Assembly (NCBI GenBank): GCA_029248405.1
Contig: JAQWJJ010000007.1
Location: 1-64,000 of the forward strand
Direction: 5' to 3'
DNA from: Flavobacteriaceae bacterium
Lineage (GTDB): Bacteria; Bacteroidota; Bacteroidia; Flavobacteriales; Flavobacteriaceae
Length of the DNA stretch: 64,000 bases
The translations under genes and the position numbers were made by a program. Below the pieces are notes generated by a model. It saw nothing but the letters and a program-made list of their open reading frames with translations, was not told the DNA's origin and did not search any database. Positions 1 to 64,000 of this stretch are shown here, in pieces (the stretch's first letter is position 1; every line of letters begins with the position of its first letter).

Positions 1-83
1 CAAGTAACATTGTTTCCCATTTCAGCAAAACAAGTTCCTGAGACAAGTCCAACGTAACCGGATCCTATAACTGTAATATTCAT
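1..83 (-). CDS. ugd: UDP-glucose 6-dehydrogenase, N-terminal fragment (runs off the left edge)
   Basis: Only the first 27 or so codons are inside the window, starting from an ATG whose complement is at 81-83. They read as a Rossmann nucleotide-binding start (GSGYVGLVSG at residues 7-16, then CFAEMGN), the typical opening of UDP-glucose dehydrogenase, which oxidises UDP-glucose to UDP-glucuronate. It follows the UDP-HexNAc dehydrogenase by 23 bases on the same strand, so it is probably the fourth gene of the sugar-precursor operon. The family call is good for so short a piece because GLVSG-CFAE is characteristic. GDP-mannose dehydrogenase begins similarly and cannot be fully excluded. Confidence 0.82.
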   Translation of the reverse strand, partial: MNITVIGSGYVGLVSGTCFAEMGNNVT

Positions 84-106
84 TAGCTATTTTAAATTTC
101 TCTCGA

Positions 107-1333
107 CTACCACCGGTAGTCAAACTTTGTATAAAACTTCAGTTCTTTAAACGCATCATGCCCTACAGCATGCACCACTAGGTCGTATTCAGTACCAAGG
201 CAATGCTCCATAGACTCCAAATCAAAACCACAGAGTGCTTGAGCCGCATGCGCCTCCACCATTGGGTCCAACACCTCCACCGTCATGCACCTACATTTAA
301 GATAATCGATCAAATCGATGACTTTAGAATTGCGCAAATCTGGCACATTGGCCTTGAAACTCAGGCCCAAGACCAAGATACGGGAGTTGCTTGGGTCAAG
401 CGCACTGGTCTTGAGCATTTCGATAATTTTTTTGCCATGATACTCCGCCATAGAATCATTAACCCTGCGGCCAGACAAAATAACTTGAGGGTCATGCCCT
501 AGTTGTTTGGCCTTATGGGCCAGATAATAGGGGTCAACAACAATACAATGACCTCCCACAAGTCCTGGATAAAAGTCCAAAAAGTTCCATTTGGTTTTGG
601 CAGCAGCCAATACCTCATTGGTGTCGATTTGCATTAAATCAAATATTTGCTTCAACTCATTCACAAAGGCAATATTGATATCGCGCTGGGCATTTTCTAT
701 CACTTTGGCCGCTTCTGCTACCTTGATCGAAGGGGCCATATACGTGCCCGCAGTGATCACAGAACCATAAAGCTGATCAATTTTTTGCGCCACCTCTGGA
801 GTAGAGCCAGAGGTCACTTTCATGATGTCTTCTATAGATCTGGTCTTGTCCCCAGGGTTGATGCGCTCGGGTGAATAGCCCAAATAAAAATCCGTATTGT
901 ACTTTAGGCCACTGGCCTTTTCCAGAATAGGAAGGCACACCTCTTCTGTAGCCCCAGGATAAACCGTAGATTCATAAACCACTACAGCGCCCTTTTTCAG
1001 GTACCCCCCAACGGTCAAACTCGCCTGCGTCAATGCCGATAAGTCAGGGGCCTTTTGGTCATCTACAGGTGTGGGCACGGTAATGATAAAAACATCATGC
1101 CCCTCCAGTGACCTTGCCTCATGACTCAAGGTCAATCCCTTTGGCGACTCTTTTGTATTTAAAACAGATTCGAGCAAGGCCTGAGACACTTCTAATGTGG
1201 CATCATGACCCTTTTTAAGCGCCACTACCCGCTCTTGACTGAGGTCATACCCCAATACAGGGTATTTGGTCGCCAATAGTCTTGCCAAAGGCAAACCCAC
1301 ATACCCCAAACCAATGACTGCTATCTTATCCAT
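107..1333 (-). CDS. UDP-N-acetylhexosamine 6-dehydrogenase (TviB/WbpO-type)
   Basis: A cytoplasmic NAD-dependent nucleotide-sugar dehydrogenase of 408 residues that would make a UDP-HexNAc uronic acid for an exported polysaccharide. Seen: Rossmann motif GLGYVG (residues 8-13) and the catalytic cysteine in GGHCIVVDP (Cys263). The stretch after it (YYLAHKAKQLGHDP) is characteristic of the Vi-antigen TviB/WbpO branch rather than of UDP-glucose dehydrogenase. The ATG complement at 1331-1333 is chosen because the reading frame upstream of it is only overlap with the epimerase gene. The two genes overlap by 8 bases, indicating translational coupling. Pairing with a UDP-HexNAc 4-epimerase suggests UDP-GalNAcA as product; this is inferred from context. 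Confidence 0.9.
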   Translation of the reverse strand: MDKIAVIGLGYVGLPLARLLATKYPVLGYDLSQERVVALKKGHDATLEVSQALLESVLNTKESPKGLTLSHEARSLEGHDVFIITVPTPVDDQKAPDLSALTQASLTVGGYLKKGAVVVYESTVYPGATEEVCLPILEKASGLKYNTDFYLGYSPERINPGDKTRSIEDIMKVTSGSTPEVAQKIDQLYGSVITAGTYMAPSIKVAEAAKVIENAQRDINIAFVNELKQIFDLMQIDTNEVLAAAKTKWNFLDFYPGLVGGHCIVVDPYYLAHKAKQLGHDPQVILSGRRVNDSMAEYHGKKIIEMLKTSALDPSNSRILVLGLSFKANVPDLRNSKVIDLIDYLKCRCMTVEVLDPMVEAHAAQALCGFDLESMEHCLGTEYDLVVHAVGHDAFKELKFYTKFDYRW

Positions 1334-2315
1334 GTTGCTGACGGTTGCGTTGTAACGAAGTGACCGTCCTTTGGAGGCCTTCACTAAAAGAAACATGCGG
1401 TCTGTAGCCCAATTCATGCTGAGCCTTACCAATATCCGCGTAAGAATGCTCGATATCGCCCTGACGTTTCGGGCCATAAATAATTTTCTGGTGCACATCA
1501 GTATCCCCTACCTCGTCAAAATAAAGTTCAAGGAGCAGTTCTGCCAGCGTATTGACACTGGTTTGTCCGCCCGCAGCCACATTATACAGTGCATGAGTGT
1601 CTTGGCGTCTGCTGGTCAAGGCCAATAAATTAGCCGCCACAACATTATCGATATAGGTGAAATCTCTGGTCTGCTGGCCATCACCATTAATGGGCAAGGC
1701 CTGTTGTTGGTCAAGCGCCCTGACGAATCTTGGTATGACGGCAGCGTAAGGCCCCTCGGGATGCTGTCTGGGGCCAAAAACATTAAAATACCGCAGTCCA
1801 ACACAGCTCAGCCCATAGTGCAAGGCACATTGCGCGGCAAAAGACTCTGTTGTTTGTTTGCTCAGCGCATAAGGGGATAAAGGCCGACCAATCAGGTGCT
1901 CTACCTTGGGCAGCTCAATCACATCGCCATATACGCTACTGCTGCTGGCATAAACCAGGCGCTCCACACCTGCGTCAAAACTGGCCTTGCAGACGTTGAC
2001 AAAGCCTTGAACGTTCACGCTCATGGTTTGCTCAGGAAATTTTATAGACCTTGGCACGGAGCCCAACGCGGCTTGATGGCTCACCTGTGTGCAGCCTTTA
2101 ACAGCGTTTCTACAAGTATCCAAATTTCGAACATCACCCTCAATAAAAGTAAAGCGCTCATGATCCATGAGCTGCTCAATGTTGCGCACAAATCCAGTAC
2201 TTAAATCATCCAGACACACCACTTCTGCCCCTTCCGCAATAAATCGGTCACAGAGATGGGAGCCGATGAACCCAGCGCCTCCAGTAACGAGTATTTTTTC
2301 GTCTTTAAGCTTCAT
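1326..2315 (-). CDS. UDP-HexNAc 4-epimerase-like SDR enzyme (WbpP/TviC-type)
   Basis: An extended short-chain dehydrogenase/reductase of 329 residues, normal length for UDP-sugar 4-epimerases. The NAD-binding motif GGAGFIG is at 12-18, the catalytic serine region ASSSSVYG at 123-130, and the catalytic Tyr149-Lys153 pair in YALSK. RYFNVFGPRQ in the substrate region is typical of the WbpP/TviC group that interconverts UDP-GlcNAc and UDP-GalNAc. It abuts the upstream nucleotidyltransferase (its ATG directly follows that gene's stop) and overlaps the downstream dehydrogenase by 8 bases. The pair reproduces the TviB-TviC module. Exact sugar specificity is inferred, not visible. Confidence 0.88.
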   Translation of the reverse strand: MKLKDEKILVTGGAGFIGSHLCDRFIAEGAEVVCLDDLSTGFVRNIEQLMDHERFTFIEGDVRNLDTCRNAVKGCTQVSHQAALGSVPRSIKFPEQTMSVNVQGFVNVCKASFDAGVERLVYASSSSVYGDVIELPKVEHLIGRPLSPYALSKQTTESFAAQCALHYGLSCVGLRYFNVFGPRQHPEGPYAAVIPRFVRALDQQQALPINGDGQQTRDFTYIDNVVAANLLALTSRRQDTHALYNVAAGGQTSVNTLAELLLELYFDEVGDTDVHQKIIYGPKRQGDIEHSYADIGKAQHELGYRPHVSFSEGLQRTVTSLQRNRQQHG

Positions 2316-2741
2316 TTATTGTTTACCCAAGAGCCAACTACTGCTCTGAATCTTATCTCCTAACCCATCGATCAGGGCCACACCCATGGCCTCACACACA
2401 GGGCGCTCTGGGATGGTGTCGTTATTTTGATCGCCACCATTGGCAAAGGCCAAGTCGTAGTCTGCGCCATAGGTCTCGGCGATATGTTTGATGGTGGCGC
2501 ATACCGTGCGGTCCTGATCAATAGAGAGCACCGCATGATCTACCGCCCTAATGTTCGAGACGATGATCATGCGCTCGTCTTCTTGTTGAAATTCTTTGCT
2601 GCCTTTTAAGGCACGCTGATGGTCGTTATTCACGATCACAAAAAGCGCGTCCGCCAAGGCTTTGGCGCTGTTGAAGTATTCCAGATGTCCTTTGTGTATC
2701 GGGTTGAAGTACCCGGACACGATAATCCCTTTTTGTTTCAT
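2316..2741 (-). CDS. Cytidylyltransferase/adenylyltransferase family protein
   Basis: A 141-residue nucleotidyltransferase fold protein. The HxGH motif (HKGH, residues 16-19) follows SGYFNPIH, as in the glycerol-3-phosphate cytidylyltransferase/HldE-like group that transfers a nucleotide to a sugar or alditol phosphate. It is the first gene of a minus-strand precursor operon and is followed without a gap by the epimerase. A clear promoter lies at 2788-2814. A second TAnnTTTG (TAAATTTG, complement at 2746-2753) sits only four bases ahead of the ATG; it may be chance. The substrate is unknown: glycerol phosphate, a heptose or another polyol phosphate are all possible. Confidence 0.75.
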   Translation of the reverse strand: MKQKGIIVSGYFNPIHKGHLEYFNSAKALADALFVIVNNDHQRALKGSKEFQQEDERMIIVSNIRAVDHAVLSIDQDRTVCATIKHIAETYGADYDLAFANGGDQNNDTIPERPVCEAMGVALIDGLGDKIQSSSWLLGKQ

Positions 2742-2787
2742 GATACAAATTTATCAATTCTTTTCATGGCTTCGCCGCCATCAGTCC

Positions 2788-2814
2788 CAAAAATAACCAA
2801 GACTGCGGGAACAA
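2788..2814 (-). promoter_or_regulatory. Bacteroidota-type promoter of the sugar-precursor operon
   Basis: On the minus strand TTG (2814-2812), 16 bases, then TATTTTTG (2795-2788), matching the Bacteroidota -33 TTG / -7 TAnnTTTG pattern. It lies between the terminator of the upstream operon and the nucleotidyltransferase ATG, leaving a leader of about 40 bases. A 10-bp palindrome AACAATTGTT (2810-2819) overlaps the -33 element and could be a binding site, but is short. Confidence 0.55.
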
Positions 2815-2823
2815 TTGTTTCAA

Positions 2824-2847
2824 TAAAAAAAGCCTTCAAATGAAGGC
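2824..2847 (-). terminator. Intrinsic terminator after the UpxY-like gene
   Basis: A perfect 7-bp stem GCCTTCA/TGAAGGC (2832-2838 with 2841-2847) with a two-base gap that would open to a small loop. In the minus-strand direction it is followed by seven T residues. It lies 10 bases beyond the stop codon of the antiterminator gene and ahead of the next operon's promoter. Confidence 0.8.
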
Positions 2848-2857
2848 CCCCAAATAT

Positions 2858-3328
2858 TTATGCCGCCCTAAGGCAGACCGTCAAGCCCGAATCCGGCAGC
2901 TGCACCCAAAAATGATGGGCGTTTATTTTACTGATCACCCCGGTCGCATCAAAGGCCGCCAAATAAATTTCTTGCCCCATCCTGAACTGCGATTGATCGA
3001 TGGTGCCTTTGCCCGTCAAGTAATCCCTCATTTGATCGATCTCGTGATCCGGCACCTGGGCCACCGCCCCCTCCATAAACAAATACCGTACCGGCCCGAC
3101 CACGTCAAAAACTTTATTTTTCTCCTCCACAGGGAGCTGCACAAACAAGAGTCCTGATACGGCAGGTACCTGCATTTTTTTCTTGCGGTCGCTCCATTGG
3201 CGCACCACGGTGACGGTGGGTAAATATACCCTAATGCCGATGTGCTCAAGCCGCTCAGCAGTCTTTTTTTCACCATTACGGTGCACGTAAAGCACAAGCC
3301 AATTATTGGAAGAATCAGTCTGGGGCAT
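2858..3328 (-). CDS. UpxY/RfaH-like NusG-paralogue transcription antiterminator
   Basis: A 156-residue protein with a NusG N-terminal domain (WLVLYVHRNGEKK near residues 10-22, then QVPAVSGLLFVQLP) and a short C-terminal KOW-like part (FRMGQEIYLAAFDATG). This matches specialised NusG paralogues of Bacteroidota (UpxY family), which bind RNA polymerase early in capsule operons and stop it terminating. NGEKKTAERLEHIGIRVYLP is characteristic. It overlaps the preceding WecA-like gene by 14 bases and is followed by a strong terminator and then by polysaccharide precursor genes. UpxY usually leads a capsule operon; here it closes a two-gene unit. Its target is unknown. Confidence 0.82.
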   Translation of the reverse strand: MPQTDSSNNWLVLYVHRNGEKKTAERLEHIGIRVYLPTVTVVRQWSDRKKKMQVPAVSGLLFVQLPVEEKNKVFDVVGPVRYLFMEGAVAQVPDHEIDQMRDYLTGKGTIDQSQFRMGQEIYLAAFDATGVISKINAHHFWVQLPDSGLTVCLRAA

Positions 3329-4382
3329 CTGTTTCTGAGGTGGGTTTTAAAAAGACAAGGTAAGCGATCATTGCGGTGAGGCCAAACATCACAAAAAACA
3401 AGGCATTGACACTCAATAATTTAGACAAGTAAAAAGAAAAAAGCTCCAGACAAAGGGTCAGCCATATCACAATGAGAGACACCGTCAGATGCGCATAACC
3501 TCTATCCACTAACCTATGGTGAAAATGCCTGCGGTCTGGCATAAAGGGCGACTCTCGATGCCAGAGCCTCAGCACGAAAACCCGACCCAGGTCCATAAGA
3601 GGGTACCAAAACAATACCATTGCATAAACAGGACCATACTGGATATAATTGATCACCGGGAATGTGATCTCTGAGATGGCCAGGTTATGCAATACCAGCA
3701 CGCCGACAAGATAACCAAGGGTCACCGAGCCACTATCGCCCAAATACATTTTCTTGGGCATGTGGTTGCGCACAAACAAAACAATGAGCACACCGATCAG
3801 GTGGCAAATAAAAACAGACAGCGACACATCATACGTCATCTCAAAAGCCGACAGCACAAAAATCAAGGCCGTCAAGGCCACGCCCGTGGCCAAACCGTCT
3901 ATGCCATCGATCAGGTTGAACATGTTCATGAACACCACCAAATAGATCAGTGTCAGCATCCAAGCACCCATCTGCCCAATGTCATAAACCCCAAAAAGCC
4001 CATGAAAATTATCGAGCAATATATCAGAACCCAAAAGCGTCAGAGTGCCGACTATTATTTGAACAATTAACTTGATGCTGGCACGCAGCACATACAAGTC
4101 GTCAATAATGCCCATGATGAAAAGTGCTAGCCCCCCAAGCACCAAAATGAGCAATTCGTTGTCCACACCTTTTTGATACAACATCATGGACACCAAGACA
4201 CTCATGATCAGCACCAAAACCATCAAAAACCCACCGCCAAGAGGGACCGCCTTATAATTGTACTTGCGCCAATCTGGTGTATCCACTATCTTAAGTGCTC
4301 TGAATATGCGATAAACGGGCCCATAAAGCAGTGCTGCAAGCAGCGCCGCCACCAATATCAGCAATGTGGTATCAAAATTCAT
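3315..4382 (-). CDS. WecA/MraY-family undecaprenyl-phosphate sugar-1-phosphate transferase (copy 2)
   Basis: A polytopic inner-membrane enzyme of 355 residues that would load the first sugar phosphate of a glycan repeat onto undecaprenyl phosphate. Family motifs seen: the Mg-binding IIDDL (residues 92-96), NLIDGIDG (156-163), LGDSGS (214-219) and the histidine motif HFHHR (286-290), all intact. About ten hydrophobic segments are visible. It is separated from the upstream regulator-like gene by 109 bases that contain a palindrome and a -7 element, so it likely starts a new transcript, and it overlaps the UpxY-like gene at its end. Only about 2 kb away is a second, divergent copy. Specificity is unknown. 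Confidence 0.88.
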   Translation of the reverse strand: MNFDTTLLILVAALLAALLYGPVYRIFRALKIVDTPDWRKYNYKAVPLGGGFLMVLVLIMSVLVSMMLYQKGVDNELLILVLGGLALFIMGIIDDLYVLRASIKLIVQIIVGTLTLLGSDILLDNFHGLFGVYDIGQMGAWMLTLIYLVVFMNMFNLIDGIDGLATGVALTALIFVLSAFEMTYDVSLSVFICHLIGVLIVLFVRNHMPKKMYLGDSGSVTLGYLVGVLVLHNLAISEITFPVINYIQYGPVYAMVLFWYPLMDLGRVFVLRLWHRESPFMPDRRHFHHRLVDRGYAHLTVSLIVIWLTLCLELFSFYLSKLLSVNALFFVMFGLTAMIAYLVFLKPTSETDAPD

Positions 4383-4387
4383 ATGAC

Positions 4388-4395
4388 AAATCTAA
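4388..4395 (-). promoter_or_regulatory. -7 element TAGATTTG immediately ahead of the WecA-like start
   Basis: TAGATTTG on the minus strand matches TAnnTTTG and ends five positions before the ATG (complement 4380-4382). If used, the transcript would start at or next to the ATG, giving a leaderless message. No convincing -33 TTG is seen at the right distance. Confidence 0.35.
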
Positions 4396-4423
4396 CATGA
4401 AAATCGAGACCACATAAAAAATT

Positions 4424-4447
4424 TAGTGGAAACTAGTGGATCCACTA
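4424..4447. promoter_or_regulatory. Palindrome TAGTGGATCCACTA plus an extra half-site
   Basis: A perfect 14-bp palindrome (4434-4447) preceded by a further direct copy of the half-site TAGTGGA at 4424-4430, so the half-site repeats with 10-bp period, about one helical turn. It lies about 40 bases upstream of the WecA-like gene and its -7 element, where an operator would be expected. The regulator is unknown; the adjacent propeller-TM-wHTH protein is a candidate. Confidence 0.45.
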
Positions 4448-4491
4448 TATATTCACCCATTGCAGTAGGGCAAAACAGCCTTATCGCCGCA

Positions 4492-5904
4492 TCACATCAC
4501 CTTAAAGAAATCCGGATGCAGGCGCAGCATTCTGCTGCGCTTATCGGTTTGGTGGGTGTAGACTTGTAAGTAATTTTCTCGCTCATCAGGTTCATGATTG
4601 AATAGAGTGGCGATCTTCTCTTGCAGCAGACGCAATAGCCGCTCTCTCTTTTTGATGCGGACACTCTGGCTATCATTTTGGTCACTCACCATGTCCTCCA
4701 CAGCACCAAAAGAGACCTCCTGACCCGTGGCCAAGGCCATCAAAACCTCCACCTCCAGATCACTAAAGACTTTGATGTTGCGGGATTTGAAGAGCACACC
4801 GCGGCTTTTGAGACGCAATACCAATCGTTGCTCAAATCTGAGTTCATTGACCAAGATCAGGACCAATACCGTCAAAAACAAAAGCCCGATGACTTTCACT
4901 ATCGTGTTGTAATAGAGGTCCAAATTAGCCTGATATAAAGTCTCTGAACCCACTTTGAGGTCTTCGAGGTCTGCGGCACTCAGCGCCAACAAATTAATTT
5001 CATTTTTTGAATCGCAATAAAGCCCCATAAAGCCATCCCCAATATTGGAGATGCTTAATGCATGATCATCATCAAGGGGGTAACGGCTCTCATATTCTGT
5101 CACATTATTATGGACAAAATCGAGCTGAAACAGCCCACCACTACTAATGACCCATAGATCGTTTCCATTCAAAAAACCATGATCATTAACCTCTAGTGCT
5201 TGGATGCGGTCTGCCAGATCAGGATTCACCTGCCCCATAAGCTGCCAATGCCACTGAGTCAAATCCAGACGGTAAATATCATAATTAAGAGGAACATCGC
5301 GCTGATTACTGAACTGTTCGCGATTATCGGTTTGGATCCTATCGACGATCACATAAAAATAGTCTCCCACGGCAATTCCTGCTTGATCAATCGTGACCTC
5401 TGGCCTCTGACCAGTAGTCTCTTGCTCCAACCACTCGCGCAGCGCGAAATCATAACGCGTGATGAAGTTTTTTTTCATGAACAGGCCTTGCCCCCCGTAC
5501 AAATAAATCTGGTCGTCATAGCTAAAGGGAATTCCGCTGTATTGATTATGGTGGTAAAAGGAATCATCGATGCGCTCCAAAGTCTCGCGATCATAGGCGT
5601 AGACCACCCCACCCCCAGAGTGTACCATATAAAGTACCCCATCGATGTGGTAGTAGTACTCGAAATCTTTTGCAAATTCACGGCCCAAATCTTCTGAAGC
5701 CATGGTCAAAATAGTGCCCTTAGGGTAATCCAGCAGCGTACTGTCGGAGATGCTGATCAAAAATCCCTGTTGGTCAGGCAAGGGAATGACGCTACTGTCA
5801 TGATCACAGACGCTAATATGTTTTTGCAGTACGGTGGCTTGCCCCAACACCTGTTGGCCCAAAATCAAAGCAATAAAGAAAAATTTTACAGTCAGTTTCA
5901 TCAT
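4492..5904 (-). CDS. Putative transmembrane transcription regulator: periplasmic propeller, one TM helix, cytoplasmic winged-helix-like domain
   Basis: A 470-residue protein of no named family that I recognise. Seen: a signal peptide (residues 1-21, ending LGQ-A). A long Tyr/Trp/Gly-rich region (about 25-325) follows, with kelch-like strand repeats (VYAYDRETLERID, IYLYGGQGLF, IYRLDLTQWHWQLMG, LWVISSGGLFQLD) suggesting a beta-propeller outside the inner membrane. A single hydrophobic helix is at about 335-352. Then comes a 118-residue basic cytoplasmic tail with helices FSDLEVEVLMALATG and SVRIKKRERLLRLLQEKIATLF, which read like a winged helix-turn-helix. This order suggests a one-component sensor passing an outside signal to DNA. 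It lies between two WecA-like genes at the end of the cys operon. Function is inferred from architecture only. Confidence 0.6.
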   Translation of the reverse strand: MMKLTVKFFFIALILGQQVLGQATVLQKHISVCDHDSSVIPLPDQQGFLISISDSTLLDYPKGTILTMASEDLGREFAKDFEYYYHIDGVLYMVHSGGGVVYAYDRETLERIDDSFYHHNQYSGIPFSYDDQIYLYGGQGLFMKKNFITRYDFALREWLEQETTGQRPEVTIDQAGIAVGDYFYVIVDRIQTDNREQFSNQRDVPLNYDIYRLDLTQWHWQLMGQVNPDLADRIQALEVNDHGFLNGNDLWVISSGGLFQLDFVHNNVTEYESRYPLDDDHALSISNIGDGFMGLYCDSKNEINLLALSAADLEDLKVGSETLYQANLDLYYNTIVKVIGLLFLTVLVLILVNELRFEQRLVLRLKSRGVLFKSRNIKVFSDLEVEVLMALATGQEVSFGAVEDMVSDQNDSQSVRIKKRERLLRLLQEKIATLFNHEPDERENYLQVYTHQTDKRSRMLRLHPDFFKVM

Positions 5905-5907
5905 AAT

Positions 5908-6522
5908 TTAATGCTTTAGTCGGTAAACCACCATGAGCCCCCCTCGATACAAGGCCCACTCACCACTTTTATTGAACGCCCGCGGATCTCCAGGCAGCAC
6001 ATCGACACGATTGAACCCCTGATACCCTTTATAATTGGATTGTACCAGTCCTCCCCCGATAAAAGCCTCTAGCGCCCACCGCGCGCTCAGTTCGTGCTTG
6101 CGTCCTAAGGTCACGCCATAAAATCCTGCCCGACCTGATTGAAAAGAACCTGCCGCATCACTATAGGTAGAGGGGTCTTGATATTGATCATAGAGCACAA
6201 GAGCATTGGTCTTCTGTATGGTGAACATCCCAAACCCAATGTGCATGCCGCCAAACCAGCCTGTGTTTTGTGGGTGTTGATAACGCCGGACTTCTACAAA
6301 GGTTTCGTTGACGTGATAAGGATCGCGATCCTCGCCCACACTGTCCCAAAAACTTCCTAAAGCATCCATCTGCACCGTATAATAGGGGGCGATATGGAGT
6401 TCCACACCAAAGTTAGGCACAGCCACCAGAGCCGTCGCAGCATTGAACTTGGCTTCGGTTTGGCCAAGAGCAACAAAGGCGCACATCATCGTGCCACAAA
6501 ATAATGTTTTTGACCAGGTCAT
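5908..6522 (-). CDS. DUF3575-like outer-membrane beta-barrel protein
   Basis: A 204-residue exported protein. The start is taken at the ATG complement 6520-6522, which overlaps the upstream stop by one base (TGATG) and gives a signal peptide (MTWSKTLFCGTMMCAFVALGQ). The mature part (FGVELHIAPYYTVQMDALGSFW, FVEVRRYQHP, GGMHIGFGMFTIQK, LGRKHELSARWALEAFIGGG, ending in aromatic-rich VVYRLKH) resembles DUF3575 barrels of Bacteroidota, which are small outer-membrane proteins of unknown function. It is co-transcribed between a WecA-like transferase and the propeller protein, so a role in polysaccharide export or sensing is possible but only inferred. Confidence 0.65.
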   Translation of the reverse strand: MTWSKTLFCGTMMCAFVALGQTEAKFNAATALVAVPNFGVELHIAPYYTVQMDALGSFWDSVGEDRDPYHVNETFVEVRRYQHPQNTGWFGGMHIGFGMFTIQKTNALVLYDQYQDPSTYSDAAGSFQSGRAGFYGVTLGRKHELSARWALEAFIGGGLVQSNYKGYQGFNRVDVLPGDPRAFNKSGEWALYRGGLMVVYRLKH

Positions 6523-7604
6523 CACAAATACATCTTTTTGATTCGGTAAACCAATATTGGGCCCATATAAAGGCCAAAGGCCAATAAGACGGTCGACACA
6601 AGGTGCCAATGCAAGGGCAGAAATGACAACCAAAAGGTAAATAGCCAAAGCGCCAAGGTCAACTCCATCACGATGAAGGTGGTTTGGTTATGGGTCAACC
6701 CCATAGCCAAGTACCGGTGGTGAATGTGGTTTTTGTCTGGAGAAAAAGGCCCCAAACCTTTAAATAAGCGCACCATAATCACACTAGTCGTATCGATCAG
6801 CGGCAAGGCCACTAGGGCAAAAAGCACCACCACAGGTTGGGCCACAAACGCGCTGTCTTGAGTCATCTCGATATGATAGACATCAAGCACAAAATAGGCG
6901 GTGATCAATCCGAGTACCAAAGAACCAGAGTCACCCATAAACAACTTACGCTTATGGAACATATTGTAATACAAAAAGGGCAACAACGCCCCTATGGCGG
7001 CGACAGACAAAATCATGAGAGAGGGCTTTTCTAAGACAAAACCCTGCAGCAGCATATATCCTGCGAGCAAAACCACATAGGAGCCCGCAAAGCCATCGAT
7101 GCCATCCAATAGATTTACCGCATTGATCAGGGCCACAATAACAAACAAAGTCACCACATAACTCCATATCTGGGGCAATGCCTCAATCCCAAACACCCCA
7201 CCAAAACCCACAACATTCAAGTCCAAAAGCCACATCATGGTCACCCCACACAAGATTTGCATCAATAATTTTTCTAGGGCCCTGAGCTCCGTCAAATCGT
7301 CCCAAATACCCAACATAAAGACCATCAATACCGGAAACACCAGTCCATAAATTTGGTTCATGTCGATGACCTCCTTAAGCGCTACCGCGCCTAAACTCGC
7401 CCCCATAATGAACCCGAACGCGATGCCAATGCCGCCAAAGGTCGAAACGAACTTACCATGGACGGTGCGTTTATTCGAGGCCTTAAATATTTTCTTTTTG
7501 AAACTGATTTTGATGATCAGGGGATAAACCGATAACCCCACCACCACAGACACCCCCAAGGTGAGCAGTATCGATAGCATCAAGATTACGGTCGGTGTCA
7601 TCAT
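6522..7604 (-). CDS. WecA/MraY-family undecaprenyl-phosphate sugar-1-phosphate transferase (copy 1)
   Basis: A polytopic inner-membrane glycosyl-phosphate transferase of 360 residues, expected to start lipid-linked glycan assembly. Motifs in order: WDDL (101-104), NLLDGIDG (164-171), GDSGS (224-228) and HIHH (293-296). Sequence similarity to the second copy is confined to these motifs and the overall fold, so they are old paralogues, not a recent duplication. It begins 12 bases after the cysN stop and overlaps the DUF3575-like gene by one base. It therefore sits in the same transcript as sulfate activation, which suggests that the glycan it starts becomes sulfated. Confidence 0.87.
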   Translation of the reverse strand: MMTPTVILMLSILLTLGVSVVVGLSVYPLIIKISFKKKIFKASNKRTVHGKFVSTFGGIGIAFGFIMGASLGAVALKEVIDMNQIYGLVFPVLMVFMLGIWDDLTELRALEKLLMQILCGVTMMWLLDLNVVGFGGVFGIEALPQIWSYVVTLFVIVALINAVNLLDGIDGFAGSYVVLLAGYMLLQGFVLEKPSLMILSVAAIGALLPFLYYNMFHKRKLFMGDSGSLVLGLITAYFVLDVYHIEMTQDSAFVAQPVVVLFALVALPLIDTTSVIMVRLFKGLGPFSPDKNHIHHRYLAMGLTHNQTTFIVMELTLALWLFTFWLSFLPLHWHLVSTVLLAFGLYMGPILVYRIKKMYL

Positions 7605-7616
7605 CGGGTATCGCGT

Positions 7617-8873
7617 TTATAAAATCATTCCTGCCGCTACAGTATTGTGGGTGGCATCGTCCACCAAAACAAAACTACCGGTTTGTCGGTTGTCGCGGTA
7701 GGCATCGATCATAAGGGGCCTTGTGGTGCGGATGCTCACACGGGCGATGGTATTCATGGCCAGATCTGCAGAGGCTTCATCACGATTAAGCGTATTGACA
7801 TCGATGCGGTAGACCACATCTTTGATCATGGCTTTTTGGGCATTACTGCCATGCAAAATACTGTACTTGGCTCTTGGTCGCGCACTACTGCTGTCGAGCC
7901 AACAAAGCATGGCGTCAAATTCTTGGGTGGCCCGAGGCTGGTTGTTGTTCTTGACGATCATGTCGCCGCGCGACACATCGATATCGTCGGTAAGGGTCAT
8001 CGCCACGGACATTGGCGCAAAAGCTTCTGCTACAGGTGTGGCACCAGCTTCAATGGTTTTGATCTGAGACGTAAATCCAGAAGGCAAAACCACCACATCA
8101 TCACCCGGTCTAAAAATACCACTGGCGATGCGTCCAGCATAACCCCGATAATCAATAAATCCTTCGCGCTGAGGCCTCAAGACCGTCTGCACCGGAAAAC
8201 GCGCATCAATTTTGTTGTAATCACTGCTGATGTGCAAATGCTCTAGGACATGCAGCAGCGGTGCGCCTTGATACCACGGCATGTGGGCGCTGCGGTGCAC
8301 GACATTATCGCCATTAAGGGCGCTAATGGGGATGAAACGAATGTCTTTGGTCAGCAGTTTGGACGAAACATCTTCAAATTGGCGGATCACCTCTTGATAA
8401 TGAGACTCCTGATGGTCCACAAGGTCCATCTTGTTGACACAAACAATCAAATGTGGGATTTGCAACAAGGAGGCGATAAAAGCATGGCGCTTGGTCTGCT
8501 CAATCACGCCATGACGGGCATCGACCAAAATCAAGGCGGCATTGGCCGTTGAGGCGCCCGTGACCATGTTGCGGGTGTACTGAATGTGTCCGGGTGTATC
8601 AGCAATGATGAATTTGCGCTTTGGGGTGGTAAAGTAGCGGTAGGCCACATCTATGGTAATGCCTTGCTCCCGCTCATCACGCAAACCATCAGTAAACAAA
8701 GCCAAATCGACCCCTTGGTGCCCCTTGCGCTGGCTCGTAGAGGCCACCGCTTCGAGTTGGTCTTCAAAAATCGACTTAGAATCGTACAAAAGCCTTCCGA
8801 TAAGGGTGCTTTTGCCATCATCGACGCTGCCTGCTGTAGTGAATCTTAATAATTGATTGTGATCTATTTCCAT
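7617..8873 (-). CDS. cysN: Sulfate adenylyltransferase subunit 1 (GTPase)
   Basis: The GTP-hydrolysing subunit of ATP sulfurylase, which drives formation of adenosine 5'-phosphosulfate (APS) from sulfate and ATP together with CysD. EF-Tu-like G motifs are present: GSVDDGKS (15-22), DTPGH (92-96) and NKMD (147-150), with the beta-barrel domains after. The 418 residues match a stand-alone CysN without a fused CysC, agreeing with the separate cysC two genes upstream. It follows cysD by 23 bases. No APS or PAPS reductase gene accompanies it here. Confidence 0.96.
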   Translation of the reverse strand: MEIDHNQLLRFTTAGSVDDGKSTLIGRLLYDSKSIFEDQLEAVASTSQRKGHQGVDLALFTDGLRDEREQGITIDVAYRYFTTPKRKFIIADTPGHIQYTRNMVTGASTANAALILVDARHGVIEQTKRHAFIASLLQIPHLIVCVNKMDLVDHQESHYQEVIRQFEDVSSKLLTKDIRFIPISALNGDNVVHRSAHMPWYQGAPLLHVLEHLHISSDYNKIDARFPVQTVLRPQREGFIDYRGYAGRIASGIFRPGDDVVVLPSGFTSQIKTIEAGATPVAEAFAPMSVAMTLTDDIDVSRGDMIVKNNNQPRATQEFDAMLCWLDSSSARPRAKYSILHGSNAQKAMIKDVVYRIDVNTLNRDEASADLAMNTIARVSIRTTRPLMIDAYRDNRQTGSFVLVDDATHNTVAAGMIL

Positions 8874-8896
8874 GCTTTATTGGTCTGCTTTATTGC

Positions 8897-9802
8897 TTAA
8901 AAATAACCCTGTCGTTTACGGTCTTCCATGGCACTCTCGCTGCGCTTGTCGTCACTGCGGTTGCCGCGCTCGGTTTGTTTCATGGCCGCCACCTCCCCCA
9001 CAATTTTTTGGAGGGTATCGGCCTCAGACTCAATCCCACCCGTGATGGTGATGTCGCCGAGGGTCCTGAATCTTATCTTTTTCCTTTCTACGGTCTCGTG
9101 GGGTTCCAAAATCAAATGTTCAGACATGGGGATCCAAGAGTCACTGCGCCAAACCACATCGCGCTCATGTGCCAGATATAGCGAGGGTATGGCGATGTTT
9201 TCGCGCAAAATATAATTCCAAACGTCCATTTCTGTCCAATTGCTGATCGGAAAGGCTCTAAAATGCTCGCCTTCAAAATGACGGCCATTGAGCAGATTCC
9301 ATAATTCTGGGCGTTGATTTTTGGGGTCCCATTGACCAAAATCATCGCGATGTGAGAAGAAGCGTTCTTTGGCCCGCGCCTTCTCTTCGTCTCGACGTCC
9401 GCCGCCTATGGCACAATCGACTTGATGTGTTTCTATAGCATCAAGCAAGGTGGTGATCTGTAATGCATTGCGTGTGGCATTCTTGCCCCGTTCCTCGGCC
9501 ACTCGGCCAGTGTCAATGGATTCTTGCACAGAACCCACAATCAGTTTAGCGCCCAGGTCCTCGATCAGACGGTCTCTAAACGCTATGGTTTCTGGGAAGT
9601 TGTGTCCGGTATCGACATGCATCAAGGCAAATGGTATCTTGGCCGGGTGAAAAGCCTTTTGTGCCAGATGGGTCACCAATATAGAGTCTTTACCCCCCGA
9701 AAACAAAATCACTGGGTTTTCGAACTGTGCCCAAACCTCCCGCAATATATAGAGGGCTTCGGATTCTAATTCATCGAGGTAATTCAAATAATATTTACTC
9801 AT
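8897..9802 (-). CDS. cysD: Sulfate adenylyltransferase subunit 2
   Basis: The catalytic subunit of ATP sulfurylase, 301 residues, standard length. It carries the PP-loop SGGKDS (35-40) of the ATP pyrophosphatase fold and the CysD signatures GGGRRDEEKARAKER and WTEMDVWNYI. The C-terminal tail (GNRSDDKRSESAMEDRKRQGYF) is highly conserved in the family. It works as a heterodimer with CysN just downstream and makes APS, the substrate of the adjacent CysC. The gene lies 14 bases after cysC. Confidence 0.96.
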   Translation of the reverse strand: MSKYYLNYLDELESEALYILREVWAQFENPVILFSGGKDSILVTHLAQKAFHPAKIPFALMHVDTGHNFPETIAFRDRLIEDLGAKLIVGSVQESIDTGRVAEERGKNATRNALQITTLLDAIETHQVDCAIGGGRRDEEKARAKERFFSHRDDFGQWDPKNQRPELWNLLNGRHFEGEHFRAFPISNWTEMDVWNYILRENIAIPSLYLAHERDVVWRSDSWIPMSEHLILEPHETVERKKIRFRTLGDITITGGIESEADTLQKIVGEVAAMKQTERGNRSDDKRSESAMEDRKRQGYF

Positions 9803-9816
9803 GAGTCAAATTAATG

Positions 9817-10410
9817 TCAATCATTTTTTATGTGTTGCGCCACCAGCGCACTAAGTTGCTGGGTCGCCGTGTCAATGTCTACAATACTGGTGTCTAACAC
9901 CAAATCCGCCGCCAAGGGCGCTTCATATGGGGCATTCACCCCCGTAAAATCTTTGATCAGCCCCTCACGTGCCTTGGCATAAAGTCCTTTGACATCTCGT
10001 GCCTCACAAACCTCCAGCGGTGTATCGACAAACACCTCTACAAAATCATTTGGCCCCACAATGTCTTTTATAGCATTCCGGTCTTGGCGGTAGGGCGACA
10101 CAAAAGCCGAGAGCACCACCAGTCCGGCATCGCACATCAGGTCAGCCACGTGGCCAATGCGCCGTATGTTTTCGGTGCGGTCCTCTGGAGCAAATCCCAA
10201 ATCGCCGTTTAGCCCCATTCGGATGTTGTCACCATCCAGGGTATAAGTATGGATGCCTTCTTGATGCAACCGTTGCTCCAATGCGTTGGCCAATGTCGAT
10301 TTGCCCGAACCCGACAACCCCGTGAACCAAATCACAAGGCCCTTGTGGCCCTTATGCTGGGCACGCCTCTGTCGGTCTAAATGAAAGTCGTGTCGGACAA
10401 TATTTTTCAT
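9817..10410 (-). CDS. cysC: Adenylylsulfate (APS) kinase
   Basis: Phosphorylates APS to PAPS, the universal sulfuryl donor. A P-loop GLSGSGKST (31-39), GDNIRMGLN and LGFAPEDRTENIRRI (the APS-binding region), and FVEVFVDTPLEVCEARDVKGLYAKAR are all typical. At 197 residues it is a stand-alone kinase. Its ATG overlaps the stop of the DUF2061 gene (ATGA), so translation is coupled. PAPS can feed assimilation or sulfation; with no reductase nearby and polysaccharide genes following, sulfation is the more likely purpose here. Confidence 0.96.
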   Translation of the reverse strand: MKNIVRHDFHLDRQRRAQHKGHKGLVIWFTGLSGSGKSTLANALEQRLHQEGIHTYTLDGDNIRMGLNGDLGFAPEDRTENIRRIGHVADLMCDAGLVVLSAFVSPYRQDRNAIKDIVGPNDFVEVFVDTPLEVCEARDVKGLYAKAREGLIKDFTGVNAPYEAPLAADLVLDTSIVDIDTATQQLSALVAQHIKND

Positions 10411-10853
10411 GCAGCAGGTTCGTTATGGCGCGATGGCAGGCCAAAATCGAGTCGGTACCACACGCGTTCATGAAGATAATACAAAATCATTTTGGTGACC
10501 AATTCTGCGCCGCTAATTTTTAGACCGATAAAAGGATTGCCGGAAATGATCCAAGACAAAACCATGGTGTCGCTGCTGCCCAATACCCGCCAAGTGATGG
10601 TTTTGAGCAAGTGGCGTCTTTTGCTGTCTAGAGTCAGACCGTCTGGCCCAATATTGAGTTTGAACCACAAACGCTCGTGTGCATAATACAAAAGCATTTT
10701 GGTGACCACTTCGGCGATGCCAATTTTGATCCCTGTCAGGCCGTCGCCAGTAATGAACCACGACAACAACACAGTATCTAGGGTGCCGATCACCCGCCAG
10801 GTTGTGGCCTTGATCAGGTGTCTGAGTCTGGTATTGCGTTTTGGCACACTCAT
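10407..10853 (-). CDS. Membrane protein with two DUF2061 domains
   Basis: A 148-residue protein made of two tandem copies of the about 55-residue DUF2061 domain. Repeat one is RHLIKATTWRVIGTLDTVLLSW...KMLLYYAHERLWFKL; repeat two is RHLLKTITWRVLGSSDTMVLSW...KMILYYLHERVWYRL. Each repeat has two hydrophobic helices joined by a glycine-rich turn. The ATG complement at 10851-10853 overlaps the cysQ stop (ATGA); an in-frame GTG lies two codons upstream. DUF2061 proteins are known to co-occur with cys genes but have no established function. A role in sulfate uptake or in holding the sulfation enzymes at the membrane would be speculation. Confidence 0.85.
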   Translation of the reverse strand: MSVPKRNTRLRHLIKATTWRVIGTLDTVLLSWFITGDGLTGIKIGIAEVVTKMLLYYAHERLWFKLNIGPDGLTLDSKRRHLLKTITWRVLGSSDTMVLSWIISGNPFIGLKISGAELVTKMILYYLHERVWYRLDFGLPSRHNEPAA

Positions 10854-11635
10854 GGACACACCAAAAAATAAGGGTTCAATAAATTTTCTTTGTTATACAC
10901 CAATGCAGCCCCTGTTTCTTGATTGAGCACTTGCAAGCCAGCATGCGTGCAAACCGCATGACCTGCCGCAGTATCCCACTCCATGGTGGGTGCAAACCGA
11001 GGATAAACGTGTGCCGACCCTTCGGCCACCAAACAAAACTTCAATGAACTCCCTTTAGAGACCACTTCAGTCTGGTGCTGTTGGCCCAAATCACGCACAT
11101 AAGCCTCTGTATCGGCGTTCATGTGCGAGCGACTGCCCACGACTTTGATGGGCGCTGTCCAATCTGCTTTTTTGATTTTCTGGGCTTCTGCCCAAATCGT
11201 TGCTGCGGGTACTGTTGCTGAGGGATCTAAGGTGCATTTATAAGCGCCGTGGTCCTTGGTGAAATATACATCGCCCAAGACCGGTGCATAAACCACACCA
11301 AATACAGGCACACCATGCTCGATCAAAGCAATATTGACGGTAAATTCGCCATTGCGCTTGATGAATTCTTTGGTGCCGTCCAGTGGGTCGACCATCCAAC
11401 AAAGCGACCATTGGCGGCGTGTGCTGTACTCTAAAGTTTTGGTTTCTTCACTAATGATGGGAAGGCCAGTAGGCGACAAAAATGACTGGATGACGTCATT
11501 GGCCTTTTGATCGGCCAAGGTCAGTGGAGAGGCGTCGTCTTTGGTCTGTACCGAGAAATCAGTAGCATAAACCTCCATGATGGTCTGTCCTGCTTGAAGT
11601 GCAGCGTGTAAAGCAATAAGTCCGTTTTGGGTCAC
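10850..11635 (-). CDS. cysQ: 3'(2'),5'-bisphosphate nucleotidase (PAP phosphatase)
   Basis: Hydrolyses PAP, the by-product of PAPS-dependent sulfation or reduction, to AMP. It shows the inositol-monophosphatase-superfamily metal motifs: ISEE (about 62-65), DPLDGT (83-88) and WDTAAGHAV near the C-terminus. The frame is open from a TTG complement at 11654-11656, but that codon is part of a -7 element (TATTTTTG, 11654-11661). The GTG complement at 11633-11635 is therefore preferred, and it also fits the usual N-terminus. It is the first gene of the operon cysQ-DUF2061-cysC-cysD-cysN-wecA-like-DUF3575-propeller regulator. Confidence 0.92.
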   Translation of the reverse strand: MTQNGLIALHAALQAGQTIMEVYATDFSVQTKDDASPLTLADQKANDVIQSFLSPTGLPIISEETKTLEYSTRRQWSLCWMVDPLDGTKEFIKRNGEFTVNIALIEHGVPVFGVVYAPVLGDVYFTKDHGAYKCTLDPSATVPAATIWAEAQKIKKADWTAPIKVVGSRSHMNADTEAYVRDLGQQHQTEVVSKGSSLKFCLVAEGSAHVYPRFAPTMEWDTAAGHAVCTHAGLQVLNQETGAALVYNKENLLNPYFLVCP

Positions 11636-11653
11636 GTCTGTTGGTGTTTGAGG

Positions 11654-11661
11654 CAAAAATA
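11654..11661 (-). promoter_or_regulatory. -7 promoter element of the sulfate-activation operon
   Basis: TATTTTTG on the minus strand matches TAnnTTTG and lies 18 bases ahead of the GTG start of cysQ. A TTG is present upstream but 24 bases away, longer than the usual spacing, so the -33 assignment is weak. Confidence 0.4.
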
Positions 11662-11739
11662 GCCTTTTCGCGTCAGACGATAAAACAATTTTACGTTAAC
11701 AAATTAAAGCCCTCTCTCGCCGATAGATTCTGACACTGT

Positions 11740-11774
11740 TTGGGGGGTTCATTTAGGATTAAAATGTATTTTTG
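11740..11774 (+). promoter_or_regulatory. Probable promoter of the TlpA-like gene
   Basis: TTTG ending at 11742 and TATTTTTG at 11767-11774, a good -7 match. The 24-base spacing to the TTG is on the long side. The ATG is 24 bases after the -7 element. Confidence 0.45.
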
Positions 11775-11797
11775 CCACGAGATTTAATACCAGCAAC

Positions 11798-12928
11798 ATG
11801 ACACGTCATTACTTCAAACACATCATTTTAGCCTTAGTTGGGACCACCGCACTGCAATGCACGCCACCCAAAACTTACCAAATCAATGGCAATGCTTTGG
11901 GTTACGACGACGGCACGGCTTTTTATTTGTTTGCACTTGATCAAGACAATCAATCTATTGCTGTCGATACCCTGGTGGTTCAAAATGGATTGTTTAGTGG
12001 TCAGTACCCCTACAGCGATACATCCGCACTGAGCTACATCAAGATAGACGACCAAGGGCGCAATGTGGTGTTCTTTATCGAAAACCAAGACCTCACCATT
12101 ACCGTAGACCGCGACGATCCTTCGGTCACCCAACTCAAAGGCGGCAAGATCAATACCGCGTACTACGATTACCTCAACCAATCGGCACGTTTTGCTGCCG
12201 AAAAAGAAGCCTTGAATCAAGCCATCAAAACGGCCAATACCCAGCAAGACGATTTGCTGGCACGTGAACTCGCTAAAGACCTTAATGCCATTGGAGTGCA
12301 AGAAAAGCAATACCTAGTGACTTTTATGGACACCAACTTCAACAGTCTTTTTGGTTTGATGCTTTTGAGCGAAATGTATGGCGACAAAGACCTCAACCCC
12401 GCAGAGGTCTCAGACTATATCGCGGCGCTCGGGCCAAAATTCAAAAACCATCCAATTGCCAATGATCTGCGGGCACAACTGGCCGCCGTGGGCAAAAACC
12501 AAATCGGATCTGTGGCAGCCAAATTTGAAGGACCAACACCTCAGGGCACTACCCTCTCCCTTGACCAGGCCATGGGCCAGTATACCTTGATTGATTTTTG
12601 GGCCTCTTGGTGCCGCCCTTGTCGGGCAGAAAACCCCAATGTGGTGCGGGCCTACAACAAATTTCATGAGCGTGGCCTGAACATCATCAGTGTCTCACTG
12701 GACCGCGAAGGGCAAAAAGACCGTTGGACCAAAGCCATTGCAGACGACCAAATGGATTGGTACCATGTCTCTAACTTACAATTTTGGCAAGAGCCCATCG
12801 CGCGCGAATATGGCGTTCGCAGTATTCCTCAAACTTTTTTGATCGATGCCGAAGGACGCATCATCGATAAGAATTTGCGCGGAGCAGCGTTAGAAGCCAG
12901 ACTCGAACAGCTCATGCCGGCCCCATAA
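11798..12928 (+). CDS. TlpA-like thioredoxin-family lipoprotein with N-terminal DUF4369-like domain
   Basis: A 376-residue exported thiol-disulfide protein. Seen: a lipobox at LQC (Cys21). A beta-rich N-terminal domain follows (YQINGNALGYDDGTAFYLFALD...VQNGLFSGQYP), typical of DUF4369 in Bacteroidota. A helical middle is next, then a C-terminal thioredoxin fold with active-site WCRPC (Cys272 and Cys275) in DFWASWCRPC and the cis-Pro loop SIPQTF. Such proteins act at the inner or outer membrane in periplasmic disulfide reduction; the client is unknown. It is followed by a small lipoprotein gene after 19 bases, probably co-transcribed. Confidence 0.88.
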   Translation: MTRHYFKHIILALVGTTALQCTPPKTYQINGNALGYDDGTAFYLFALDQDNQSIAVDTLVVQNGLFSGQYPYSDTSALSYIKIDDQGRNVVFFIENQDLTITVDRDDPSVTQLKGGKINTAYYDYLNQSARFAAEKEALNQAIKTANTQQDDLLARELAKDLNAIGVQEKQYLVTFMDTNFNSLFGLMLLSEMYGDKDLNPAEVSDYIAALGPKFKNHPIANDLRAQLAAVGKNQIGSVAAKFEGPTPQGTTLSLDQAMGQYTLIDFWASWCRPCRAENPNVVRAYNKFHERGLNIISVSLDREGQKDRWTKAIADDQMDWYHVSNLQFWQEPIAREYGVRSIPQTFLIDAEGRIIDKNLRGAALEARLEQLMPAP

Positions 12929-12947
12929 TTTACCCCATAACATTTCG

Positions 12948-13343
12948 ATGAACACCAAAACCCCACTGCGCATTCTGGCGCTTTTGACCTTGACCCTATT
13001 GCTCACAGCCTGTCCACAAGAGCGAGATCCTCAAGAGATCGCCTTAGCGGATTTAGAGTCTCGTTTCAGTGCCATACTGGCGTTGGCACAAAGTAGATCT
13101 TGTGAAAATCCTGCCGACTGGTCTTACACCGCTTATGGCAGCAAAGCCTGCGGGGGGCCACAGGGTTATTTGGCCTATCCACTCACTATCGACGTGCAGC
13201 GGTTCTTGAGCAAGGTAGACGCCCACCGCCAAGCCGAAAATCAGTACAATATTGATTTTGACATTACCTCAACCTGTGATTTCCCAGTGGCGCCTACCCG
13301 CGTAGATTGCGCAGATCAGTTGCCGGTTTTGGGTTATGATTGA
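12948..13343 (+). CDS. Small lipoprotein of unknown function
   Basis: A 131-residue protein with a clear lipoprotein signal (hydrophobic ILALLTLTLLLTAC, lipid-attached Cys22). The mature domain has four cysteines (CENPADW, CGGPQGY, STCDFPVAPTRVDC) that could form disulfides and a conserved-looking GSKACGGPQGYLAYP segment. I do not recognise a named family. It lies 19 bases after the TlpA-like gene, which could act on its cysteines; that link is inference from position. It converges on the rhomboid gene with a 15-base gap. Confidence 0.7.
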   Translation: MNTKTPLRILALLTLTLLLTACPQERDPQEIALADLESRFSAILALAQSRSCENPADWSYTAYGSKACGGPQGYLAYPLTIDVQRFLSKVDAHRQAENQYNIDFDITSTCDFPVAPTRVDCADQLPVLGYD

Positions 13344-13358
13344 ACCTAGTGCAAAGGA

Positions 13359-14006
13359 TTAAATCTGTCCTTTTTTTTCGAAGAAATACAACGCTATTAT
13401 GGGGAACGCCATGAGCACCACCAACCACAAGTCCGTGACCAAAAGTTGTGGTCGTGCCAACAAGATCAAGGCATAGCCCACTACTGCCCCACCAATATGC
13501 GCATCATGCCCAATAGATCCCAATTGGCGCTTCATGCCATAAATGGAATAGAGCAAGTACAAGATCCCAAACAACCAAGCAGGGATTGGAATCGGAATGA
13601 AAAACATATAAAGCCCCATATGTGGCTGCAGCATAATGGCAGCATACAGCACCCCCATCACGGCACCACTGGCGCCTACGGCACTGTAATACGGCTCATT
13701 GCGGTGGCGTTGTAAGGCATACCAATTGCCCCCAAAGAGGCTCGCAACATAAATAAGGACAAAATATAAAGGGCCAACACCATAGAGCACGACATCAGCA
13801 AAGAAATACAAGGTCAACATATTGAACAACAAATGCGACAAATCCGCATGCAAAAATGCGGCACTGAGCAGCCTGATGCGTTCGCCGCGCTGTAAGGGAG
13901 CAATCTGAAATTTATAGCGATCAAAAAATAGCGGATCGTTGAACCCTTTGAAAGAAACTAAGGCGTTGAGAATTATGATGACTAGTGGAAGTGTGCTCAT
14001 GACCAT
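13359..14006 (-). CDS. Rhomboid-family intramembrane serine protease
   Basis: A 215-residue polytopic membrane protease. The catalytic serine is in GASG (Ser113) and the catalytic histidine in GHDAHIGG (His170). The conserved HADLSHLLFNM (53-63) and about six hydrophobic segments complete the rhomboid core. Rhomboids cut transmembrane segments of other membrane proteins; the substrate cannot be read from context. Translation may start at 14006 or at a second ATG (complement 13998-14000). Confidence 0.92.
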   Translation of the reverse strand: MVMSTLPLVIIILNALVSFKGFNDPLFFDRYKFQIAPLQRGERIRLLSAAFLHADLSHLLFNMLTLYFFADVVLYGVGPLYFVLIYVASLFGGNWYALQRHRNEPYYSAVGASGAVMGVLYAAIMLQPHMGLYMFFIPIPIPAWLFGILYLLYSIYGMKRQLGSIGHDAHIGGAVVGYALILLARPQLLVTDLWLVVLMAFPIIALYFFEKKGQI

Positions 14007-14115
14007 TATTTATGACCCCATAAAGGTACACATATTAGGGACATGATGGTGGGCAAGACGCTATAGCTTCGGAGACAAAATTGTTGAAAAAATTCAGCCC
14101 ACATGAATTTATTTA

Positions 14116-14149
14116 TTGGAAATATTCCATAATTTTGGATATATTCCAA
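14116..14149. promoter_or_regulatory. Two tandem operator-like palindromes ahead of dnaE-dinB
   Basis: Two copies of the 15-base motif TTGGA-wATAT-TCCAw: TTGGAAATATTCCAT at 14116-14130 and TTGGATATATTCCAA at 14135-14149. Each has inverted arms TGGA/TCCA around a five-base AT core, and centres are 19 bases apart, close to two helical turns. The second copy ends three bases before the DnaE ATG, so a bound repressor would cover the start region. This fits a damage-regulated operator, but the regulator is not in the window. Confidence 0.65.
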
Positions 14150-14152
14150 TAT

Positions 14153-17100
14153 ATGTATTTGAACACCCATTCTTACTACAGTCTGCGCTATGGCGTACTC
14201 GCTCCTCGAGCCCTTTTGGAGGAGCTCTCTCAGAGGGGCGTCAAGCAATGGGCTTTTACCGACATCAACAATACTTCTGCGGCATTAGAAATTTGTAAAA
14301 TGGCACCTGACTTTGGTGCTCAAATTGCCATTGGCGTAGACTTCCGCAATGGTGCCCAGCAGCAGTTTGTGGCTTTGGCACAATCGCCTATAGGCATGGC
14401 ACAGATCAACAAGTACCTCTCCGAGCACCTGCACCAACACAGAGCTTTTTCTGATCAGGCACCCGAATTTTCGGATGTCGCGGTCATCTATCCTTTTGCC
14501 CGCAATGGCAACAGGGCTTTTGACTTGCGCCCCAACGAGTATATTGGCATCAGCCCTAGTGACCTTGGGCGATTTTGCTATCAATACGGCACAAGCATCC
14601 CCAGGCACTTTGTTGCCCTACAGACCATGAGTTTTCGCCACAAACAAGATTTCAATACCCATCGGCTGCTCAGGGCCATTGACAACAATAGCTTGCTCAG
14701 CAAATTACCCAAAAGTGAAGAAGCCAATCCACAAGACCTGATCTGCGATCAGGAAACGCTTTTCAATACCTATCGTGATGCGCCGCAATTGGTCAATAAC
14801 GCCCGCAGCTTACTAGAGCGTTGCTTCTATGAGCACGAGCAAAATCCTCGCCAACCCAAAAACCAAAATAGCTATACTGGCAATACGGGTTTGGACCAGC
14901 GCTTGCTCAAAAAACTCGCCCAACAAGGTTTGCCGCATCGCTACCCTAGCCCTATAAAACCCGAGGTGCTCCAGCGACTAGACAAAGAACTCGATCTGAT
15001 CATACAAAAAGGGTTTGTCGCTTATTTTCTGATCAATTGGAAAATTGTGCGCTACGCACAAAGTAAAGGTTATTTTTATGTAGGGCGCGGCAGTGGCGCC
15101 AACAGCTTGGTGGCTTATCTACTGCGCATTACTGATGTAGACCCTATCGAACTCGATTTGTATTTTGAGCGGTTCATCAATCTGTACCGCACCAATCCGC
15201 CCGATTTTGATTTGGATTTTTCGTGGACCGACCGCGACGATGTGACTGATTTTATTTTCAAACGCTTCAAGCATACTGCACTCATTGCGGTATACAACAC
15301 CTTCAAGCACAGAGCAGCCGTTCGCGAATTGGGCAAGGTTTTTGGCCTGCCCAAAATAGAAATTGATCGCCTAGCCAAAGGACGTTACCAGTATGAAGCA
15401 CTCGATCATATGGCACAATATGTGGTGCGCTACAGCAAGCGCCTGATCGGTCTGCCTAATTATCTAGGCATCCACGCCGGCGGGATTTTGATTGCCCAAG
15501 AGCCTATCCACCACTATACCGCTACTTTTTTGCCGCCAAAGGGCTATCCTACCACTCATTTTGACATGATCGTGGCCGAAGACATTGGCCTGTATAAGTT
15601 TGATATTTTGAGCCAGCGCGGACTCGGCAAAATAAAAGATGCTGTGGCCCTAGTGGCACAAAATCACCCAGGCCACCCACGCATAGACATCCATGACATC
15701 AAGCGCTTTAAGTCCGATCCAAAAATAAAAGACCTACTGCGCCACGCCAAGGCCATAGGCTGTTTTTATGTAGAGTCTCCAGCCATGCGCATGCTGCTGC
15801 GCAAGCTTCGTGTAGACCATTATCTAGGGCTTGTGGCGGCCAGTTCGATCATTCGTCCTGGTGTGGCACAATCGGGCATGATGCGTGAGTATATTCTGCG
15901 TTATCGCGATCCGCAACGCCGCAAATTGGCCCACCCTACGATGATGGCGCTAATGCCAGAAACCTACGGGGTAATGGTTTATCAAGAAGACGTCATTAAG
16001 GTGGCTCATTATTTTGGCGGATTGAGTTTGGGCGAAGCAGACATGTTGCGGCGAGGCATGTCTGGTAAGTTGCGTTCTAAAAAAGAGTTTGCCAAGGTCA
16101 AAAATTTATTTTTTGAGCGTTGTGCACAGGCCCAAAAACCGATAGAACTCATACAAGAAGTTTGGCGACAAATAGAGAGTTTTGCTGGCTATGCGTTTGC
16201 CAAAGGCCATTCTGCTTCTTATGCTGTAGAAAGTTATCAAAGTCTTTTCCTTAAGGCTTATTACCCAATCGAGTATATGGTGGCGACAGTCAACAACGGC
16301 GGCGGGTTCTATCATATAGAGTTTTATCTGCACGAAGCGCGCATGCACGGGGCTAACATTGTCGCCCCATGCATCAACAACAGCCATGCCCAAACCCGGG
16401 TCAAAGGCACTACGGTTTATTTGGGGTTTGGCTTGCTTTATGCCCTAGAACACAGCCTCATCAAGCAGATTGTTGCTCAGCGGCAAATCAATGGAGCCTT
16501 TGAAGATCTAGACGATTTTATCGAGCGGGTCCCTATCGCCATAGAATCGATAGCGCTACTGATCAAAATCGATGCCTTCCGCTATACCCAAAAACCCAAA
16601 CGAGCACTTTTGTGGGAAGCCCACAGCAAGCTCAAAAAAAACCCAAGACCTTCTTTACAGCAGCGGATTTTCCATACCAAAGCCAAAAACTACACACTGC
16701 CCTCGCTCAGTAATAGTCCTTTAGAAGACGCCTTTGACCAAATAGAACTGTTGGGGTTTGCGCTTTGTCTCCCCTTTGCGCTGCTGTGCGAAGCACCCAA
16801 AAACAGTTTGACCGCCACACAACTGGTTGGTCTCAAAGGACAACAGGTCACCATATATGGTTACCTGGTCACCACCAAATACACCAAGACCAACAAAGGA
16901 ACCCTGATGTATTTTGGGACTTTTCTAGACCAAAAAGGTGCATTTGTTGATACTGTACACTTTCCTCCTGTAGCCAAAAAATACCCTTTTAGAGGCAAGG
17001 GCATATATGCCATTAGCGGCAAAGTGGTTGATGAATTCGATTGCATCACTATAGAAGTCACTCATCTAGAAATACAACCCATCATTGAAGACCCACGCTA

Positions 17101-17155
17101 TGCTCAGGGGCAAGTGAGCGCGAGACTTCAAAGCAAACACTACCGCAATGTCTGA
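14153..17155 (+). CDS. Short DNA polymerase III alpha-like polymerase (DnaE2/ImuC-type, presumed error-prone)
   Basis: A C-family DNA polymerase of 1000 residues, shorter than replicative DnaE. The ATG at 14153 is chosen because HSYYSLRYG just after it is the canonical start of the PHP domain and the upstream codons overlap the palindromes. The PHP domain is degenerate: the HxH motif reads NTH and the TDH motif reads TDI. Polymerase catalytic aspartates are present (PDFDLDF, Asp351 and Asp353; KFDIL, Asp484). A helix-hairpin-helix part and a C-terminal OB fold (VTIYGYLVTTKYT) follow. It overlaps dinB by 8 bases. DnaE2-type enzymes work in damage-induced translesion synthesis, and the pairing with dinB supports that over a replicative role. 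Confidence 0.85.
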   Translation: MYLNTHSYYSLRYGVLAPRALLEELSQRGVKQWAFTDINNTSAALEICKMAPDFGAQIAIGVDFRNGAQQQFVALAQSPIGMAQINKYLSEHLHQHRAFSDQAPEFSDVAVIYPFARNGNRAFDLRPNEYIGISPSDLGRFCYQYGTSIPRHFVALQTMSFRHKQDFNTHRLLRAIDNNSLLSKLPKSEEANPQDLICDQETLFNTYRDAPQLVNNARSLLERCFYEHEQNPRQPKNQNSYTGNTGLDQRLLKKLAQQGLPHRYPSPIKPEVLQRLDKELDLIIQKGFVAYFLINWKIVRYAQSKGYFYVGRGSGANSLVAYLLRITDVDPIELDLYFERFINLYRTNPPDFDLDFSWTDRDDVTDFIFKRFKHTALIAVYNTFKHRAAVRELGKVFGLPKIEIDRLAKGRYQYEALDHMAQYVVRYSKRLIGLPNYLGIHAGGILIAQEPIHHYTATFLPPKGYPTTHFDMIVAEDIGLYKFDILSQRGLGKIKDAVALVAQNHPGHPRIDIHDIKRFKSDPKIKDLLRHAKAIGCFYVESPAMRMLLRKLRVDHYLGLVAASSIIRPGVAQSGMMREYILRYRDPQRRKLAHPTMMALMPETYGVMVYQEDVIKVAHYFGGLSLGEADMLRRGMSGKLRSKKEFAKVKNLFFERCAQAQKPIELIQEVWRQIESFAGYAFAKGHSASYAVESYQSLFLKAYYPIEYMVATVNNGGGFYHIEFYLHEARMHGANIVAPCINNSHAQTRVKGTTVYLGFGLLYALEHSLIKQIVAQRQINGAFEDLDDFIERVPIAIESIALLIKIDAFRYTQKPKRALLWEAHSKLKKNPRPSLQQRIFHTKAKNYTLPSLSNSPLEDAFDQIELLGFALCLPFALLCEAPKNSLTATQLVGLKGQQVTIYGYLVTTKYTKTNKGTLMYFGTFLDQKGAFVDTVHFPPVAKKYPFRGKGIYAISGKVVDEFDCITIEVTHLEIQPIIEDPRYAQGQVSARLQSKHYRNV

Positions 17156-18371
17156 CCACACCCCACGCAACATTCTTCACATGGACCTGGATACTTTTTT
17201 TGTGTCTTGTGAACGACTTTTAGACGATAAGCTCAAAGCCAAACCTGTGTTGGTCGGCGGCACCTCAGATCGCGGCGTAGTGGCGGCTTGCAGTTACGAA
17301 GCCCGACAGTTTGGGGTCCACTCAGCCATGCCGATGCGTTTGGCCAAACAATTGTGTCCAGAGGCTATTGTGGTTCGGGGCAATTCGGCTACCTACACCA
17401 AATTTTCGCGCACCGTCACCGAAATCATCCAACAAGAAGTTCCTATTTTTGAAAAGAGCTCTATCGATGAGTTTTATATCGATTTGACCGGAATGGATCG
17501 TTTTTTTGGCAGCCAAAAATTAGCAGGCGCATTGCGGCAAAAAATCATAAAAGAGACTGGACTGCCTATTTCTTTTGGGCTTTCCGCCAACAAGACCGTT
17601 TCTAAAATTGCTACCGGACAGGCCAAACCCAACAACGAAATATCAGTCATACAAGGACAAGAGAAGCCTTTTTTGGCACCGCTGTCTGTAGGCAAAATAC
17701 CAATGGTCGGCAAAGTGACTTACAAACAACTCTGTGATTTGGGCATCAAGCAGATCAAGACCCTTCAAGAAATGCCTGTAGAATTTTTGATCAAAGTATT
17801 TGGCAAAAACGGACAACACATCTGGCAAAAAGCCAATGGAATAGACCACAGTCCTGTAGTGCCCCATACCGAGCGACAATCAATCTCTACTGAGCGTACT
17901 TTTGGCAAAGACACCACCGATCACAACAAGCTCAGAAGTCTGGTCATTGCCATGGCCGAGAACCTTGCTTTTCAATTGCGTCGAGGACACAAACTCACCG
18001 GCTGTGTCGCCATTAAGATTCGCTACTCTGATTTTCAGACCTATACCCTACAGCACAAAATCACTTACAGTGCCGCAGACCACAGCATCATTCCTGTGGT
18101 ATTGCAGCTCTACGAAAAACTCTACCAACGCCGGATGCTGGTGCGGCTTATTGGCATCAGATTTAGCGACTTGGTCTCCGGAGGACACCAAATAGACCTC
18201 TTTGATGATGCCGAAAAAACCATCAAACTTTACCAAGCGATGGATTTGATGCGAGAGCGGTATGGTGATCGATCGATCATGAGAGCCGTATCAATGGAAG
18301 CCAAAACCATTGGCCGATATAATCCATTCGATGGTGAGCCGCCGCCTTTATTGGCCAACCGACATCAATAA
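17148..18371 (+). CDS. dinB: DNA polymerase IV (Y-family translesion polymerase)
   Basis: A 407-residue Y-family polymerase that copies past damaged bases. Catalytic residues are intact: Asp13 in MDLDTFF and the SIDEF motif (Asp107, Glu108). This speaks for an active polymerase rather than an ImuB-like inactive partner. The little-finger domain follows (RQSISTERTFGKDT). A C-terminal QIDLFDD may be a beta-clamp binding peptide. The ATG lies inside the last codons of the dnaE-like gene, so both are made from one message under the palindromes at 14116-14149. Confidence 0.93.
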   Translation: MSDHTPRNILHMDLDTFFVSCERLLDDKLKAKPVLVGGTSDRGVVAACSYEARQFGVHSAMPMRLAKQLCPEAIVVRGNSATYTKFSRTVTEIIQQEVPIFEKSSIDEFYIDLTGMDRFFGSQKLAGALRQKIIKETGLPISFGLSANKTVSKIATGQAKPNNEISVIQGQEKPFLAPLSVGKIPMVGKVTYKQLCDLGIKQIKTLQEMPVEFLIKVFGKNGQHIWQKANGIDHSPVVPHTERQSISTERTFGKDTTDHNKLRSLVIAMAENLAFQLRRGHKLTGCVAIKIRYSDFQTYTLQHKITYSAADHSIIPVVLQLYEKLYQRRMLVRLIGIRFSDLVSGGHQIDLFDDAEKTIKLYQAMDLMRERYGDRSIMRAVSMEAKTIGRYNPFDGEPPPLLANRHQ

Positions 18372-18478
18372 AAAGCTTCATCTAGGCTCAGTCTGCCTCG
18401 AAAATTTTGGGGCTCAGGCCATTGACGTCGGTTCAATAAATTTTTGAGCCCATAGCACCAAACAATGCCTTGTCGTCT

Positions 18479-18486
18479 TATATTTG
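18479..18486 (+). promoter_or_regulatory. -7 element directly ahead of sdaA
   Basis: TATATTTG matches TAnnTTTG and ends four bases before the sdaA ATG, implying a leaderless or nearly leaderless transcript if used. No well-placed -33 TTG is seen. A distant inverted repeat GGGCTCA/TGAGCCC (18410-18416 and 18445-18451) precedes it. Confidence 0.4.
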
Positions 18487-18490
18487 TGAT

Positions 18491-19924
18491 ATGAAGCCAA
18501 TAGAAAGTATCAGTGTTTTTGACATGCTCAAGATTGGTGTAGGACCCTCTAGCTCCCACACTTTGGGGCCATGGCGCGCTGGCCTGCAGTTCATCAAGCT
18601 GCTCAACACCAAAAGAGCCCTCGCCAAAACAACACACATTAAGGTTGAGTTATATGGCTCATTATCACTCACTGGACGTGGCCACGCTACCGATACCGCC
18701 ATCATGATGGGGCTGCTGGGCACTGATCCCGTCACCTTTCCAGTAGAGCAAATACAAACCGAAATTGACACCATAGGCCAGCAAAAATCTCTGTTGCTCA
18801 ATGGAATACATCCCTTAGCGTTCGACCCCAGCACCGACATTATTTTTCATCGGGAGTTTTTGACCTTTCACCCCAACGGACTGAGATTTACCGCACTACT
18901 TGCAAATGGATCCGACTTGAGCCAGACCTATTATTCCATTGGAGGAGGATTTGTCGTGACCTCAGAGCGCAAGCGTGGCAAACGCAAAATAGAAGCCTTA
19001 GGGCACTTTCCATACCCCATTGCCAAGGGCACAGAGCTCCTGGCCTATTGCCAAGAGACAGGCCTACCCATAAGCGGTGTGGTCATGGCCAACGAACTGT
19101 CTTTGCGCAGCGCACAAGACATCAAAGACGGCATCAATGAGATCTGGCGCGTCATGCTCGACTCGATGTATACGGGTTGCCATACCTCAGGCACGCTTCC
19201 AGGAGGACTCAACGTCACCCGAAGAGCCTATGAAACCCATAAGAATCTTATCGGCAGTAAACCCTACAATGACCCCGTGAGTTGGATACAGTCTATTCGC
19301 CAGACCGAAGTCAAGTTCCGACAAATTCTCAAATGGGTCACTTGCTTTGCCTTAGCCGTAAATGAAGTGAACGCTTCTCTAGGGCGTGTTGTCACTGCAC
19401 CAACAAACGGCAGCGCTGGCGTGATTCCTGCCGTCATGATGTATTATATGGTCATAGAAAACCACGACGCCAACTTAGAAGATGTGCACAGATTCATGCT
19501 CGTGGCCAGTGAAATTGGCAGTTTGTTTAAGAAAGGTTCCACCATAAGTGCAGCTCTGGGCGGATGTCAAGCCGAAATCGGTGTTTCGTCTGCTATGGCC
19601 GCGGGCGCCCTCACCGAGCTCATGGGGGGCACTCCTGAGCAGGTCTTGATGGCTGCTGAAATTGCCATGGAACACCACCTTGGACTCACCTGCGACCCTA
19701 TCGGTGGATTGGTTCAGATTCCCTGTATTGAGCGCAATGCTATGGGGGCCATAAAGGCCATCAATGCTTGTGAAATGGCCTTAGACGGCGATCCTAAATC
19801 AGCCAAGGTGCCTTTTGACAAGGTCATTGCAACCATGTGGGAAACGGCACAAGACATGACCACAAAATACAAGGAAACCAGTGAAGGTGGCCTTGCCATC
19901 CAAGTCAACATGAGTGACTGCTAA
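18491..19924 (+). CDS. sdaA: L-serine ammonia-lyase, single-chain 4Fe-4S type
   Basis: Deaminates L-serine to pyruvate and ammonia in the cytoplasm. The 477-residue chain has the beta domain ([20 protein letters not shown]) fused to the alpha domain, as in the bacterial single-chain form. Cysteines for the oxygen-sensitive cluster are visible in [16 protein letters not shown] and IPCIERNA. The ATG at 18491 places [12 protein letters not shown] at the start, where the family begins. It is a single gene between dinB and panB. Confidence 0.95.
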
Positions 19925-19929
19925 AATCG

Positions 19930-19957
19930 TTGATTACGGTTTAAATTAGTACTTTTG
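19930..19957 (+). promoter_or_regulatory. Promoter of panB
   Basis: TTG (19930-19932), 17 bases, TACTTTTG (19950-19957): a close match to the Bacteroidota consensus. The panB ATG at 19976 is 18 bases further on. Confidence 0.65.
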
Positions 19958-19975
19958 CCTCCTAACAATGAGCTT

Positions 19976-20794
19976 ATGTCAACCGCAAAGAAAGACTACA
20001 AACGCATTACCGTCAAGACCCTAGTCGACATGAAACAGCAAGGTGAGAAAATTGCCATGCTCACCGCCTATGACTATACCATGGCCAAAATTGTCGACAA
20101 TGCCGGAATTGATATAATTTTAGTGGGCGATTCTGCCTCTAATGTAATGGCAGGCCACGAAACGACACTTCCTATTACACTGGACCAAATGATTTACCAC
20201 GCCTCGTCTGTCGTCAGAGCGATAGAACGGAGTTTGGTTGTGGTCGATTTGCCCTTTGGCAGCTACCAAAGTGATGCGAAAGAGGCGCTTAGATCGGCCA
20301 TCAGAATCATGAAAGAAAGCGGGGCTCATGCCGTAAAGATGGAGGGTGGTAAAGAAATCAAAGATTCCATTAAAAAAATACTCAATGCCGGAATTCCCGT
20401 CATGGGACATTTGGGACTCACCCCCCAATCCATATATAAATTTGGGACCTACACTGTGAGGGCCAAAGAAGAAGAGGAAGCCCGAAAGCTTAAAGAAGAT
20501 GCGCTTTTTATCGAAAAAATGGGTTGCTTCGCTCTTGTTCTCGAAAAGGTTCCTGCCCAACTGGCCAAAGAAGTCGCGCAAAGCATCAGTATACCAGTAA
20601 TTGGCATTGGTGCTGGTGGGGACGTCGATGGTCAGGTATTGGTCACGCACGACATGCTCGGGATGACTCATGAATTTAGCCCAAGATTTTTGCGCCGATA
20701 TCTCGACCTCTATACCGACATGAGTGGCGCTTTTTCACAATACATTGATGATGTCAAATCATCCGACTTCCCCAACGAGTCAGAACAGTACTGA
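19976..20794 (+). CDS. panB: 3-methyl-2-oxobutanoate hydroxymethyltransferase
   Basis: First committed step of pantothenate (coenzyme A) synthesis: adds a hydroxymethyl group from methylene-tetrahydrofolate to alpha-ketoisovalerate. The 272-residue TIM-barrel shows the family motifs [41 protein letters not shown] and GHLGLTPQS, with the conserved IPVIGIGAG. An ATG at 19976 is used rather than the upstream TTG, which lies in the -7 element. The RluA-type gene follows after 9 bases, a pairing common in Flavobacteriia. Confidence 0.96.
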
Positions 20795-20803
20795 TCATCT
20801 TTC

Positions 20804-21511
20804 ATGTCGGCAAAACAGCACACCAATCAAGATAACCTCATGGTCCTCCATCAGGACAATCACCTCATTGTGGTCAACAAGAGGCCCGGCGATCTCATTC
20901 AAGGCGATAAAACCAAAGACAAACCTTTGGTAGAAATTGTCAAAGACTACATCGCCCTTAAATACAATAAGCCTGGGGCTGTGTTCTTGGGTGTTGTGCA
21001 CCGTCTGGACCGACCGACAAGTGGCGTAGTGGTGTTTGCGCGCACCTCTAAAGCCTTGGCACGACTCAACCAACAATTTGCCCAAAGAGCGACCCAGAAG
21101 ACTTATTGGGCCGTGGTCAAAGCCGCCCCTGAAGCGCTGCAAGGCAGTCTAGTGCATTACTTAGTGCGCCGCCCGAATCAAAACAAGTCCTTCGCCTACA
21201 CCAAAGAGGTCCCCGACAGCAAGAAAGCGGTGCTGCACTACCGCACGGTGGCACAATCTGAACACTACACGCTTTTGGAAATCGACTTAGAAACCGGACG
21301 TCATCATCAAATTAGAGCCCAGCTCACCGCCATAGGGTGCCCCATTAAAGGGGATCTCAAATACGGTTTTGATCGTTCGAACCCAGACGGAAGCATACAC
21401 TTACATGCCCGAAAGCTGATGGTCACACATCCTGTAACCAAAGAAAGCTTGATCATTACAGCACCAACTCCAGACGAAACTCTTTGGCGTGCACTGGTGT
21501 CTAACCTCTGA
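20804..21511 (+). CDS. RluA-family RNA pseudouridine synthase
   Basis: A 235-residue pseudouridine synthase. The catalytic aspartate is in HRLDRPTSGVVVFA, and the substrate-binding ETGRHHQIRAQL and KGDLKYG motifs are present. There is no N-terminal S4 domain, as in the short RluA/RluC-like forms. It modifies uridine in rRNA or tRNA; the exact site cannot be told from sequence. It is probably co-transcribed with panB and ends 17 bases before the convergent yifB-like gene. Confidence 0.9.
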   Translation: MSAKQHTNQDNLMVLHQDNHLIVVNKRPGDLIQGDKTKDKPLVEIVKDYIALKYNKPGAVFLGVVHRLDRPTSGVVVFARTSKALARLNQQFAQRATQKTYWAVVKAAPEALQGSLVHYLVRRPNQNKSFAYTKEVPDSKKAVLHYRTVAQSEHYTLLEIDLETGRHHQIRAQLTAIGCPIKGDLKYGFDRSNPDGSIHLHARKLMVTHPVTKESLIITAPTPDETLWRALVSNL

Positions 21512-21528
21512 TGATTTGACCGATCGAC

Positions 21529-23070
21529 CTACTGCATGATGCGGTCGAGACTCCGGAATTGTATGGCCTCGGCGATGTGATCTGATTCAATATCCTTGAC
21601 CCCGCCAATATCGGCTATTGTTCTGGCGACTTTAATAATTTTCCCATAGCCTCTGGCAGAGAGTCCTAATTTTGACATGGCATGAGCCATGAGTTGACGA
21701 ACATTGGGCGATAAGGCACAGTACTGCTCCAGTGCGCCTTCTGGGATCTGAGCATTGCAGTAAACGCCATCAAGGCCGACAAACCTTAACGCTTGGAGCG
21801 CTCTTGCCGCCAATACACGTTTTCTGATCTGGGCGCTAGAGGCCTCGACACCCTCTAGACTAAAATCTCCAATAGAGACCGCCTTAAGCTCAATTTGTAA
21901 GTCCATACGGTCTAATAAAGGGCCTGAAATACGTTTGAGATAGCGCTGGACATCTAACGCCATGACTGGATCAATCTGTTGGCCATCACAAGATAAGGCA
22001 CCATAACCACCGGCACTTGGGTTCATACTGGCGACCAACATGAATCCTGCTGGATAGGTGACGGTAGCCTTTGCTCTAGAGATGGTGATGGAGCGCTCTT
22101 CTAAAGGTTGGCGCAGACTCTCAAGGACACGTCTCTGAAATTCAGGAAGTTCATCCAAAAACAATACGCCATTATGGGCCAAAGACAACTCACCTGGCAT
22201 GGGATAAACTCCTCCTCCAATGAGGGCGCGCTCGGTGATGCCATGATGTGGACTGCGAAATGGTCTCAAATCAATCATACCCGAAGGATACGAATGACCG
22301 GCAACACTATGAATTTTGGTCGTTTCGAGGGCTTCTTCGAAATCAAGTGGCGGCAAAATTGAAGGAATACGCTTGGCCAGCATCGTTTTTCCTGAGCCTG
22401 GGGGGCCAATCATCAAGACATGATGGCCACCAGAAGCAGCAATCTCTAAACCTCTCTTGGCCATTGCCTGTCCCTTGACTTGGTCAAAATCTAAACCGGA
22501 CTGTGACAATGATGACCTTCGATTGGACCAATTGAGGGGCCCTACGGGCGCCACGCTAAGGTCCCCTTTGAGGTGTTTGATAATGTCCCCCAAAGCATCA
22601 ATGCCATAGACCAAAAGCCCTTCTACCACTGCAGCTTCTCTCGCATTGCCAGAGGGCACCACAATACCTTTATAACCTTCTCTTTTGGCCAAAATGGCCA
22701 TGGACAGCACCCCTTTAATGGGTCTTAGTGTACCGTTCAAAGAAAGCTCCCCCATGATCATGTGGTCTTTCAAAAATGGTATCGGATCAATCTGTCCGCT
22801 CGCCACAAGTATGCCCAAGGCCAAGGGCAGATCATAAGCCGCACCTTCCTTGGGCAAGTCAGCAGGTGCCATATTGATGATGAATTTCTTGCCCGGAATT
22901 TTGTGGCCCACGCTTTGTAAGGCCCCAGCAATGCGATAAGTACTCTCCCTTACGGCGTGATTCGCCATTCCGACCAGATGATAACCCACCCCAAGGGTAC
23001 AATGCACCTCAATAGTCACTTTTTGCGCACTGATCCCCATGAGCGCACTGCAGTAGATTTGGACCACCAT
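21529..23070 (-). CDS. YifB/ComM-family Mg-chelatase-like AAA+ ATPase
   Basis: A 513-residue AAA+ protein. The N-terminal domain (residues 1-165; VGLANHAV-type region reading LVGMANHAVRES, NMAPADLPKEGAAYDLPLALG) is that of ComM. Then come Walker A IGPPGSGKT, the Walker B-like GVLFLDELPEF and a C-terminal helical domain (SARGYGKIIKVARTIADI). ComM is known to be a DNA helicase promoting branch migration during natural transformation; family members are widespread even where competence is unproven. A weak promoter TTG-N19-TAGTTTTA is seen in the region upstream of 23070. Confidence 0.93.
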   Translation of the reverse strand: MVVQIYCSALMGISAQKVTIEVHCTLGVGYHLVGMANHAVRESTYRIAGALQSVGHKIPGKKFIINMAPADLPKEGAAYDLPLALGILVASGQIDPIPFLKDHMIMGELSLNGTLRPIKGVLSMAILAKREGYKGIVVPSGNAREAAVVEGLLVYGIDALGDIIKHLKGDLSVAPVGPLNWSNRRSSLSQSGLDFDQVKGQAMAKRGLEIAASGGHHVLMIGPPGSGKTMLAKRIPSILPPLDFEEALETTKIHSVAGHSYPSGMIDLRPFRSPHHGITERALIGGGVYPMPGELSLAHNGVLFLDELPEFQRRVLESLRQPLEERSITISRAKATVTYPAGFMLVASMNPSAGGYGALSCDGQQIDPVMALDVQRYLKRISGPLLDRMDLQIELKAVSIGDFSLEGVEASSAQIRKRVLAARALQALRFVGLDGVYCNAQIPEGALEQYCALSPNVRQLMAHAMSKLGLSARGYGKIIKVARTIADIGGVKDIESDHIAEAIQFRSLDRIMQ

Positions 23071-23181
23071 TAGCCATATTATTTAAATCAGGGAATCAGG
23101 GTAAAACTAAAAAAGTAAACCCCCTTGGCAAAACCAAACGGGCCTTATTTCATGAATTAATCATGCCGATTTATGTATTGA

Positions 23182-23610
23182 AACAAGGATGATAATGATG
23201 CTGAAACAATTGTCATAGAAGGAATTTCCATCGTTGACATTACTGCACTAAATGGTGATGAAGCATGGGATGTCCCTAATGAAGGTGTTATCTCAGGACC
23301 AGATGTATACTGGACCATTACAGGACCCCAAGAAAATAGCTCTTCGATGTGGTTTAAAGATGTAATGATTGACGAAGTTATATTTACTGGAAGTGATTTC
23401 CCGATTGAACTACCCAATGACGGCGAATCTTATACCTTAAGTTTCTATAATAAAAACAACTTAGACGATACAGACAGTGGTCAAGTTGATGAGCTGATCG
23501 CAAGTAAAAGTTTTGAAAGAATTACTGAACCCGATTGTCCTGAAGGGACAATCGCTGTTTGGTATTTATATTACGACTATTGGAAATGGGAGTGTTTGGT
23601 AGATGAATAG
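23182..23610 (+). pseudogene. 5'-truncated lipoprotein remnant with a C2-like beta domain
   Basis: An open stretch of 142 codons begins right after a stop (23179-23181) with NKDDNDAETIVIEG, the usual sequence after the lipobox cysteine in Bacteroidota lipoproteins, but no in-frame start codon or signal peptide precedes it. The first in-frame ATG is 55 codons inside the domain (23347). A possible relic of the signal peptide (MPIYVL, from 23163) is in another frame. The domain (GPDVYWTITGPQ, SYTLSFYNKNNLDDTD, ending in an acidic/aromatic tail) resembles calcium-dependent C2-like lipoprotein domains. The DNA is visibly more AT-rich than its neighbours, so it may have been acquired and then broken. 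23071-23181 holds only the yifB-like upstream region. Confidence 0.55.
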
Positions 23611-23630
23611 ATAACTCTTCTAACGTAACC

Positions 23631-25220
23631 TTATTGCTTTATACGACGCAATAATTCGGCGGTTGAGGCGTCAAATTCCTGGGCTTTATCAAACTTTAAT
23701 TTACTTGAATCATCACTTGATTCAATTGTATTTAAAACATTAACAGCCAGTTTTTTACCAAGTTCAACACCCCACTGATCATAGCTGAAAATATTCCAGA
23801 TCACCCCTTGCACAAACAACTTGTGCTCATAAAGTGCAATCAGCCCGCCTAGACGCTCTGGAGTGAGCTTGTCGATAAGCAATGTGTTGGTCGGTTTGTT
23901 GCCGGCAAACACCCGATATGGACTCTCAATCGCTTGTCCCTTTGTCCCGCTCATGAGTGCCTGCGTTTGAGCGATACAATTCGCCAAGAGCTTGTTTTGA
24001 TGGTCTTGTTGGCCATAAAGACATTCCTTAAAAGCGATAAAATCAGCAGGAATGAGTTTGGTGCCTTGATGAATGAGTTGAAAAAAAGCGTGCTGCGCAT
24101 TAGTTCCGGTACTGCCCCATACAATGGTTCCTGTTTGATAGTCTACCTCTTCGCCATTGCGGTCGACATACTTGCCATTACTCTCCATGATCCCCTGCTG
24201 CAGATAAGCCACAAATTTATTGAGGTATTGACTATAAGGGACTACACACTCGCTTTCGGCATGGTAAAAGTTATTATACCAAACCGAAATCAGCGCCATA
24301 AGAACGGGTAAATTATCTTCAAACGGCGTTTTCGCAAAATGTTGGTCCATGTCTTGCGCTCCTTTGAGCAAGGATTCAAAATGGTCATAGCCCACAGATA
24401 ATGCAATGGACAAACCCACGGCACTCCAGAGAGAAAATCGACCTCCTACCCAATCCCACATGGGGAAAACCTGGTCCGAATCGATTCCAAAGGCAGCCAC
24501 TGCCTCTAGATTAGTCGAAACTGCAGCAAAATGCTGGGCGATACCCGACTCTGGAGCTTCCTCCAGAAACCACTGTCTGATGGTTTGCGCATTGGTCAAT
24601 GTCTCTTGAGTGGTGAATGTCTTAGAGACGATCACGAATAACGTTTGATCTCTTGGCAAATCTTTAAGCTGATGCATCACATGGTCTCCATCAACATTGC
24701 TGACAAAACGAAGCTTCAGATGGTTTTGGTAGTAGCCCAAAGCCTCACAGACCATGTCTGGACCTAAATCACTGCCACCAATACCAACATTAACCACATG
24801 GGTAATCGGTTTGCCGCTATAACCTTTCCATTGACCCGAAATGACTTGACCGGTAAAAGACTTGATGCGCTCTAAGGCGACAGCCACTTCTTCTGGCAGA
24901 GCACCAAAATTTCTCAAAGCTGTGTGCCCCACCGCACGCTGCTCGGTCTCATTGATGATGGCACCACTGAATTGGGCATCTATAGCGTCCTTGAGCCGCA
25001 CCTCTTGAGCAAGTCGCACCAAAATTTCTTTGGTTTCTGCGGTGATTAAATTTTTGCTGTAATCCAAGTAAAACCCCTCGGTTTGTGCGCTAAATTGCTC
25101 CATTCGACTTGGTTCTTGCAAAAAAAGATCTTGCAAAGCGAGATCTTTTTGTACTTCAAACTGACGACTTAATGCCTGCCAAGCGGCGGTTTTTGTCGGA
25201 TTTATTTTTGGTAAACTCAT
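23631..25220 (-). CDS. pgi: Glucose-6-phosphate isomerase
   Basis: Interconverts glucose 6-phosphate and fructose 6-phosphate. At 529 residues it is of the long type. Signatures seen: [15 protein letters not shown], the phosphate-binding SKTFTTQET, the catalytic-glutamate region [12 protein letters not shown] and [13 protein letters not shown], and the conserved lysine in KLAVNV near the end. It is the last gene of the glycolytic operon, overlapping the BadF-type kinase gene by four bases (ATGA). Confidence 0.97.
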
Positions 25221-26086
25221 GATGGTTTATTTTGATTGAGTCGATGCGTTCTGTAATATTCAATCAGCCCGTCAATAGGACGTCTGATGATTTTGCCAAG
25301 CGTCAAATGGTACGGCAGCATCGCGTTACGGATCATCTCCTCAGAAAAATGGGCAATAGATCCTATAAAATGAATGGGCACATTCTGCGCCTCCTTATAA
25401 CACAAAACGCGGTATTCAATAAAACGTTTCATACCGTCTGAAATCAATTGCCAGAAATAACCATTGACTTCTTCTGCAGTAAAAATAAATTCAGCAAATG
25501 AGGCCAGATAAGTGTTGGGATTTGGACGCTGATATACATTGAGTTTGATGTTGTCGGCATCCAAGTCAAAACGCTTCTCGAAAGCCCGCATGATGGGCTC
25601 TGGCATTTTTTGGTAATAGTAATCACGAATAAGGCGCTTACCAAAATAATTGCCACTGGCTTCATCCATCAGAATATAACCTAGCGAGGGCACATGACTG
25701 TGGATTTTCTCGCCATCAAAATAACAGCTGTTAGAGCCTGTGCCCAGGATACAAATGATGCCAGGCTCAGTAGTAGCCGCGTATACCGCAGCCAATAAAT
25801 CTTCGTTGACAGTGACTTGAGCCTTAACAAATAGGCTCTTAAGTACTTTAGCTAAAACCTCATTAGGTGTTTTAGTCCCAGCCCCAGCACCATAAAAGTC
25901 TAATTGTTCAACGGTGTCAAAAATCGCGGTCAAATCAGCATTTTCTTTGAGCCTTGCAACCAGCTCATCCTGTGAGACTACAGCCGGGTTAAGTCCTCTG
26001 GTACGGGTGCGCACAAGAACTTCTCCCTGATGATCCAATAGGATCCAATCACATTTGGTGGATCCGCCGTCAGCAATTAAGGTCAT
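25217..26086 (-). CDS. BadF/BadG-type sugar kinase (N-acetylglucosamine kinase-like)
   Basis: A 289-residue ASKHA-fold kinase. The phosphate-1 motif [10 protein letters not shown] (residues 5-14), the adenosine-region GTGSNSCYF and [16 protein letters not shown] are typical of the N-acetylglucosamine kinase branch of the BadF family. It would phosphorylate an amino sugar or hexose, feeding the glycolytic enzymes encoded on both sides. Position between gapA and pgi is a lineage-typical order. GlcNAc as substrate is inferred from family, not proven. Confidence 0.83.
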
Positions 26087-26089
26087 GAC

Positions 26090-28086
<1,997 letters not shown>

Positions 28087-28092
28087 GCCCGC

Positions 28093-28123
28093 CAAAATTA
28101 GATTTTAAATTTTACATAACAAA
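28093..28123 (-). promoter_or_regulatory. Promoter of the pfkA-gapA-kinase-pgi operon
   Basis: On the minus strand TTTG (28123-28120), 19 bases, TAATTTTG (28100-28093): one of the best consensus matches in the window. The pfkA ATG follows six bases later, so the leader is very short or absent. Confidence 0.7.
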
Positions 28124-28132
28124 CAGGAAAAC

Positions 28133-28152
28133 AATCGATAACGTTTTCGATT
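28133..28152. promoter_or_regulatory. LacI/GalR-type operator palindrome
   Basis: AATCGATAACGTTTTCGATT, a 20-bp palindrome with nine of ten pairs matched and a central CG, the hallmark of LacI/GalR-family operators. It sits nine bases upstream of the -33 element of the pfkA promoter, a place more typical of an activator site than of a blocking repressor. The remaining bases between pfkA and the amylase end (28153-28238) show no gene. Confidence 0.6.
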
Positions 28153-28238
28153 TGCCGAATATCAAACAATTCTCGACAAAATAGCAGATTCTTTGACAAA
28201 TATGCATTAGATCTCCCAAATCACTGCCGCATATGAAG

Positions 28239-29249
28239 TCACCTATGCACTTCCAATAGTGCCAAAGGACCTGGCTGATCAAGCCTCACGGTCTGGGTGG
28301 CTGAGACGGTAACAACCTGACCGGTGTAGGCCTCATGAAGCACGGTGCCCGCAGCGAATCCCGCTCCTACAAATAGGTCAATCGAGGCGTCTAAGGGGTC
28401 GTGGTCGCCAAGGATAGCCACCACTACTGCATCTTCATAATCCCCGTCGATCAATTGTCTTGAAAATGTGTAGGGCGCTGTGGCAAGAGATTGATGCACC
28501 CCTGCTCCGATGGCAAAATGCCTGGCTCTGAACTGCCCTAGTTTTTGCCAATGCGCCATGACCGATTTGGTCTGCACGTCATTGGCTATAGCTTCCCAAT
28601 TCATGAAAGATCGCAGTGTCGCATCGCCCTGTGTGCCCTCAATGATCAGCGGTCGTGCACTTTCATCTCCATAATAGATTTGCGCTGCTCCAGGCGCCAG
28701 CAATAGCCGTGTGGCCGTTTCGAATGGCTTTTCACGAGCCAGATCAAAGGGCGCACCATCATCGTGAGAGGTCAAAAAATTCAGCGTGCCATAGCCAGCC
28801 ATTGGGCCATTAAGAATTTTGGCGTAGTCTTGATACACTGAGTCTAAGGATTGCGCTCCTGTAGATTTGAGGTGAAAATTAATGAGAGCGTCAAAGCTGT
28901 TTTCAAAATAGGACTCCTTTTTATCACCAAAATCATGCTCTTTTAGGTGATGCAGGTCGTAAGAATAGACCTCACCAACCAAATAAAATGGTGATTGATC
29001 GAGCTGCTGCTCAGGATGGTTGGCCTTCCATTGGCCGAACGTTTCGGCACAAATCGCTCTGAATTCTTGCCAGACAAACGCCTCTGTATGCTTCGCTGTG
29101 TCCACTCTAAACCCATCGATACCATAGTCGTTAATGAAGTCCGCTTGCCATTTCATGATGTAGAAACGTGGGGCTCTGGGGTAGCCTGTTCTTTCAAAAA
29201 AAGCATCAAGCTCCGCCATTTCTGACGCATACCGCCCCTCTTTCTTCAT
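28239..29249 (-). CDS. GH13 alpha-amylase, C-terminal part (separated by frameshift)
   Basis: The 336-residue C-terminal two thirds of a glycoside hydrolase family 13 enzyme. It carries region II GFRVDTAKH with the nucleophile (Asp50 of this part), region III GEVYS with the acid/base (Glu93) and region IV FLTSHDD (His162-Asp163), then the C-terminal beta domain. It begins at an ATG that overlaps the stop of the N-terminal part (ATGA). The codons on either side read EAK / KKEGRYASEMAEL; restoring one G in the junction gives EAK-W-KKEGRYA, the continuous family sequence. So it is probably a broken gene, though coupled re-initiation could still make this piece. It lacks its own signal peptide. 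Confidence 0.85.
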   Translation of the reverse strand: MKKEGRYASEMAELDAFFERTGYPRAPRFYIMKWQADFINDYGIDGFRVDTAKHTEAFVWQEFRAICAETFGQWKANHPEQQLDQSPFYLVGEVYSYDLHHLKEHDFGDKKESYFENSFDALINFHLKSTGAQSLDSVYQDYAKILNGPMAGYGTLNFLTSHDDGAPFDLAREKPFETATRLLLAPGAAQIYYGDESARPLIIEGTQGDATLRSFMNWEAIANDVQTKSVMAHWQKLGQFRARHFAIGAGVHQSLATAPYTFSRQLIDGDYEDAVVVAILGDHDPLDASIDLFVGAGFAAGTVLHEAYTGQVVTVSATQTVRLDQPGPLALLEVHR

Positions 29250-29914
29250 TTTGCCTCGAGTTGAGGTGGCAGACCGACAGCATCATTACTTTCAGTCAAA
29301 ACATCCGGCAGGTTGGCGACCAAATTGCAGGCCGTGGTGCCCGCATATGAATCAAAACTGCAGGTGGGGCCTCGGCGCACCCAATCCTCTGGCCAAATAC
29401 CATCCAAGGGGGTCTCTGGTCCATGGTGATTGACCACGGCATCAAACAGAACCCGAATACCTCTGCTGTGCGCGGCCTCGACCATGGCCTTAAGTTCTTG
29501 CTCCGTGCCAAAGTTAGGATCCAATGCCGTCCAATCTTTGGCCCAATAACCATGATAGCCATAAGTATAGCCCGTGCCTTCGTCCGTGCCTTCATGGATC
29601 TGCTCTACCAAGGGCGTCAACCATAAAGCATTTACCCCCAAGTTGTCGAAATAGCCTTCATTAATTTTCTGGGTCACACCAGCTATATCACCACCTTCAA
29701 AACCGCGTAAGACCGCAGTTTCTTGAGTGCGCTCAAATTGAACATCGTTGTCAGGGTCTCCGTTGTTGAATCGATCGGTGAGCAAGAAATAAACCGTTGC
29801 ACCCGCCCAATTGAAATAGGCTGTTTCTTTATTGATCTCTGTTTTGCTTGGAGATTGTTGACAGGCCACCACCAATATCAAGAGCCATAAGTATTTGTAA
29901 TAGGTCATCATCAT
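29246..29914 (-). CDS. GH13 alpha-amylase lipoprotein, N-terminal part (separated by frameshift)
   Basis: The 222-residue N-terminal third of a secreted alpha-amylase. A lipoprotein signal peptide ends at VVAC (Cys18). The barrel start follows (VYFLLTDRFNNGDPDND, GGDIAGVTQKI, LGVNALWLTPLVEQIHEG), then region I DAVVNHHG and LPDVLTESNDAVGLPPQLEAK before a premature TGA. The remaining catalytic regions lie in the next frame downstream. It starts 7 bases after the GH65 gene. If intact, the enzyme would break starch or maltodextrin outside the cytoplasm for the phosphorylase and phosphoglucomutase of this operon. Confidence 0.85.
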   Translation of the reverse strand: MMMTYYKYLWLLILVVACQQSPSKTEINKETAYFNWAGATVYFLLTDRFNNGDPDNDVQFERTQETAVLRGFEGGDIAGVTQKINEGYFDNLGVNALWLTPLVEQIHEGTDEGTGYTYGYHGYWAKDWTALDPNFGTEQELKAMVEAAHSRGIRVLFDAVVNHHGPETPLDGIWPEDWVRRGPTCSFDSYAGTTACNLVANLPDVLTESNDAVGLPPQLEAK

Positions 29915-29921
29915 AAGATTT

Positions 29922-32207
29922 TTATGCGGTCAGTTGCACCGTTACTTGATCGACTACAACGCTGCAACCGGGGCCTTCTGCCAAGGATACAGTCGTTGCG
30001 TCTTGTCCGACATGAACCGCCAAAACAGAGCCTCTAAAATTGATTTTGAAGCGGTAACTGGTCCATTGATCTGGGATTTTAGGACTGAAATGCAAAAGAC
30101 CTTCTTTGATCCGCATCCCGCCGAAACCCTCAACGATGCTCATCCATGTCCCCGCCATGCTTGTGATGTGGCATCCCTCATGCACTTCCTTATTATAGTC
30201 GTCTAGATCTAACCTAGCGGTACGCAAGTAAAAATCATAAGCTTGATCCATGCGCCCCAATCGTGCTGCCTGAATACTGTGCACACATGGCGACAACGAA
30301 GATTCATGTACCGTAAATGGTTCGTAAAAATCAAAATGCTTGGCAAGTTCTTCTGGCGTAAACTGATCTTCAAAAAAGTAAAAACCTTGAAGCACATCCG
30401 CTTGCTTGATGTAGACCGATCTTAAAATGCGGTCCCATGACCAATGCTGGTTAATCGGTCTCTGACTTTGGGGTAATTGCGCAACAGGAGTCAATTCCTT
30501 ATCGAGGAATCCGTCTTGTTGCAAATAGACTCCGAGGGTCTGGTCGTAAGGCAAATACATGTTATTGGCCACATCTATCCAGTGGGATAATTCATCAGAA
30601 CCGAGGTGTGTTTTTTCTAAAATACGCCCATGGTCACCAGGTGATTGAAGCGCTGTACGCTTTACCATGTCATGAGTGTAGTTCAAGCACCAGCGGGCCA
30701 TAAAGTTCGTGTAGAAGTTATTGTTTATATTGTTTTCATACTCATTTGGCCCTGTAACACCCAAAATAACATATTGATTCTTGGCTGAGGAAAACGTGGC
30801 TCTTTGGGCCCAAAATCTTGCAATACCAATGAGCACCTCAAGCCCCATTTCACCCATATAAGACTCGTCTGCTGTATAGCGCTCGTAATTAAAAATGGCG
30901 TAGGCAATGGCGCCATTTCTGTGTATTTCTTCGAAAGTGATCTCCCACTCATTATGACATTCTTCACCATTCATGGTCACCATAGGATAGAGTGCCGCAC
31001 CACCACTAAAGCCAAGCTTTGCAGCATTTTCAATAGCGCGATCCAAGTGCTTGTATCTATAGGTCAACAAATTACGACCAACCTCCTGATGTTTCGTGGC
31101 CATATAAAACGGCAAGCAATAAGCCTCTGTGTCCCAGTAAGTACTGCCTCCATATTTTTCACCGGTAAATCCCTTTGGCCCAATATTGAGTCTCGGGTCC
31201 TTGCCCGAGTACGTTTGATTGAGCTGAAAAATATTGAACCTAATCGCTTGCTGTGCCAAAACATCACCTTCAATTGTGATGTCTGCTCGCTCCCAAATTT
31301 TGGCCCACGACTCCTTTTGGCGATTTAAAAGACCGTCAAAACCCATCGCTAGGCCGAAATCAATCAGTTCCTGTGCTTTGGGAATAAGGGCATCGGCATC
31401 TTGATAAAGTCCAACCGTGTAACCGCCCAATTTTTCGAGTCGCAAAGTTTGGCCCTTAGCAACGACGCACTTATGGGACAATGCCAACTTTTCTGGACCG
31501 CTCTGCGCCATACCATTCAAATCTTGTTCCTGCCCATTGAGCCATAATCTGGCCTGCATATAGGTGCAAATGTCAAATCCGGTCTTTAAGGTTTTGGAGG
31601 TGATGAATGCTCTGTTTTGATCGGTCACTACCTCCAGAGTTTCCCAAAAAGGGTCGTCCCAGTTGCTGTCTTTATTTTTGATTGCAGCGTCTATGTATGG
31701 CGAAATATCTACTTGTGCCTGATCACTTAGGGGGGTGACCTCATAGCGAATAGCCCCCATCTGATCGGGGTCCAGCATCAGGAATCGTTTGGCCTGTATC
31801 TTTAGCTGAAGTCCGTCGGCAAGAACAACCTCAAAAGATCGCTCATAGACTCCGGATTTCATATTAAGCACGCGGCGAAACGCAATAACATTGACCTTAT
31901 TGAGGTCGACCACCTCTCCGTTGACCTTGAGATCAATACCAATCCAATTGGGCGCATTAATGACCTTGGCAAAGTATTCAGGGTAGCCATTTTTCCACCA
32001 ACCAACTTTGGTCTTATCTGGATAATAAACGCCAGCGATATAACTGCCTTGAAAGGTTGGGCCACTATAATACTCCTCAAAATTGGCGCGTTGTCCCATA
32101 GCACCATTGCCTAGGCTGAATAAGCTTTCGGAAGACATGACACGATCAGCAGAAAAATCCTCTTCTATGAGACACCAAGGGTCGGGTTTGAGATATGCTG
32201 ATTTCAT
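29922..32207 (-). CDS. Glycoside hydrolase family 65 phosphorylase (maltose phosphorylase-like)
   Basis: A 761-residue cytoplasmic disaccharide phosphorylase that would split maltose (or a related alpha-glucobiose) with phosphate into glucose and beta-glucose 1-phosphate. The catalytic-acid region GEECHNEWEITFEEIHRNGA and the YWDTEAYCLPFY motif are typical of GH65, and no signal peptide is present. It overlaps pgmB by four bases (ATGA) and precedes the amylase; beta-phosphoglucomutase would convert its product to glucose 6-phosphate. Kojibiose or trehalose as substrate cannot be excluded, but the amylase neighbour favours maltose. Confidence 0.92.
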   Translation of the reverse strand: MKSAYLKPDPWCLIEEDFSADRVMSSESLFSLGNGAMGQRANFEEYYSGPTFQGSYIAGVYYPDKTKVGWWKNGYPEYFAKVINAPNWIGIDLKVNGEVVDLNKVNVIAFRRVLNMKSGVYERSFEVVLADGLQLKIQAKRFLMLDPDQMGAIRYEVTPLSDQAQVDISPYIDAAIKNKDSNWDDPFWETLEVVTDQNRAFITSKTLKTGFDICTYMQARLWLNGQEQDLNGMAQSGPEKLALSHKCVVAKGQTLRLEKLGGYTVGLYQDADALIPKAQELIDFGLAMGFDGLLNRQKESWAKIWERADITIEGDVLAQQAIRFNIFQLNQTYSGKDPRLNIGPKGFTGEKYGGSTYWDTEAYCLPFYMATKHQEVGRNLLTYRYKHLDRAIENAAKLGFSGGAALYPMVTMNGEECHNEWEITFEEIHRNGAIAYAIFNYERYTADESYMGEMGLEVLIGIARFWAQRATFSSAKNQYVILGVTGPNEYENNINNNFYTNFMARWCLNYTHDMVKRTALQSPGDHGRILEKTHLGSDELSHWIDVANNMYLPYDQTLGVYLQQDGFLDKELTPVAQLPQSQRPINQHWSWDRILRSVYIKQADVLQGFYFFEDQFTPEELAKHFDFYEPFTVHESSLSPCVHSIQAARLGRMDQAYDFYLRTARLDLDDYNKEVHEGCHITSMAGTWMSIVEGFGGMRIKEGLLHFSPKIPDQWTSYRFKINFRGSVLAVHVGQDATTVSLAEGPGCSVVVDQVTVQLTA

Positions 32208-32866
32208 TTGGTATTGATGATTTGGTTTAAAAAAGCGTTGTCAATCTCTGTAAAATTGGCAAATACATGGTCGGCCTCTTTCAGAACATCAGCTGAGCCG
32301 ATGCCAATAGCGATCATTCCTGCGGCCTTTGCTGCTTGAATGCCCGCTTGGGCATCCTCAAAAACAACACAATGATCGGCACCAACACCAATCTGCTCTG
32401 CGGCCTGCAAAAAGACCTCTGGATCTGGTTTGGCCTTTGTCACATTTGTACCATCCACTACCGCATCAAACTGATTCAATAATTGGATCTTTTCTAAAAT
32501 GGGACGGGCATTTTTACTGGCAGAACCCACAGCAACTTTCTGATGATGTCCTTTGAGAAATGCAAGGACTCGAGAGACATCCGGCAGTTGCTCGCTTGCA
32601 TCCATGTCGGTAATTAGGGCCAAATAATCCTTGTTTTTTTGATCAAGCAGCCTGATAAAATCCTCTTTTGAGACCTGAATATTGTGCCAATTCAAAATCA
32701 ACTCTAAACTCCTGACGCGACTCACTCCTTTGAGTTGCTCATTGTCCTTGTGGTCAAAATCAGCACCAAGAGACCGAGCAATACGCTGCCATGCCTCAAA
32801 ATGATACTTGGCCGTATCGACAATCACACCGTCTAAGTCAAAAATAAAACCTTTAATGTGCGGCAT
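32204..32866 (-). CDS. pgmB: Beta-phosphoglucomutase
   Basis: A HAD-superfamily mutase converting beta-glucose 1-phosphate to glucose 6-phosphate. The nucleophile Asp10 and Asp12 are in FDLDGVIVDT, a helical cap follows, and the later motifs GSASKNA, KPDPEVFL and FEDAQAGIQAAKAAGM are intact. The ATG complement at 32864-32866 is used because the frame upstream is inside dsbD. It lies 7 bases after dsbD but its partner is the GH65 gene it overlaps. A weaker copy of the pfkA-type palindrome lies 32-49 bases upstream. Confidence 0.93.
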   Translation of the reverse strand: MPHIKGFIFDLDGVIVDTAKYHFEAWQRIARSLGADFDHKDNEQLKGVSRVRSLELILNWHNIQVSKEDFIRLLDQKNKDYLALITDMDASEQLPDVSRVLAFLKGHHQKVAVGSASKNARPILEKIQLLNQFDAVVDGTNVTKAKPDPEVFLQAAEQIGVGADHCVVFEDAQAGIQAAKAAGMIAIGIGSADVLKEADHVFANFTEIDNAFLNQIINTK

Positions 32867-32873
32867 CAATATC

Positions 32874-34865
32874 TTAAGGATGTAAGACTCTAAAACGATC
32901 GATACCGTTTTTGAGCCATTGTGCATAATCGTCTACCTCAGGGGTATAGCCCACAGGTTTTTCAAGCAGATTCAACTCAGTATCCACCAGAATGTAGTAA
33001 GGTTGAGAATTGTTTTGAAAGTTGATGGTTTGAAATGTTGCCCACTTATCCCCTACAGTCTTGATGGCCTTTACGGTTCCATTGGGTTTGGCATAATTAA
33101 ATTGAGCATCAGGCTCCAAGAGCTTACGGTCATCTACATAAAGTGAAATCAGAATATAATCTTCTGACAACAAAGAGAACACTTCAGGCTCACTCCAAAC
33201 TTGCTCTTCCATTTTGCGACAATTCACACAAGCCCAACCTGTAAAATCAATCATCACCGGCTTACCTGCGCGTTGGGCAGCAGCCATGCCTTGATCAAAG
33301 TCTTTGTAGGCCTCTAAACCAAGAGGCGCACTGGTCCCCTTGTCATATAAACTATAGAACAGAGGTGGTGGAAAACCACTCAGAAGTTTAAGATTTGCCG
33401 AAGGCGTATTGGTCAGTCCAGGCGCGAGATAAACAAACAACGCGATACTCACAATGCCTACCAGCCAATTGCCTTTCGGTATCTTCTGTCCCTTTGGCCC
33501 ATCATGCGGAAAGCGTAAGACACCAAAAAGATATAAGGCGATGCCCAAGGCGCAAACCATCCAAATCGCTATAAATATTTCACGTTTGAGTAATCCCCAG
33601 TGTTCGACCAAATCGGCGTTAGATAAAAACTTGAACGCTAAGGCGATTTCTATAAACCCAAGGACAACTTTGACCGTATTGAGCCACCCCCCGCTTTTGG
33701 GTAAAGAATTGAGCCAATTCGGGAAAAGAGCGAATAAGGCAAATGGCAGCGCCAAAGCCAAACCGAAACCACTCATTCCAACAGTGAGTTGCATCGCACC
33801 ACCGTCACTAGTGAGAGAGCCCCCAAGTAATGTTCCTAAAATGGGACCGGTACAAGAGAAAGACACAATGGCTAGGGTCAACGCCATAAAGAATATCCCG
33901 ATATAGCCTCCAATTTTATTGGCTTTATCATCCATTTTGGCACTCCACGACTGAGGTAACGTCAATTCAAAATAACCGAAAAATGAAATGGCAAAAGCAA
34001 TAAAAATGACGAAAAATATCACGTTCAGCGTAACATTGGTCGAGATGTTATTGAGTATTTCTGGGTTTACCGAATCTAATAAGTGAAAAGGCAAACTCAA
34101 TAAAAAGTAAATCAAAAATATAAAAGTCCCATAGAGCAACGCATTGATGGTCCCTTTAGCTTTATTCTGAGCGCCCTTTGTAAAAAATGAGACCGTAAGA
34201 GGGATCATCGGAAACACACAAGGCGTCAACAAAGCCAATAATCCACCAATGAACCCTAAAAAGAACAAACTCATAAGCCCTGTCTCCTCTTGTTCATCAG
34301 CTTGGAATTGCGCCCCACCTTTGAGATCAAGAGATAAAGCTTGTGATTTGATCAGGTCATCTTCCGTTAATTCTTCTTGAACCACTTGTGCCTGACCCGA
34401 AGTCAAATCCAAAGTAAAGGACTTGGTGTCTGGAGGCAAACATTTTTCGGCATCACAAACCGAATAATAGACCTCTGCTGTGATTTGTAGATCTTCCGGA
34501 TTGCTGACCTCGATCAGCTGCTCGAAGCGCACGCGGTCTTCAAAGTAGATCACATCGAGTTCAAATACAGGGTCAAAAACCGGAGCCACCTCAGGCTCAA
34601 TGGTTTGCCCAACCAGCGCAAATGTACTGTCAGAATCGTTATAATAAAATTCTGTACGAATGGGCCCTTCAAATTCATCGCCGAATTGGGTCTGACTATA
34701 CAAGTGCCAACCACTATCAATAGTGGCTTCCATGATGATGTTGTATTGATTATTCTGTACAGGCGCCACTTTTACTTCCCAAGTAACGGGATCTAAAAAT
34801 TCTTGTGATTGTGCGTTACATATGCCTAGAAGCGCGAATAAGTAAACTAATTTAAATACTTTCAT
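32874..34865 (-). CDS. dsbD: DsbD-type thiol:disulfide interchange protein
   Basis: Carries electrons from cytoplasmic thioredoxin across the inner membrane to periplasmic thiol proteins. The 663 residues show a signal peptide (LLGICNAQ-S), an N-terminal periplasmic domain with the YYSVCDAEKCLPP cysteine pair and a transmembrane core of about eight helices with TPCVFPMIPL and FSCTGPILG (the two membrane cysteines). A C-terminal thioredoxin-like domain follows with CVNC in TGWACVNCRKME. All three redox pairs are present. The start at the ATG complement 34863-34865 gives the signal peptide. Confidence 0.94.
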   Translation of the reverse strand: MKVFKLVYLFALLGICNAQSQEFLDPVTWEVKVAPVQNNQYNIIMEATIDSGWHLYSQTQFGDEFEGPIRTEFYYNDSDSTFALVGQTIEPEVAPVFDPVFELDVIYFEDRVRFEQLIEVSNPEDLQITAEVYYSVCDAEKCLPPDTKSFTLDLTSGQAQVVQEELTEDDLIKSQALSLDLKGGAQFQADEQEETGLMSLFFLGFIGGLLALLTPCVFPMIPLTVSFFTKGAQNKAKGTINALLYGTFIFLIYFLLSLPFHLLDSVNPEILNNISTNVTLNVIFFVIFIAFAISFFGYFELTLPQSWSAKMDDKANKIGGYIGIFFMALTLAIVSFSCTGPILGTLLGGSLTSDGGAMQLTVGMSGFGLALALPFALFALFPNWLNSLPKSGGWLNTVKVVLGFIEIALAFKFLSNADLVEHWGLLKREIFIAIWMVCALGIALYLFGVLRFPHDGPKGQKIPKGNWLVGIVSIALFVYLAPGLTNTPSANLKLLSGFPPPLFYSLYDKGTSAPLGLEAYKDFDQGMAAAQRAGKPVMIDFTGWACVNCRKMEEQVWSEPEVFSLLSEDYILISLYVDDRKLLEPDAQFNYAKPNGTVKAIKTVGDKWATFQTINFQNNSQPYYILVDTELNLLEKPVGYTPEVDDYAQWLKNGIDRFRVLHP
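32898..32915. promoter_or_regulatory. Second, weaker LacI-type site upstream of pgmB
   Basis: ATCGATACCGTTTTTGAG matches 15 of 18 positions of the pfkA-operon palindrome (28134-28151) in the same orientation, though its own symmetry is only partial. It lies in the last codons of dsbD, 32 bases from the pgmB ATG. No good TAnnTTTG promoter is seen between it and pgmB, so chance resemblance remains possible. Confidence 0.35.
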
Positions 34866-34896
34866 TGATCGGTTCTCTTTGTCTATCAATAATTGG

Positions 34897-36207
34897 TCAG
34901 AGCATCATAAAATGCAGAATATTAGTCGTTTGGTCTGTAATCTTAAAACGGTCATCTGCACGATGGCCAACGACCCAAATAATGTCTCCATTACTTTCTA
35001 ACACCCAAATTTTATTTTTGCTGGCTAAAGATAACTTTTCGTCTTTAAAATACTTGCTTAATTTCTTTTTTCCTTTGAGTCCAAAAGGATGAAAAATGTC
35101 ATCAATTTTCCAAGGGCGCAAGCATAATGGAAAAATCAACAAGTCAGCATCGACATAAAGTTCATGGCGCATAGGTTTTTGCCAATGTTGTGCCGCAGCA
35201 ATGCACAATGAAACGGGGCCGTCTACCCCGCGCACCCCTTCGTTGATCCAAACAGGACGCTCGGGTTCATTAGGCCTTGTTAACTCCATTATAACCAATG
35301 TGTTACGGTCTTTCTGTATGTGATGCGTCGGTGTATCAATATACTTTCCTGTTTCAGCAGTCGTGAGTTCAGGAAGATCATTCCAGGCCGTAAAGCCATA
35401 AGGTTTGAGCAAAGCAGCCAACAGGTCTAATGGATGCCGATACGTCTGGAGCATTTCTAAATCCAACACTGTTTCGTGGTCATTTTGGGTCAAGACGTGA
35501 TGTTGGACCAACGACAGGTAATCATTGATCAGGTTCTGGGATTGTTTGAGGTTATTTTGAGTGGTCCTGAAAGTTTTGAGCCAGGGCCGCTTCATTTGCT
35601 TCAAACCCTGACTCACATGGTGGCGAATGAAGTTCCTTTCGTAGTGGTCAGAGTCGTTCGAAACGTCATCACGCCAGGTGATGTTTTGATCATTTGCCCA
35701 CTGCTCAATCTCCTGCCGGGTAAAGGGCAACAGTGGCCGACACAAATAGCCGTTTTGCGCGGACATTCCGCTCAAACCAGAGAGGCCTGTGCCACGACTC
35801 AAGTTGATCAAAAAAGTTTCGTGGTCGTCATCAGCATGGTGCGCCACGACAATAGATTGAAGATTGAATTGCGCCCTGACGTGTTCAAAATATGCGTAAC
35901 GCAAATCTCGAGCAGCCATCTGAAGAGAACAGCCATGGGCTTGCCTATATTGAGCGACATCAACACGTTTGGTATAAAAAGGTACTGACCAACTCTGGGC
36001 CAAGGCCGCAACAAACAAAGCATCTTGTTCACTATCATTACCCCGTAACTGAAAATTGACATGAACCACGATAATGGAATAGCCAAGCTCTACCAATAGA
36101 TGGCCCAAGACAACACTATCGCAGCCACCGCTGCACGCCAATAGAATTGGTGATTTTGAGTCAAAATCAAAGGTCTCGGTGATGTGTGTCTTAAATTGTG
36201 CTAACAT
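34897..36207 (-). CDS. tilS: tRNA(Ile)-lysidine synthetase
   Basis: Adds lysine to C34 of the CAU-anticodon isoleucine tRNA so that it reads AUA. The 436-residue protein has the PP-loop SGGCDS near its start, HVNFQLRGNDSEQDALFV and HHADDDHETFLINLSRGTGLSGL, all diagnostic, followed by the TilS C-terminal domain (FHPFGLKGKKKLSKYFKDEK). The ATG complement at 36205-36207 is chosen; an in-frame TTG at 36228 falls within a TATTTTTG -7 element (36226-36233). It is an essential gene and reads intact. Confidence 0.95.
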   Translation of the reverse strand: MLAQFKTHITETFDFDSKSPILLACSGGCDSVVLGHLLVELGYSIIVVHVNFQLRGNDSEQDALFVAALAQSWSVPFYTKRVDVAQYRQAHGCSLQMAARDLRYAYFEHVRAQFNLQSIVVAHHADDDHETFLINLSRGTGLSGLSGMSAQNGYLCRPLLPFTRQEIEQWANDQNITWRDDVSNDSDHYERNFIRHHVSQGLKQMKRPWLKTFRTTQNNLKQSQNLINDYLSLVQHHVLTQNDHETVLDLEMLQTYRHPLDLLAALLKPYGFTAWNDLPELTTAETGKYIDTPTHHIQKDRNTLVIMELTRPNEPERPVWINEGVRGVDGPVSLCIAAAQHWQKPMRHELYVDADLLIFPLCLRPWKIDDIFHPFGLKGKKKLSKYFKDEKLSLASKNKIWVLESNGDIIWVVGHRADDRFKITDQTTNILHFMML

Positions 36208-36295
36208 GCTCAGGTCAGTAAAGGACAAAAATAACTTTTTTAGCCAAACCCTTGGCGTTAATGCGCCTGAATGCCAACGAAGCTCCTCCGCGACT

Positions 36296-37618
36296 TTACG
36301 CTGTGTGACTTCCCTTAAGGACGCTCATCAAGGCATCCGCCTTGATCAAACATTCTAAATACTCCTTTTCTGGATCGGAAGCACTGGTGATGGCACCACC
36401 AACACTCAAGCTCACGTAATTAATGTCGGCCGCATAGAGTAATGTTCTGATCACCACATTAAAATCAAAATCAGCATCAGGGGTGATATAACCTATAGTG
36501 CCGCTATACAGTCCCCGCTTGTGCGCCTCGAACTGTTCCATCAGCGCACAGGCCATTACTTTAGGCACCCCGGTCATGCTGCCCATAGGGAAAGTAGCCC
36601 GCAGCGCCTGGACGACTGTGGTGTCTGTCTTAAGGGTGCAGGCAACGCTCGAGACCAATTGGTGGACATGAGCATAAGTCCGGCACGCGCACAAAGCCGT
36701 GACAGCAACACTGCCCTTGGCTGCCACTTTAGAAAGGTCGTTACGCACTAAGTCTGTCACCATAATGTTTTCACGACGTTCCTTTTCATCATTGATGAAT
36801 TGCAAACGATGCTTGATGTCGGCTTGTGGGTCTGGCAAACGTTTGGCCGTTCCTTTAATGGGTTCTGACAAAAGATTGTCGCCTTTCTTTCGCAGATAAC
36901 GCTCAGGTGAAGCACATAAAGCATATTTCTTGCCCAGTCGATAAAAAGCCGAAAAGGGTGCTCTTGAATACTGATTGAGCGACAAAAATGTAACCAGGGG
37001 GTTCAGCGGTGTGTCTTCAGCATAAAACTCTTGACAATAATTAGTTTCGTATATATCCCCTATTTCGATGTGGTATTTGATGTTGTTGAGTGTCTCAAGA
37101 TAGGTGTCTTTCGAAATTCTTGGCTGGAGTAAAATCGCAGAAGCCTCCGAATGAGTGGGCATTATTGTACTTTCGATAGCCACAAGGTCATCAGACCATT
37201 CACTCCAGGATTTATGGCAATAATGGACCTCGAGACGGTCACTGTAAACCAAAAACACTTTGTGGGGAACAAAAAAATATCCATCAGCAAAACCCACTCC
37301 ATCCGGATTGTGGCTCACCAGGTCCTCATCGGCGTTTTTTAGATCATAGCCCAGATGGCCAAACATCCAATCTTTATGATCTTGCCGAAAGGCCTCAAGA
37401 TCATCAAAAGCGGACTTGCCTTGGAGTACAACCGATTCTTTGACTCCGACAGCAAGCAAGGCCTCAAAAGAGGTTCTGTCATGCTCAGACGGCTCTTGTC
37501 TGTAGCGCTCATTGTGACCATCAAGAAATAAAGCCGTTTCGTGCTGGGCGCCCCAACAAACAAGGCGTGCCTTGAAGGCGTTTAGATCAGAAATCTCATG
37601 CGTGGCCTTTTTCCTCAT
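36296..37618 (-). CDS. pabB: Aminodeoxychorismate synthase component I-like (chorismate-binding enzyme)
   Basis: A 440-residue chorismate-utilising enzyme. The C-terminal core shows the family motifs SPERYLRKKGDNLLSEPIKGTAKR, ENIMVTDLVRNDLSKVA, FPMGSMTGVPKVMACALME and YSGTIGYITPDADFDFNVVIRT. Lysine in PIKGT is the residue typical of PabB (versus alanine in TrpE) and in PabB forms an intermediate with chorismate. It would make 4-amino-4-deoxychorismate for folate. It is a lone gene here; no pabA or pabC is adjacent. Confidence 0.9.
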   Translation of the reverse strand: MRKKATHEISDLNAFKARLVCWGAQHETALFLDGHNERYRQEPSEHDRTSFEALLAVGVKESVVLQGKSAFDDLEAFRQDHKDWMFGHLGYDLKNADEDLVSHNPDGVGFADGYFFVPHKVFLVYSDRLEVHYCHKSWSEWSDDLVAIESTIMPTHSEASAILLQPRISKDTYLETLNNIKYHIEIGDIYETNYCQEFYAEDTPLNPLVTFLSLNQYSRAPFSAFYRLGKKYALCASPERYLRKKGDNLLSEPIKGTAKRLPDPQADIKHRLQFINDEKERRENIMVTDLVRNDLSKVAAKGSVAVTALCACRTYAHVHQLVSSVACTLKTDTTVVQALRATFPMGSMTGVPKVMACALMEQFEAHKRGLYSGTIGYITPDADFDFNVVIRTLLYAADINYVSLSVGGAITSASDPEKEYLECLIKADALMSVLKGSHTA

Positions 37619-37666
37619 GAATAAAGAGCAGAAGGATTGAGATCAAGGATCGACGCAGACATTTAA

Positions 37667-39070
37667 TTATAGGTGCAAGGGTCTGTTCTCTGTGGCCGCA
37701 AGCGCTGCTTCTTTGATGGCTTCGGCATAAGTTGGGTGCGCATGACTCATCCGCGCCAAATCTTCTGCACTCGCTCTAAACTCCATAGCAGTAACCGCCT
37801 CAGCAATCAGGTCAGCGACCCGAGCGCCAACCATATGCACCCCGAGTATTTCGTCGGTATGGGCATCACTCAATATTTTGACAAAACCATCTAAGTCGCC
37901 ACTGGCTCGGCTGCGCCCGAGTGCACGCATTGGGAACTGACCGCTTTTGTATTGGGCACCCGAGGCCTTGAGTTGTTCTTCTGTTTGGCCTACTGAAGCC
38001 ACTTCTGGCCATGTATAAACCACACCAGGTATCAAATTATAATTGATGTGTGGTTTTTGACCCGCAATGAGTTCTGCAGCCATAACACCTTCCTCCTCTG
38101 CCTTGTGCGCCAGCATAGCACCACGCACAACATCTCCAATAGCGTACACATGTTCTAGATTGGTTTGTAGATGGTCATTGACCACAATTTGACCACGCTC
38201 ACTCACCTGAATTCCAGCATTTTCTAGACCAAGGCCTTCAGTAAACGGTCGTCGGCCAACACTCACCAAGCAGTAATCTCCTTCGAAAGACACTTCTGTT
38301 CCTTTTTTGTCTAAGGCTTTGACGCGCACCCCTTGATCAGTACGCGCTACGGCGTTAACTTGGTGGGATAGGTAAAACTTCACGCCTTGCTTTTTAAGAA
38401 CTTTAGTCAGTTCTTTACTTTGTGCACCATCCATAGTCGGAATGATGCGGTCTAAATATTCTATCACAGAAACTTCTGCTCCAAGTCTTTTGTAGACCTG
38501 ACCCAATTCTAATCCGATGACACCACCACCAATAATGATCAAATGTTTTGGAACCTCTTTAAGACCTAGTGCCTCGGTAGAAGTGATGATGCGTTCTTTG
38601 TCAATATTAATGAAGGGCAGAGATGATGGTTTACTACCAGTGGCAATGATGCTGTGCTTGGCTTTTATAGTTTCTGAAGACTCGGCGCCAGTCACCACAA
38701 TATGATGTGGATCTTGAAAAGACCCCACACCTTGGAGCACATCAATTTTATTTTTGTCCATCAGGTAGTCAATACCTTTGATGGTTTGCTCAACCACTCC
38801 ACGCTTTCTGGCCATCATCTGATCGAGATTCAATGAGATTTCTCCCGAAATGTCGATCCCATGCTCTTGCATGTGTTTATGGGCGTCTTCAAAATGGTGC
38901 GATGAATCTAAGAGGGCCTTACTTGGGATGCAACCTACATTAAGACAGGTACCACCAAGGGTGTTGTATTTCTCAATAAGAGCTGTTTTCATGCCCAATT
39001 GGGCACATCTAATAGCGGAAACATAACCACCAGGTCCAGATCCAATAACCACCACATCATAACTGCGCAT
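37667..39070 (-). CDS. lpdA: Dihydrolipoyl dehydrogenase
   Basis: The E3 flavoenzyme of 2-oxoacid dehydrogenase complexes. The 467 residues show the FAD site IGSGPGGY (9-16), redox cysteines Cys42 and Cys47 in GGTCLNVGCIPSK, the NAD-binding GGGVIGLELG and the catalytic His in SHAHPTYAEA. The ATG complement at 39068-39070 gives MRSYDVVVIG. Upstream, TTG-N20-TAACTTTA is a plausible promoter. Stand-alone position without E1 or E2 genes is common in this group. Confidence 0.96.
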   Translation of the reverse strand: MRSYDVVVIGSGPGGYVSAIRCAQLGMKTALIEKYNTLGGTCLNVGCIPSKALLDSSHHFEDAHKHMQEHGIDISGEISLNLDQMMARKRGVVEQTIKGIDYLMDKNKIDVLQGVGSFQDPHHIVVTGAESSETIKAKHSIIATGSKPSSLPFINIDKERIITSTEALGLKEVPKHLIIIGGGVIGLELGQVYKRLGAEVSVIEYLDRIIPTMDGAQSKELTKVLKKQGVKFYLSHQVNAVARTDQGVRVKALDKKGTEVSFEGDYCLVSVGRRPFTEGLGLENAGIQVSERGQIVVNDHLQTNLEHVYAIGDVVRGAMLAHKAEEEGVMAAELIAGQKPHINYNLIPGVVYTWPEVASVGQTEEQLKASGAQYKSGQFPMRALGRSRASGDLDGFVKILSDAHTDEILGVHMVGARVADLIAEAVTAMEFRASAEDLARMSHAHPTYAEAIKEAALAATENRPLHL

Positions 39071-39162
39071 ATTTGTGTTTTTAAAATGACGGTGTAAAGT
39101 TACGATACTGCAGCACAAAACACAATTCACCAGTAGTAAATTTTAAGCGGCAACAGGTCCAT

Positions 39163-39633
39163 CTAATCCTGAGGCATTGGGATCAGTTTTGTGGTGTTCT
39201 GCACCTGTTCGATCACAAAAGAGCTCTCGGTGCTGGCAATGTATTTGAGTGCGGTCAATTTGGTGACCAAAAAATGACGGAAGTGCGCCATGTCTTTGAC
39301 CAAGACCTTCAGTAAATAATCATAGGCACCACTCACGTGAAAACATTCAACCACCTCGTCCAAGCCGCGCACATCATTTTCAAATTCATTGAGCGATTTC
39401 TGGGCATGTTGGACGAGCTTGACGTGACAAAATACCATGAAACCTAATCCAATTTTTTCACGATCTAATAGGGCAACATAATCCTTTATCACACCACTCC
39501 GCTCTAATTTTTTAATGCGCTCATAGACTGCGGTTACGGACAAGTTTAATTTTAAGGCGAGTTGTTTATTCGTCTGCTTGGCATCGGTCTGAAGCGCCTC
39601 CAGTAAGATGAAGTCATTGGGATCTAAACGCAT
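39163..39633 (-). CDS. Lrp/AsnC-family transcription regulator (MdeR-like by position)
   Basis: A 156-residue regulator. The N-terminal helix-turn-helix reads DFILLEALQTDAKQTNKQLALKLNLSVTAVYERIKKLE and is followed by the RAM/AsnC ligand domain (FHVSGAYDYLLKVLVKDMAHF). Such proteins form octamers and respond to amino acids. It is divergent from a methionine gamma-lyase-like gene with 151 bases between. This matches the mdeR-mdeA arrangement of Pseudomonas putida, where the Lrp-type MdeR activates the lyase gene. Methionine as effector is an inference. Confidence 0.88.
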   Translation of the reverse strand: MRLDPNDFILLEALQTDAKQTNKQLALKLNLSVTAVYERIKKLERSGVIKDYVALLDREKIGLGFMVFCHVKLVQHAQKSLNEFENDVRGLDEVVECFHVSGAYDYLLKVLVKDMAHFRHFLVTKLTALKYIASTESSFVIEQVQNTTKLIPMPQD

Positions 39634-39714
39634 GATGAAAAATTTTCTGTTCTATAAGAGCAATTTAATGACTGGCTATCAATAAATCTATTAACCTTTA
39701 AAATTAATTAAAAA

Positions 39715-39772
39715 TCATCTAAATACAATACTAATTGTTGTCATTATGCCATTCATTACATAATTTAGATGA
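39715..39772. promoter_or_regulatory. Inverted repeat in the lrp-lyase intergenic region
   Basis: Perfect 10-bp arms TCATCTAAAT (39715-39724) and ATTTAGATGA (39763-39772), 38 bases apart, flanking the presumed promoter of the lyase gene. Centre-to-centre distance is 48 bases, close to 4.5 turns. It may be the Lrp-type regulator's binding site. Confidence 0.45.
39738..39768 (+). promoter_or_regulatory. Possible promoter of the methionine gamma-lyase-like gene
   Basis: TTG (39738-39740), 20 bases, TAATTTAG (39761-39768), one mismatch to TAnnTTTG. It lies 17 bases ahead of the ATG and within the inverted repeat, whose right arm overlaps the -7 element. Confidence 0.4.
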
Positions 39773-39784
39773 AAAATAATAATT

Positions 39785-40984
39785 ATGTCTTTTGATCCAG
39801 CAAACAATATTCAAGATCTTCAATATTTTGGTGAATTCGGTGGCGTGAATCCGAGTATATCAGATTCGTCCACATACACATTTCTCTCAGCCAAAACCAT
39901 GTTTGACACTTTTGAGGGCAATGCCGAGGGCTGTTACCTTTATTCGAGACACAGTACACCATCCAATTTATATCTCGGGCAAGCGCTTGCCGCCATGGAA
40001 GGCACACAAACAGCAACGGTCGCTGCGACAGGCATGGGTGCCATAACCCCAGCATTGATGCAGGTTTGTCAAGCTGGAGACCACATCGTGTCGAGCCGCA
40101 CCATTTATGGAGGAACCTATGCCTTTTTGAAAAACTTTACACCAAAATATGGCCTAGAGACCACCTTTGTGGACATCACCGATCTCCAACAGGTCGAAAA
40201 GGCGATTCAGCCCAATACCAAAATACTCTACTGCGAAACAGTCAGCAACCCTCTTCTTGAAGTGGCTGATATAGCGGCACTATCTGCATTAGCTAAAAAA
40301 CATGGCTTGTGGCTTATGGTCGACAATACATTCTCTCCACTAAGCATTGCGCCGGCGCAACTTGGCGCTGACGTGGTTCTGCATAGTCTTACCAAGTTCA
40401 TTAACGGGAGCAGTGACACTATGGGCGGGGTCATCTGCGGAACACAAGAATTCATTGATCAGCTGCGCAACGTTAATGACGGAGCCTGCATGCTGCTCGG
40501 CGCCAGTATGGACAGTTTGCGCGCCGCTTCAATACTGAAAAACCTCAGAACACTGCACATCCGAATCAAGCAACACAGTGCTAATGCCCAATATTTAGCC
40601 GAAAAATTTGAGGCAGACGGTCTGAAAACGGTATACCCGGGACTTGAATCACACAAGAGCCACAAGCAATTCACCAGGATGATGCATGCCGATTATGGCT
40701 ACGGCGGAATGCTCACCATAGATGCGGGCAGTTTGGACAAGGCCAACGCCTTAATGGAACTCATGCAAGAACGCAACTTAGGTTACCTCGCCGTGAGTCT
40801 AGGGTTCTATAAGACATTATTCAGCGCCCCTGGCACCTCGACCTCATCAGAGATCCCTCTCGAAGAACAAGCCCAAATGGGATTGACTGAAGGGCTGATT
40901 CGTTTTTCAATAGGTTTGGACAATGACATTGAACGGACGTATCAAATGATGCATGACTGCATGAAAGAGGTTGGTGTGCTGTAA
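39785..40984 (+). CDS. Cys/Met-metabolism PLP enzyme, methionine gamma-lyase-like
   Basis: A 399-residue fold-type I PLP enzyme of the gamma-lyase/transsulfuration family. The PLP lysine is Lys204 in SLTKFINGSSD, and RHSTPSNLYL and ATGMGAI are family motifs. At the position of Cys116 of Pseudomonas methionine gamma-lyase, the sequence reads YGGTYAF, so that residue is glycine (about 110). Specificity for methionine over cystathionine or O-acetylhomoserine is therefore uncertain. The divergent Lrp-type regulator supports a catabolic lyase releasing methanethiol, ammonia and 2-oxobutyrate. Confidence 0.82.
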   Translation: MSFDPANNIQDLQYFGEFGGVNPSISDSSTYTFLSAKTMFDTFEGNAEGCYLYSRHSTPSNLYLGQALAAMEGTQTATVAATGMGAITPALMQVCQAGDHIVSSRTIYGGTYAFLKNFTPKYGLETTFVDITDLQQVEKAIQPNTKILYCETVSNPLLEVADIAALSALAKKHGLWLMVDNTFSPLSIAPAQLGADVVLHSLTKFINGSSDTMGGVICGTQEFIDQLRNVNDGACMLLGASMDSLRAASILKNLRTLHIRIKQHSANAQYLAEKFEADGLKTVYPGLESHKSHKQFTRMMHADYGYGGMLTIDAGSLDKANALMELMQERNLGYLAVSLGFYKTLFSAPGTSTSSEIPLEEQAQMGLTEGLIRFSIGLDNDIERTYQMMHDCMKEVGVL

Positions 40985-40990
40985 TAACGA

Positions 40991-41941
40991 TCAATAAAGC
41001 ACGAGGATTTTGAGGTGCAACATGATCGTGCTTTCGATATTCTGCAGACAATACAACTCAAAATGATATCCATTTTGATCGACCCACTGCCTGTTCAAAC
41101 GCACGGCCCCTGCAGACTCACCATATAAATGACCCTGAATGTAGGCCTCCAGAGATACACCTTGTTCATTGATGAAACTTGTTTCGATGGTATTGAATTG
41201 CACCGAACCACTGGCGCCAGGCAAAACCTCAAATGGCCAATCCCATAAATGCACACCAGAGATTACCGATCCGTGCACCCCTAACTTGACTTGACCATTG
41301 ACATCCAAATCGGCCAGTGGGTCATCTGTATGCAATCCAACCAACCCCTCTTGATTGATCCGCAAGGCCTCTGTACCCTCAGACACATAGCTCAAAACAT
41401 GAGGTTCTGGGCTGTAAAACCCACTTTCTTCTTGCCCAAAATAAAGGCTCAAATCTGAAATAGACCCTGGGTCCAGCACTAATTCATTGAGGCGAGAAAT
41501 GGCGCCGAGATCCATAAAATAATTATTATTGTCCCAATCAATGATCCGACGACTCAACCAAAGATCTTTGTTGCTCGCCGCAGAGGTTCCGACATACAGA
41601 TGCCCTTGATCATAGCCCATGCCCTGCCCCAACCACTGCCAACTCAGATCAGGGTCAAAGGCCTGCAGCCTATGCCATTGCTGCTCCTGGTAATAATATA
41701 GTCCTGTCCCATAATCCAAAAGCTGATTGTTGTTATAAACCAATAATCCAGAAACCGCATGAATTAAGGGAGACAAACCTGCTGCAGACCTATCGGCCAG
41801 AGTCACACGAGGCAACAAAAGCCCTTTGTCGTTTGCCGTCAAATCCAAAATCGCTGAGGAGTCTGGTCGCATTGTGCCAATACCGACCTGCGCTTGCAGC
41901 GCGCCTGCAAAACACAGCAATAAAAAACGCAATAAACTCAT
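40991..41941 (-). CDS. Secreted protein with Bacteroidota 'GIGTxxPDxSAxLDL' N-terminal module
   Basis: A 316-residue exported protein. A signal peptide ends about residue 18 (GALQAQ). It is followed by VGIGTMRPDSSAILDLTANDKGLLLPRVTL, a module seen at the N-terminus of many Bacteroidota surface and tail-fibre-like proteins. The middle has short beta repeats and a second GLHTDDPLADLDVNGQVKLG of the same kind, as in adhesin/fibre structures. It ends with a hydrophobic stretch (IMLHLKILVLY). Function is unknown; a surface structural role is likely. It converges with the lyase gene, 6 bases apart. Confidence 0.7.
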   Translation of the reverse strand: MSLLRFLLLCFAGALQAQVGIGTMRPDSSAILDLTANDKGLLLPRVTLADRSAAGLSPLIHAVSGLLVYNNNQLLDYGTGLYYYQEQQWHRLQAFDPDLSWQWLGQGMGYDQGHLYVGTSAASNKDLWLSRRIIDWDNNNYFMDLGAISRLNELVLDPGSISDLSLYFGQEESGFYSPEPHVLSYVSEGTEALRINQEGLVGLHTDDPLADLDVNGQVKLGVHGSVISGVHLWDWPFEVLPGASGSVQFNTIETSFINEQGVSLEAYIQGHLYGESAGAVRLNRQWVDQNGYHFELYCLQNIESTIMLHLKILVLY

Positions 41942-42089
41942 TAATTGCCTAAAGGTTCAAGGGAGCATTAGGCAAAAATATCACGTTATTACGCTGCCAA
42001 AAAACGATCCTTGAGATCATTTATGAATTGAATGAGTCATTTGCACAATCATCAGCAAAATCGTAACATTACATTGTTAATATCAGAAC

Positions 42090-43565
42090 ATGAATCAGAC
42101 ACCGCAACAACCCAATACCACCAAACCAAATCTCCCAATATACCAAGCATTGATTCCCGTACTTGTTCTTGTATTCTTGTTATTCTTCAACGTTCTATTT
42201 GCCTTTGGAGATGACGCATTGAGCGGGAGCAATCAATTTCTTCTGCTCATTGGTGCTGCTATTGCTGTCTTGGTGGGCTTGGCCAATAAAATTTCATTTG
42301 AGGCCATGATGGACGAAGTGGCGGAAAATGTCAAAAGCACTAGCGGAGCAATTTTGATTCTGCTAATGGTTGGTGCCTTGTCCGGTACATGGCTGATCAG
42401 CGGCATCATTCCAAGCATGATTTATTATGGTATGGAATTACTCACACCAAGTATTTTTTTGGCTTCAGCAGTGGTCATATGTGCCATCATCTCAATAGCC
42501 ACCGGAAGCAGCTGGACCACTTCAGCCACAATTGGTATCGCCCTGATCGGTATTGCCGACGCCTTGGGCATCCCTCTTGGCATGGCCGCTGGAGCAATCA
42601 TTTCCGGTGCGTACTTTGGAGATAAATTATCTCCGATGAGCGACACGACCAATTTAGCTCCTGCCATGGCAGGCACTGACTTATTTACTCATATCCGTTA
42701 CATGACTTATACAACCTTGCCGAGTTTTATAGTCACTATGGTTGTTTTCATCATCATTGGCTTGACCCTTGAGCCTAATGGACAGGTCCAGACCAACGAC
42801 CTTCTAGCCGCCATTAATGATACGTTCTACATCAGTCCTTGGCTATTTGTTGTGCCCATTGCGGTGATTATTTTGGTGGTCAAAAAAACACCACCATTGA
42901 TTGCACTTTTCCTTGGGACTATAGGTGGAGGCGTCACTGCGCTTTTGGCACAACCTGATATTGTTGCTTATTTAGGTGGTGGAACCGATCTCAATCTGCT
43001 TACAGGCTACAAAGGTTTGATCAACGCCATCACAGTTGATACAGCGATTCCCACCTCGTTCGAACCGCTAAATGATCTATTTGCATCAGGGGGTATGGCG
43101 GGAATGTTGGGGACCATTTGGCTCATCATCTGTGCCATGGTTTTTGGCGGTGTTATGGATGCTATTGGCGCCTTGAGCGCGATCAGTGCAGCACTGCTTA
43201 AGATGTTTCATTCGACATTTGGTTTATTTGCCAGTACTGTGGCCAGTTGTTTGGCCATCAATATTGCGGCAAGTGATCAATATCTGGCAATTGTCATTCC
43301 AGGAAAAATGTATGCTCAGGCTTTTAAAGAGAAGGAATTAGCACCAGAAAATCTGTCCAGAACACTAGAAGACAGCGGAACAGTAACCTCTGCTTTAATA
43401 CCTTGGAACACTTGTGGCGCCTATCAAAGCGGTGTTCTGGGTGTCGACACACTGTCTTATGCCGGATATGCCGTATTCAACTGGCTGAGTCCCTTTATGA
43501 CGTTATTATTTGCGGCATTCCGAATCAAAATCAGAACATTGGCTCAAGCCCAAAAATCAAAATAA
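42090..43565 (+). CDS. nhaC: NhaC-type Na+/H+ antiporter
   Basis: A 491-residue inner-membrane antiporter with about eleven hydrophobic segments. Family motifs: TGSSWTTSATIGIALIGIADALGIP, GAYFGDKLSPMSDTTNLAPA and the C-terminal ENLSRTLEDSGTVTSALIPWNTCGAY. These fit the NhaC/MleN group, which exchanges sodium for protons (in some members together with an organic acid). A marine organism would use it for sodium extrusion. Another substrate linked to the lyase three genes back cannot be excluded. Confidence 0.92.
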   Translation: MNQTPQQPNTTKPNLPIYQALIPVLVLVFLLFFNVLFAFGDDALSGSNQFLLLIGAAIAVLVGLANKISFEAMMDEVAENVKSTSGAILILLMVGALSGTWLISGIIPSMIYYGMELLTPSIFLASAVVICAIISIATGSSWTTSATIGIALIGIADALGIPLGMAAGAIISGAYFGDKLSPMSDTTNLAPAMAGTDLFTHIRYMTYTTLPSFIVTMVVFIIIGLTLEPNGQVQTNDLLAAINDTFYISPWLFVVPIAVIILVVKKTPPLIALFLGTIGGGVTALLAQPDIVAYLGGGTDLNLLTGYKGLINAITVDTAIPTSFEPLNDLFASGGMAGMLGTIWLIICAMVFGGVMDAIGALSAISAALLKMFHSTFGLFASTVASCLAINIAASDQYLAIVIPGKMYAQAFKEKELAPENLSRTLEDSGTVTSALIPWNTCGAYQSGVLGVDTLSYAGYAVFNWLSPFMTLLFAAFRIKIRTLAQAQKSK

Positions 43566-43597
43566 ATCTATTAATCTATAAACATTAATTGACGCAT

Positions 43598-44104
43598 ATG
43601 GCTCATATCACCCTTGGGGGTAACCCAACAAACACTTGCGGAACACTGCCCGCCAACAAGACAAAAGCAACAGATTTCGTGCTTTTCGACAAAGACTTAT
43701 CAGCACGTTCTCTGAAGGATTATGCAGGAAAAAATTTAATCCTCAATATTTTCCCTAGTGTTGATACTGGCGTATGCAGTGCCTCGGTTCGTGCCTTCAA
43801 TAAACACGCCACCGATCTTGACAATACAGTGGTTTTGTGTATTTCGCGAGATCTGCCGTTTGCCCAATCCCGTTTTTGTGGTGCCGAAGGACTCGATCAA
43901 GTCGTCCTTTTGAGTGATTTTAAAACAGGGCAATTTGGACATGATTATGGCGTCAATATACAAGGCGGAGCTTTTGATGGGCTTCATGCGAGGGCTGTTG
44001 TTGTATTGAACGAAAATCACGAAGTGGTTTATAGTGAATTGGTCTCTGAAATCGGACATGAGCCTCAATACGAAGCCGCGATTGCCGCTGCGCGTCATTC
44101 TTAA
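43598..44104 (+). CDS. tpx: Thiol peroxidase
   Basis: A 168-residue atypical 2-Cys peroxiredoxin that reduces hydroperoxides with thioredoxin. The peroxidatic Cys60 lies in FPSVDTGVCSASVR (the usual TPVC reads TGVC) and the resolving Cys94 in RFCGAEGLD. The ATG at 43598 is preferred over an in-frame TTG three codons earlier. Its stop overlaps the dgkA ATG by one base (TAATG), so the two are co-translated. Confidence 0.94.
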   Translation: MAHITLGGNPTNTCGTLPANKTKATDFVLFDKDLSARSLKDYAGKNLILNIFPSVDTGVCSASVRAFNKHATDLDNTVVLCISRDLPFAQSRFCGAEGLDQVVLLSDFKTGQFGHDYGVNIQGGAFDGLHARAVVVLNENHEVVYSELVSEIGHEPQYEAAIAAARHS

Positions 44105-44454
44105 TGCAAAAACAAAGCACCATACAAGCCATGAAAATTGCGGGCAAAGGAGCCCTCATGCTCTTGTCCGAACGCAGTATTAAATGGCAATTGGTCGCGG
44201 GAGCCCTCATTACCATTACTGGCATTTGTGTTGGGCTTACGCCTTTCGAGTGGGCCCTACAAACCTTAGCTATTGGCCTGGTCTTGTGCACCGAAGGGGT
44301 CAATACAGCCATTGAACACTTGGCCGATTTTGTGGAACCAAAATATGACCTGGCCATTGGCCGCCTCAAAGATATAGCGGCTGGCGCTGTGTTTTTGGCG
44401 GCAATGACCGCCCTCCTTGTGGCGACATTCATTTATTTACCAAAACTCCTTTGA
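44104..44454 (+). CDS. dgkA: Diacylglycerol (undecaprenol) kinase family protein
   Basis: A 116-residue inner-membrane kinase with three transmembrane helices. The conserved EGVNTAIEHLADFVEPKYDLAIGRLKDIAAGAV segment contains the catalytic glutamate and the ATP-binding acidic residues. It phosphorylates diacylglycerol, or undecaprenol in many Gram-positives, to recycle lipid carriers. It follows tpx without a gap and precedes ftsK, an order common in Flavobacteriia. Confidence 0.9.
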   Translation: MQKQSTIQAMKIAGKGALMLLSERSIKWQLVAGALITITGICVGLTPFEWALQTLAIGLVLCTEGVNTAIEHLADFVEPKYDLAIGRLKDIAAGAVFLAAMTALLVATFIYLPKLL

Positions 44455-44491
44455 CCAGCAATTTAAACTTTCATACTCAAGCCTATCCTCG

Positions 44492-44499
44492 TATATTTG
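44492..44499 (+). promoter_or_regulatory. -7 element upstream of ftsK
   Basis: TATATTTG matches TAnnTTTG and is 21 bases ahead of the ftsK ATG. No TTG lies at the expected distance upstream. Confidence 0.35.
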
Positions 44500-44520
44500 T
44501 CAGGCCACTAATCCGTTACG

Positions 44521-46971
44521 ATGATTTTCAAACGTCAAGCTAAAAAACCAAAAAGCGCTCGAACAACCAAGTCAAGCACACCCGCATGGCAAATGTCCAA
44601 GCAGCAAACGGTCTTGTTTGGAAGTTTTTTGGCATTATTCGGGATTGGCTTGATCATTTCTTTTACGTCCTACCTATTGCACTGGCAGAATGACCAGAGT
44701 GAATTAGGCCTCTGGGCCAGACATTCTGCTGTCGACAACTGGCTCAGCCACCTGGGCAGTAATCTAGGACACCTTTTTATTTACAATGGATTTGGTGTTG
44801 CTGCCTATATCCTGTCTTCATTAGTCACCATCAGTGGTGTTTATTTATTTCTCAGTCTGAACCGAAAACCATTACAAAAATTATGGTTTTGGGGCTTATA
44901 CCTCATGTTATGGATTTCCATAACCTCCGGATTCTTTGCTGGTGATGTCCCCTTAATTAGTGGTATTGTAGGATTTGAAATGAACGATCTGCTCCAAGAT
45001 TATATGGGTTTTGCGGGCACAGTGCTCTTGATGACCTTCATGGGTCTGGTCTATCTGGTCATCAGGCTCAAGTGGACTCCTGACGGCATGGTTCGTGGCG
45101 TAAAAGCGCTGGTGGCCAAAGGCAAGAAGCCTGATGCCGACATTTTAGCCGATGGTGATGATTCAGCAACACAAGAGGATGAGGCCAGCAGTCCGGAACA
45201 CATCTTTGACGCACCAGAAGAACCTCAAGAATCCATGATGGCGTCTGACATGCACCAGTCCCGAGATACCGCAGAAAATACTGGGACAGCCGCAAATAGT
45301 GAGCCGGACAAAGTGGCCATCACCGATAAGGTTTCTCATGCCCCGTCCAGCAATAACGTATCCGATAACGATAGTGATGGCGTCAAGATGGAGATCGAAA
45401 CCGTTCAAGAGGAAGAAATCGTTCCATTAACGGGCAGCGAAAAATTAGTTGCTGACTTTGGTTTTTTTGACCCGACATTGGAACTCAAGAATTACAAATT
45501 TCCCTCAATTGATCTGCTCAAAGATTATTCTGGCGGAAAAGGCATTACCATCAATGAACAAGAGCTTGAGGAATACAAAAACAAAATCATCAGCACCCTC
45601 AACAATTATAATATTGGTATTGCGAGTATTAAGGCCACGATTGGACCGACGGTGACCCTCTACGAAATTGTACCCGAGGCCGGTATCCGTATTTCCAAAA
45701 TCAAGAACTTAGAAGATGACATCGCACTATCTTTATCTGCGTTGGGCATAAGGATCATTGCACCGATCCCAGGCAAAGGCACAATTGGGATTGAAGTGCC
45801 CAATAAATCTCCTCAAATGGTCTCGATGCGGAGCGTCATCAGTTCGCCAAAATTTCAAAAGGCAGAAATGGAACTCCCTCTAGCATTGGGCAAGACAATC
45901 AATAACGAAACCTTTGTGGTTGACTTGGCCAAAATGCCACACCTGTTAATGGCTGGTGCTACAGGGCAAGGAAAATCAGTAGGACTGAATGCCATACTGG
46001 CATCTCTATTGTATAAAAAACACCCTGCTGAAGTCAAGTTTGTTTTAGTAGATCCCAAAAAAGTAGAACTCACTTTATTTAATAAAATAGAACGACATTA
46101 CCTGGCCAAACTCCCAGATACAGACGAGGCGATCATCACCGACACGACCAAAGTGATCCACACGCTCAATTCGCTTTGTATCGAAATGGACCAACGCTAT
46201 GATTTGCTTAAAGATGCCATGGTGCGCAACATCAAGGAGTATAATGAAAAATTCAAGTCGCGCAAACTCAGTCCAAACGACGGCCATCGTTACTTGCCTT
46301 ATATTGTCTTAGTGATCGATGAATTTGCCGATTTGATCATGACCGCCGGGAAGGAGGTAGAGACGCCAATCGCACGTCTGGCGCAATTGGCTAGAGCCAT
46401 CGGAATCCATTTGATCATTGCCACCCAACGCCCGTCGGTCAATGTCATTACCGGAATCATAAAGGCCAATTTCCCCGCAAGAATCGCCTTTAGAGTCACC
46501 AGTAAAATTGATTCCAGAACCATTCTCGACAGCTCCGGAGCGGATCAATTGATTGGACGGGGTGATTTACTCTTTACACAAGGCAATGAATTAGTCCGTT
46601 TACAATGTGCATTTTTGGACACTCCTGAGGTTGCGGACATCACAGAATACATAGGCGCTCAAAAAGCCTATTCTAGTGCACACATCCTGCCAGAATATGT
46701 CAGTGAAGACAGTGGCACGAGTCTTGATATCAATGTAGATGAACGGGACGCCCTATTCCGACAAGCCGCAGAGGTCTTGGTCATTGCTCAGCAAGGATCG
46801 GCCTCGCTTTTGCAGCGAAAGCTGAAACTTGGTTATAACCGAGCCGGACGCATTATTGATCAACTCGAGGCAGCGGGAATTGTCGGACCATTTGAAGGCA
46901 GTAAGGCACGCCAAATACTGATCCCAAGTATCGACGCATTAAACAATCTTTTAGACAATGGTGAAGAATAA
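44521..46971 (+). CDS. ftsK: FtsK/SpoIIIE DNA translocase
   Basis: Pumps chromosome ends through the closing septum and activates dimer resolution. The 816 residues comprise four N-terminal transmembrane helices (about 20-190) and an acidic low-complexity linker (about 215-310). The AAA+ motor has Walker A GATGQGKSVG (around residue 480) and Walker B VLVIDEFADLI, and a C-terminal winged-helix gamma domain (QGSASLLQRKLKLGYNRAGRIIDQLE) reads DNA polarity signals. All parts are complete. It overlaps lolA by 14 bases. Confidence 0.96.
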   Translation: MIFKRQAKKPKSARTTKSSTPAWQMSKQQTVLFGSFLALFGIGLIISFTSYLLHWQNDQSELGLWARHSAVDNWLSHLGSNLGHLFIYNGFGVAAYILSSLVTISGVYLFLSLNRKPLQKLWFWGLYLMLWISITSGFFAGDVPLISGIVGFEMNDLLQDYMGFAGTVLLMTFMGLVYLVIRLKWTPDGMVRGVKALVAKGKKPDADILADGDDSATQEDEASSPEHIFDAPEEPQESMMASDMHQSRDTAENTGTAANSEPDKVAITDKVSHAPSSNNVSDNDSDGVKMEIETVQEEEIVPLTGSEKLVADFGFFDPTLELKNYKFPSIDLLKDYSGGKGITINEQELEEYKNKIISTLNNYNIGIASIKATIGPTVTLYEIVPEAGIRISKIKNLEDDIALSLSALGIRIIAPIPGKGTIGIEVPNKSPQMVSMRSVISSPKFQKAEMELPLALGKTINNETFVVDLAKMPHLLMAGATGQGKSVGLNAILASLLYKKHPAEVKFVLVDPKKVELTLFNKIERHYLAKLPDTDEAIITDTTKVIHTLNSLCIEMDQRYDLLKDAMVRNIKEYNEKFKSRKLSPNDGHRYLPYIVLVIDEFADLIMTAGKEVETPIARLAQLARAIGIHLIIATQRPSVNVITGIIKANFPARIAFRVTSKIDSRTILDSSGADQLIGRGDLLFTQGNELVRLQCAFLDTPEVADITEYIGAQKAYSSAHILPEYVSEDSGTSLDINVDERDALFRQAAEVLVIAQQGSASLLQRKLKLGYNRAGRIIDQLEAAGIVGPFEGSKARQILIPSIDALNNLLDNGEE

Positions 46972-47620
46972 CAGAAATATAATCGTGCTTGGTTTGGTGC
47001 TTCTTATGACCACCGCATCAACAGAACTTGTCGCTCAAGACGCCAAGGGATTATTGGATCAAGTGGCACAGCAAGTAAAAAGTTATAGCACTATTGCCAT
47101 CGACTTCAAATGGAAGCTGGACAATCAAAAAGAACAAGTATCACAAGAAACTCGAGGAGATGTTGCGCTGATGGGGGAGAAATATAAGCTGTCGATGATG
47201 GGCATCACTCGGCTTTTTGATGGAAACAAACTTTACACGATTGCCCCGGAGGATTTTGAAGTCAGTATTGCGCCATATGACCCTAGTGAAGACAAAGACA
47301 TTACTCCGTCAAAGCTATTGACCTTCTACCAAGAGGGCTATACCTATCAATGGGACATTACTCAACGCGTGGGAAGCCGCAGAATTCAATACATCAAACT
47401 CCTTCCCATCGATGCCAATGCAGAAATCAAAGACCTGCTTTTGGGCATCGACTTAGAGACCAAGCAAATATACAAACTGATTCAAACAGACGACCAAGGC
47501 ACACGCTACACCTTGACCGTTCAATCCTTTGATACAGATTCATTGATTACGGAACAAGACTTTACTTTAGATCTGGACGCTTACCAACAGCAAGGCTACT
47601 ACATCAATCACTTAAACTAG
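46958..47620 (+). CDS. lolA: Outer-membrane lipoprotein carrier protein LolA family
   Basis: A periplasmic chaperone of 220 residues that would carry lipoproteins from the inner to the outer membrane. A signal peptide (about 1-27, ending ELVAQ-D) precedes the half-barrel (KSYSTIAIDFKWKLDNQKE, RGDVALMGEKYKLSMMG, TRLFDGNKLYTIAPEDFEV). The family is divergent in Bacteroidota but the order ftsK-lolA is conserved. It overlaps ftsK by 14 bases and is followed after four bases by an LptF/G permease. Confidence 0.88.
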   Translation: MVKNNRNIIVLGLVLLMTTASTELVAQDAKGLLDQVAQQVKSYSTIAIDFKWKLDNQKEQVSQETRGDVALMGEKYKLSMMGITRLFDGNKLYTIAPEDFEVSIAPYDPSEDKDITPSKLLTFYQEGYTYQWDITQRVGSRRIQYIKLLPIDANAEIKDLLLGIDLETKQIYKLIQTDDQGTRYTLTVQSFDTDSLITEQDFTLDLDAYQQQGYYINHLN

Positions 47621-47624
47621 CGCC

Positions 47625-49052
47625 TTGAAGATATTAGACCGATATATCTTGATGAGTTTTTTAAAAACGTTTTTGAGCGTTTTTGTCATCTTGATGTTCA
47701 TTTTTGTCTTGCAAACCATTTGGCTCTACATTGCTGAATTAGCGGGTAAGGATCTTGGCTTCAGTATCATATTAAAATTTCTTTGGTTTTTTACCCCCAA
47801 ACTCATCCCGCTGGTCTTGCCGCTATCCATTTTGTTGACTTCACTCATGGTCTTTGGTAGTTTTGCGGAGCAATACGAATTCGCGGCCATGAAATCAACG
47901 GGCATTTCCTTACAGCGCGCCATGAGGAGTTTGACCTATTTTATTTTAGGCCTCGCCCTGGTAGCGTTCATATTTGCCAACAACGTGATCCCTTACTCTG
48001 AGTACAAATGGCAAAATTTGCGGCGCAATATTGCCCAGGTAAGTCCTTCGATGGCGATCATCGAAGGTCAATTCAGTTCGATTGGTGACGACTTTAATAT
48101 TAAAGTAAACGAAAAAAGTGGAGATCGAGACCAATACCTCAAAGACGTCATCATTCACAAGAAAAACCCAAAAAGTCCGAGTGAAAATACCACAGTAATT
48201 GTGGCGGAATCTGGAGAATTGGCCAGCACCTTAGATTCCAACACCTTATCATTGATTTTAAATAATGGCCACTATTACGAGGATGTTCAATTGAATGATG
48301 GTGTCAAAGAACGGATCAATAGACCATTTGCCAAAAGTGCCTTTGCGACCTATACCATCAATATTGACCTTACAGAACTCAATGACACAGATATTGACAA
48401 GGAAAACAACCTCAATAACCACAATATGTACAATGTCTCTGAGCTGGTTCCAGAGATAAAAAGGCTCGGAGAGGTTTATAGCGAGGACATTGCTCAACTC
48501 ACCGGCAATATGTACTTCCGCACAGGATTTACACAATTTGCCGATACCCTCTACAAAACAAACCATAACGCTGGTGGATTTGATTCGGTTTTGGACTTAT
48601 ATGATTTGTCACAACGCGTGCGCATTACAGGGACAGCGATTGATAATGTGCGCAGCACCACTGCTGCTTTAGGGGCCAAAAAACAAAACCACAGACAGCT
48701 GACCAAAACATTAAACAAACATGAAATTGCGCTGCATGAAAAATTTGTTTTGGCCTTCTCTTGTATCATATTATTTTTTGTAGGCGCACCCCTAGGGGCC
48801 ATAATCCGCAAGGGCGGTATGGGCATGCCGATGGTGATTGCCGTGGTCCTGTTTTTGACCTATCATTTTATTGGAATATTTTCAAAAAACAGTGCTGAAG
48901 ATGGCACCATGCATCCCTTTATGGCTACCTGGATCAGCACCTTTATCATGTTGCCTTTGGGTATTTGGCTCACCTATAGAGCGACTACAGACCAGGGGAT
49001 TTTTGATTTTGAAACATTCTTCAATCGATTTAGATTTTTCAAAAAGAAATAA
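47625..49052 (+). CDS. LptF/LptG-family permease of the LPS export ABC transporter
   Basis: A 475-residue inner-membrane protein of the YjgP/YjgQ family, which with LptB lifts lipopolysaccharide from the inner membrane to the Lpt bridge. Three N-terminal helices, a periplasmic beta-rich domain (about 120-330) and three C-terminal helices are visible. The start is read as TTG at 47625 because KILDRYIL after it is the family's usual first segment; the first ATG (47652) would cut into helix one. It lies four bases after lolA, so translation is likely coupled. LptF versus LptG is not decided. Confidence 0.9.
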   Translation: MKILDRYILMSFLKTFLSVFVILMFIFVLQTIWLYIAELAGKDLGFSIILKFLWFFTPKLIPLVLPLSILLTSLMVFGSFAEQYEFAAMKSTGISLQRAMRSLTYFILGLALVAFIFANNVIPYSEYKWQNLRRNIAQVSPSMAIIEGQFSSIGDDFNIKVNEKSGDRDQYLKDVIIHKKNPKSPSENTTVIVAESGELASTLDSNTLSLILNNGHYYEDVQLNDGVKERINRPFAKSAFATYTINIDLTELNDTDIDKENNLNNHNMYNVSELVPEIKRLGEVYSEDIAQLTGNMYFRTGFTQFADTLYKTNHNAGGFDSVLDLYDLSQRVRITGTAIDNVRSTTAALGAKKQNHRQLTKTLNKHEIALHEKFVLAFSCIILFFVGAPLGAIIRKGGMGMPMVIAVVLFLTYHFIGIFSKNSAEDGTMHPFMATWISTFIMLPLGIWLTYRATTDQGIFDFETFFNRFRFFKKK

Positions 49053-49067
49053 TACTCAACCATTACA

Positions 49068-49075
49068 TATATTTG
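49068..49075 (+). promoter_or_regulatory. -7 element upstream of ribB
   Basis: TATATTTG matches TAnnTTTG and lies 24 bases ahead of the ATG at 49100; the -33 element is not evident. Confidence 0.4.
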
Positions 49076-49099
49076 CAAGCATCAAAATAACGTAGCCTT

Positions 49100-50239
49100 A
49101 TGACTCAGCAGACCTCTATTACCCTTAATACAATTGATGAAGCCATAGCAGACATTCGTCAAGGCAAAGTTATTATTGTAGTAGACGATCAGGACCGTGA
49201 AAACGAAGGTGATTTTCTGGCAGCAGCAGAATGCGTGACTCCAGAGATGATCAATTTTATGGCCACTCATGGTCGTGGACTTATTTGTGCGCCTTTGACA
49301 GAGTCGCGCTGTAAAGCCCTGCAACTGGACATGATGGTGGGCAATAATACAGATCCTATGGAAACGGCCTTTACTATTTCGGTAGACCTCAAAGGTTCGG
49401 GCGTCACCACAGGAATTTCTGCATCAGACAGGGCCAAAACCATCAAAGCCCTCACCAACAATGACACCAAACCACATGATTTGAGCCGTCCAGGACACAT
49501 TTTTCCGCTAGTCGCAAAAGAAGGTGGTGTATTGAGAAGAACAGGGCACACAGAGGCGGCTATTGACTTCGCAAGACTTGGCGGATGGTCTCCCGCAGGA
49601 GTGATTGTAGAAATAATGAACGAAGATGGCACAATGGCCAGATTGCCACAGCTTTTAGAAGTCGCTAAGAATTTTGATTTAAAAATTGTGTCTATCGAAG
49701 ATTTGGTGGCCTATCGTATGGAACATGACTCCTTGATAGAAAAGAAAGAAGATTTTGAAATCGAGACCAAATTTGGTCAATTCCGTTTAAGAGCCTATCT
49801 ACAAACCACTAACCAAAGAGTTCACCTGGCACTCACCAAGGGAAACTGGAACGATGATGATGCCGTACCTGTAAGGATCAATGCCTCTCTTGTCAATAAC
49901 GACCTTTTGGCCACCCTGACCCAAGACGCCCATATCCAATTAGAAGCCATGTTTGCCGTTTTGAACGAACAGAAAAAAGGTGCCATGGTTTTCATCAACC
50001 AAGACTCCTCAGCGACAAATTTACTCAGACGTTTGACTGAACTCAAGAGCAACCAAAAGCCAAATACAGTGACCAAAGCACCGCAAGTCCGAATGGATGT
50101 TAAGGATTTTGGTATCGGCGCCCAGATCTTGCACGACTTGAAAATCCACAAGATTCAATTGATTTCCAATCACCAACAATCTAAGCGTGTCGGCATGATT
50201 GGCTATGGCCTAGAAATTACAGAATACATCAGTTACTAA
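49100..50239 (+). CDS. ribB: 3,4-dihydroxy-2-butanone-4-phosphate synthase with degenerate GTP cyclohydrolase II-like C-terminal domain
   Basis: A 379-residue RibBA-shaped protein. The RibB half (about 1-210) is complete: DRENEGD (32-38), FMATHGRGLIC, GSGVTTGISASDRAKTI and RRTGHTEAAID. It makes the four-carbon riboflavin precursor from ribulose 5-phosphate. The C-terminal half keeps the RibA fold outline (TKFGQFRLRAY, GYGLEITEY) but lacks the zinc-binding cysteines and the HSECLTGD-type motif, so GTP cyclohydrolase activity is unlikely. A separate RibA is expected elsewhere. It overlaps the convergent aminotransferase gene by 11 bases. Confidence 0.92.
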   Translation: MTQQTSITLNTIDEAIADIRQGKVIIVVDDQDRENEGDFLAAAECVTPEMINFMATHGRGLICAPLTESRCKALQLDMMVGNNTDPMETAFTISVDLKGSGVTTGISASDRAKTIKALTNNDTKPHDLSRPGHIFPLVAKEGGVLRRTGHTEAAIDFARLGGWSPAGVIVEIMNEDGTMARLPQLLEVAKNFDLKIVSIEDLVAYRMEHDSLIEKKEDFEIETKFGQFRLRAYLQTTNQRVHLALTKGNWNDDDAVPVRINASLVNNDLLATLTQDAHIQLEAMFAVLNEQKKGAMVFINQDSSATNLLRRLTELKSNQKPNTVTKAPQVRMDVKDFGIGAQILHDLKIHKIQLISNHQQSKRVGMIGYGLEITEYISY

Positions 50240-51428
50240 GAATCTGTTCTAACACGCGAGTCATAAGCGCAGCACGGTGTTTCAAGGTTTCTTCATCCCA
50301 GCCTAATTTGATCAAAAAACTCACGTTACGCCCCATATAATGGTCACTCCTAGAAAAGTCTTGCGTGGCCAATTTATTAAGACGCTCTTGAACGATGGGC
50401 ATCATAGGATAGAGACTCTTGGCCTGAGTCAAATGAGGCCAACCAGAAATATAATGCCAGTTATTCTTGAACCAATAAAAACAGGCGTCAATACCTGATT
50501 GGGTCATGGCCGCATGCACCTGTTCTGCCAATGCTACTGTAGGTAAAAATATATTGAGAAAGGAATAATTCTCTACCCCACCCTCTGGAACATGACGGAA
50601 GGTCACACCCTCGATATCTTTGATGGCCGCTCTCAAGAATTGGTAATGTTTTTGTTGCTGAGCCAAAATATCGTTCATCCGCTCTAATTGGGCACAACCA
50701 ACGGCAGCATTAAGTTCAGAAATTCGAAAGTTATACCCCAAGTAGGGATGTGTTTCTGCACCACGATCTGAGCCCACATGGTCGTGACCATGGTCTTGAA
50801 ACTGATCAGCATGTAGGGCAAAAGTTTTGTTGTTGGTGATCACCGCCCCTCCTTCTCCACAAGTAATGGTCTTGACAAAATCAAAAGAAAAGCAACCCAA
50901 ATCGCCATAGCTCCCAAGAGCCTTTCCTCGATAAGTTCCGCCAATGGCTTGGCAGGCATCCTCTAACAAAATGAGATCATGCGCGTCACAAATGGCCTTT
51001 AGGGCATCCAGGTCGGCCATCGAACCACACATATGCACTGGCATAACGCATTTTGTTTTGGGGGTAATGGCATCGCTAACGGCCTTTGGATCGAGTGTTA
51101 GGGTCGCATCAATATCGACCAAAACAGGAATTGCCCCCAACATAAGAATCGATTCGAAACTGGCAACAAACGTAAAAGTCGGCACAATGACTTCATCTCC
51201 TGCACCCACTCCTGCCACGGCTAAAGCTACGCTGAGCGCTGATGTTCCGCTCGAAACAAGCTGACAGTGTGCCACACCCATTTTTTGAGCAAAAGACTTT
51301 TCGAACTCTAAGGCCTTGAATCTTCCTTGTCGCATTCCTTCAAATCCATAACGCATCAAGACTCCAGTCTCAAGTACCTCATTGACTTGTGCGCGTTCAT
51401 GGTCTCCAAATACTTCAAATCCAGGCAT
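50229..51428 (-). CDS. DegT/DnrJ/EryC1/StrS-family PLP aminotransferase
   Basis: A 399-residue sugar aminotransferase-like enzyme. The PLP lysine is Lys186 in SFDFVKTITCGEGGAV, with the SSGTSALSVAL cofactor loop and EDACQAIGGTY before it. The family usually aminates keto-sugars on nucleotides for cell-surface glycans, and occasionally makes other products. It stands alone on the minus strand, away from the polysaccharide cluster at the left edge but near a GT2 glycosyltransferase on the other strand. The substrate is not predictable from sequence by eye. Confidence 0.88.
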   Translation of the reverse strand: MPGFEVFGDHERAQVNEVLETGVLMRYGFEGMRQGRFKALEFEKSFAQKMGVAHCQLVSSGTSALSVALAVAGVGAGDEVIVPTFTFVASFESILMLGAIPVLVDIDATLTLDPKAVSDAITPKTKCVMPVHMCGSMADLDALKAICDAHDLILLEDACQAIGGTYRGKALGSYGDLGCFSFDFVKTITCGEGGAVITNNKTFALHADQFQDHGHDHVGSDRGAETHPYLGYNFRISELNAAVGCAQLERMNDILAQQQKHYQFLRAAIKDIEGVTFRHVPEGGVENYSFLNIFLPTVALAEQVHAAMTQSGIDACFYWFKNNWHYISGWPHLTQAKSLYPMMPIVQERLNKLATQDFSRSDHYMGRNVSFLIKLGWDEETLKHRAALMTRVLEQILSN

Positions 51429-51544
51429 AATATCGGGGTTTAATCTCGTTCATTAGATGAGGTTCAAAGATAAGGGTTGCGCTGTTCCTGTGCAATACAG
51501 GGCGCAAACTCTGCTATCTGATTATTTTGATTTAAATTGCGCCC

Positions 51545-52537
51545 ATGAAGTGTGCAGTGGTCATCTTGAATTACAATGGATTGGAGCTCCTAAAGCGGTT
51601 CTTGCCTGATGTGGTGCGGCACTCTGACAGGGCTCAAATATATCTTGCAGACAATGGGTCATCAGATCATAGCGTCCTTTGGGTGCAAAATAATCATGCC
51701 CAAGTCAACATTATTGCACTTGACCACAATTATGGGTACGCCGAAGGCCACAACAGAGCACTTGAGTCCGTGACAGAACCTCTGGTGATTCTGCTCAACA
51801 ATGACGTTCAGGTCTCAGCACAATGGACCCTTCCAATTATAACAGCTTTTGAGCAAAACTCTAGCTTAGCAGCGGCTCAGCCAAAAATATTGAACCTGAA
51901 TCAACCGTCACATTTTGAATATGCAGGCGCTGCTGGTGGTTTCTTAGATCAATTAGGCTATCCCTTTTGTCAAGGCCGCATATTTGATACATTAGAGCAA
52001 GACACAAAACAATACGATCAAAGCACAGAGCTGTTTTGGGCCAGTGGTGCTTGCCTTTGCTTGAGACATGAAAACTTCAAAAAAATAGAGGGATTTGATA
52101 TTGATTTGTTTGCCCACCAAGAAGAAATAGACTTGTGTTGGCGCCTGAAGTCACAAGGCGGTCTCGTCATGCTCATTCCGGAGGTCTCTGTTTTACATTT
52201 AGGAGGTGGGACTTTGAGCAAGCATGCACCCCAAAAAACCTACTTGAATTTTAGAAATTCATTATTGGTCCTCACCAAAATGGTGGCAGGACCAAAAGTC
52301 ATTTTGATCATCTTCTTGCGCCTGATTTTGGATGGCTTGGCAGGCATAAAATTTTTACTGAATGGCCAAGTCGGGCACACTTGGGCCATTCTTCGTGCCC
52401 ACCTTAGTTATTACGCCAAATTACCCCAGTTTTTGGCAAAGCGCCGCACGGCAAAATCCGATATGCCCTATGCCAAAACCAACTCAATTGTCGTGCAATA
52501 TTACCTCTTAAAAAAGCGCTCTTTCAGAGACTTATAA
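51545..52537 (+). CDS. Family 2 glycosyltransferase
   Basis: A 330-residue GT-A fold transferase of the rhamnosyl/WsaE-like GT2 type. VVILNYNG is at the N-terminus, ADNGSSD and VILLNNDVQVS supply the nucleotide and metal site (DV in place of DxD), and QEEIDLCWRLKSQG provides the ED-W motif of the catalytic base. A hydrophobic C-terminal segment (VILIIFLRLILDGLAGI) may attach it to the membrane. It would add a sugar to a surface glycan; donor and acceptor are unknown. It is followed by an OmpA lipoprotein gene after 82 bases. Confidence 0.9.
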   Translation: MKCAVVILNYNGLELLKRFLPDVVRHSDRAQIYLADNGSSDHSVLWVQNNHAQVNIIALDHNYGYAEGHNRALESVTEPLVILLNNDVQVSAQWTLPIITAFEQNSSLAAAQPKILNLNQPSHFEYAGAAGGFLDQLGYPFCQGRIFDTLEQDTKQYDQSTELFWASGACLCLRHENFKKIEGFDIDLFAHQEEIDLCWRLKSQGGLVMLIPEVSVLHLGGGTLSKHAPQKTYLNFRNSLLVLTKMVAGPKVILIIFLRLILDGLAGIKFLLNGQVGHTWAILRAHLSYYAKLPQFLAKRRTAKSDMPYAKTNSIVVQYYLLKKRSFRDL

Positions 52538-52619
52538 GTCGGTTTATAAATAATTGTTAAGACATCAAAAATCTTCTCAAATATTACTAATTTTGGATAA
52601 ATTAAACCTACCTTAAATC

Positions 52620-53480
52620 ATGAAGAAGTATTTTGTTTTATTACTCTCTGTCGGCTTAATCGCTACCTCTTGTGTATCGAAGAAACAGTTTTCTGAACTC
52701 AGCGCCAAACAGAAAAAAACCCAAGATTTACTCAATACTGCTACGGTAAAGCTCAACGCTTGTGAAGCGGAGCAGGCTGCTGCAAAAGTGCGCATTACGT
52801 CCTACGAGGAGCGCATTGCAGAACTCAAAAAGGACAAGCAAGACCTGTTTGAAAGCTCTAAGGACCTGACCATACTGACGCAAACTGGAGCGACAAACTT
52901 GGAAAAATCTCTGGAAAGCCTCAAGGAGCGGGATCTCAAAATTAATCGTCTTCAAGATGCCATAAATAAGAAGGACAGTGTGTCATTGGCCTTGGTTTCT
53001 AGTCTAAAGAAGGAAGTTGGCTTAGATGATAAAGACATTGAAATCAATGTGGAAAAAGGTGTGGTGTTTATTTCACTTTCGGACAAAATGCTGTTCAAAA
53101 GTGGCAGTTATACCGTGACCACTAGAGCCCGTGAAATCCTTGCAAAGGTCGCTGTGGTGATCAATGGCAAGCCAGATTTTGAAGCTTTAATTGAAGGACA
53201 TACAGACAATGTTCCTTACAATAATGGTGTCCTTATTGACAACTGGGATTTGAGTGTGAAACGCTCAACAGCCATCGTTAGAGAGTTACAGTCTTTGGGT
53301 GTTAAACCAGGACAACTGATTGCAGCGGGTCGCGCAGAATATGCACCGCTTGTCGAAAATACATCAGCCGAAAATAAAGCCATCAACAGAAGAACCAAGA
53401 TTTACGTTCTGCCAAAAATTGATCAGTTTTACAAAATGGTTGAAGACGAATTGGAGAATCTCTCAGGAGAAGGCAATTAA
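52620..53480 (+). CDS. OmpA-family lipoprotein with peptidoglycan-binding domain
   Basis: A 286-residue outer-membrane lipoprotein. The lipobox is ATSC (Cys18). A long charged coiled-coil follows (about 25-115: KKQFSELSAKQKKTQDLLN, ERIAELKKDKQDLFES). The C-terminal OmpA domain has GHTDNVPYNNG, NWDLSVKRSTAIV and NRRTKIYVLP, which binds diaminopimelate of peptidoglycan. It likely tethers the outer membrane to the cell wall. A -7 match TAATTTTG (52588-52595) lies 24 bases ahead of the ATG. A strong terminator follows the stop. Confidence 0.93.
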   Translation: MKKYFVLLLSVGLIATSCVSKKQFSELSAKQKKTQDLLNTATVKLNACEAEQAAAKVRITSYEERIAELKKDKQDLFESSKDLTILTQTGATNLEKSLESLKERDLKINRLQDAINKKDSVSLALVSSLKKEVGLDDKDIEINVEKGVVFISLSDKMLFKSGSYTVTTRAREILAKVAVVINGKPDFEALIEGHTDNVPYNNGVLIDNWDLSVKRSTAIVRELQSLGVKPGQLIAAGRAEYAPLVENTSAENKAINRRTKIYVLPKIDQFYKMVEDELENLSGEGN

Positions 53481-53495
53481 AGCTTTAGTTTACTC

Positions 53496-53530
53496 AAAAA
53501 AAAAGACCGGCATCCACCGGTCTTTTTTTT
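53496..53530. terminator. Bidirectional intrinsic terminator between ompA-like gene and tsaC
   Basis: An 8-bp stem AAGACCGG/CCGGTCTT (53503-53510 and 53517-53524) around a six-base loop, flanked by an A run on the left and a T run on the right, so it works from both sides. It lies between the stop codons of two convergent genes. Confidence 0.9.
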
Positions 53531-53544
53531 GCGTCATATGCGCG

Positions 53545-54165
53545 TCAAAGAACTTCTAGAGACCCTAGGCCCTGGCGAATCACAACCGGTGGATAAGCAG
53601 TAACATCAATAATTGTAGAGGGTTCATTGCCGCCCATTCCGCCGTCAATGATCAAATCAACATCACCTCCCCAATATTCAGCAATGAGCTCAGGGTCCGT
53701 TGTGTACTCAATAACCTGATCCGGATCCTTGATCGATGCGGTAACGATCGGATGACCAAGCGCCTCAACAAGTGCAATTGGAATGCTGTGGTCCGGTATT
53801 CTGATGCCGACTTCCTTTCTTTTTTTAAAAATAGGCGGCAAATCGTTACTCCCTGGCAAAATAAAGGTATAGGGGCCGGGCAGCGCGCGCTTCAATAATT
53901 TAAAGGTCGCACTATCAAGAGGAGTCACATAACGACTTAAGGTGCTCAAGTCAGAACAGACAAAAGAGAGCATAGATTTATCCTTGTGCCAGCCTTTAAG
54001 TCGGAGCAGGCGGTCAATAGCCTTTTTACTGTTAATGGAACACCCTATGGCGTAAACGGTGTCATTAGGATATATGATGAGGCCATCAGAAGCCAAAACA
54101 GAAACAGCCTGAGCAATTGATTTGGGATTGGGCTGGTCTTCATAAATGCGTAATAATTTGGACAT
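53545..54165 (-). CDS. tsaC: Threonylcarbamoyl-AMP synthase (Sua5/YciO/YrdC family)
   Basis: A 206-residue enzyme making threonylcarbamoyl-AMP for the t6A modification of ANN-decoding tRNAs. The family core is seen: SDGLIIYPNDTVYAIGCSI, KGWHKDKSMLSFVCSD, GPYTFILPGSN, VGIRIPDH and PSTIIDV. There is no Sua5 C-terminal domain. Two homologues (YrdC-like and YciO-like) often coexist, and GCSINSKKAIDRLLRLKGWHKDK is closer to the YciO-like set, so the exact role is slightly uncertain. Confidence 0.88.
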   Translation of the reverse strand: MSKLLRIYEDQPNPKSIAQAVSVLASDGLIIYPNDTVYAIGCSINSKKAIDRLLRLKGWHKDKSMLSFVCSDLSTLSRYVTPLDSATFKLLKRALPGPYTFILPGSNDLPPIFKKRKEVGIRIPDHSIPIALVEALGHPIVTASIKDPDQVIEYTTDPELIAEYWGGDVDLIIDGGMGGNEPSTIIDVTAYPPVVIRQGLGSLEVL

Positions 54166-54205
54166 TATGATCGTATTAAATAATGGAACGCAAAAATCAT
54201 GTCAG

Positions 54206-56527
54206 CTAGGATTTAATGATGTTCAGTTTGGCAAAACGCAACAATAACTTTTTGACTCCACCCTGATCAAAGTCAATTTCTGCCTTCATATCGGCCCCGG
54301 CACCTTCTAGCGACACAATACGTCCAGAGCCAAAGCGCATATGCCCTACCCTGAGGCCGACTGCCAAATCCTTGTGTGCCACGGGATCAACAGGTGCAGA
54401 TGACTTCGCCATCAGAGGCTTAAGATTTCTTAGGCGTTTGAGTTGTTCTGGGGCGGGACCTTTTTTTGCCTTCGGCGGGGCTTGCCGCAATCTTATTTTT
54501 GACTGATCTCTATCCTCAAAAATAGACGCATCCACAAGAGGTCGATAGCGGTGCTCAATAGTCGGGGTTAATTGGTCGAGATAGCGATCGTCAATCTCTT
54601 CTATAAATCGACTGGGCTCTGCATCGATGAGTTTTCCCCAACGGTAACGACTTTGTGCATAAGTCAAAAAAGCCTTTTCCTTAGCTCGGGTCAGTGCCAC
54701 ATAAAATAATCTGCGCTCTTCTTCAAGTTCAGATCGGCTATTGAGACTGAGCATACTGGGGAATAAATCCTCTTCCATACCCACGACACAGACCACAGGG
54801 AACTCCAAGCCTTTGGCCAAGTGCACCGTCATAAGGGCGACCTTATTTCCTGTATCTTTCTCTTGATCCAAGTCTGTGACCAACGCCACATCCTCAAGAA
54901 ATTCAGACAAACTGCCCGTGCTGTCTGCCATCTGTCTTTGCTCCTCAACAAAATCTTTGATACCGTTCAGCAACTCTTCAATATTCTCCAAACGTGCTAG
55001 TCCTTCTGGTGTTGCATCTTTTTTGAACGCTACAAACAAACCCGTATGCTTGATCACATGCTCGGCGATTTCGTAAGCATTATACTCTTGGTTCAAGACT
55101 TGAAAGCTTTGGATCATTGTTGCAAAGTTCTCGAGCTTGGTCTTGATCCCACTATTGACCTTTACGGCCAACTCCTCCAAACGCAACAAGACATCGAAGA
55201 CATGAGTCCCAGCCTCATTGGCCTTAACCACGATACGATCAATTGTTGTATCACCAATCCCTCTGCCCGGAAAATTAATCACTCGCTTCAACGCCTCTTC
55301 ATCCTTTGGGTTGAGGATCAGTCGCAAGTAAGCAATGACATCTTTAATTTCCTTACGCTGGTAGAAACTCAACCCACCATAAATCCGGTAGGGTATATCC
55401 TTTTTTCTCAAGGCATCCTCAATAGAACGGGATTGAGCGTTAGTGCGGTACAGCACAGCAAAGTCATCATAGGGCCTTTGGTGTTGCAGGACCTGATCAT
55501 ATACCATATTGGCCACAAAACGACCTTCATCTCCATCGGTCATGCTGCGGTGCACCCCGATTTTCTCTCCTTGGCTATTGGCCGTCCAAACCACCTTCTC
55601 CAGACGATTTTGATTGTGTTCTATAATATTGTTAGCCGCTTCTACGATATTTTTGGTCGATCTGTAATTTTGCTCTAAACGGAACATTTTTACCTGATCG
55701 TAGTCCTTTTGAAAATTCAAAATGTTATTGATATTGGCTCCACGAAAGGCATAGATACTTTGTGCATCATCACCAACCACACAGATATTTTGATACCGAT
55801 CGCTCAAGGCACGAACAATTAAATATTGGCTATGGTTCGTGTCTTGATACTCATCCACTAAGATGTATTTGAATCTGTGTTGGTATTTGGCCAGCACTTC
55901 TGGAAATCGTGTCAAAAGCTCATTAGTTTTTAACAATAAATCATCAAAATCCATGGCCCCAGCCTTAAAACAACGATCGACATAATGCTGATAAACCTCT
56001 CCTAAACGTGATAAGCGTGCCATCGCATCTGCCTCTCTGAGTTCTGGATTGTTTTTATAGGCCTTAACCGTGATCAAGTTATTCTTGTAAGAAGAGATGC
56101 GGCTGTAAACTTGCTTGTATTTGTAAACATCCTTATCAAGTTGTAAATCTTTGATCACTCCTCTGATCACACTCTGACTGTCCTGTGTATCATAAATTGT
56201 AAAGTTAGATGGATAACCCAACCGCTCAGCTTCTACCCGCAAAATTTTAGCAAAAACACTATGAAACGTACCCATCCAAAGGTTTTTCGCCTCTCCGTCA
56301 CCCACAATTTGGGCAATGCGGTGCTTCATTTCTCTCGCCGCCTTATTCGTAAAAGTCAAGGCCAATATCTCAAAAGGATCAATGCCATGGTGCATCAAAT
56401 GGGCGATCTTATAGGTCAGCACTCTGGTTTTACCTGAGCCTGCTCCGGCAATGACAATCATGGCGCCATCGCGTTGAAGAACAGGCGCCAATTGCGCTTC
56501 GTTGAGTTGTTTTAAATAATTCTGCAC
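54206..56527 (-). CDS. UvrD/PcrA-type ATP-dependent DNA helicase
   Basis: A 773-residue superfamily 1A 3'-5' helicase involved in repair and removal of blocked polymerases. Motifs in order: Q-motif LNEAQLAPV, Walker A AGAGSGKT (28-35), Ia TFTNKAAREMKHRI, II VDEYQDTN, III VGDDAQSIYAFRGA, IV FRLEQNYRST, V VHLAKGLEFPVV and VI VALTRAKE. The C-terminal tail (VGHMRFGSGRIVSLEGAG) is the PcrA-type RNA polymerase-binding Tudor-like domain. Translation starts with GTG (complement 56525-56527), followed by the conserved NYLKQLNEAQ. Confidence 0.95.
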   Translation of the reverse strand: MQNYLKQLNEAQLAPVLQRDGAMIVIAGAGSGKTRVLTYKIAHLMHHGIDPFEILALTFTNKAAREMKHRIAQIVGDGEAKNLWMGTFHSVFAKILRVEAERLGYPSNFTIYDTQDSQSVIRGVIKDLQLDKDVYKYKQVYSRISSYKNNLITVKAYKNNPELREADAMARLSRLGEVYQHYVDRCFKAGAMDFDDLLLKTNELLTRFPEVLAKYQHRFKYILVDEYQDTNHSQYLIVRALSDRYQNICVVGDDAQSIYAFRGANINNILNFQKDYDQVKMFRLEQNYRSTKNIVEAANNIIEHNQNRLEKVVWTANSQGEKIGVHRSMTDGDEGRFVANMVYDQVLQHQRPYDDFAVLYRTNAQSRSIEDALRKKDIPYRIYGGLSFYQRKEIKDVIAYLRLILNPKDEEALKRVINFPGRGIGDTTIDRIVVKANEAGTHVFDVLLRLEELAVKVNSGIKTKLENFATMIQSFQVLNQEYNAYEIAEHVIKHTGLFVAFKKDATPEGLARLENIEELLNGIKDFVEEQRQMADSTGSLSEFLEDVALVTDLDQEKDTGNKVALMTVHLAKGLEFPVVCVVGMEEDLFPSMLSLNSRSELEEERRLFYVALTRAKEKAFLTYAQSRYRWGKLIDAEPSRFIEEIDDRYLDQLTPTIEHRYRPLVDASIFEDRDQSKIRLRQAPPKAKKGPAPEQLKRLRNLKPLMAKSSAPVDPVAHKDLAVGLRVGHMRFGSGRIVSLEGAGADMKAEIDFDQGGVKKLLLRFAKLNIIKS

Positions 56528-56621
56528 TGGGGGATTTTATGTTTATTTTCGATACTGAAATTTACTGAATTTGAACCGGGAGGTCCAAAAAGAAAAGGAA
56601 TATTTATAAACATTATGCGGC

Positions 56622-56651
56622 TTGTCAAGTCTTCAATTTATTTTATATTTA
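56622..56651 (+). promoter_or_regulatory. Promoter of the M20 amidohydrolase gene
   Basis: TTG (56622-56624), 19 bases, TATATTTA (56644-56651), one mismatch in the last base of TAnnTTTG. The ATG is 19 bases further. Confidence 0.45.
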
Positions 56652-56670
56652 TGTCTTAACACAGATAAAA

Positions 56671-57954
56671 ATGAATCGAATCATACTGCTCACACTCTCA
56701 GTTTTTACAACAGGCATAGTGAGCGCGCAGCTGGATGTCAACGTCCAAAAATCCATTGACCAAATAGAAGACAAGGTCATCAATTGGCGTCATGACTTTC
56801 ACCAACATCCTGAGCTCTCCAATCAGGAGTATAGAACCGCCGAGAAAATTTCACAGCACTTGACAAATTTGGGCCTAGAGGTGCGCACCAAAGTGGCCAA
56901 AACAGGTGTTGTCGCTTTGCTCAAAGGAGACCATCCAGGTAAAGTAGTCGCCCTAAGGGCGGATATCGATGCCTTGCCAGTCACCGAGCGCAATGATTTG
57001 CCATACAAGAGTGAAGTCCGCGCACGATTCCTCGATACAGAAACAGGAGTCATGCACGCCTGTGGTCATGACACACATACTGCGATGCTGATGGGGGTCG
57101 CGGAAGTTTTATCTGCTCATAAAGACAAAATACATGGTACGGTGAAATTCATTTTTCAACCTGCTGAAGAAGGGCCTCCTCCTGGCGAAGAAGGTGGGGC
57201 CAAACTCATGATCAAAGAAGGAGCTTTGACCCAACCCAATGTTGACGCGATATTTGGCTTGCACATTAATTCTGCCACACCGGTTGGTACTATTCGCTAC
57301 AAGAGCGGAGGCACGATGGCTGCAGTAGAGCGATTTGTGGTCAAAGTCAATGGCAAAGGAACACATGGTTCCGCGCCTTGGACAGGTGTAGATCCTATTC
57401 TTATTTCGGCCAAAATCATTGACGGATTCCAAACAATCATTAGCCGTGAATCACCTCTTGTCAACGAAGCAGCCGTCATTACTGTTGGGAAAATCACCTC
57501 AGGAGTCCGCTTCAATATCATACCAGAATCCGCTGAATTGATCGGCACAGTCCGCACGCTGGATCCAGACATGCGCACCTTGATCATGAGCCGAATGGAT
57601 GCCATGGCGGCCGATATTGCCCGAGCTTATGGTGGTAGCGCAACCATTCAATGGCAAAACAATACTGTTGTGACCTATAACGATCCAAATTTGACCAGTC
57701 AAATGGTGCCAAGTCTCGAAGCCGTCGCAGGCGCTGACAATGTTCAAATAACAAAGGCGACCACAGGAGGAGAAGACTTTTCTTACTATCAAGAGGTCGT
57801 CCCAGGTTTCTTTTTCTTTTTAGGCGGTATGGCTCCGGGAAATACAGAACCATTCCCACACCACACTCCAGATTTCAAGGTTGAAGACAGCGGCATGAAA
57901 TTGGGTGTCCAAGCCTTGAGTCAAGTAGCCCTTGATTATTTGCAACTCAATTGA
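56671..57954 (+). CDS. Exported M20-family amidohydrolase/peptidase
   Basis: A 427-residue metal hydrolase of the aminoacylase/IAA-amino-acid hydrolase (M20D) group. A signal peptide ends at about residue 20 (IVSAQ), so it acts in the periplasm. Metal ligands are visible: HACGHDTHTAM (Cys131, His133) and QPAEEG with the catalytic glutamate pair; a dimerisation domain sits in the middle (GTHGSAPWTGVDP). It hydrolyses an amide such as an N-acyl amino acid or a dipeptide; the substrate is unknown. Confidence 0.92.
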   Translation: MNRIILLTLSVFTTGIVSAQLDVNVQKSIDQIEDKVINWRHDFHQHPELSNQEYRTAEKISQHLTNLGLEVRTKVAKTGVVALLKGDHPGKVVALRADIDALPVTERNDLPYKSEVRARFLDTETGVMHACGHDTHTAMLMGVAEVLSAHKDKIHGTVKFIFQPAEEGPPPGEEGGAKLMIKEGALTQPNVDAIFGLHINSATPVGTIRYKSGGTMAAVERFVVKVNGKGTHGSAPWTGVDPILISAKIIDGFQTIISRESPLVNEAAVITVGKITSGVRFNIIPESAELIGTVRTLDPDMRTLIMSRMDAMAADIARAYGGSATIQWQNNTVVTYNDPNLTSQMVPSLEAVAGADNVQITKATTGGEDFSYYQEVVPGFFFFLGGMAPGNTEPFPHHTPDFKVEDSGMKLGVQALSQVALDYLQLN

Positions 57955-57984
57955 TCAACAAAAGACGGCCATTAAATTTATAGC

Positions 57985-58509
57985 ATGGGAGATTATTCAG
58001 TTATAGGGACAGTTTTAATGAGTACGCTACCGGCATTGTGTATTGGCTTAATGGCCCTTTACTTGTTTAAGGGTTATATCAAACAAGAAAATAAACGACA
58101 ACAATTCACGTTGCAAAAACAACTTTCTGCTCAAGCCTTGCCGACGCGTTTACAAGCGTACGAGCGACTGACCTTACTCCTGGAGCGCATCAGTCTCAAA
58201 CGACTTTTGCTCCGCGTCACACCACTCAATTCGGACTTAGAAGGCTACATTCAACTTTTGCTGCAAACCATCGAGCAAGAGTTCGAACACAACCTCAGCC
58301 AACAAATTTATGTTTCCGCTGATTGCTGGCGGGCCATTGTCCAGAGCAAATTGTTGTGCATGCAACACATCCGCAAAGCTGGGGCAACAGCCCAAGTCAC
58401 TTCATCAGACCAATTGCGTGAAGTTATTTTAAAACAGCTTGTTGCGCACTCCTCACCGACTGAGCACCCCTTAGCCCTATTGCAAGAGGAGGCCAAAACT
58501 TTGTTTTAA
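57985..58509 (+). CDS. Small single-TM protein of unknown function
   Basis: A 174-residue protein with one N-terminal transmembrane helix (about 5-27, VIGTVLMSTLPALCIGLMALYLF). A basic, helix-rich cytoplasmic part follows (LPTRLQAYERLTLLLERISLKRLLLRV, LEGYIQLLLQTIEQEFEHNLSQQIYVS). The YERLTLLLERI segment recurs in uncharacterised Flavobacteriia proteins (I think the DUF7935 group, but I am not sure). It starts 30 bases after the amidohydrolase and may share its transcript. 58510-58654 downstream shows no gene. Confidence 0.65.
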   Translation: MGDYSVIGTVLMSTLPALCIGLMALYLFKGYIKQENKRQQFTLQKQLSAQALPTRLQAYERLTLLLERISLKRLLLRVTPLNSDLEGYIQLLLQTIEQEFEHNLSQQIYVSADCWRAIVQSKLLCMQHIRKAGATAQVTSSDQLREVILKQLVAHSSPTEHPLALLQEEAKTLF

Positions 58510-58654
58510 GGTTCAGTGCTTTATGCTGTCCGCATCACGATACTTGAGGCGCATCACAGTAAGGACCCACCGGTCAGGCTTTAGCCAGATGGGGAATTGC
58601 CATTAATCTGATAAAGGGCAGGCAAAAACTCCTGTTTTTTGGTAATTTAGTTCA

Positions 58655-60760
58655 ATGAAGTCACAAGTGTTGCAAACGCCAATTGAATACCTTAAAGGGG
58701 TCGGGCCTCAAAGAGCCACTCTTTTGCGTCAAGAACTGGGGGTTGCCACCTTTCAAGATTTACTGCACCTCTTTCCTAATAGATACATCGACCGCACCCA
58801 ATATCATAAAATTAGTGGGCTGAACGCAGCCGTCACAGATGTTCAGGTCATTGGAAAGCTCATATCAGTCAAAACAATTGATCAAAAACGAGGAAAGAGA
58901 CTCGTTGCTCGTTTTGAAGATGAAACAGGATCCATGGAATTGGTTTGGTTCAGAGGACACAAATGGGTCAAACAATCACTCGAAACCCATAAAGATTATG
59001 TGGCCTTTGGCCGAGTCAATCACTTCAATGGCACTTTTTCGATCGCCCACCCGGAGTTAGAATTACTTCAAACCCATCAAGCGCAACGCCGATCAGCACT
59101 TCAACCACTATACCCTTCGACAGAAAAACTCGGCAAGAGTGGCTTGAGCAATCGCGTACTGGGACAACTAGTCGCCCACCTCCTAGAAGAACACGCCAAA
59201 ACCTTCGACGAGACGCTGCCTGATGCTCTGCTGGAACGCTTAAAGTTAATCCATAAGTCTGAAGCCCTCATCTCGATACATTTTCCAGAATCACAAACAA
59301 AACTGAGACAAGCCCTTTATAGACTAAAGTTTGAGGAGTTATTTTACATACAACTTCAATTAGTCCGTAAAAACTTAATCAACAAACATAAAATAAAAGG
59401 TTACCCGTTTCCGCAGGTTGGAGACATTTTTAACGAGTTTTACCACCGCCTATTGCCGTTCGAGCTGACTCAGGCCCAAAAAAAAGTATTGCGTGAGATC
59501 AGGCAAGATCTAGGCAGTAATGCTCAGATGAATCGTCTGCTTCAAGGCGATGTTGGATCAGGCAAGACGGTGGTGGCATTCATGTCACTACTTTTGGCCA
59601 TTGATAACGGTTTTCAGGGCTGTCTCATGGCCCCAACTGAAATTTTGTCAGTCCAGCATTTCAACGAATTAAGTAAGTGGGCTAACTTATTGAATATCAA
59701 TATTAAAATACTCACTGGATCAACCAAAGCTTCAAAAAGAAATGTGCTTTTAGAACAGCTCAAGCAAGGAGAAATTCATTGTCTTGTGGGCACTCATGCC
59801 TTACTAGAAAATCGAGTGCAATTCAAGAATTTAGGCCTGGCCATCATCGACGAACAACATCGATTTGGCGTCGCTCAGCGCAGTAAATTATGGCACAAAA
59901 ATGAGCACCCACCAAATGTATTGATCATGACCGCAACACCCATACCAAGAACTTTGGCGATGAGTGTTTATGGAGACTTAGACATCAGCATCATTGATGC
60001 CTTGCCTCCTGGGAGAAAACCTATAAAAACCGTGCACAGAAGAGACGCAAATCGACTCAAAGTATTTCGATTTGTCAGGGATGAGATTGGCAAAGGCCGA
60101 CAAGTTTATATGGTTTACCCGCTCATCCAAGAAAGCCAAGCATTAGACTACAAAGACCTTATGGATGGCTATGAGAGTATTTCGAGAGAATTCCCATCCC
60201 CGAATTTCCAGATTTCCATTGTTCATGGGCAAATGAAACCAGAAGACAAGGATTATGAAATGAACCGCTTTATCCAAGGACAGACACAAATAATGGTCGC
60301 AACAACTGTGATAGAAGTTGGGGTCAATGTCCCCAACGCCTCAGTCATGGTGATAGAAAGCGCCGAAAGATTTGGCCTGTCTCAATTGCATCAATTGCGC
60401 GGCCGGGTGGGTAGAGGGGCTGATCAGAGTTATTGCATCTTAATGTCTGGAGACAAACTCTCTGAAGATGCAAAAAAACGCCTTGAAACCATGGTCGCCA
60501 CCAACGATGGTTTTGAGATTTCGGAAGTAGACCTCAAATTACGCGGCCCTGGCGATTTGATGGGCACACAACAAAGTGGTGTGTTACAACTCAAAATAGC
60601 CGATTTGATCAAAGATGGAGAAACATTAAAAATTGCCCGAAGTTATGCCATCGAATTACTGAAATCAGATCCTCAACTCGCACAAGAACAACACCGCAAG
60701 GTGCGTGACACCCTCAAAGCGATACTGCAATTCAAGAATATTTGGAATTATATATCATGA
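58655..60760 (+). CDS. recG: ATP-dependent DNA helicase RecG
   Basis: Remodels stalled replication forks and Holliday junctions. The 701 residues show the N-terminal wedge/OB domain (PIEYLKGVGPQRATLLRQELG, DETGSMELVWF). The superfamily 2 motor follows with LTQAQKKVL, Walker A QGDVGSGKT, DEQH (IIDEQHRFGV), TATPIPRTLA, then ATTVIEVGVNVPNA and QLRGRVGRG. The C-terminal RecG-specific GTQQSGVLQLKIADL is also present. Length and motifs are complete. Confidence 0.96.
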   Translation: MKSQVLQTPIEYLKGVGPQRATLLRQELGVATFQDLLHLFPNRYIDRTQYHKISGLNAAVTDVQVIGKLISVKTIDQKRGKRLVARFEDETGSMELVWFRGHKWVKQSLETHKDYVAFGRVNHFNGTFSIAHPELELLQTHQAQRRSALQPLYPSTEKLGKSGLSNRVLGQLVAHLLEEHAKTFDETLPDALLERLKLIHKSEALISIHFPESQTKLRQALYRLKFEELFYIQLQLVRKNLINKHKIKGYPFPQVGDIFNEFYHRLLPFELTQAQKKVLREIRQDLGSNAQMNRLLQGDVGSGKTVVAFMSLLLAIDNGFQGCLMAPTEILSVQHFNELSKWANLLNINIKILTGSTKASKRNVLLEQLKQGEIHCLVGTHALLENRVQFKNLGLAIIDEQHRFGVAQRSKLWHKNEHPPNVLIMTATPIPRTLAMSVYGDLDISIIDALPPGRKPIKTVHRRDANRLKVFRFVRDEIGKGRQVYMVYPLIQESQALDYKDLMDGYESISREFPSPNFQISIVHGQMKPEDKDYEMNRFIQGQTQIMVATTVIEVGVNVPNASVMVIESAERFGLSQLHQLRGRVGRGADQSYCILMSGDKLSEDAKKRLETMVATNDGFEISEVDLKLRGPGDLMGTQQSGVLQLKIADLIKDGETLKIARSYAIELLKSDPQLAQEQHRKVRDTLKAILQFKNIWNYIS

Positions 60761-60833
60761 CTAACCTGTTTTGATTCTGATCATGAGGCTTTTGGGTGGA
60801 TCAGAGCCGGTCTCTATTTTATAGATATTGTTT

Positions 60834-60862
60834 TTGCCAAAAAAAGGATAACACTATCTTTG
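60834..60862 (+). promoter_or_regulatory. Promoter of pheT
   Basis: TTTTTG ending at 60836, 18 bases, then TATCTTTG (60855-60862): a strong consensus match. The pheT ATG is 18 bases downstream. Confidence 0.7.
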
Positions 60863-60880
60863 CCTACCTAACAAGGCGCC

Positions 60881-63304
60881 ATGAACGTATCATATAATTG
60901 GATCAAACAATTTATCCACCTTGACTGGCCTGCGGAACAGGCTGGAGAACTCCTCACTGATCTCGGTTTAGAGGTTGAGGGCATCACGCAGCACGAATCG
61001 ATTCGCGGGGGGCTCAAGGGCATAGTAGTGGGAAAGGTTTTGTCATGCAGTCAACACCCGAATGCCGATCGATTAAAATGTACAAAGGTCGATATTGGAC
61101 AAGGGACTCCCCTCTCCATTGTATGTGGAGCACCGAACGTTGCCGAAGGTCTTATGGTACCTGTAGCGACGATCGGCACGACTCTTTACACTCCGCAGGG
61201 CGAGGCATGGGTCATTAAAAAAGGTAAGATTCGAGGTGAAGAAAGCCACGGCATGATATGTGCCGAAGATGAATTAGGCTTGGGGCAGAGTCATGATGGC
61301 ATTTTGATACTTGACCAAAAGACCAATGTCGGCACCCCACTGAGCGAGATTTATGACGTCGGGGCAGATGAGGTGTTTGAAATTGGCCTCACGCCCAACA
61401 GAGCCGATGCCATGAGCCATTGGGGCGTGGCCAGAGACCTTAAAGCTGGTCTTATTCAAAAAGGAATAACACTAGAACTCATAACGCCATCGAACAGCAA
61501 CTTCCGTACGGTCAACCGTTCTTTAAAAATAGACGTCACCGTTGCTGACCAAGAACGAGCGCCAAGATATGCCGGGGTGAGCATCAAAGGCTTATGCGTA
61601 AAGAACTCTCCAGACTGGCTTCAAAACAGATTGAAAGCAATTGGCCTGAGTCCCATCAACAATGTTGTCGACATCACAAATTATGTGCTCCATGATTTAG
61701 GACAGCCCTTACACGCTTTCGATGCAGACAAAATTGCCGGAAACCAAGTACGGGTGACCACATTGCCCGCCGGAACTGAATTTGTGACTCTAGATGGTGT
61801 CACACGTGAATTAAGCGACCAAGATCTAATGATTTGCGATAGCGAAAAACCGATGTGCATCGCAGGGGTTTTTGGCGGATTGCACTCTGGGGTGACCCAA
61901 GAAACCACAAACATCTTTTTAGAAAGTGCTTATTTTGATCCTGTAAGCATCCGAAAGACCGCCAAACGGCATGGCCTGAGCACAGATGCTTCTTTCCGAT
62001 TTGAACGAGGAATTGACCCAAATGCCGTCGAATATGCTTTGATGCGTGCAGCACTACTCATCATCGAAATTGCTGGGGGTGAAATCTCAAGTGATGTTGT
62101 CGACCTTTACCCTAAGAAGATCAATGACCATCAGGTTGTTTTGAATTTTGATACAGCACGACGCGTCATTGGTTGCGATTTACCAAAAGAAACCATCAAA
62201 TCAATTCTGACTTCTCTGGACATCAAAATTAATAATGTTACAGAGACCAGTCTAGGAATGACCATCCCTGCGTTTCGGAATGATGTCACTAGAGAAGCTG
62301 ACGTGATCGAAGAAATATTGCGTGTTTATGGCTATAACAATATCCCCACAACGACCAAACTCAATGCTTCCATCGCCAATTACCAAAAAATAGAAGATTT
62401 TCAGGTCCAAAACCGAATAGGACAGCAGCTCGCTGCTCATGGGTTTTATGAGATGCTCAACAATTCACTGTCCCATCCTAAGTACAGTGAGTTGATTCAG
62501 GAAATAGACCAAAGCCAGCGCATTGCCTTACTTAATCCGCTCAGTCAAGACCTAAGCGTATTGAGGCAATCAATGCTGTTTGGCGCTCTAGAAACGGTTG
62601 CCTTCAACCTTAACAGGAGGGCAAACGCACTCAAGTTATTTGAATTTGGTTACACTTATGGACATGATGGGGCTTATCAGGAGGCGCAGCACCTCACTTT
62701 GGCTCTGGCAGGAAAACATAATGAAGATTCTTGGCATGGGCCAACCGCAACGACAAGTTTCTTCTTTTTAAAGAGTATGGTGCATCAATTACTGCAGTCG
62801 GTAGGCATTCAATATACTGATGAAGCGGAATTGCCGCAAGGATTATGGAGCGAGGGCTTGGTCATCAATGTTGCTCATAAGCCTCTTGTACGTTATGGCG
62901 TCGTTGATCAAAAATTGACCAAGCACTTTTCTATCGACACACCTGTACTCTATGCGGATTTTGATTGGGATGCGCTCCTTAGTGCCATAGCAACCAACGC
63001 TATATTGGTTGCGCCAATCCCTAAATTTCCGCAAGTCAAAAGAGATTTTGCACTATTGGTTGACGATCAGGTGCGCTTCGCTGATTTAAAGCAGGCTGCA
63101 TTCAAAACAGAACGTCATCTGTTGAAAGAAGTTTCCTTATTCGATGTCTACGTCGGAAAGAACTTACCTCAAGGCAAGAAAAGCTACGCCCTTAGCTTTA
63201 CCCTTCAGGACCAAAACAAAACACTGACCGATAAACAGATCGACAAAATAATGGGACGCCTCAAAAGCGCCTTTGAATCAGAATACGGTGCAACATTGCG
63301 TTAA
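60881..63304 (+). CDS. pheT: Phenylalanyl-tRNA synthetase beta subunit
   Basis: Structural and editing subunit of PheRS, which charges tRNA-Phe as an alpha2-beta2 tetramer. The 807 residues contain the N-terminal MNVSYNWIKQFI, the tRNA-binding OB domain (GIVVGKVLSCSQHPNADRLKCTKVDIG), the B3/B4 editing region (NNVVDITNYVLHDLGQPLHAFDADK), the catalytic-like B6/B7 (FERGIDPNAVEYA) and the C-terminal ferredoxin-like anticodon domain (PKFPQVKRDFALLV, QGKKSYALSFTLQD). pheS is not adjacent, common in Bacteroidota. A clear promoter precedes it. Confidence 0.97.
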   Translation: MNVSYNWIKQFIHLDWPAEQAGELLTDLGLEVEGITQHESIRGGLKGIVVGKVLSCSQHPNADRLKCTKVDIGQGTPLSIVCGAPNVAEGLMVPVATIGTTLYTPQGEAWVIKKGKIRGEESHGMICAEDELGLGQSHDGILILDQKTNVGTPLSEIYDVGADEVFEIGLTPNRADAMSHWGVARDLKAGLIQKGITLELITPSNSNFRTVNRSLKIDVTVADQERAPRYAGVSIKGLCVKNSPDWLQNRLKAIGLSPINNVVDITNYVLHDLGQPLHAFDADKIAGNQVRVTTLPAGTEFVTLDGVTRELSDQDLMICDSEKPMCIAGVFGGLHSGVTQETTNIFLESAYFDPVSIRKTAKRHGLSTDASFRFERGIDPNAVEYALMRAALLIIEIAGGEISSDVVDLYPKKINDHQVVLNFDTARRVIGCDLPKETIKSILTSLDIKINNVTETSLGMTIPAFRNDVTREADVIEEILRVYGYNNIPTTTKLNASIANYQKIEDFQVQNRIGQQLAAHGFYEMLNNSLSHPKYSELIQEIDQSQRIALLNPLSQDLSVLRQSMLFGALETVAFNLNRRANALKLFEFGYTYGHDGAYQEAQHLTLALAGKHNEDSWHGPTATTSFFFLKSMVHQLLQSVGIQYTDEAELPQGLWSEGLVINVAHKPLVRYGVVDQKLTKHFSIDTPVLYADFDWDALLSAIATNAILVAPIPKFPQVKRDFALLVDDQVRFADLKQAAFKTERHLLKEVSLFDVYVGKNLPQGKKSYALSFTLQDQNKTLTDKQIDKIMGRLKSAFESEYGATLR

Positions 63305-63337
63305 GTCCTTTTTCATTTGACCCTAAAAAAACAGACC

Positions 63338-64000
<663 letters not shown>

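Follow-up and report, generated by a model that had tools for sequence, protein, structure and literature searches.

Two near-identical palindromes upstream of a dnaE-dinB operon in the window, the whole 64,000-nucleotide stretch of Flavobacteriaceae DNA analyzed here, very probably constitute a tandem GGA-N5-TCC SOS operator, to which a noncanonical LexA repressor of the S24 family, encoded on contig C5 of the same genome, would bind to control the two polymerase genes. The window's two polymerases would then answer to a defined switch that responds to DNA damage. On the motif evidence, the regulon appears to have shrunk until only the repressor and mutagenic polymerases were left, in keeping with published work that sees the conserved core of SOS control in the error-prone polymerases.

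The probable tandem operator and the polymerase operon

The two operators, TTGGA-AATAT-TCCAT and TTGGA-TATAT-TCCAA, lie 19 bp apart, both start to start and center to center, and only the three bases TAT stand between the end of the second and the ATG of the dnaE-like gene (Table 1). The repeat pair, its spacing, and the three-base gap to the start codon had been given in a preliminary description of this DNA and are exact in both sequence and coordinates, and the Pfam domains of both downstream genes agree with the dnaE2-like/dinB pair that it named. The DnaE2-like protein has PHP, alpha NTPase, finger, and HHH domains, the DinB translation has intact DLDTFF and SSIDEFYID motifs, and the end of dnaE is overlapped for 8 bp by dinB. 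The presumed housekeeping alpha subunit (1,461 aa) is encoded separately, at G000:C3. Pairs of DnaE2 and an active Y polymerase without ImuA or ImuB-C have already been described in Bacteroidetes (PMC6511836). Compared to the PolY2 and DnaE2 pair of the Cellulophaga algicola type (Timinskas and Venclovas 2019, PMC6511836), the order in the window is dnaE and then dinB; the reverse order, dinB-dnaE, is found in many loci of the family.

Table 1. Features of the dnaE-dinB promoter and operon in the window
Feature	Position	Strand	Basis
Operator 1 (predicted), TTGGAAATATTCCAT, GGA-N5-TCC dyad	14116..14130	+	Sequence, genome-wide motif search
Predicted sigma-A -7 box TAATTTTG, between operators	14130..14137	+	Sequence; consensus TAnnTTTG (PMC9723704)
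Operator 2 (predicted), TTGGATATATTCCAA	14135..14149	+	Sequence, genome-wide motif search
Predicted transcription start, inside operator 2; 11-nt leader	14142	+	Inferred from -7 box placement (PMC9723704)
Second DNA polymerase III alpha subunit, DnaE2-like, 1000 aa, first operon gene	14153..17155	+	Pfam PF07733, PF17657, PF14579, PHP
dinB-family Y polymerase, 407 aa, second operon gene	17148..18371	+	Pfam PF00817, PF11799

The flavobacterial sigma-A -7 box has the consensus TAnnTTTG and is located at -12 to -5 (PMC9723704), and the box between the operators is an exact match to it. Its placement at -12 to -5 predicts the transcription start listed in Table 1, from which the operators would span about -26 to +8. 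No clear -33 element was found when the promoter was inspected by eye. Just upstream of the operators, at 14090-14110, is an inverted repeat, AAATTCA-GCCCACA-TGAATTT, which is identical in the same-genus genome G153 and is not so in G152.

The S24 repressor and its apparent regulon

We searched the 1.92-Mb assembly of the window genome, which is 92% complete, so that about 8% may be missing. The strict motif TTGGAWWWWWTCCWW occurs at four distinct sites, versus one for the reversed-pattern control, and all four are in two promoters only, two sites at dnaE-dinB and two at an S24 repressor gene on contig C5 (G000:C5:33590-34360). This gene, which is unlinked to dnaE-dinB, encodes the only S24 peptidase family protein detected in the assembly, with a CI-type HTH domain (PF01381), an S24 domain (PF00717), and all of the cleavage features, the Ala104-Gly105 bond, Ser144, and Lys183. 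Its promoter contains the tandem TTGGATTATTTCCTA, at -56 and -34 from the ATG, and a copy of TAATTTTG is again present between the two operators. An exact -7 box, TATATTTG, ends 4 bases before the repressor ATG (L016:5579-5593), which suggests a leaderless repressor mRNA; several relatives have similar spacing. A small XRE regulator is encoded at L016:3951-4280.

The relaxed motif added three single sites, in the metG region, at the yajC start codon, and in a probable coding region, and these were rejected as targets since they are within or overlap reading frames. No site was present in the 3.8 kb around recA, and a splB-like ortholog was not detected in the window's genus in a search that had no positive control. 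The genome-wide search that the preliminary description had proposed, with S24 repressor genes and recA among the places to look, thus found the motif at the former and not at the latter. Because strict sites are confined to the S24 gene and dnaE, the apparent regulon in this 92% complete assembly consists of the repressor and dnaE-dinB, and with recA lacking a site it looks minimal, which would be unusually small if the repressor is the full SOS regulator. No match to the repressor was found among PDB sequences, and viral collections contained only distant S24 relatives, at 30-33% identity or, for an Elizabethkingia phage, 27%, so that there is no sign of a recent origin from phage.

Extrapolating from the homologous published system (see below), the C5 repressor would bind the tandem operator of dnaE-dinB and also repress its own gene through its own tandem pair. 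Bound cooperatively next to each other, two dimers would mask the -7 box and the predicted start and so keep dnaE-dinB off. Once DNA is damaged, the repressor would be driven by RecA filaments to cut itself at Ala104-Gly105, using the Ser144/Lys183 dyad, which would free both operators and lead to induction of the DnaE2-like and DinB translesion pair.

Known SOS boxes, conservation, and alternative readings

The operator class itself has been published. Sanchez-Osuna et al. 2021 (PMC8565304) report GGA-N5-TCC as the SOS box of the noncanonical, S24/CI-like LexA of Flavobacteriaceae, with EMSA that included arm mutants and with mitomycin C induction in relatives of the window genome. Operons of DinB and a Pol III alpha subunit are the principal targets predicted there, a promoter often has two or more sites, and Flavobacteriaceae regulons are reported as large, at 8.90 +/- 3.27 operons. 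Compared to the published regulon, the window genome is alike in having the dyad with a rigid N5 spacer at both sites, multiple sites per promoter, an error-prone polymerase target (dnaE-dinB), an S24 repressor gene bearing the motif in its own promoter, and a repressor with the S24 cleavage residues (Ala-Gly, Ser-Lys) and a CI-type HTH. It differs in that the strict motif is at two promoters only, recA and splB are not targets (the latter by the splB search without a positive control), the repressor gene is unlinked, and the operon order is dnaE-dinB. The wide SOS regulon (splB-like, recA, and others), which is common in the class and not required for it, was not found in the window genome. 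It is by motif and domain features that the repressor is putatively assigned to the characterized Salegentibacter-type class (WP_075324850.1).

The window sites would share SOS-operator function with the canonical LexA boxes of E. coli (CTGT-N8-ACAG) and Bacillus (GAAC-N4-GTTC) but differ from them in sequence, spacer, and repressor DNA-binding domain. A canonical LexA SOS box was rejected, as neither sequence is present and the only S24 protein found carries PF01381 and not PF01726. The preliminary description had already noted this unlikeness, and both the sequence and the repressor domain bear it out. The novelty that it implied for the motif is unsupported, since GGA-N5-TCC is already documented (PMC8565304). 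Its reading of the repeats as a cooperative-looking operator, through which a repressor would hold dnaE-dinB under SOS control, gains support from the occurrence of the motif at the only S24 gene detected, from its conservation, and from its match to the published box.

The promoter block at 14076-14151 is about 97% identical to that of G153, with few differences, compared to 76% for alignable DNA overall, and operator 1 is identical there. Loci with a GGA-N5-TCC tandem at the dnaE-dinB promoter are referred to here as G-type. The tandem and the -7 box are at the same position in 10 dnaE-dinB loci, including those of Aequorivita lipolytica, Halomarinibacterium sedimenti, and an Ulvibacter MAG, and the box lies between the operators in 10/10 G-type loci, one of which has TAGTTTTG. 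We then searched 399 Flavobacteriaceae genomes blind for the composite of tandem operator and -7 box, using the reversed pattern as a control. The composite was found in 24 of the 399, with one match each, and the control in none. In 21 of the 24 it precedes a known SOS gene: dnaE (11), dinB of dinB-dnaE operons (3), a splB-like radical SAM gene (5), or, in each case after a short ORF, an SRAP peptidase gene (1) or another dinB-family gene (1). Lack of conservation in relatives and absence from other repair promoters had been named beforehand as observations that would count against an operator. The tandem proved to be conserved, including at the 10 dnaE-dinB loci; as for other repair promoters, recA of the window genome is without a site, and in relatives the composite stands before other SOS genes.

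In the remaining three composite matches (L255, L268, and L273), the gene behind is one conserved small gene of about 86-91 aa, a candidate for an uncharacterized SOS gene. The small protein, of 86-100 aa when a viral locus is counted with these three, has the pattern RNYD..IR.LLKEIG..RY..AL... and no significant Pfam match. The composite also precedes a likely relative of this small protein on a viral contig (L276, 12668-12699, minus strand). Among relatives, the repressor promoters of the G class have between two and four operators, mostly at distances of 18-23 bp, which is consistent with dimers side by side. In relatives with the G-class repressor (L161-L163), the splB-like radical SAM gene has a similar tandem operator. 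That no splB-like gene was found in the window's genus, in the search without a positive control, would fit a contraction of the regulon.

A repeat that arose by chance or as an AT-rich structural palindrome, with no regulatory role, can be considered negligibly probable. The intergenic region is 146 bp long and 67% AT, and single TTGGA-N5-TCCAA matches with at most one mismatch are at chance level (4 in the window versus 3.87 expected), so a lone palindrome is unremarkable. The tandem pair is remarkable, however: pairs of WWGGA-N5-TCCWW 15-25 bp apart were obtained in 0 of 400 dinucleotide shuffles of the window and in 0 of 20,000 shuffles of the intergenic region, and the composite, for which the control was zero in 399 genomes, nearly always precedes SOS genes.

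It is very unlikely that the operator serves an unrelated XRE- or phage-type regulator rather than a damage-responsive S24 repressor. Such palindromes are generic, and the genome has other XRE regulators, such as the small one noted above, but the strict motif is found elsewhere in the genome only at the S24 gene, the published repressor of the S24 class binds exactly GGA-N5-TCC (PMC8565304), and across genomes the operator class tracks the S24 class, as detailed below. Highly improbable, too, is an S24 protein that activates, rather than represses, through the tandem sites. The authors of PMC8565304 leave activation open absent non-cleavable mutants, but the sites reach into the predicted -7 box and start, where a bound protein would block.

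Operator and repressor types among relatives

Most relatives have a different tandem operator at the dnaE-dinB promoter, termed C-type, with the dyad CTAC-N5-GTAG. C-type operators were found at 33 other dnaE-dinB loci, in Winogradskyella, Gelidibacter, Hyunsoonleella, Yeosuana, Lacinutrix, and others; they lie upstream of dnaE (L023-L050 and L173-L249), pair CTACAAATATAAG with CTAC-N5-GTAG at a spacing of 22 bp, and have a TAAnTTTG-like box after them. The S24 repressor gene of these loci is usually upstream and divergent, with the tandem operator common to both genes, and its product is about 24-32% identical to that of the window genome and has a different recognition helix. A G repressor, 69-72% identical to the window genome's S24 protein and unlinked to dnaE, was present in 4/4 G-type versus 1/19 C-type genomes, the one exception being G118, which has both repressors. 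Operator type therefore co-varies with repressor type (Fisher p = 5.6e-4, for the genomes checked for both traits and uncorrected for shared ancestry).

We lean toward the view that, at this one mutasome promoter, evolution has exchanged operator pair and repressor, the alternatives being two S24 repressors whose recognition helices differ, one encoded in trans and paired with TTGGA-N5-TCCAA and the other encoded divergently and paired with CTAC-N5-GTAG, while the -7 box TAAnTTTG was kept; G118 would be a possible intermediate. The dnaE tree, in which deep branches are weak, gives three G/C changes by parsimony and is compatible with one switch of operator type as well as with several. What is new is the use, in close relatives, of a different repressor and binding site at the same promoter. 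The swap, if true, would allow the replacement of an SOS regulator to be tested directly, and paired replacement of operator and repressor at one promoter offers a tractable system for how such regulators get replaced.

The exact string CTAC-N5-GTAG had no match in a literature search and is not among the motifs in the sections of PMC8565304 consulted for comparison; it is apparently an unnamed Flavobacteriaceae variant of the SOS operator. That paper reports the related operators CTAA-N5-TTAG, in other Bacteroidetes, and TTAC-N5-GTAA, in Elizabethkingia. The C-type operator is like both in its four-letter dyad, N5 spacer, and S24 family but differs from them in its letters, and could belong to their class as one more variant.
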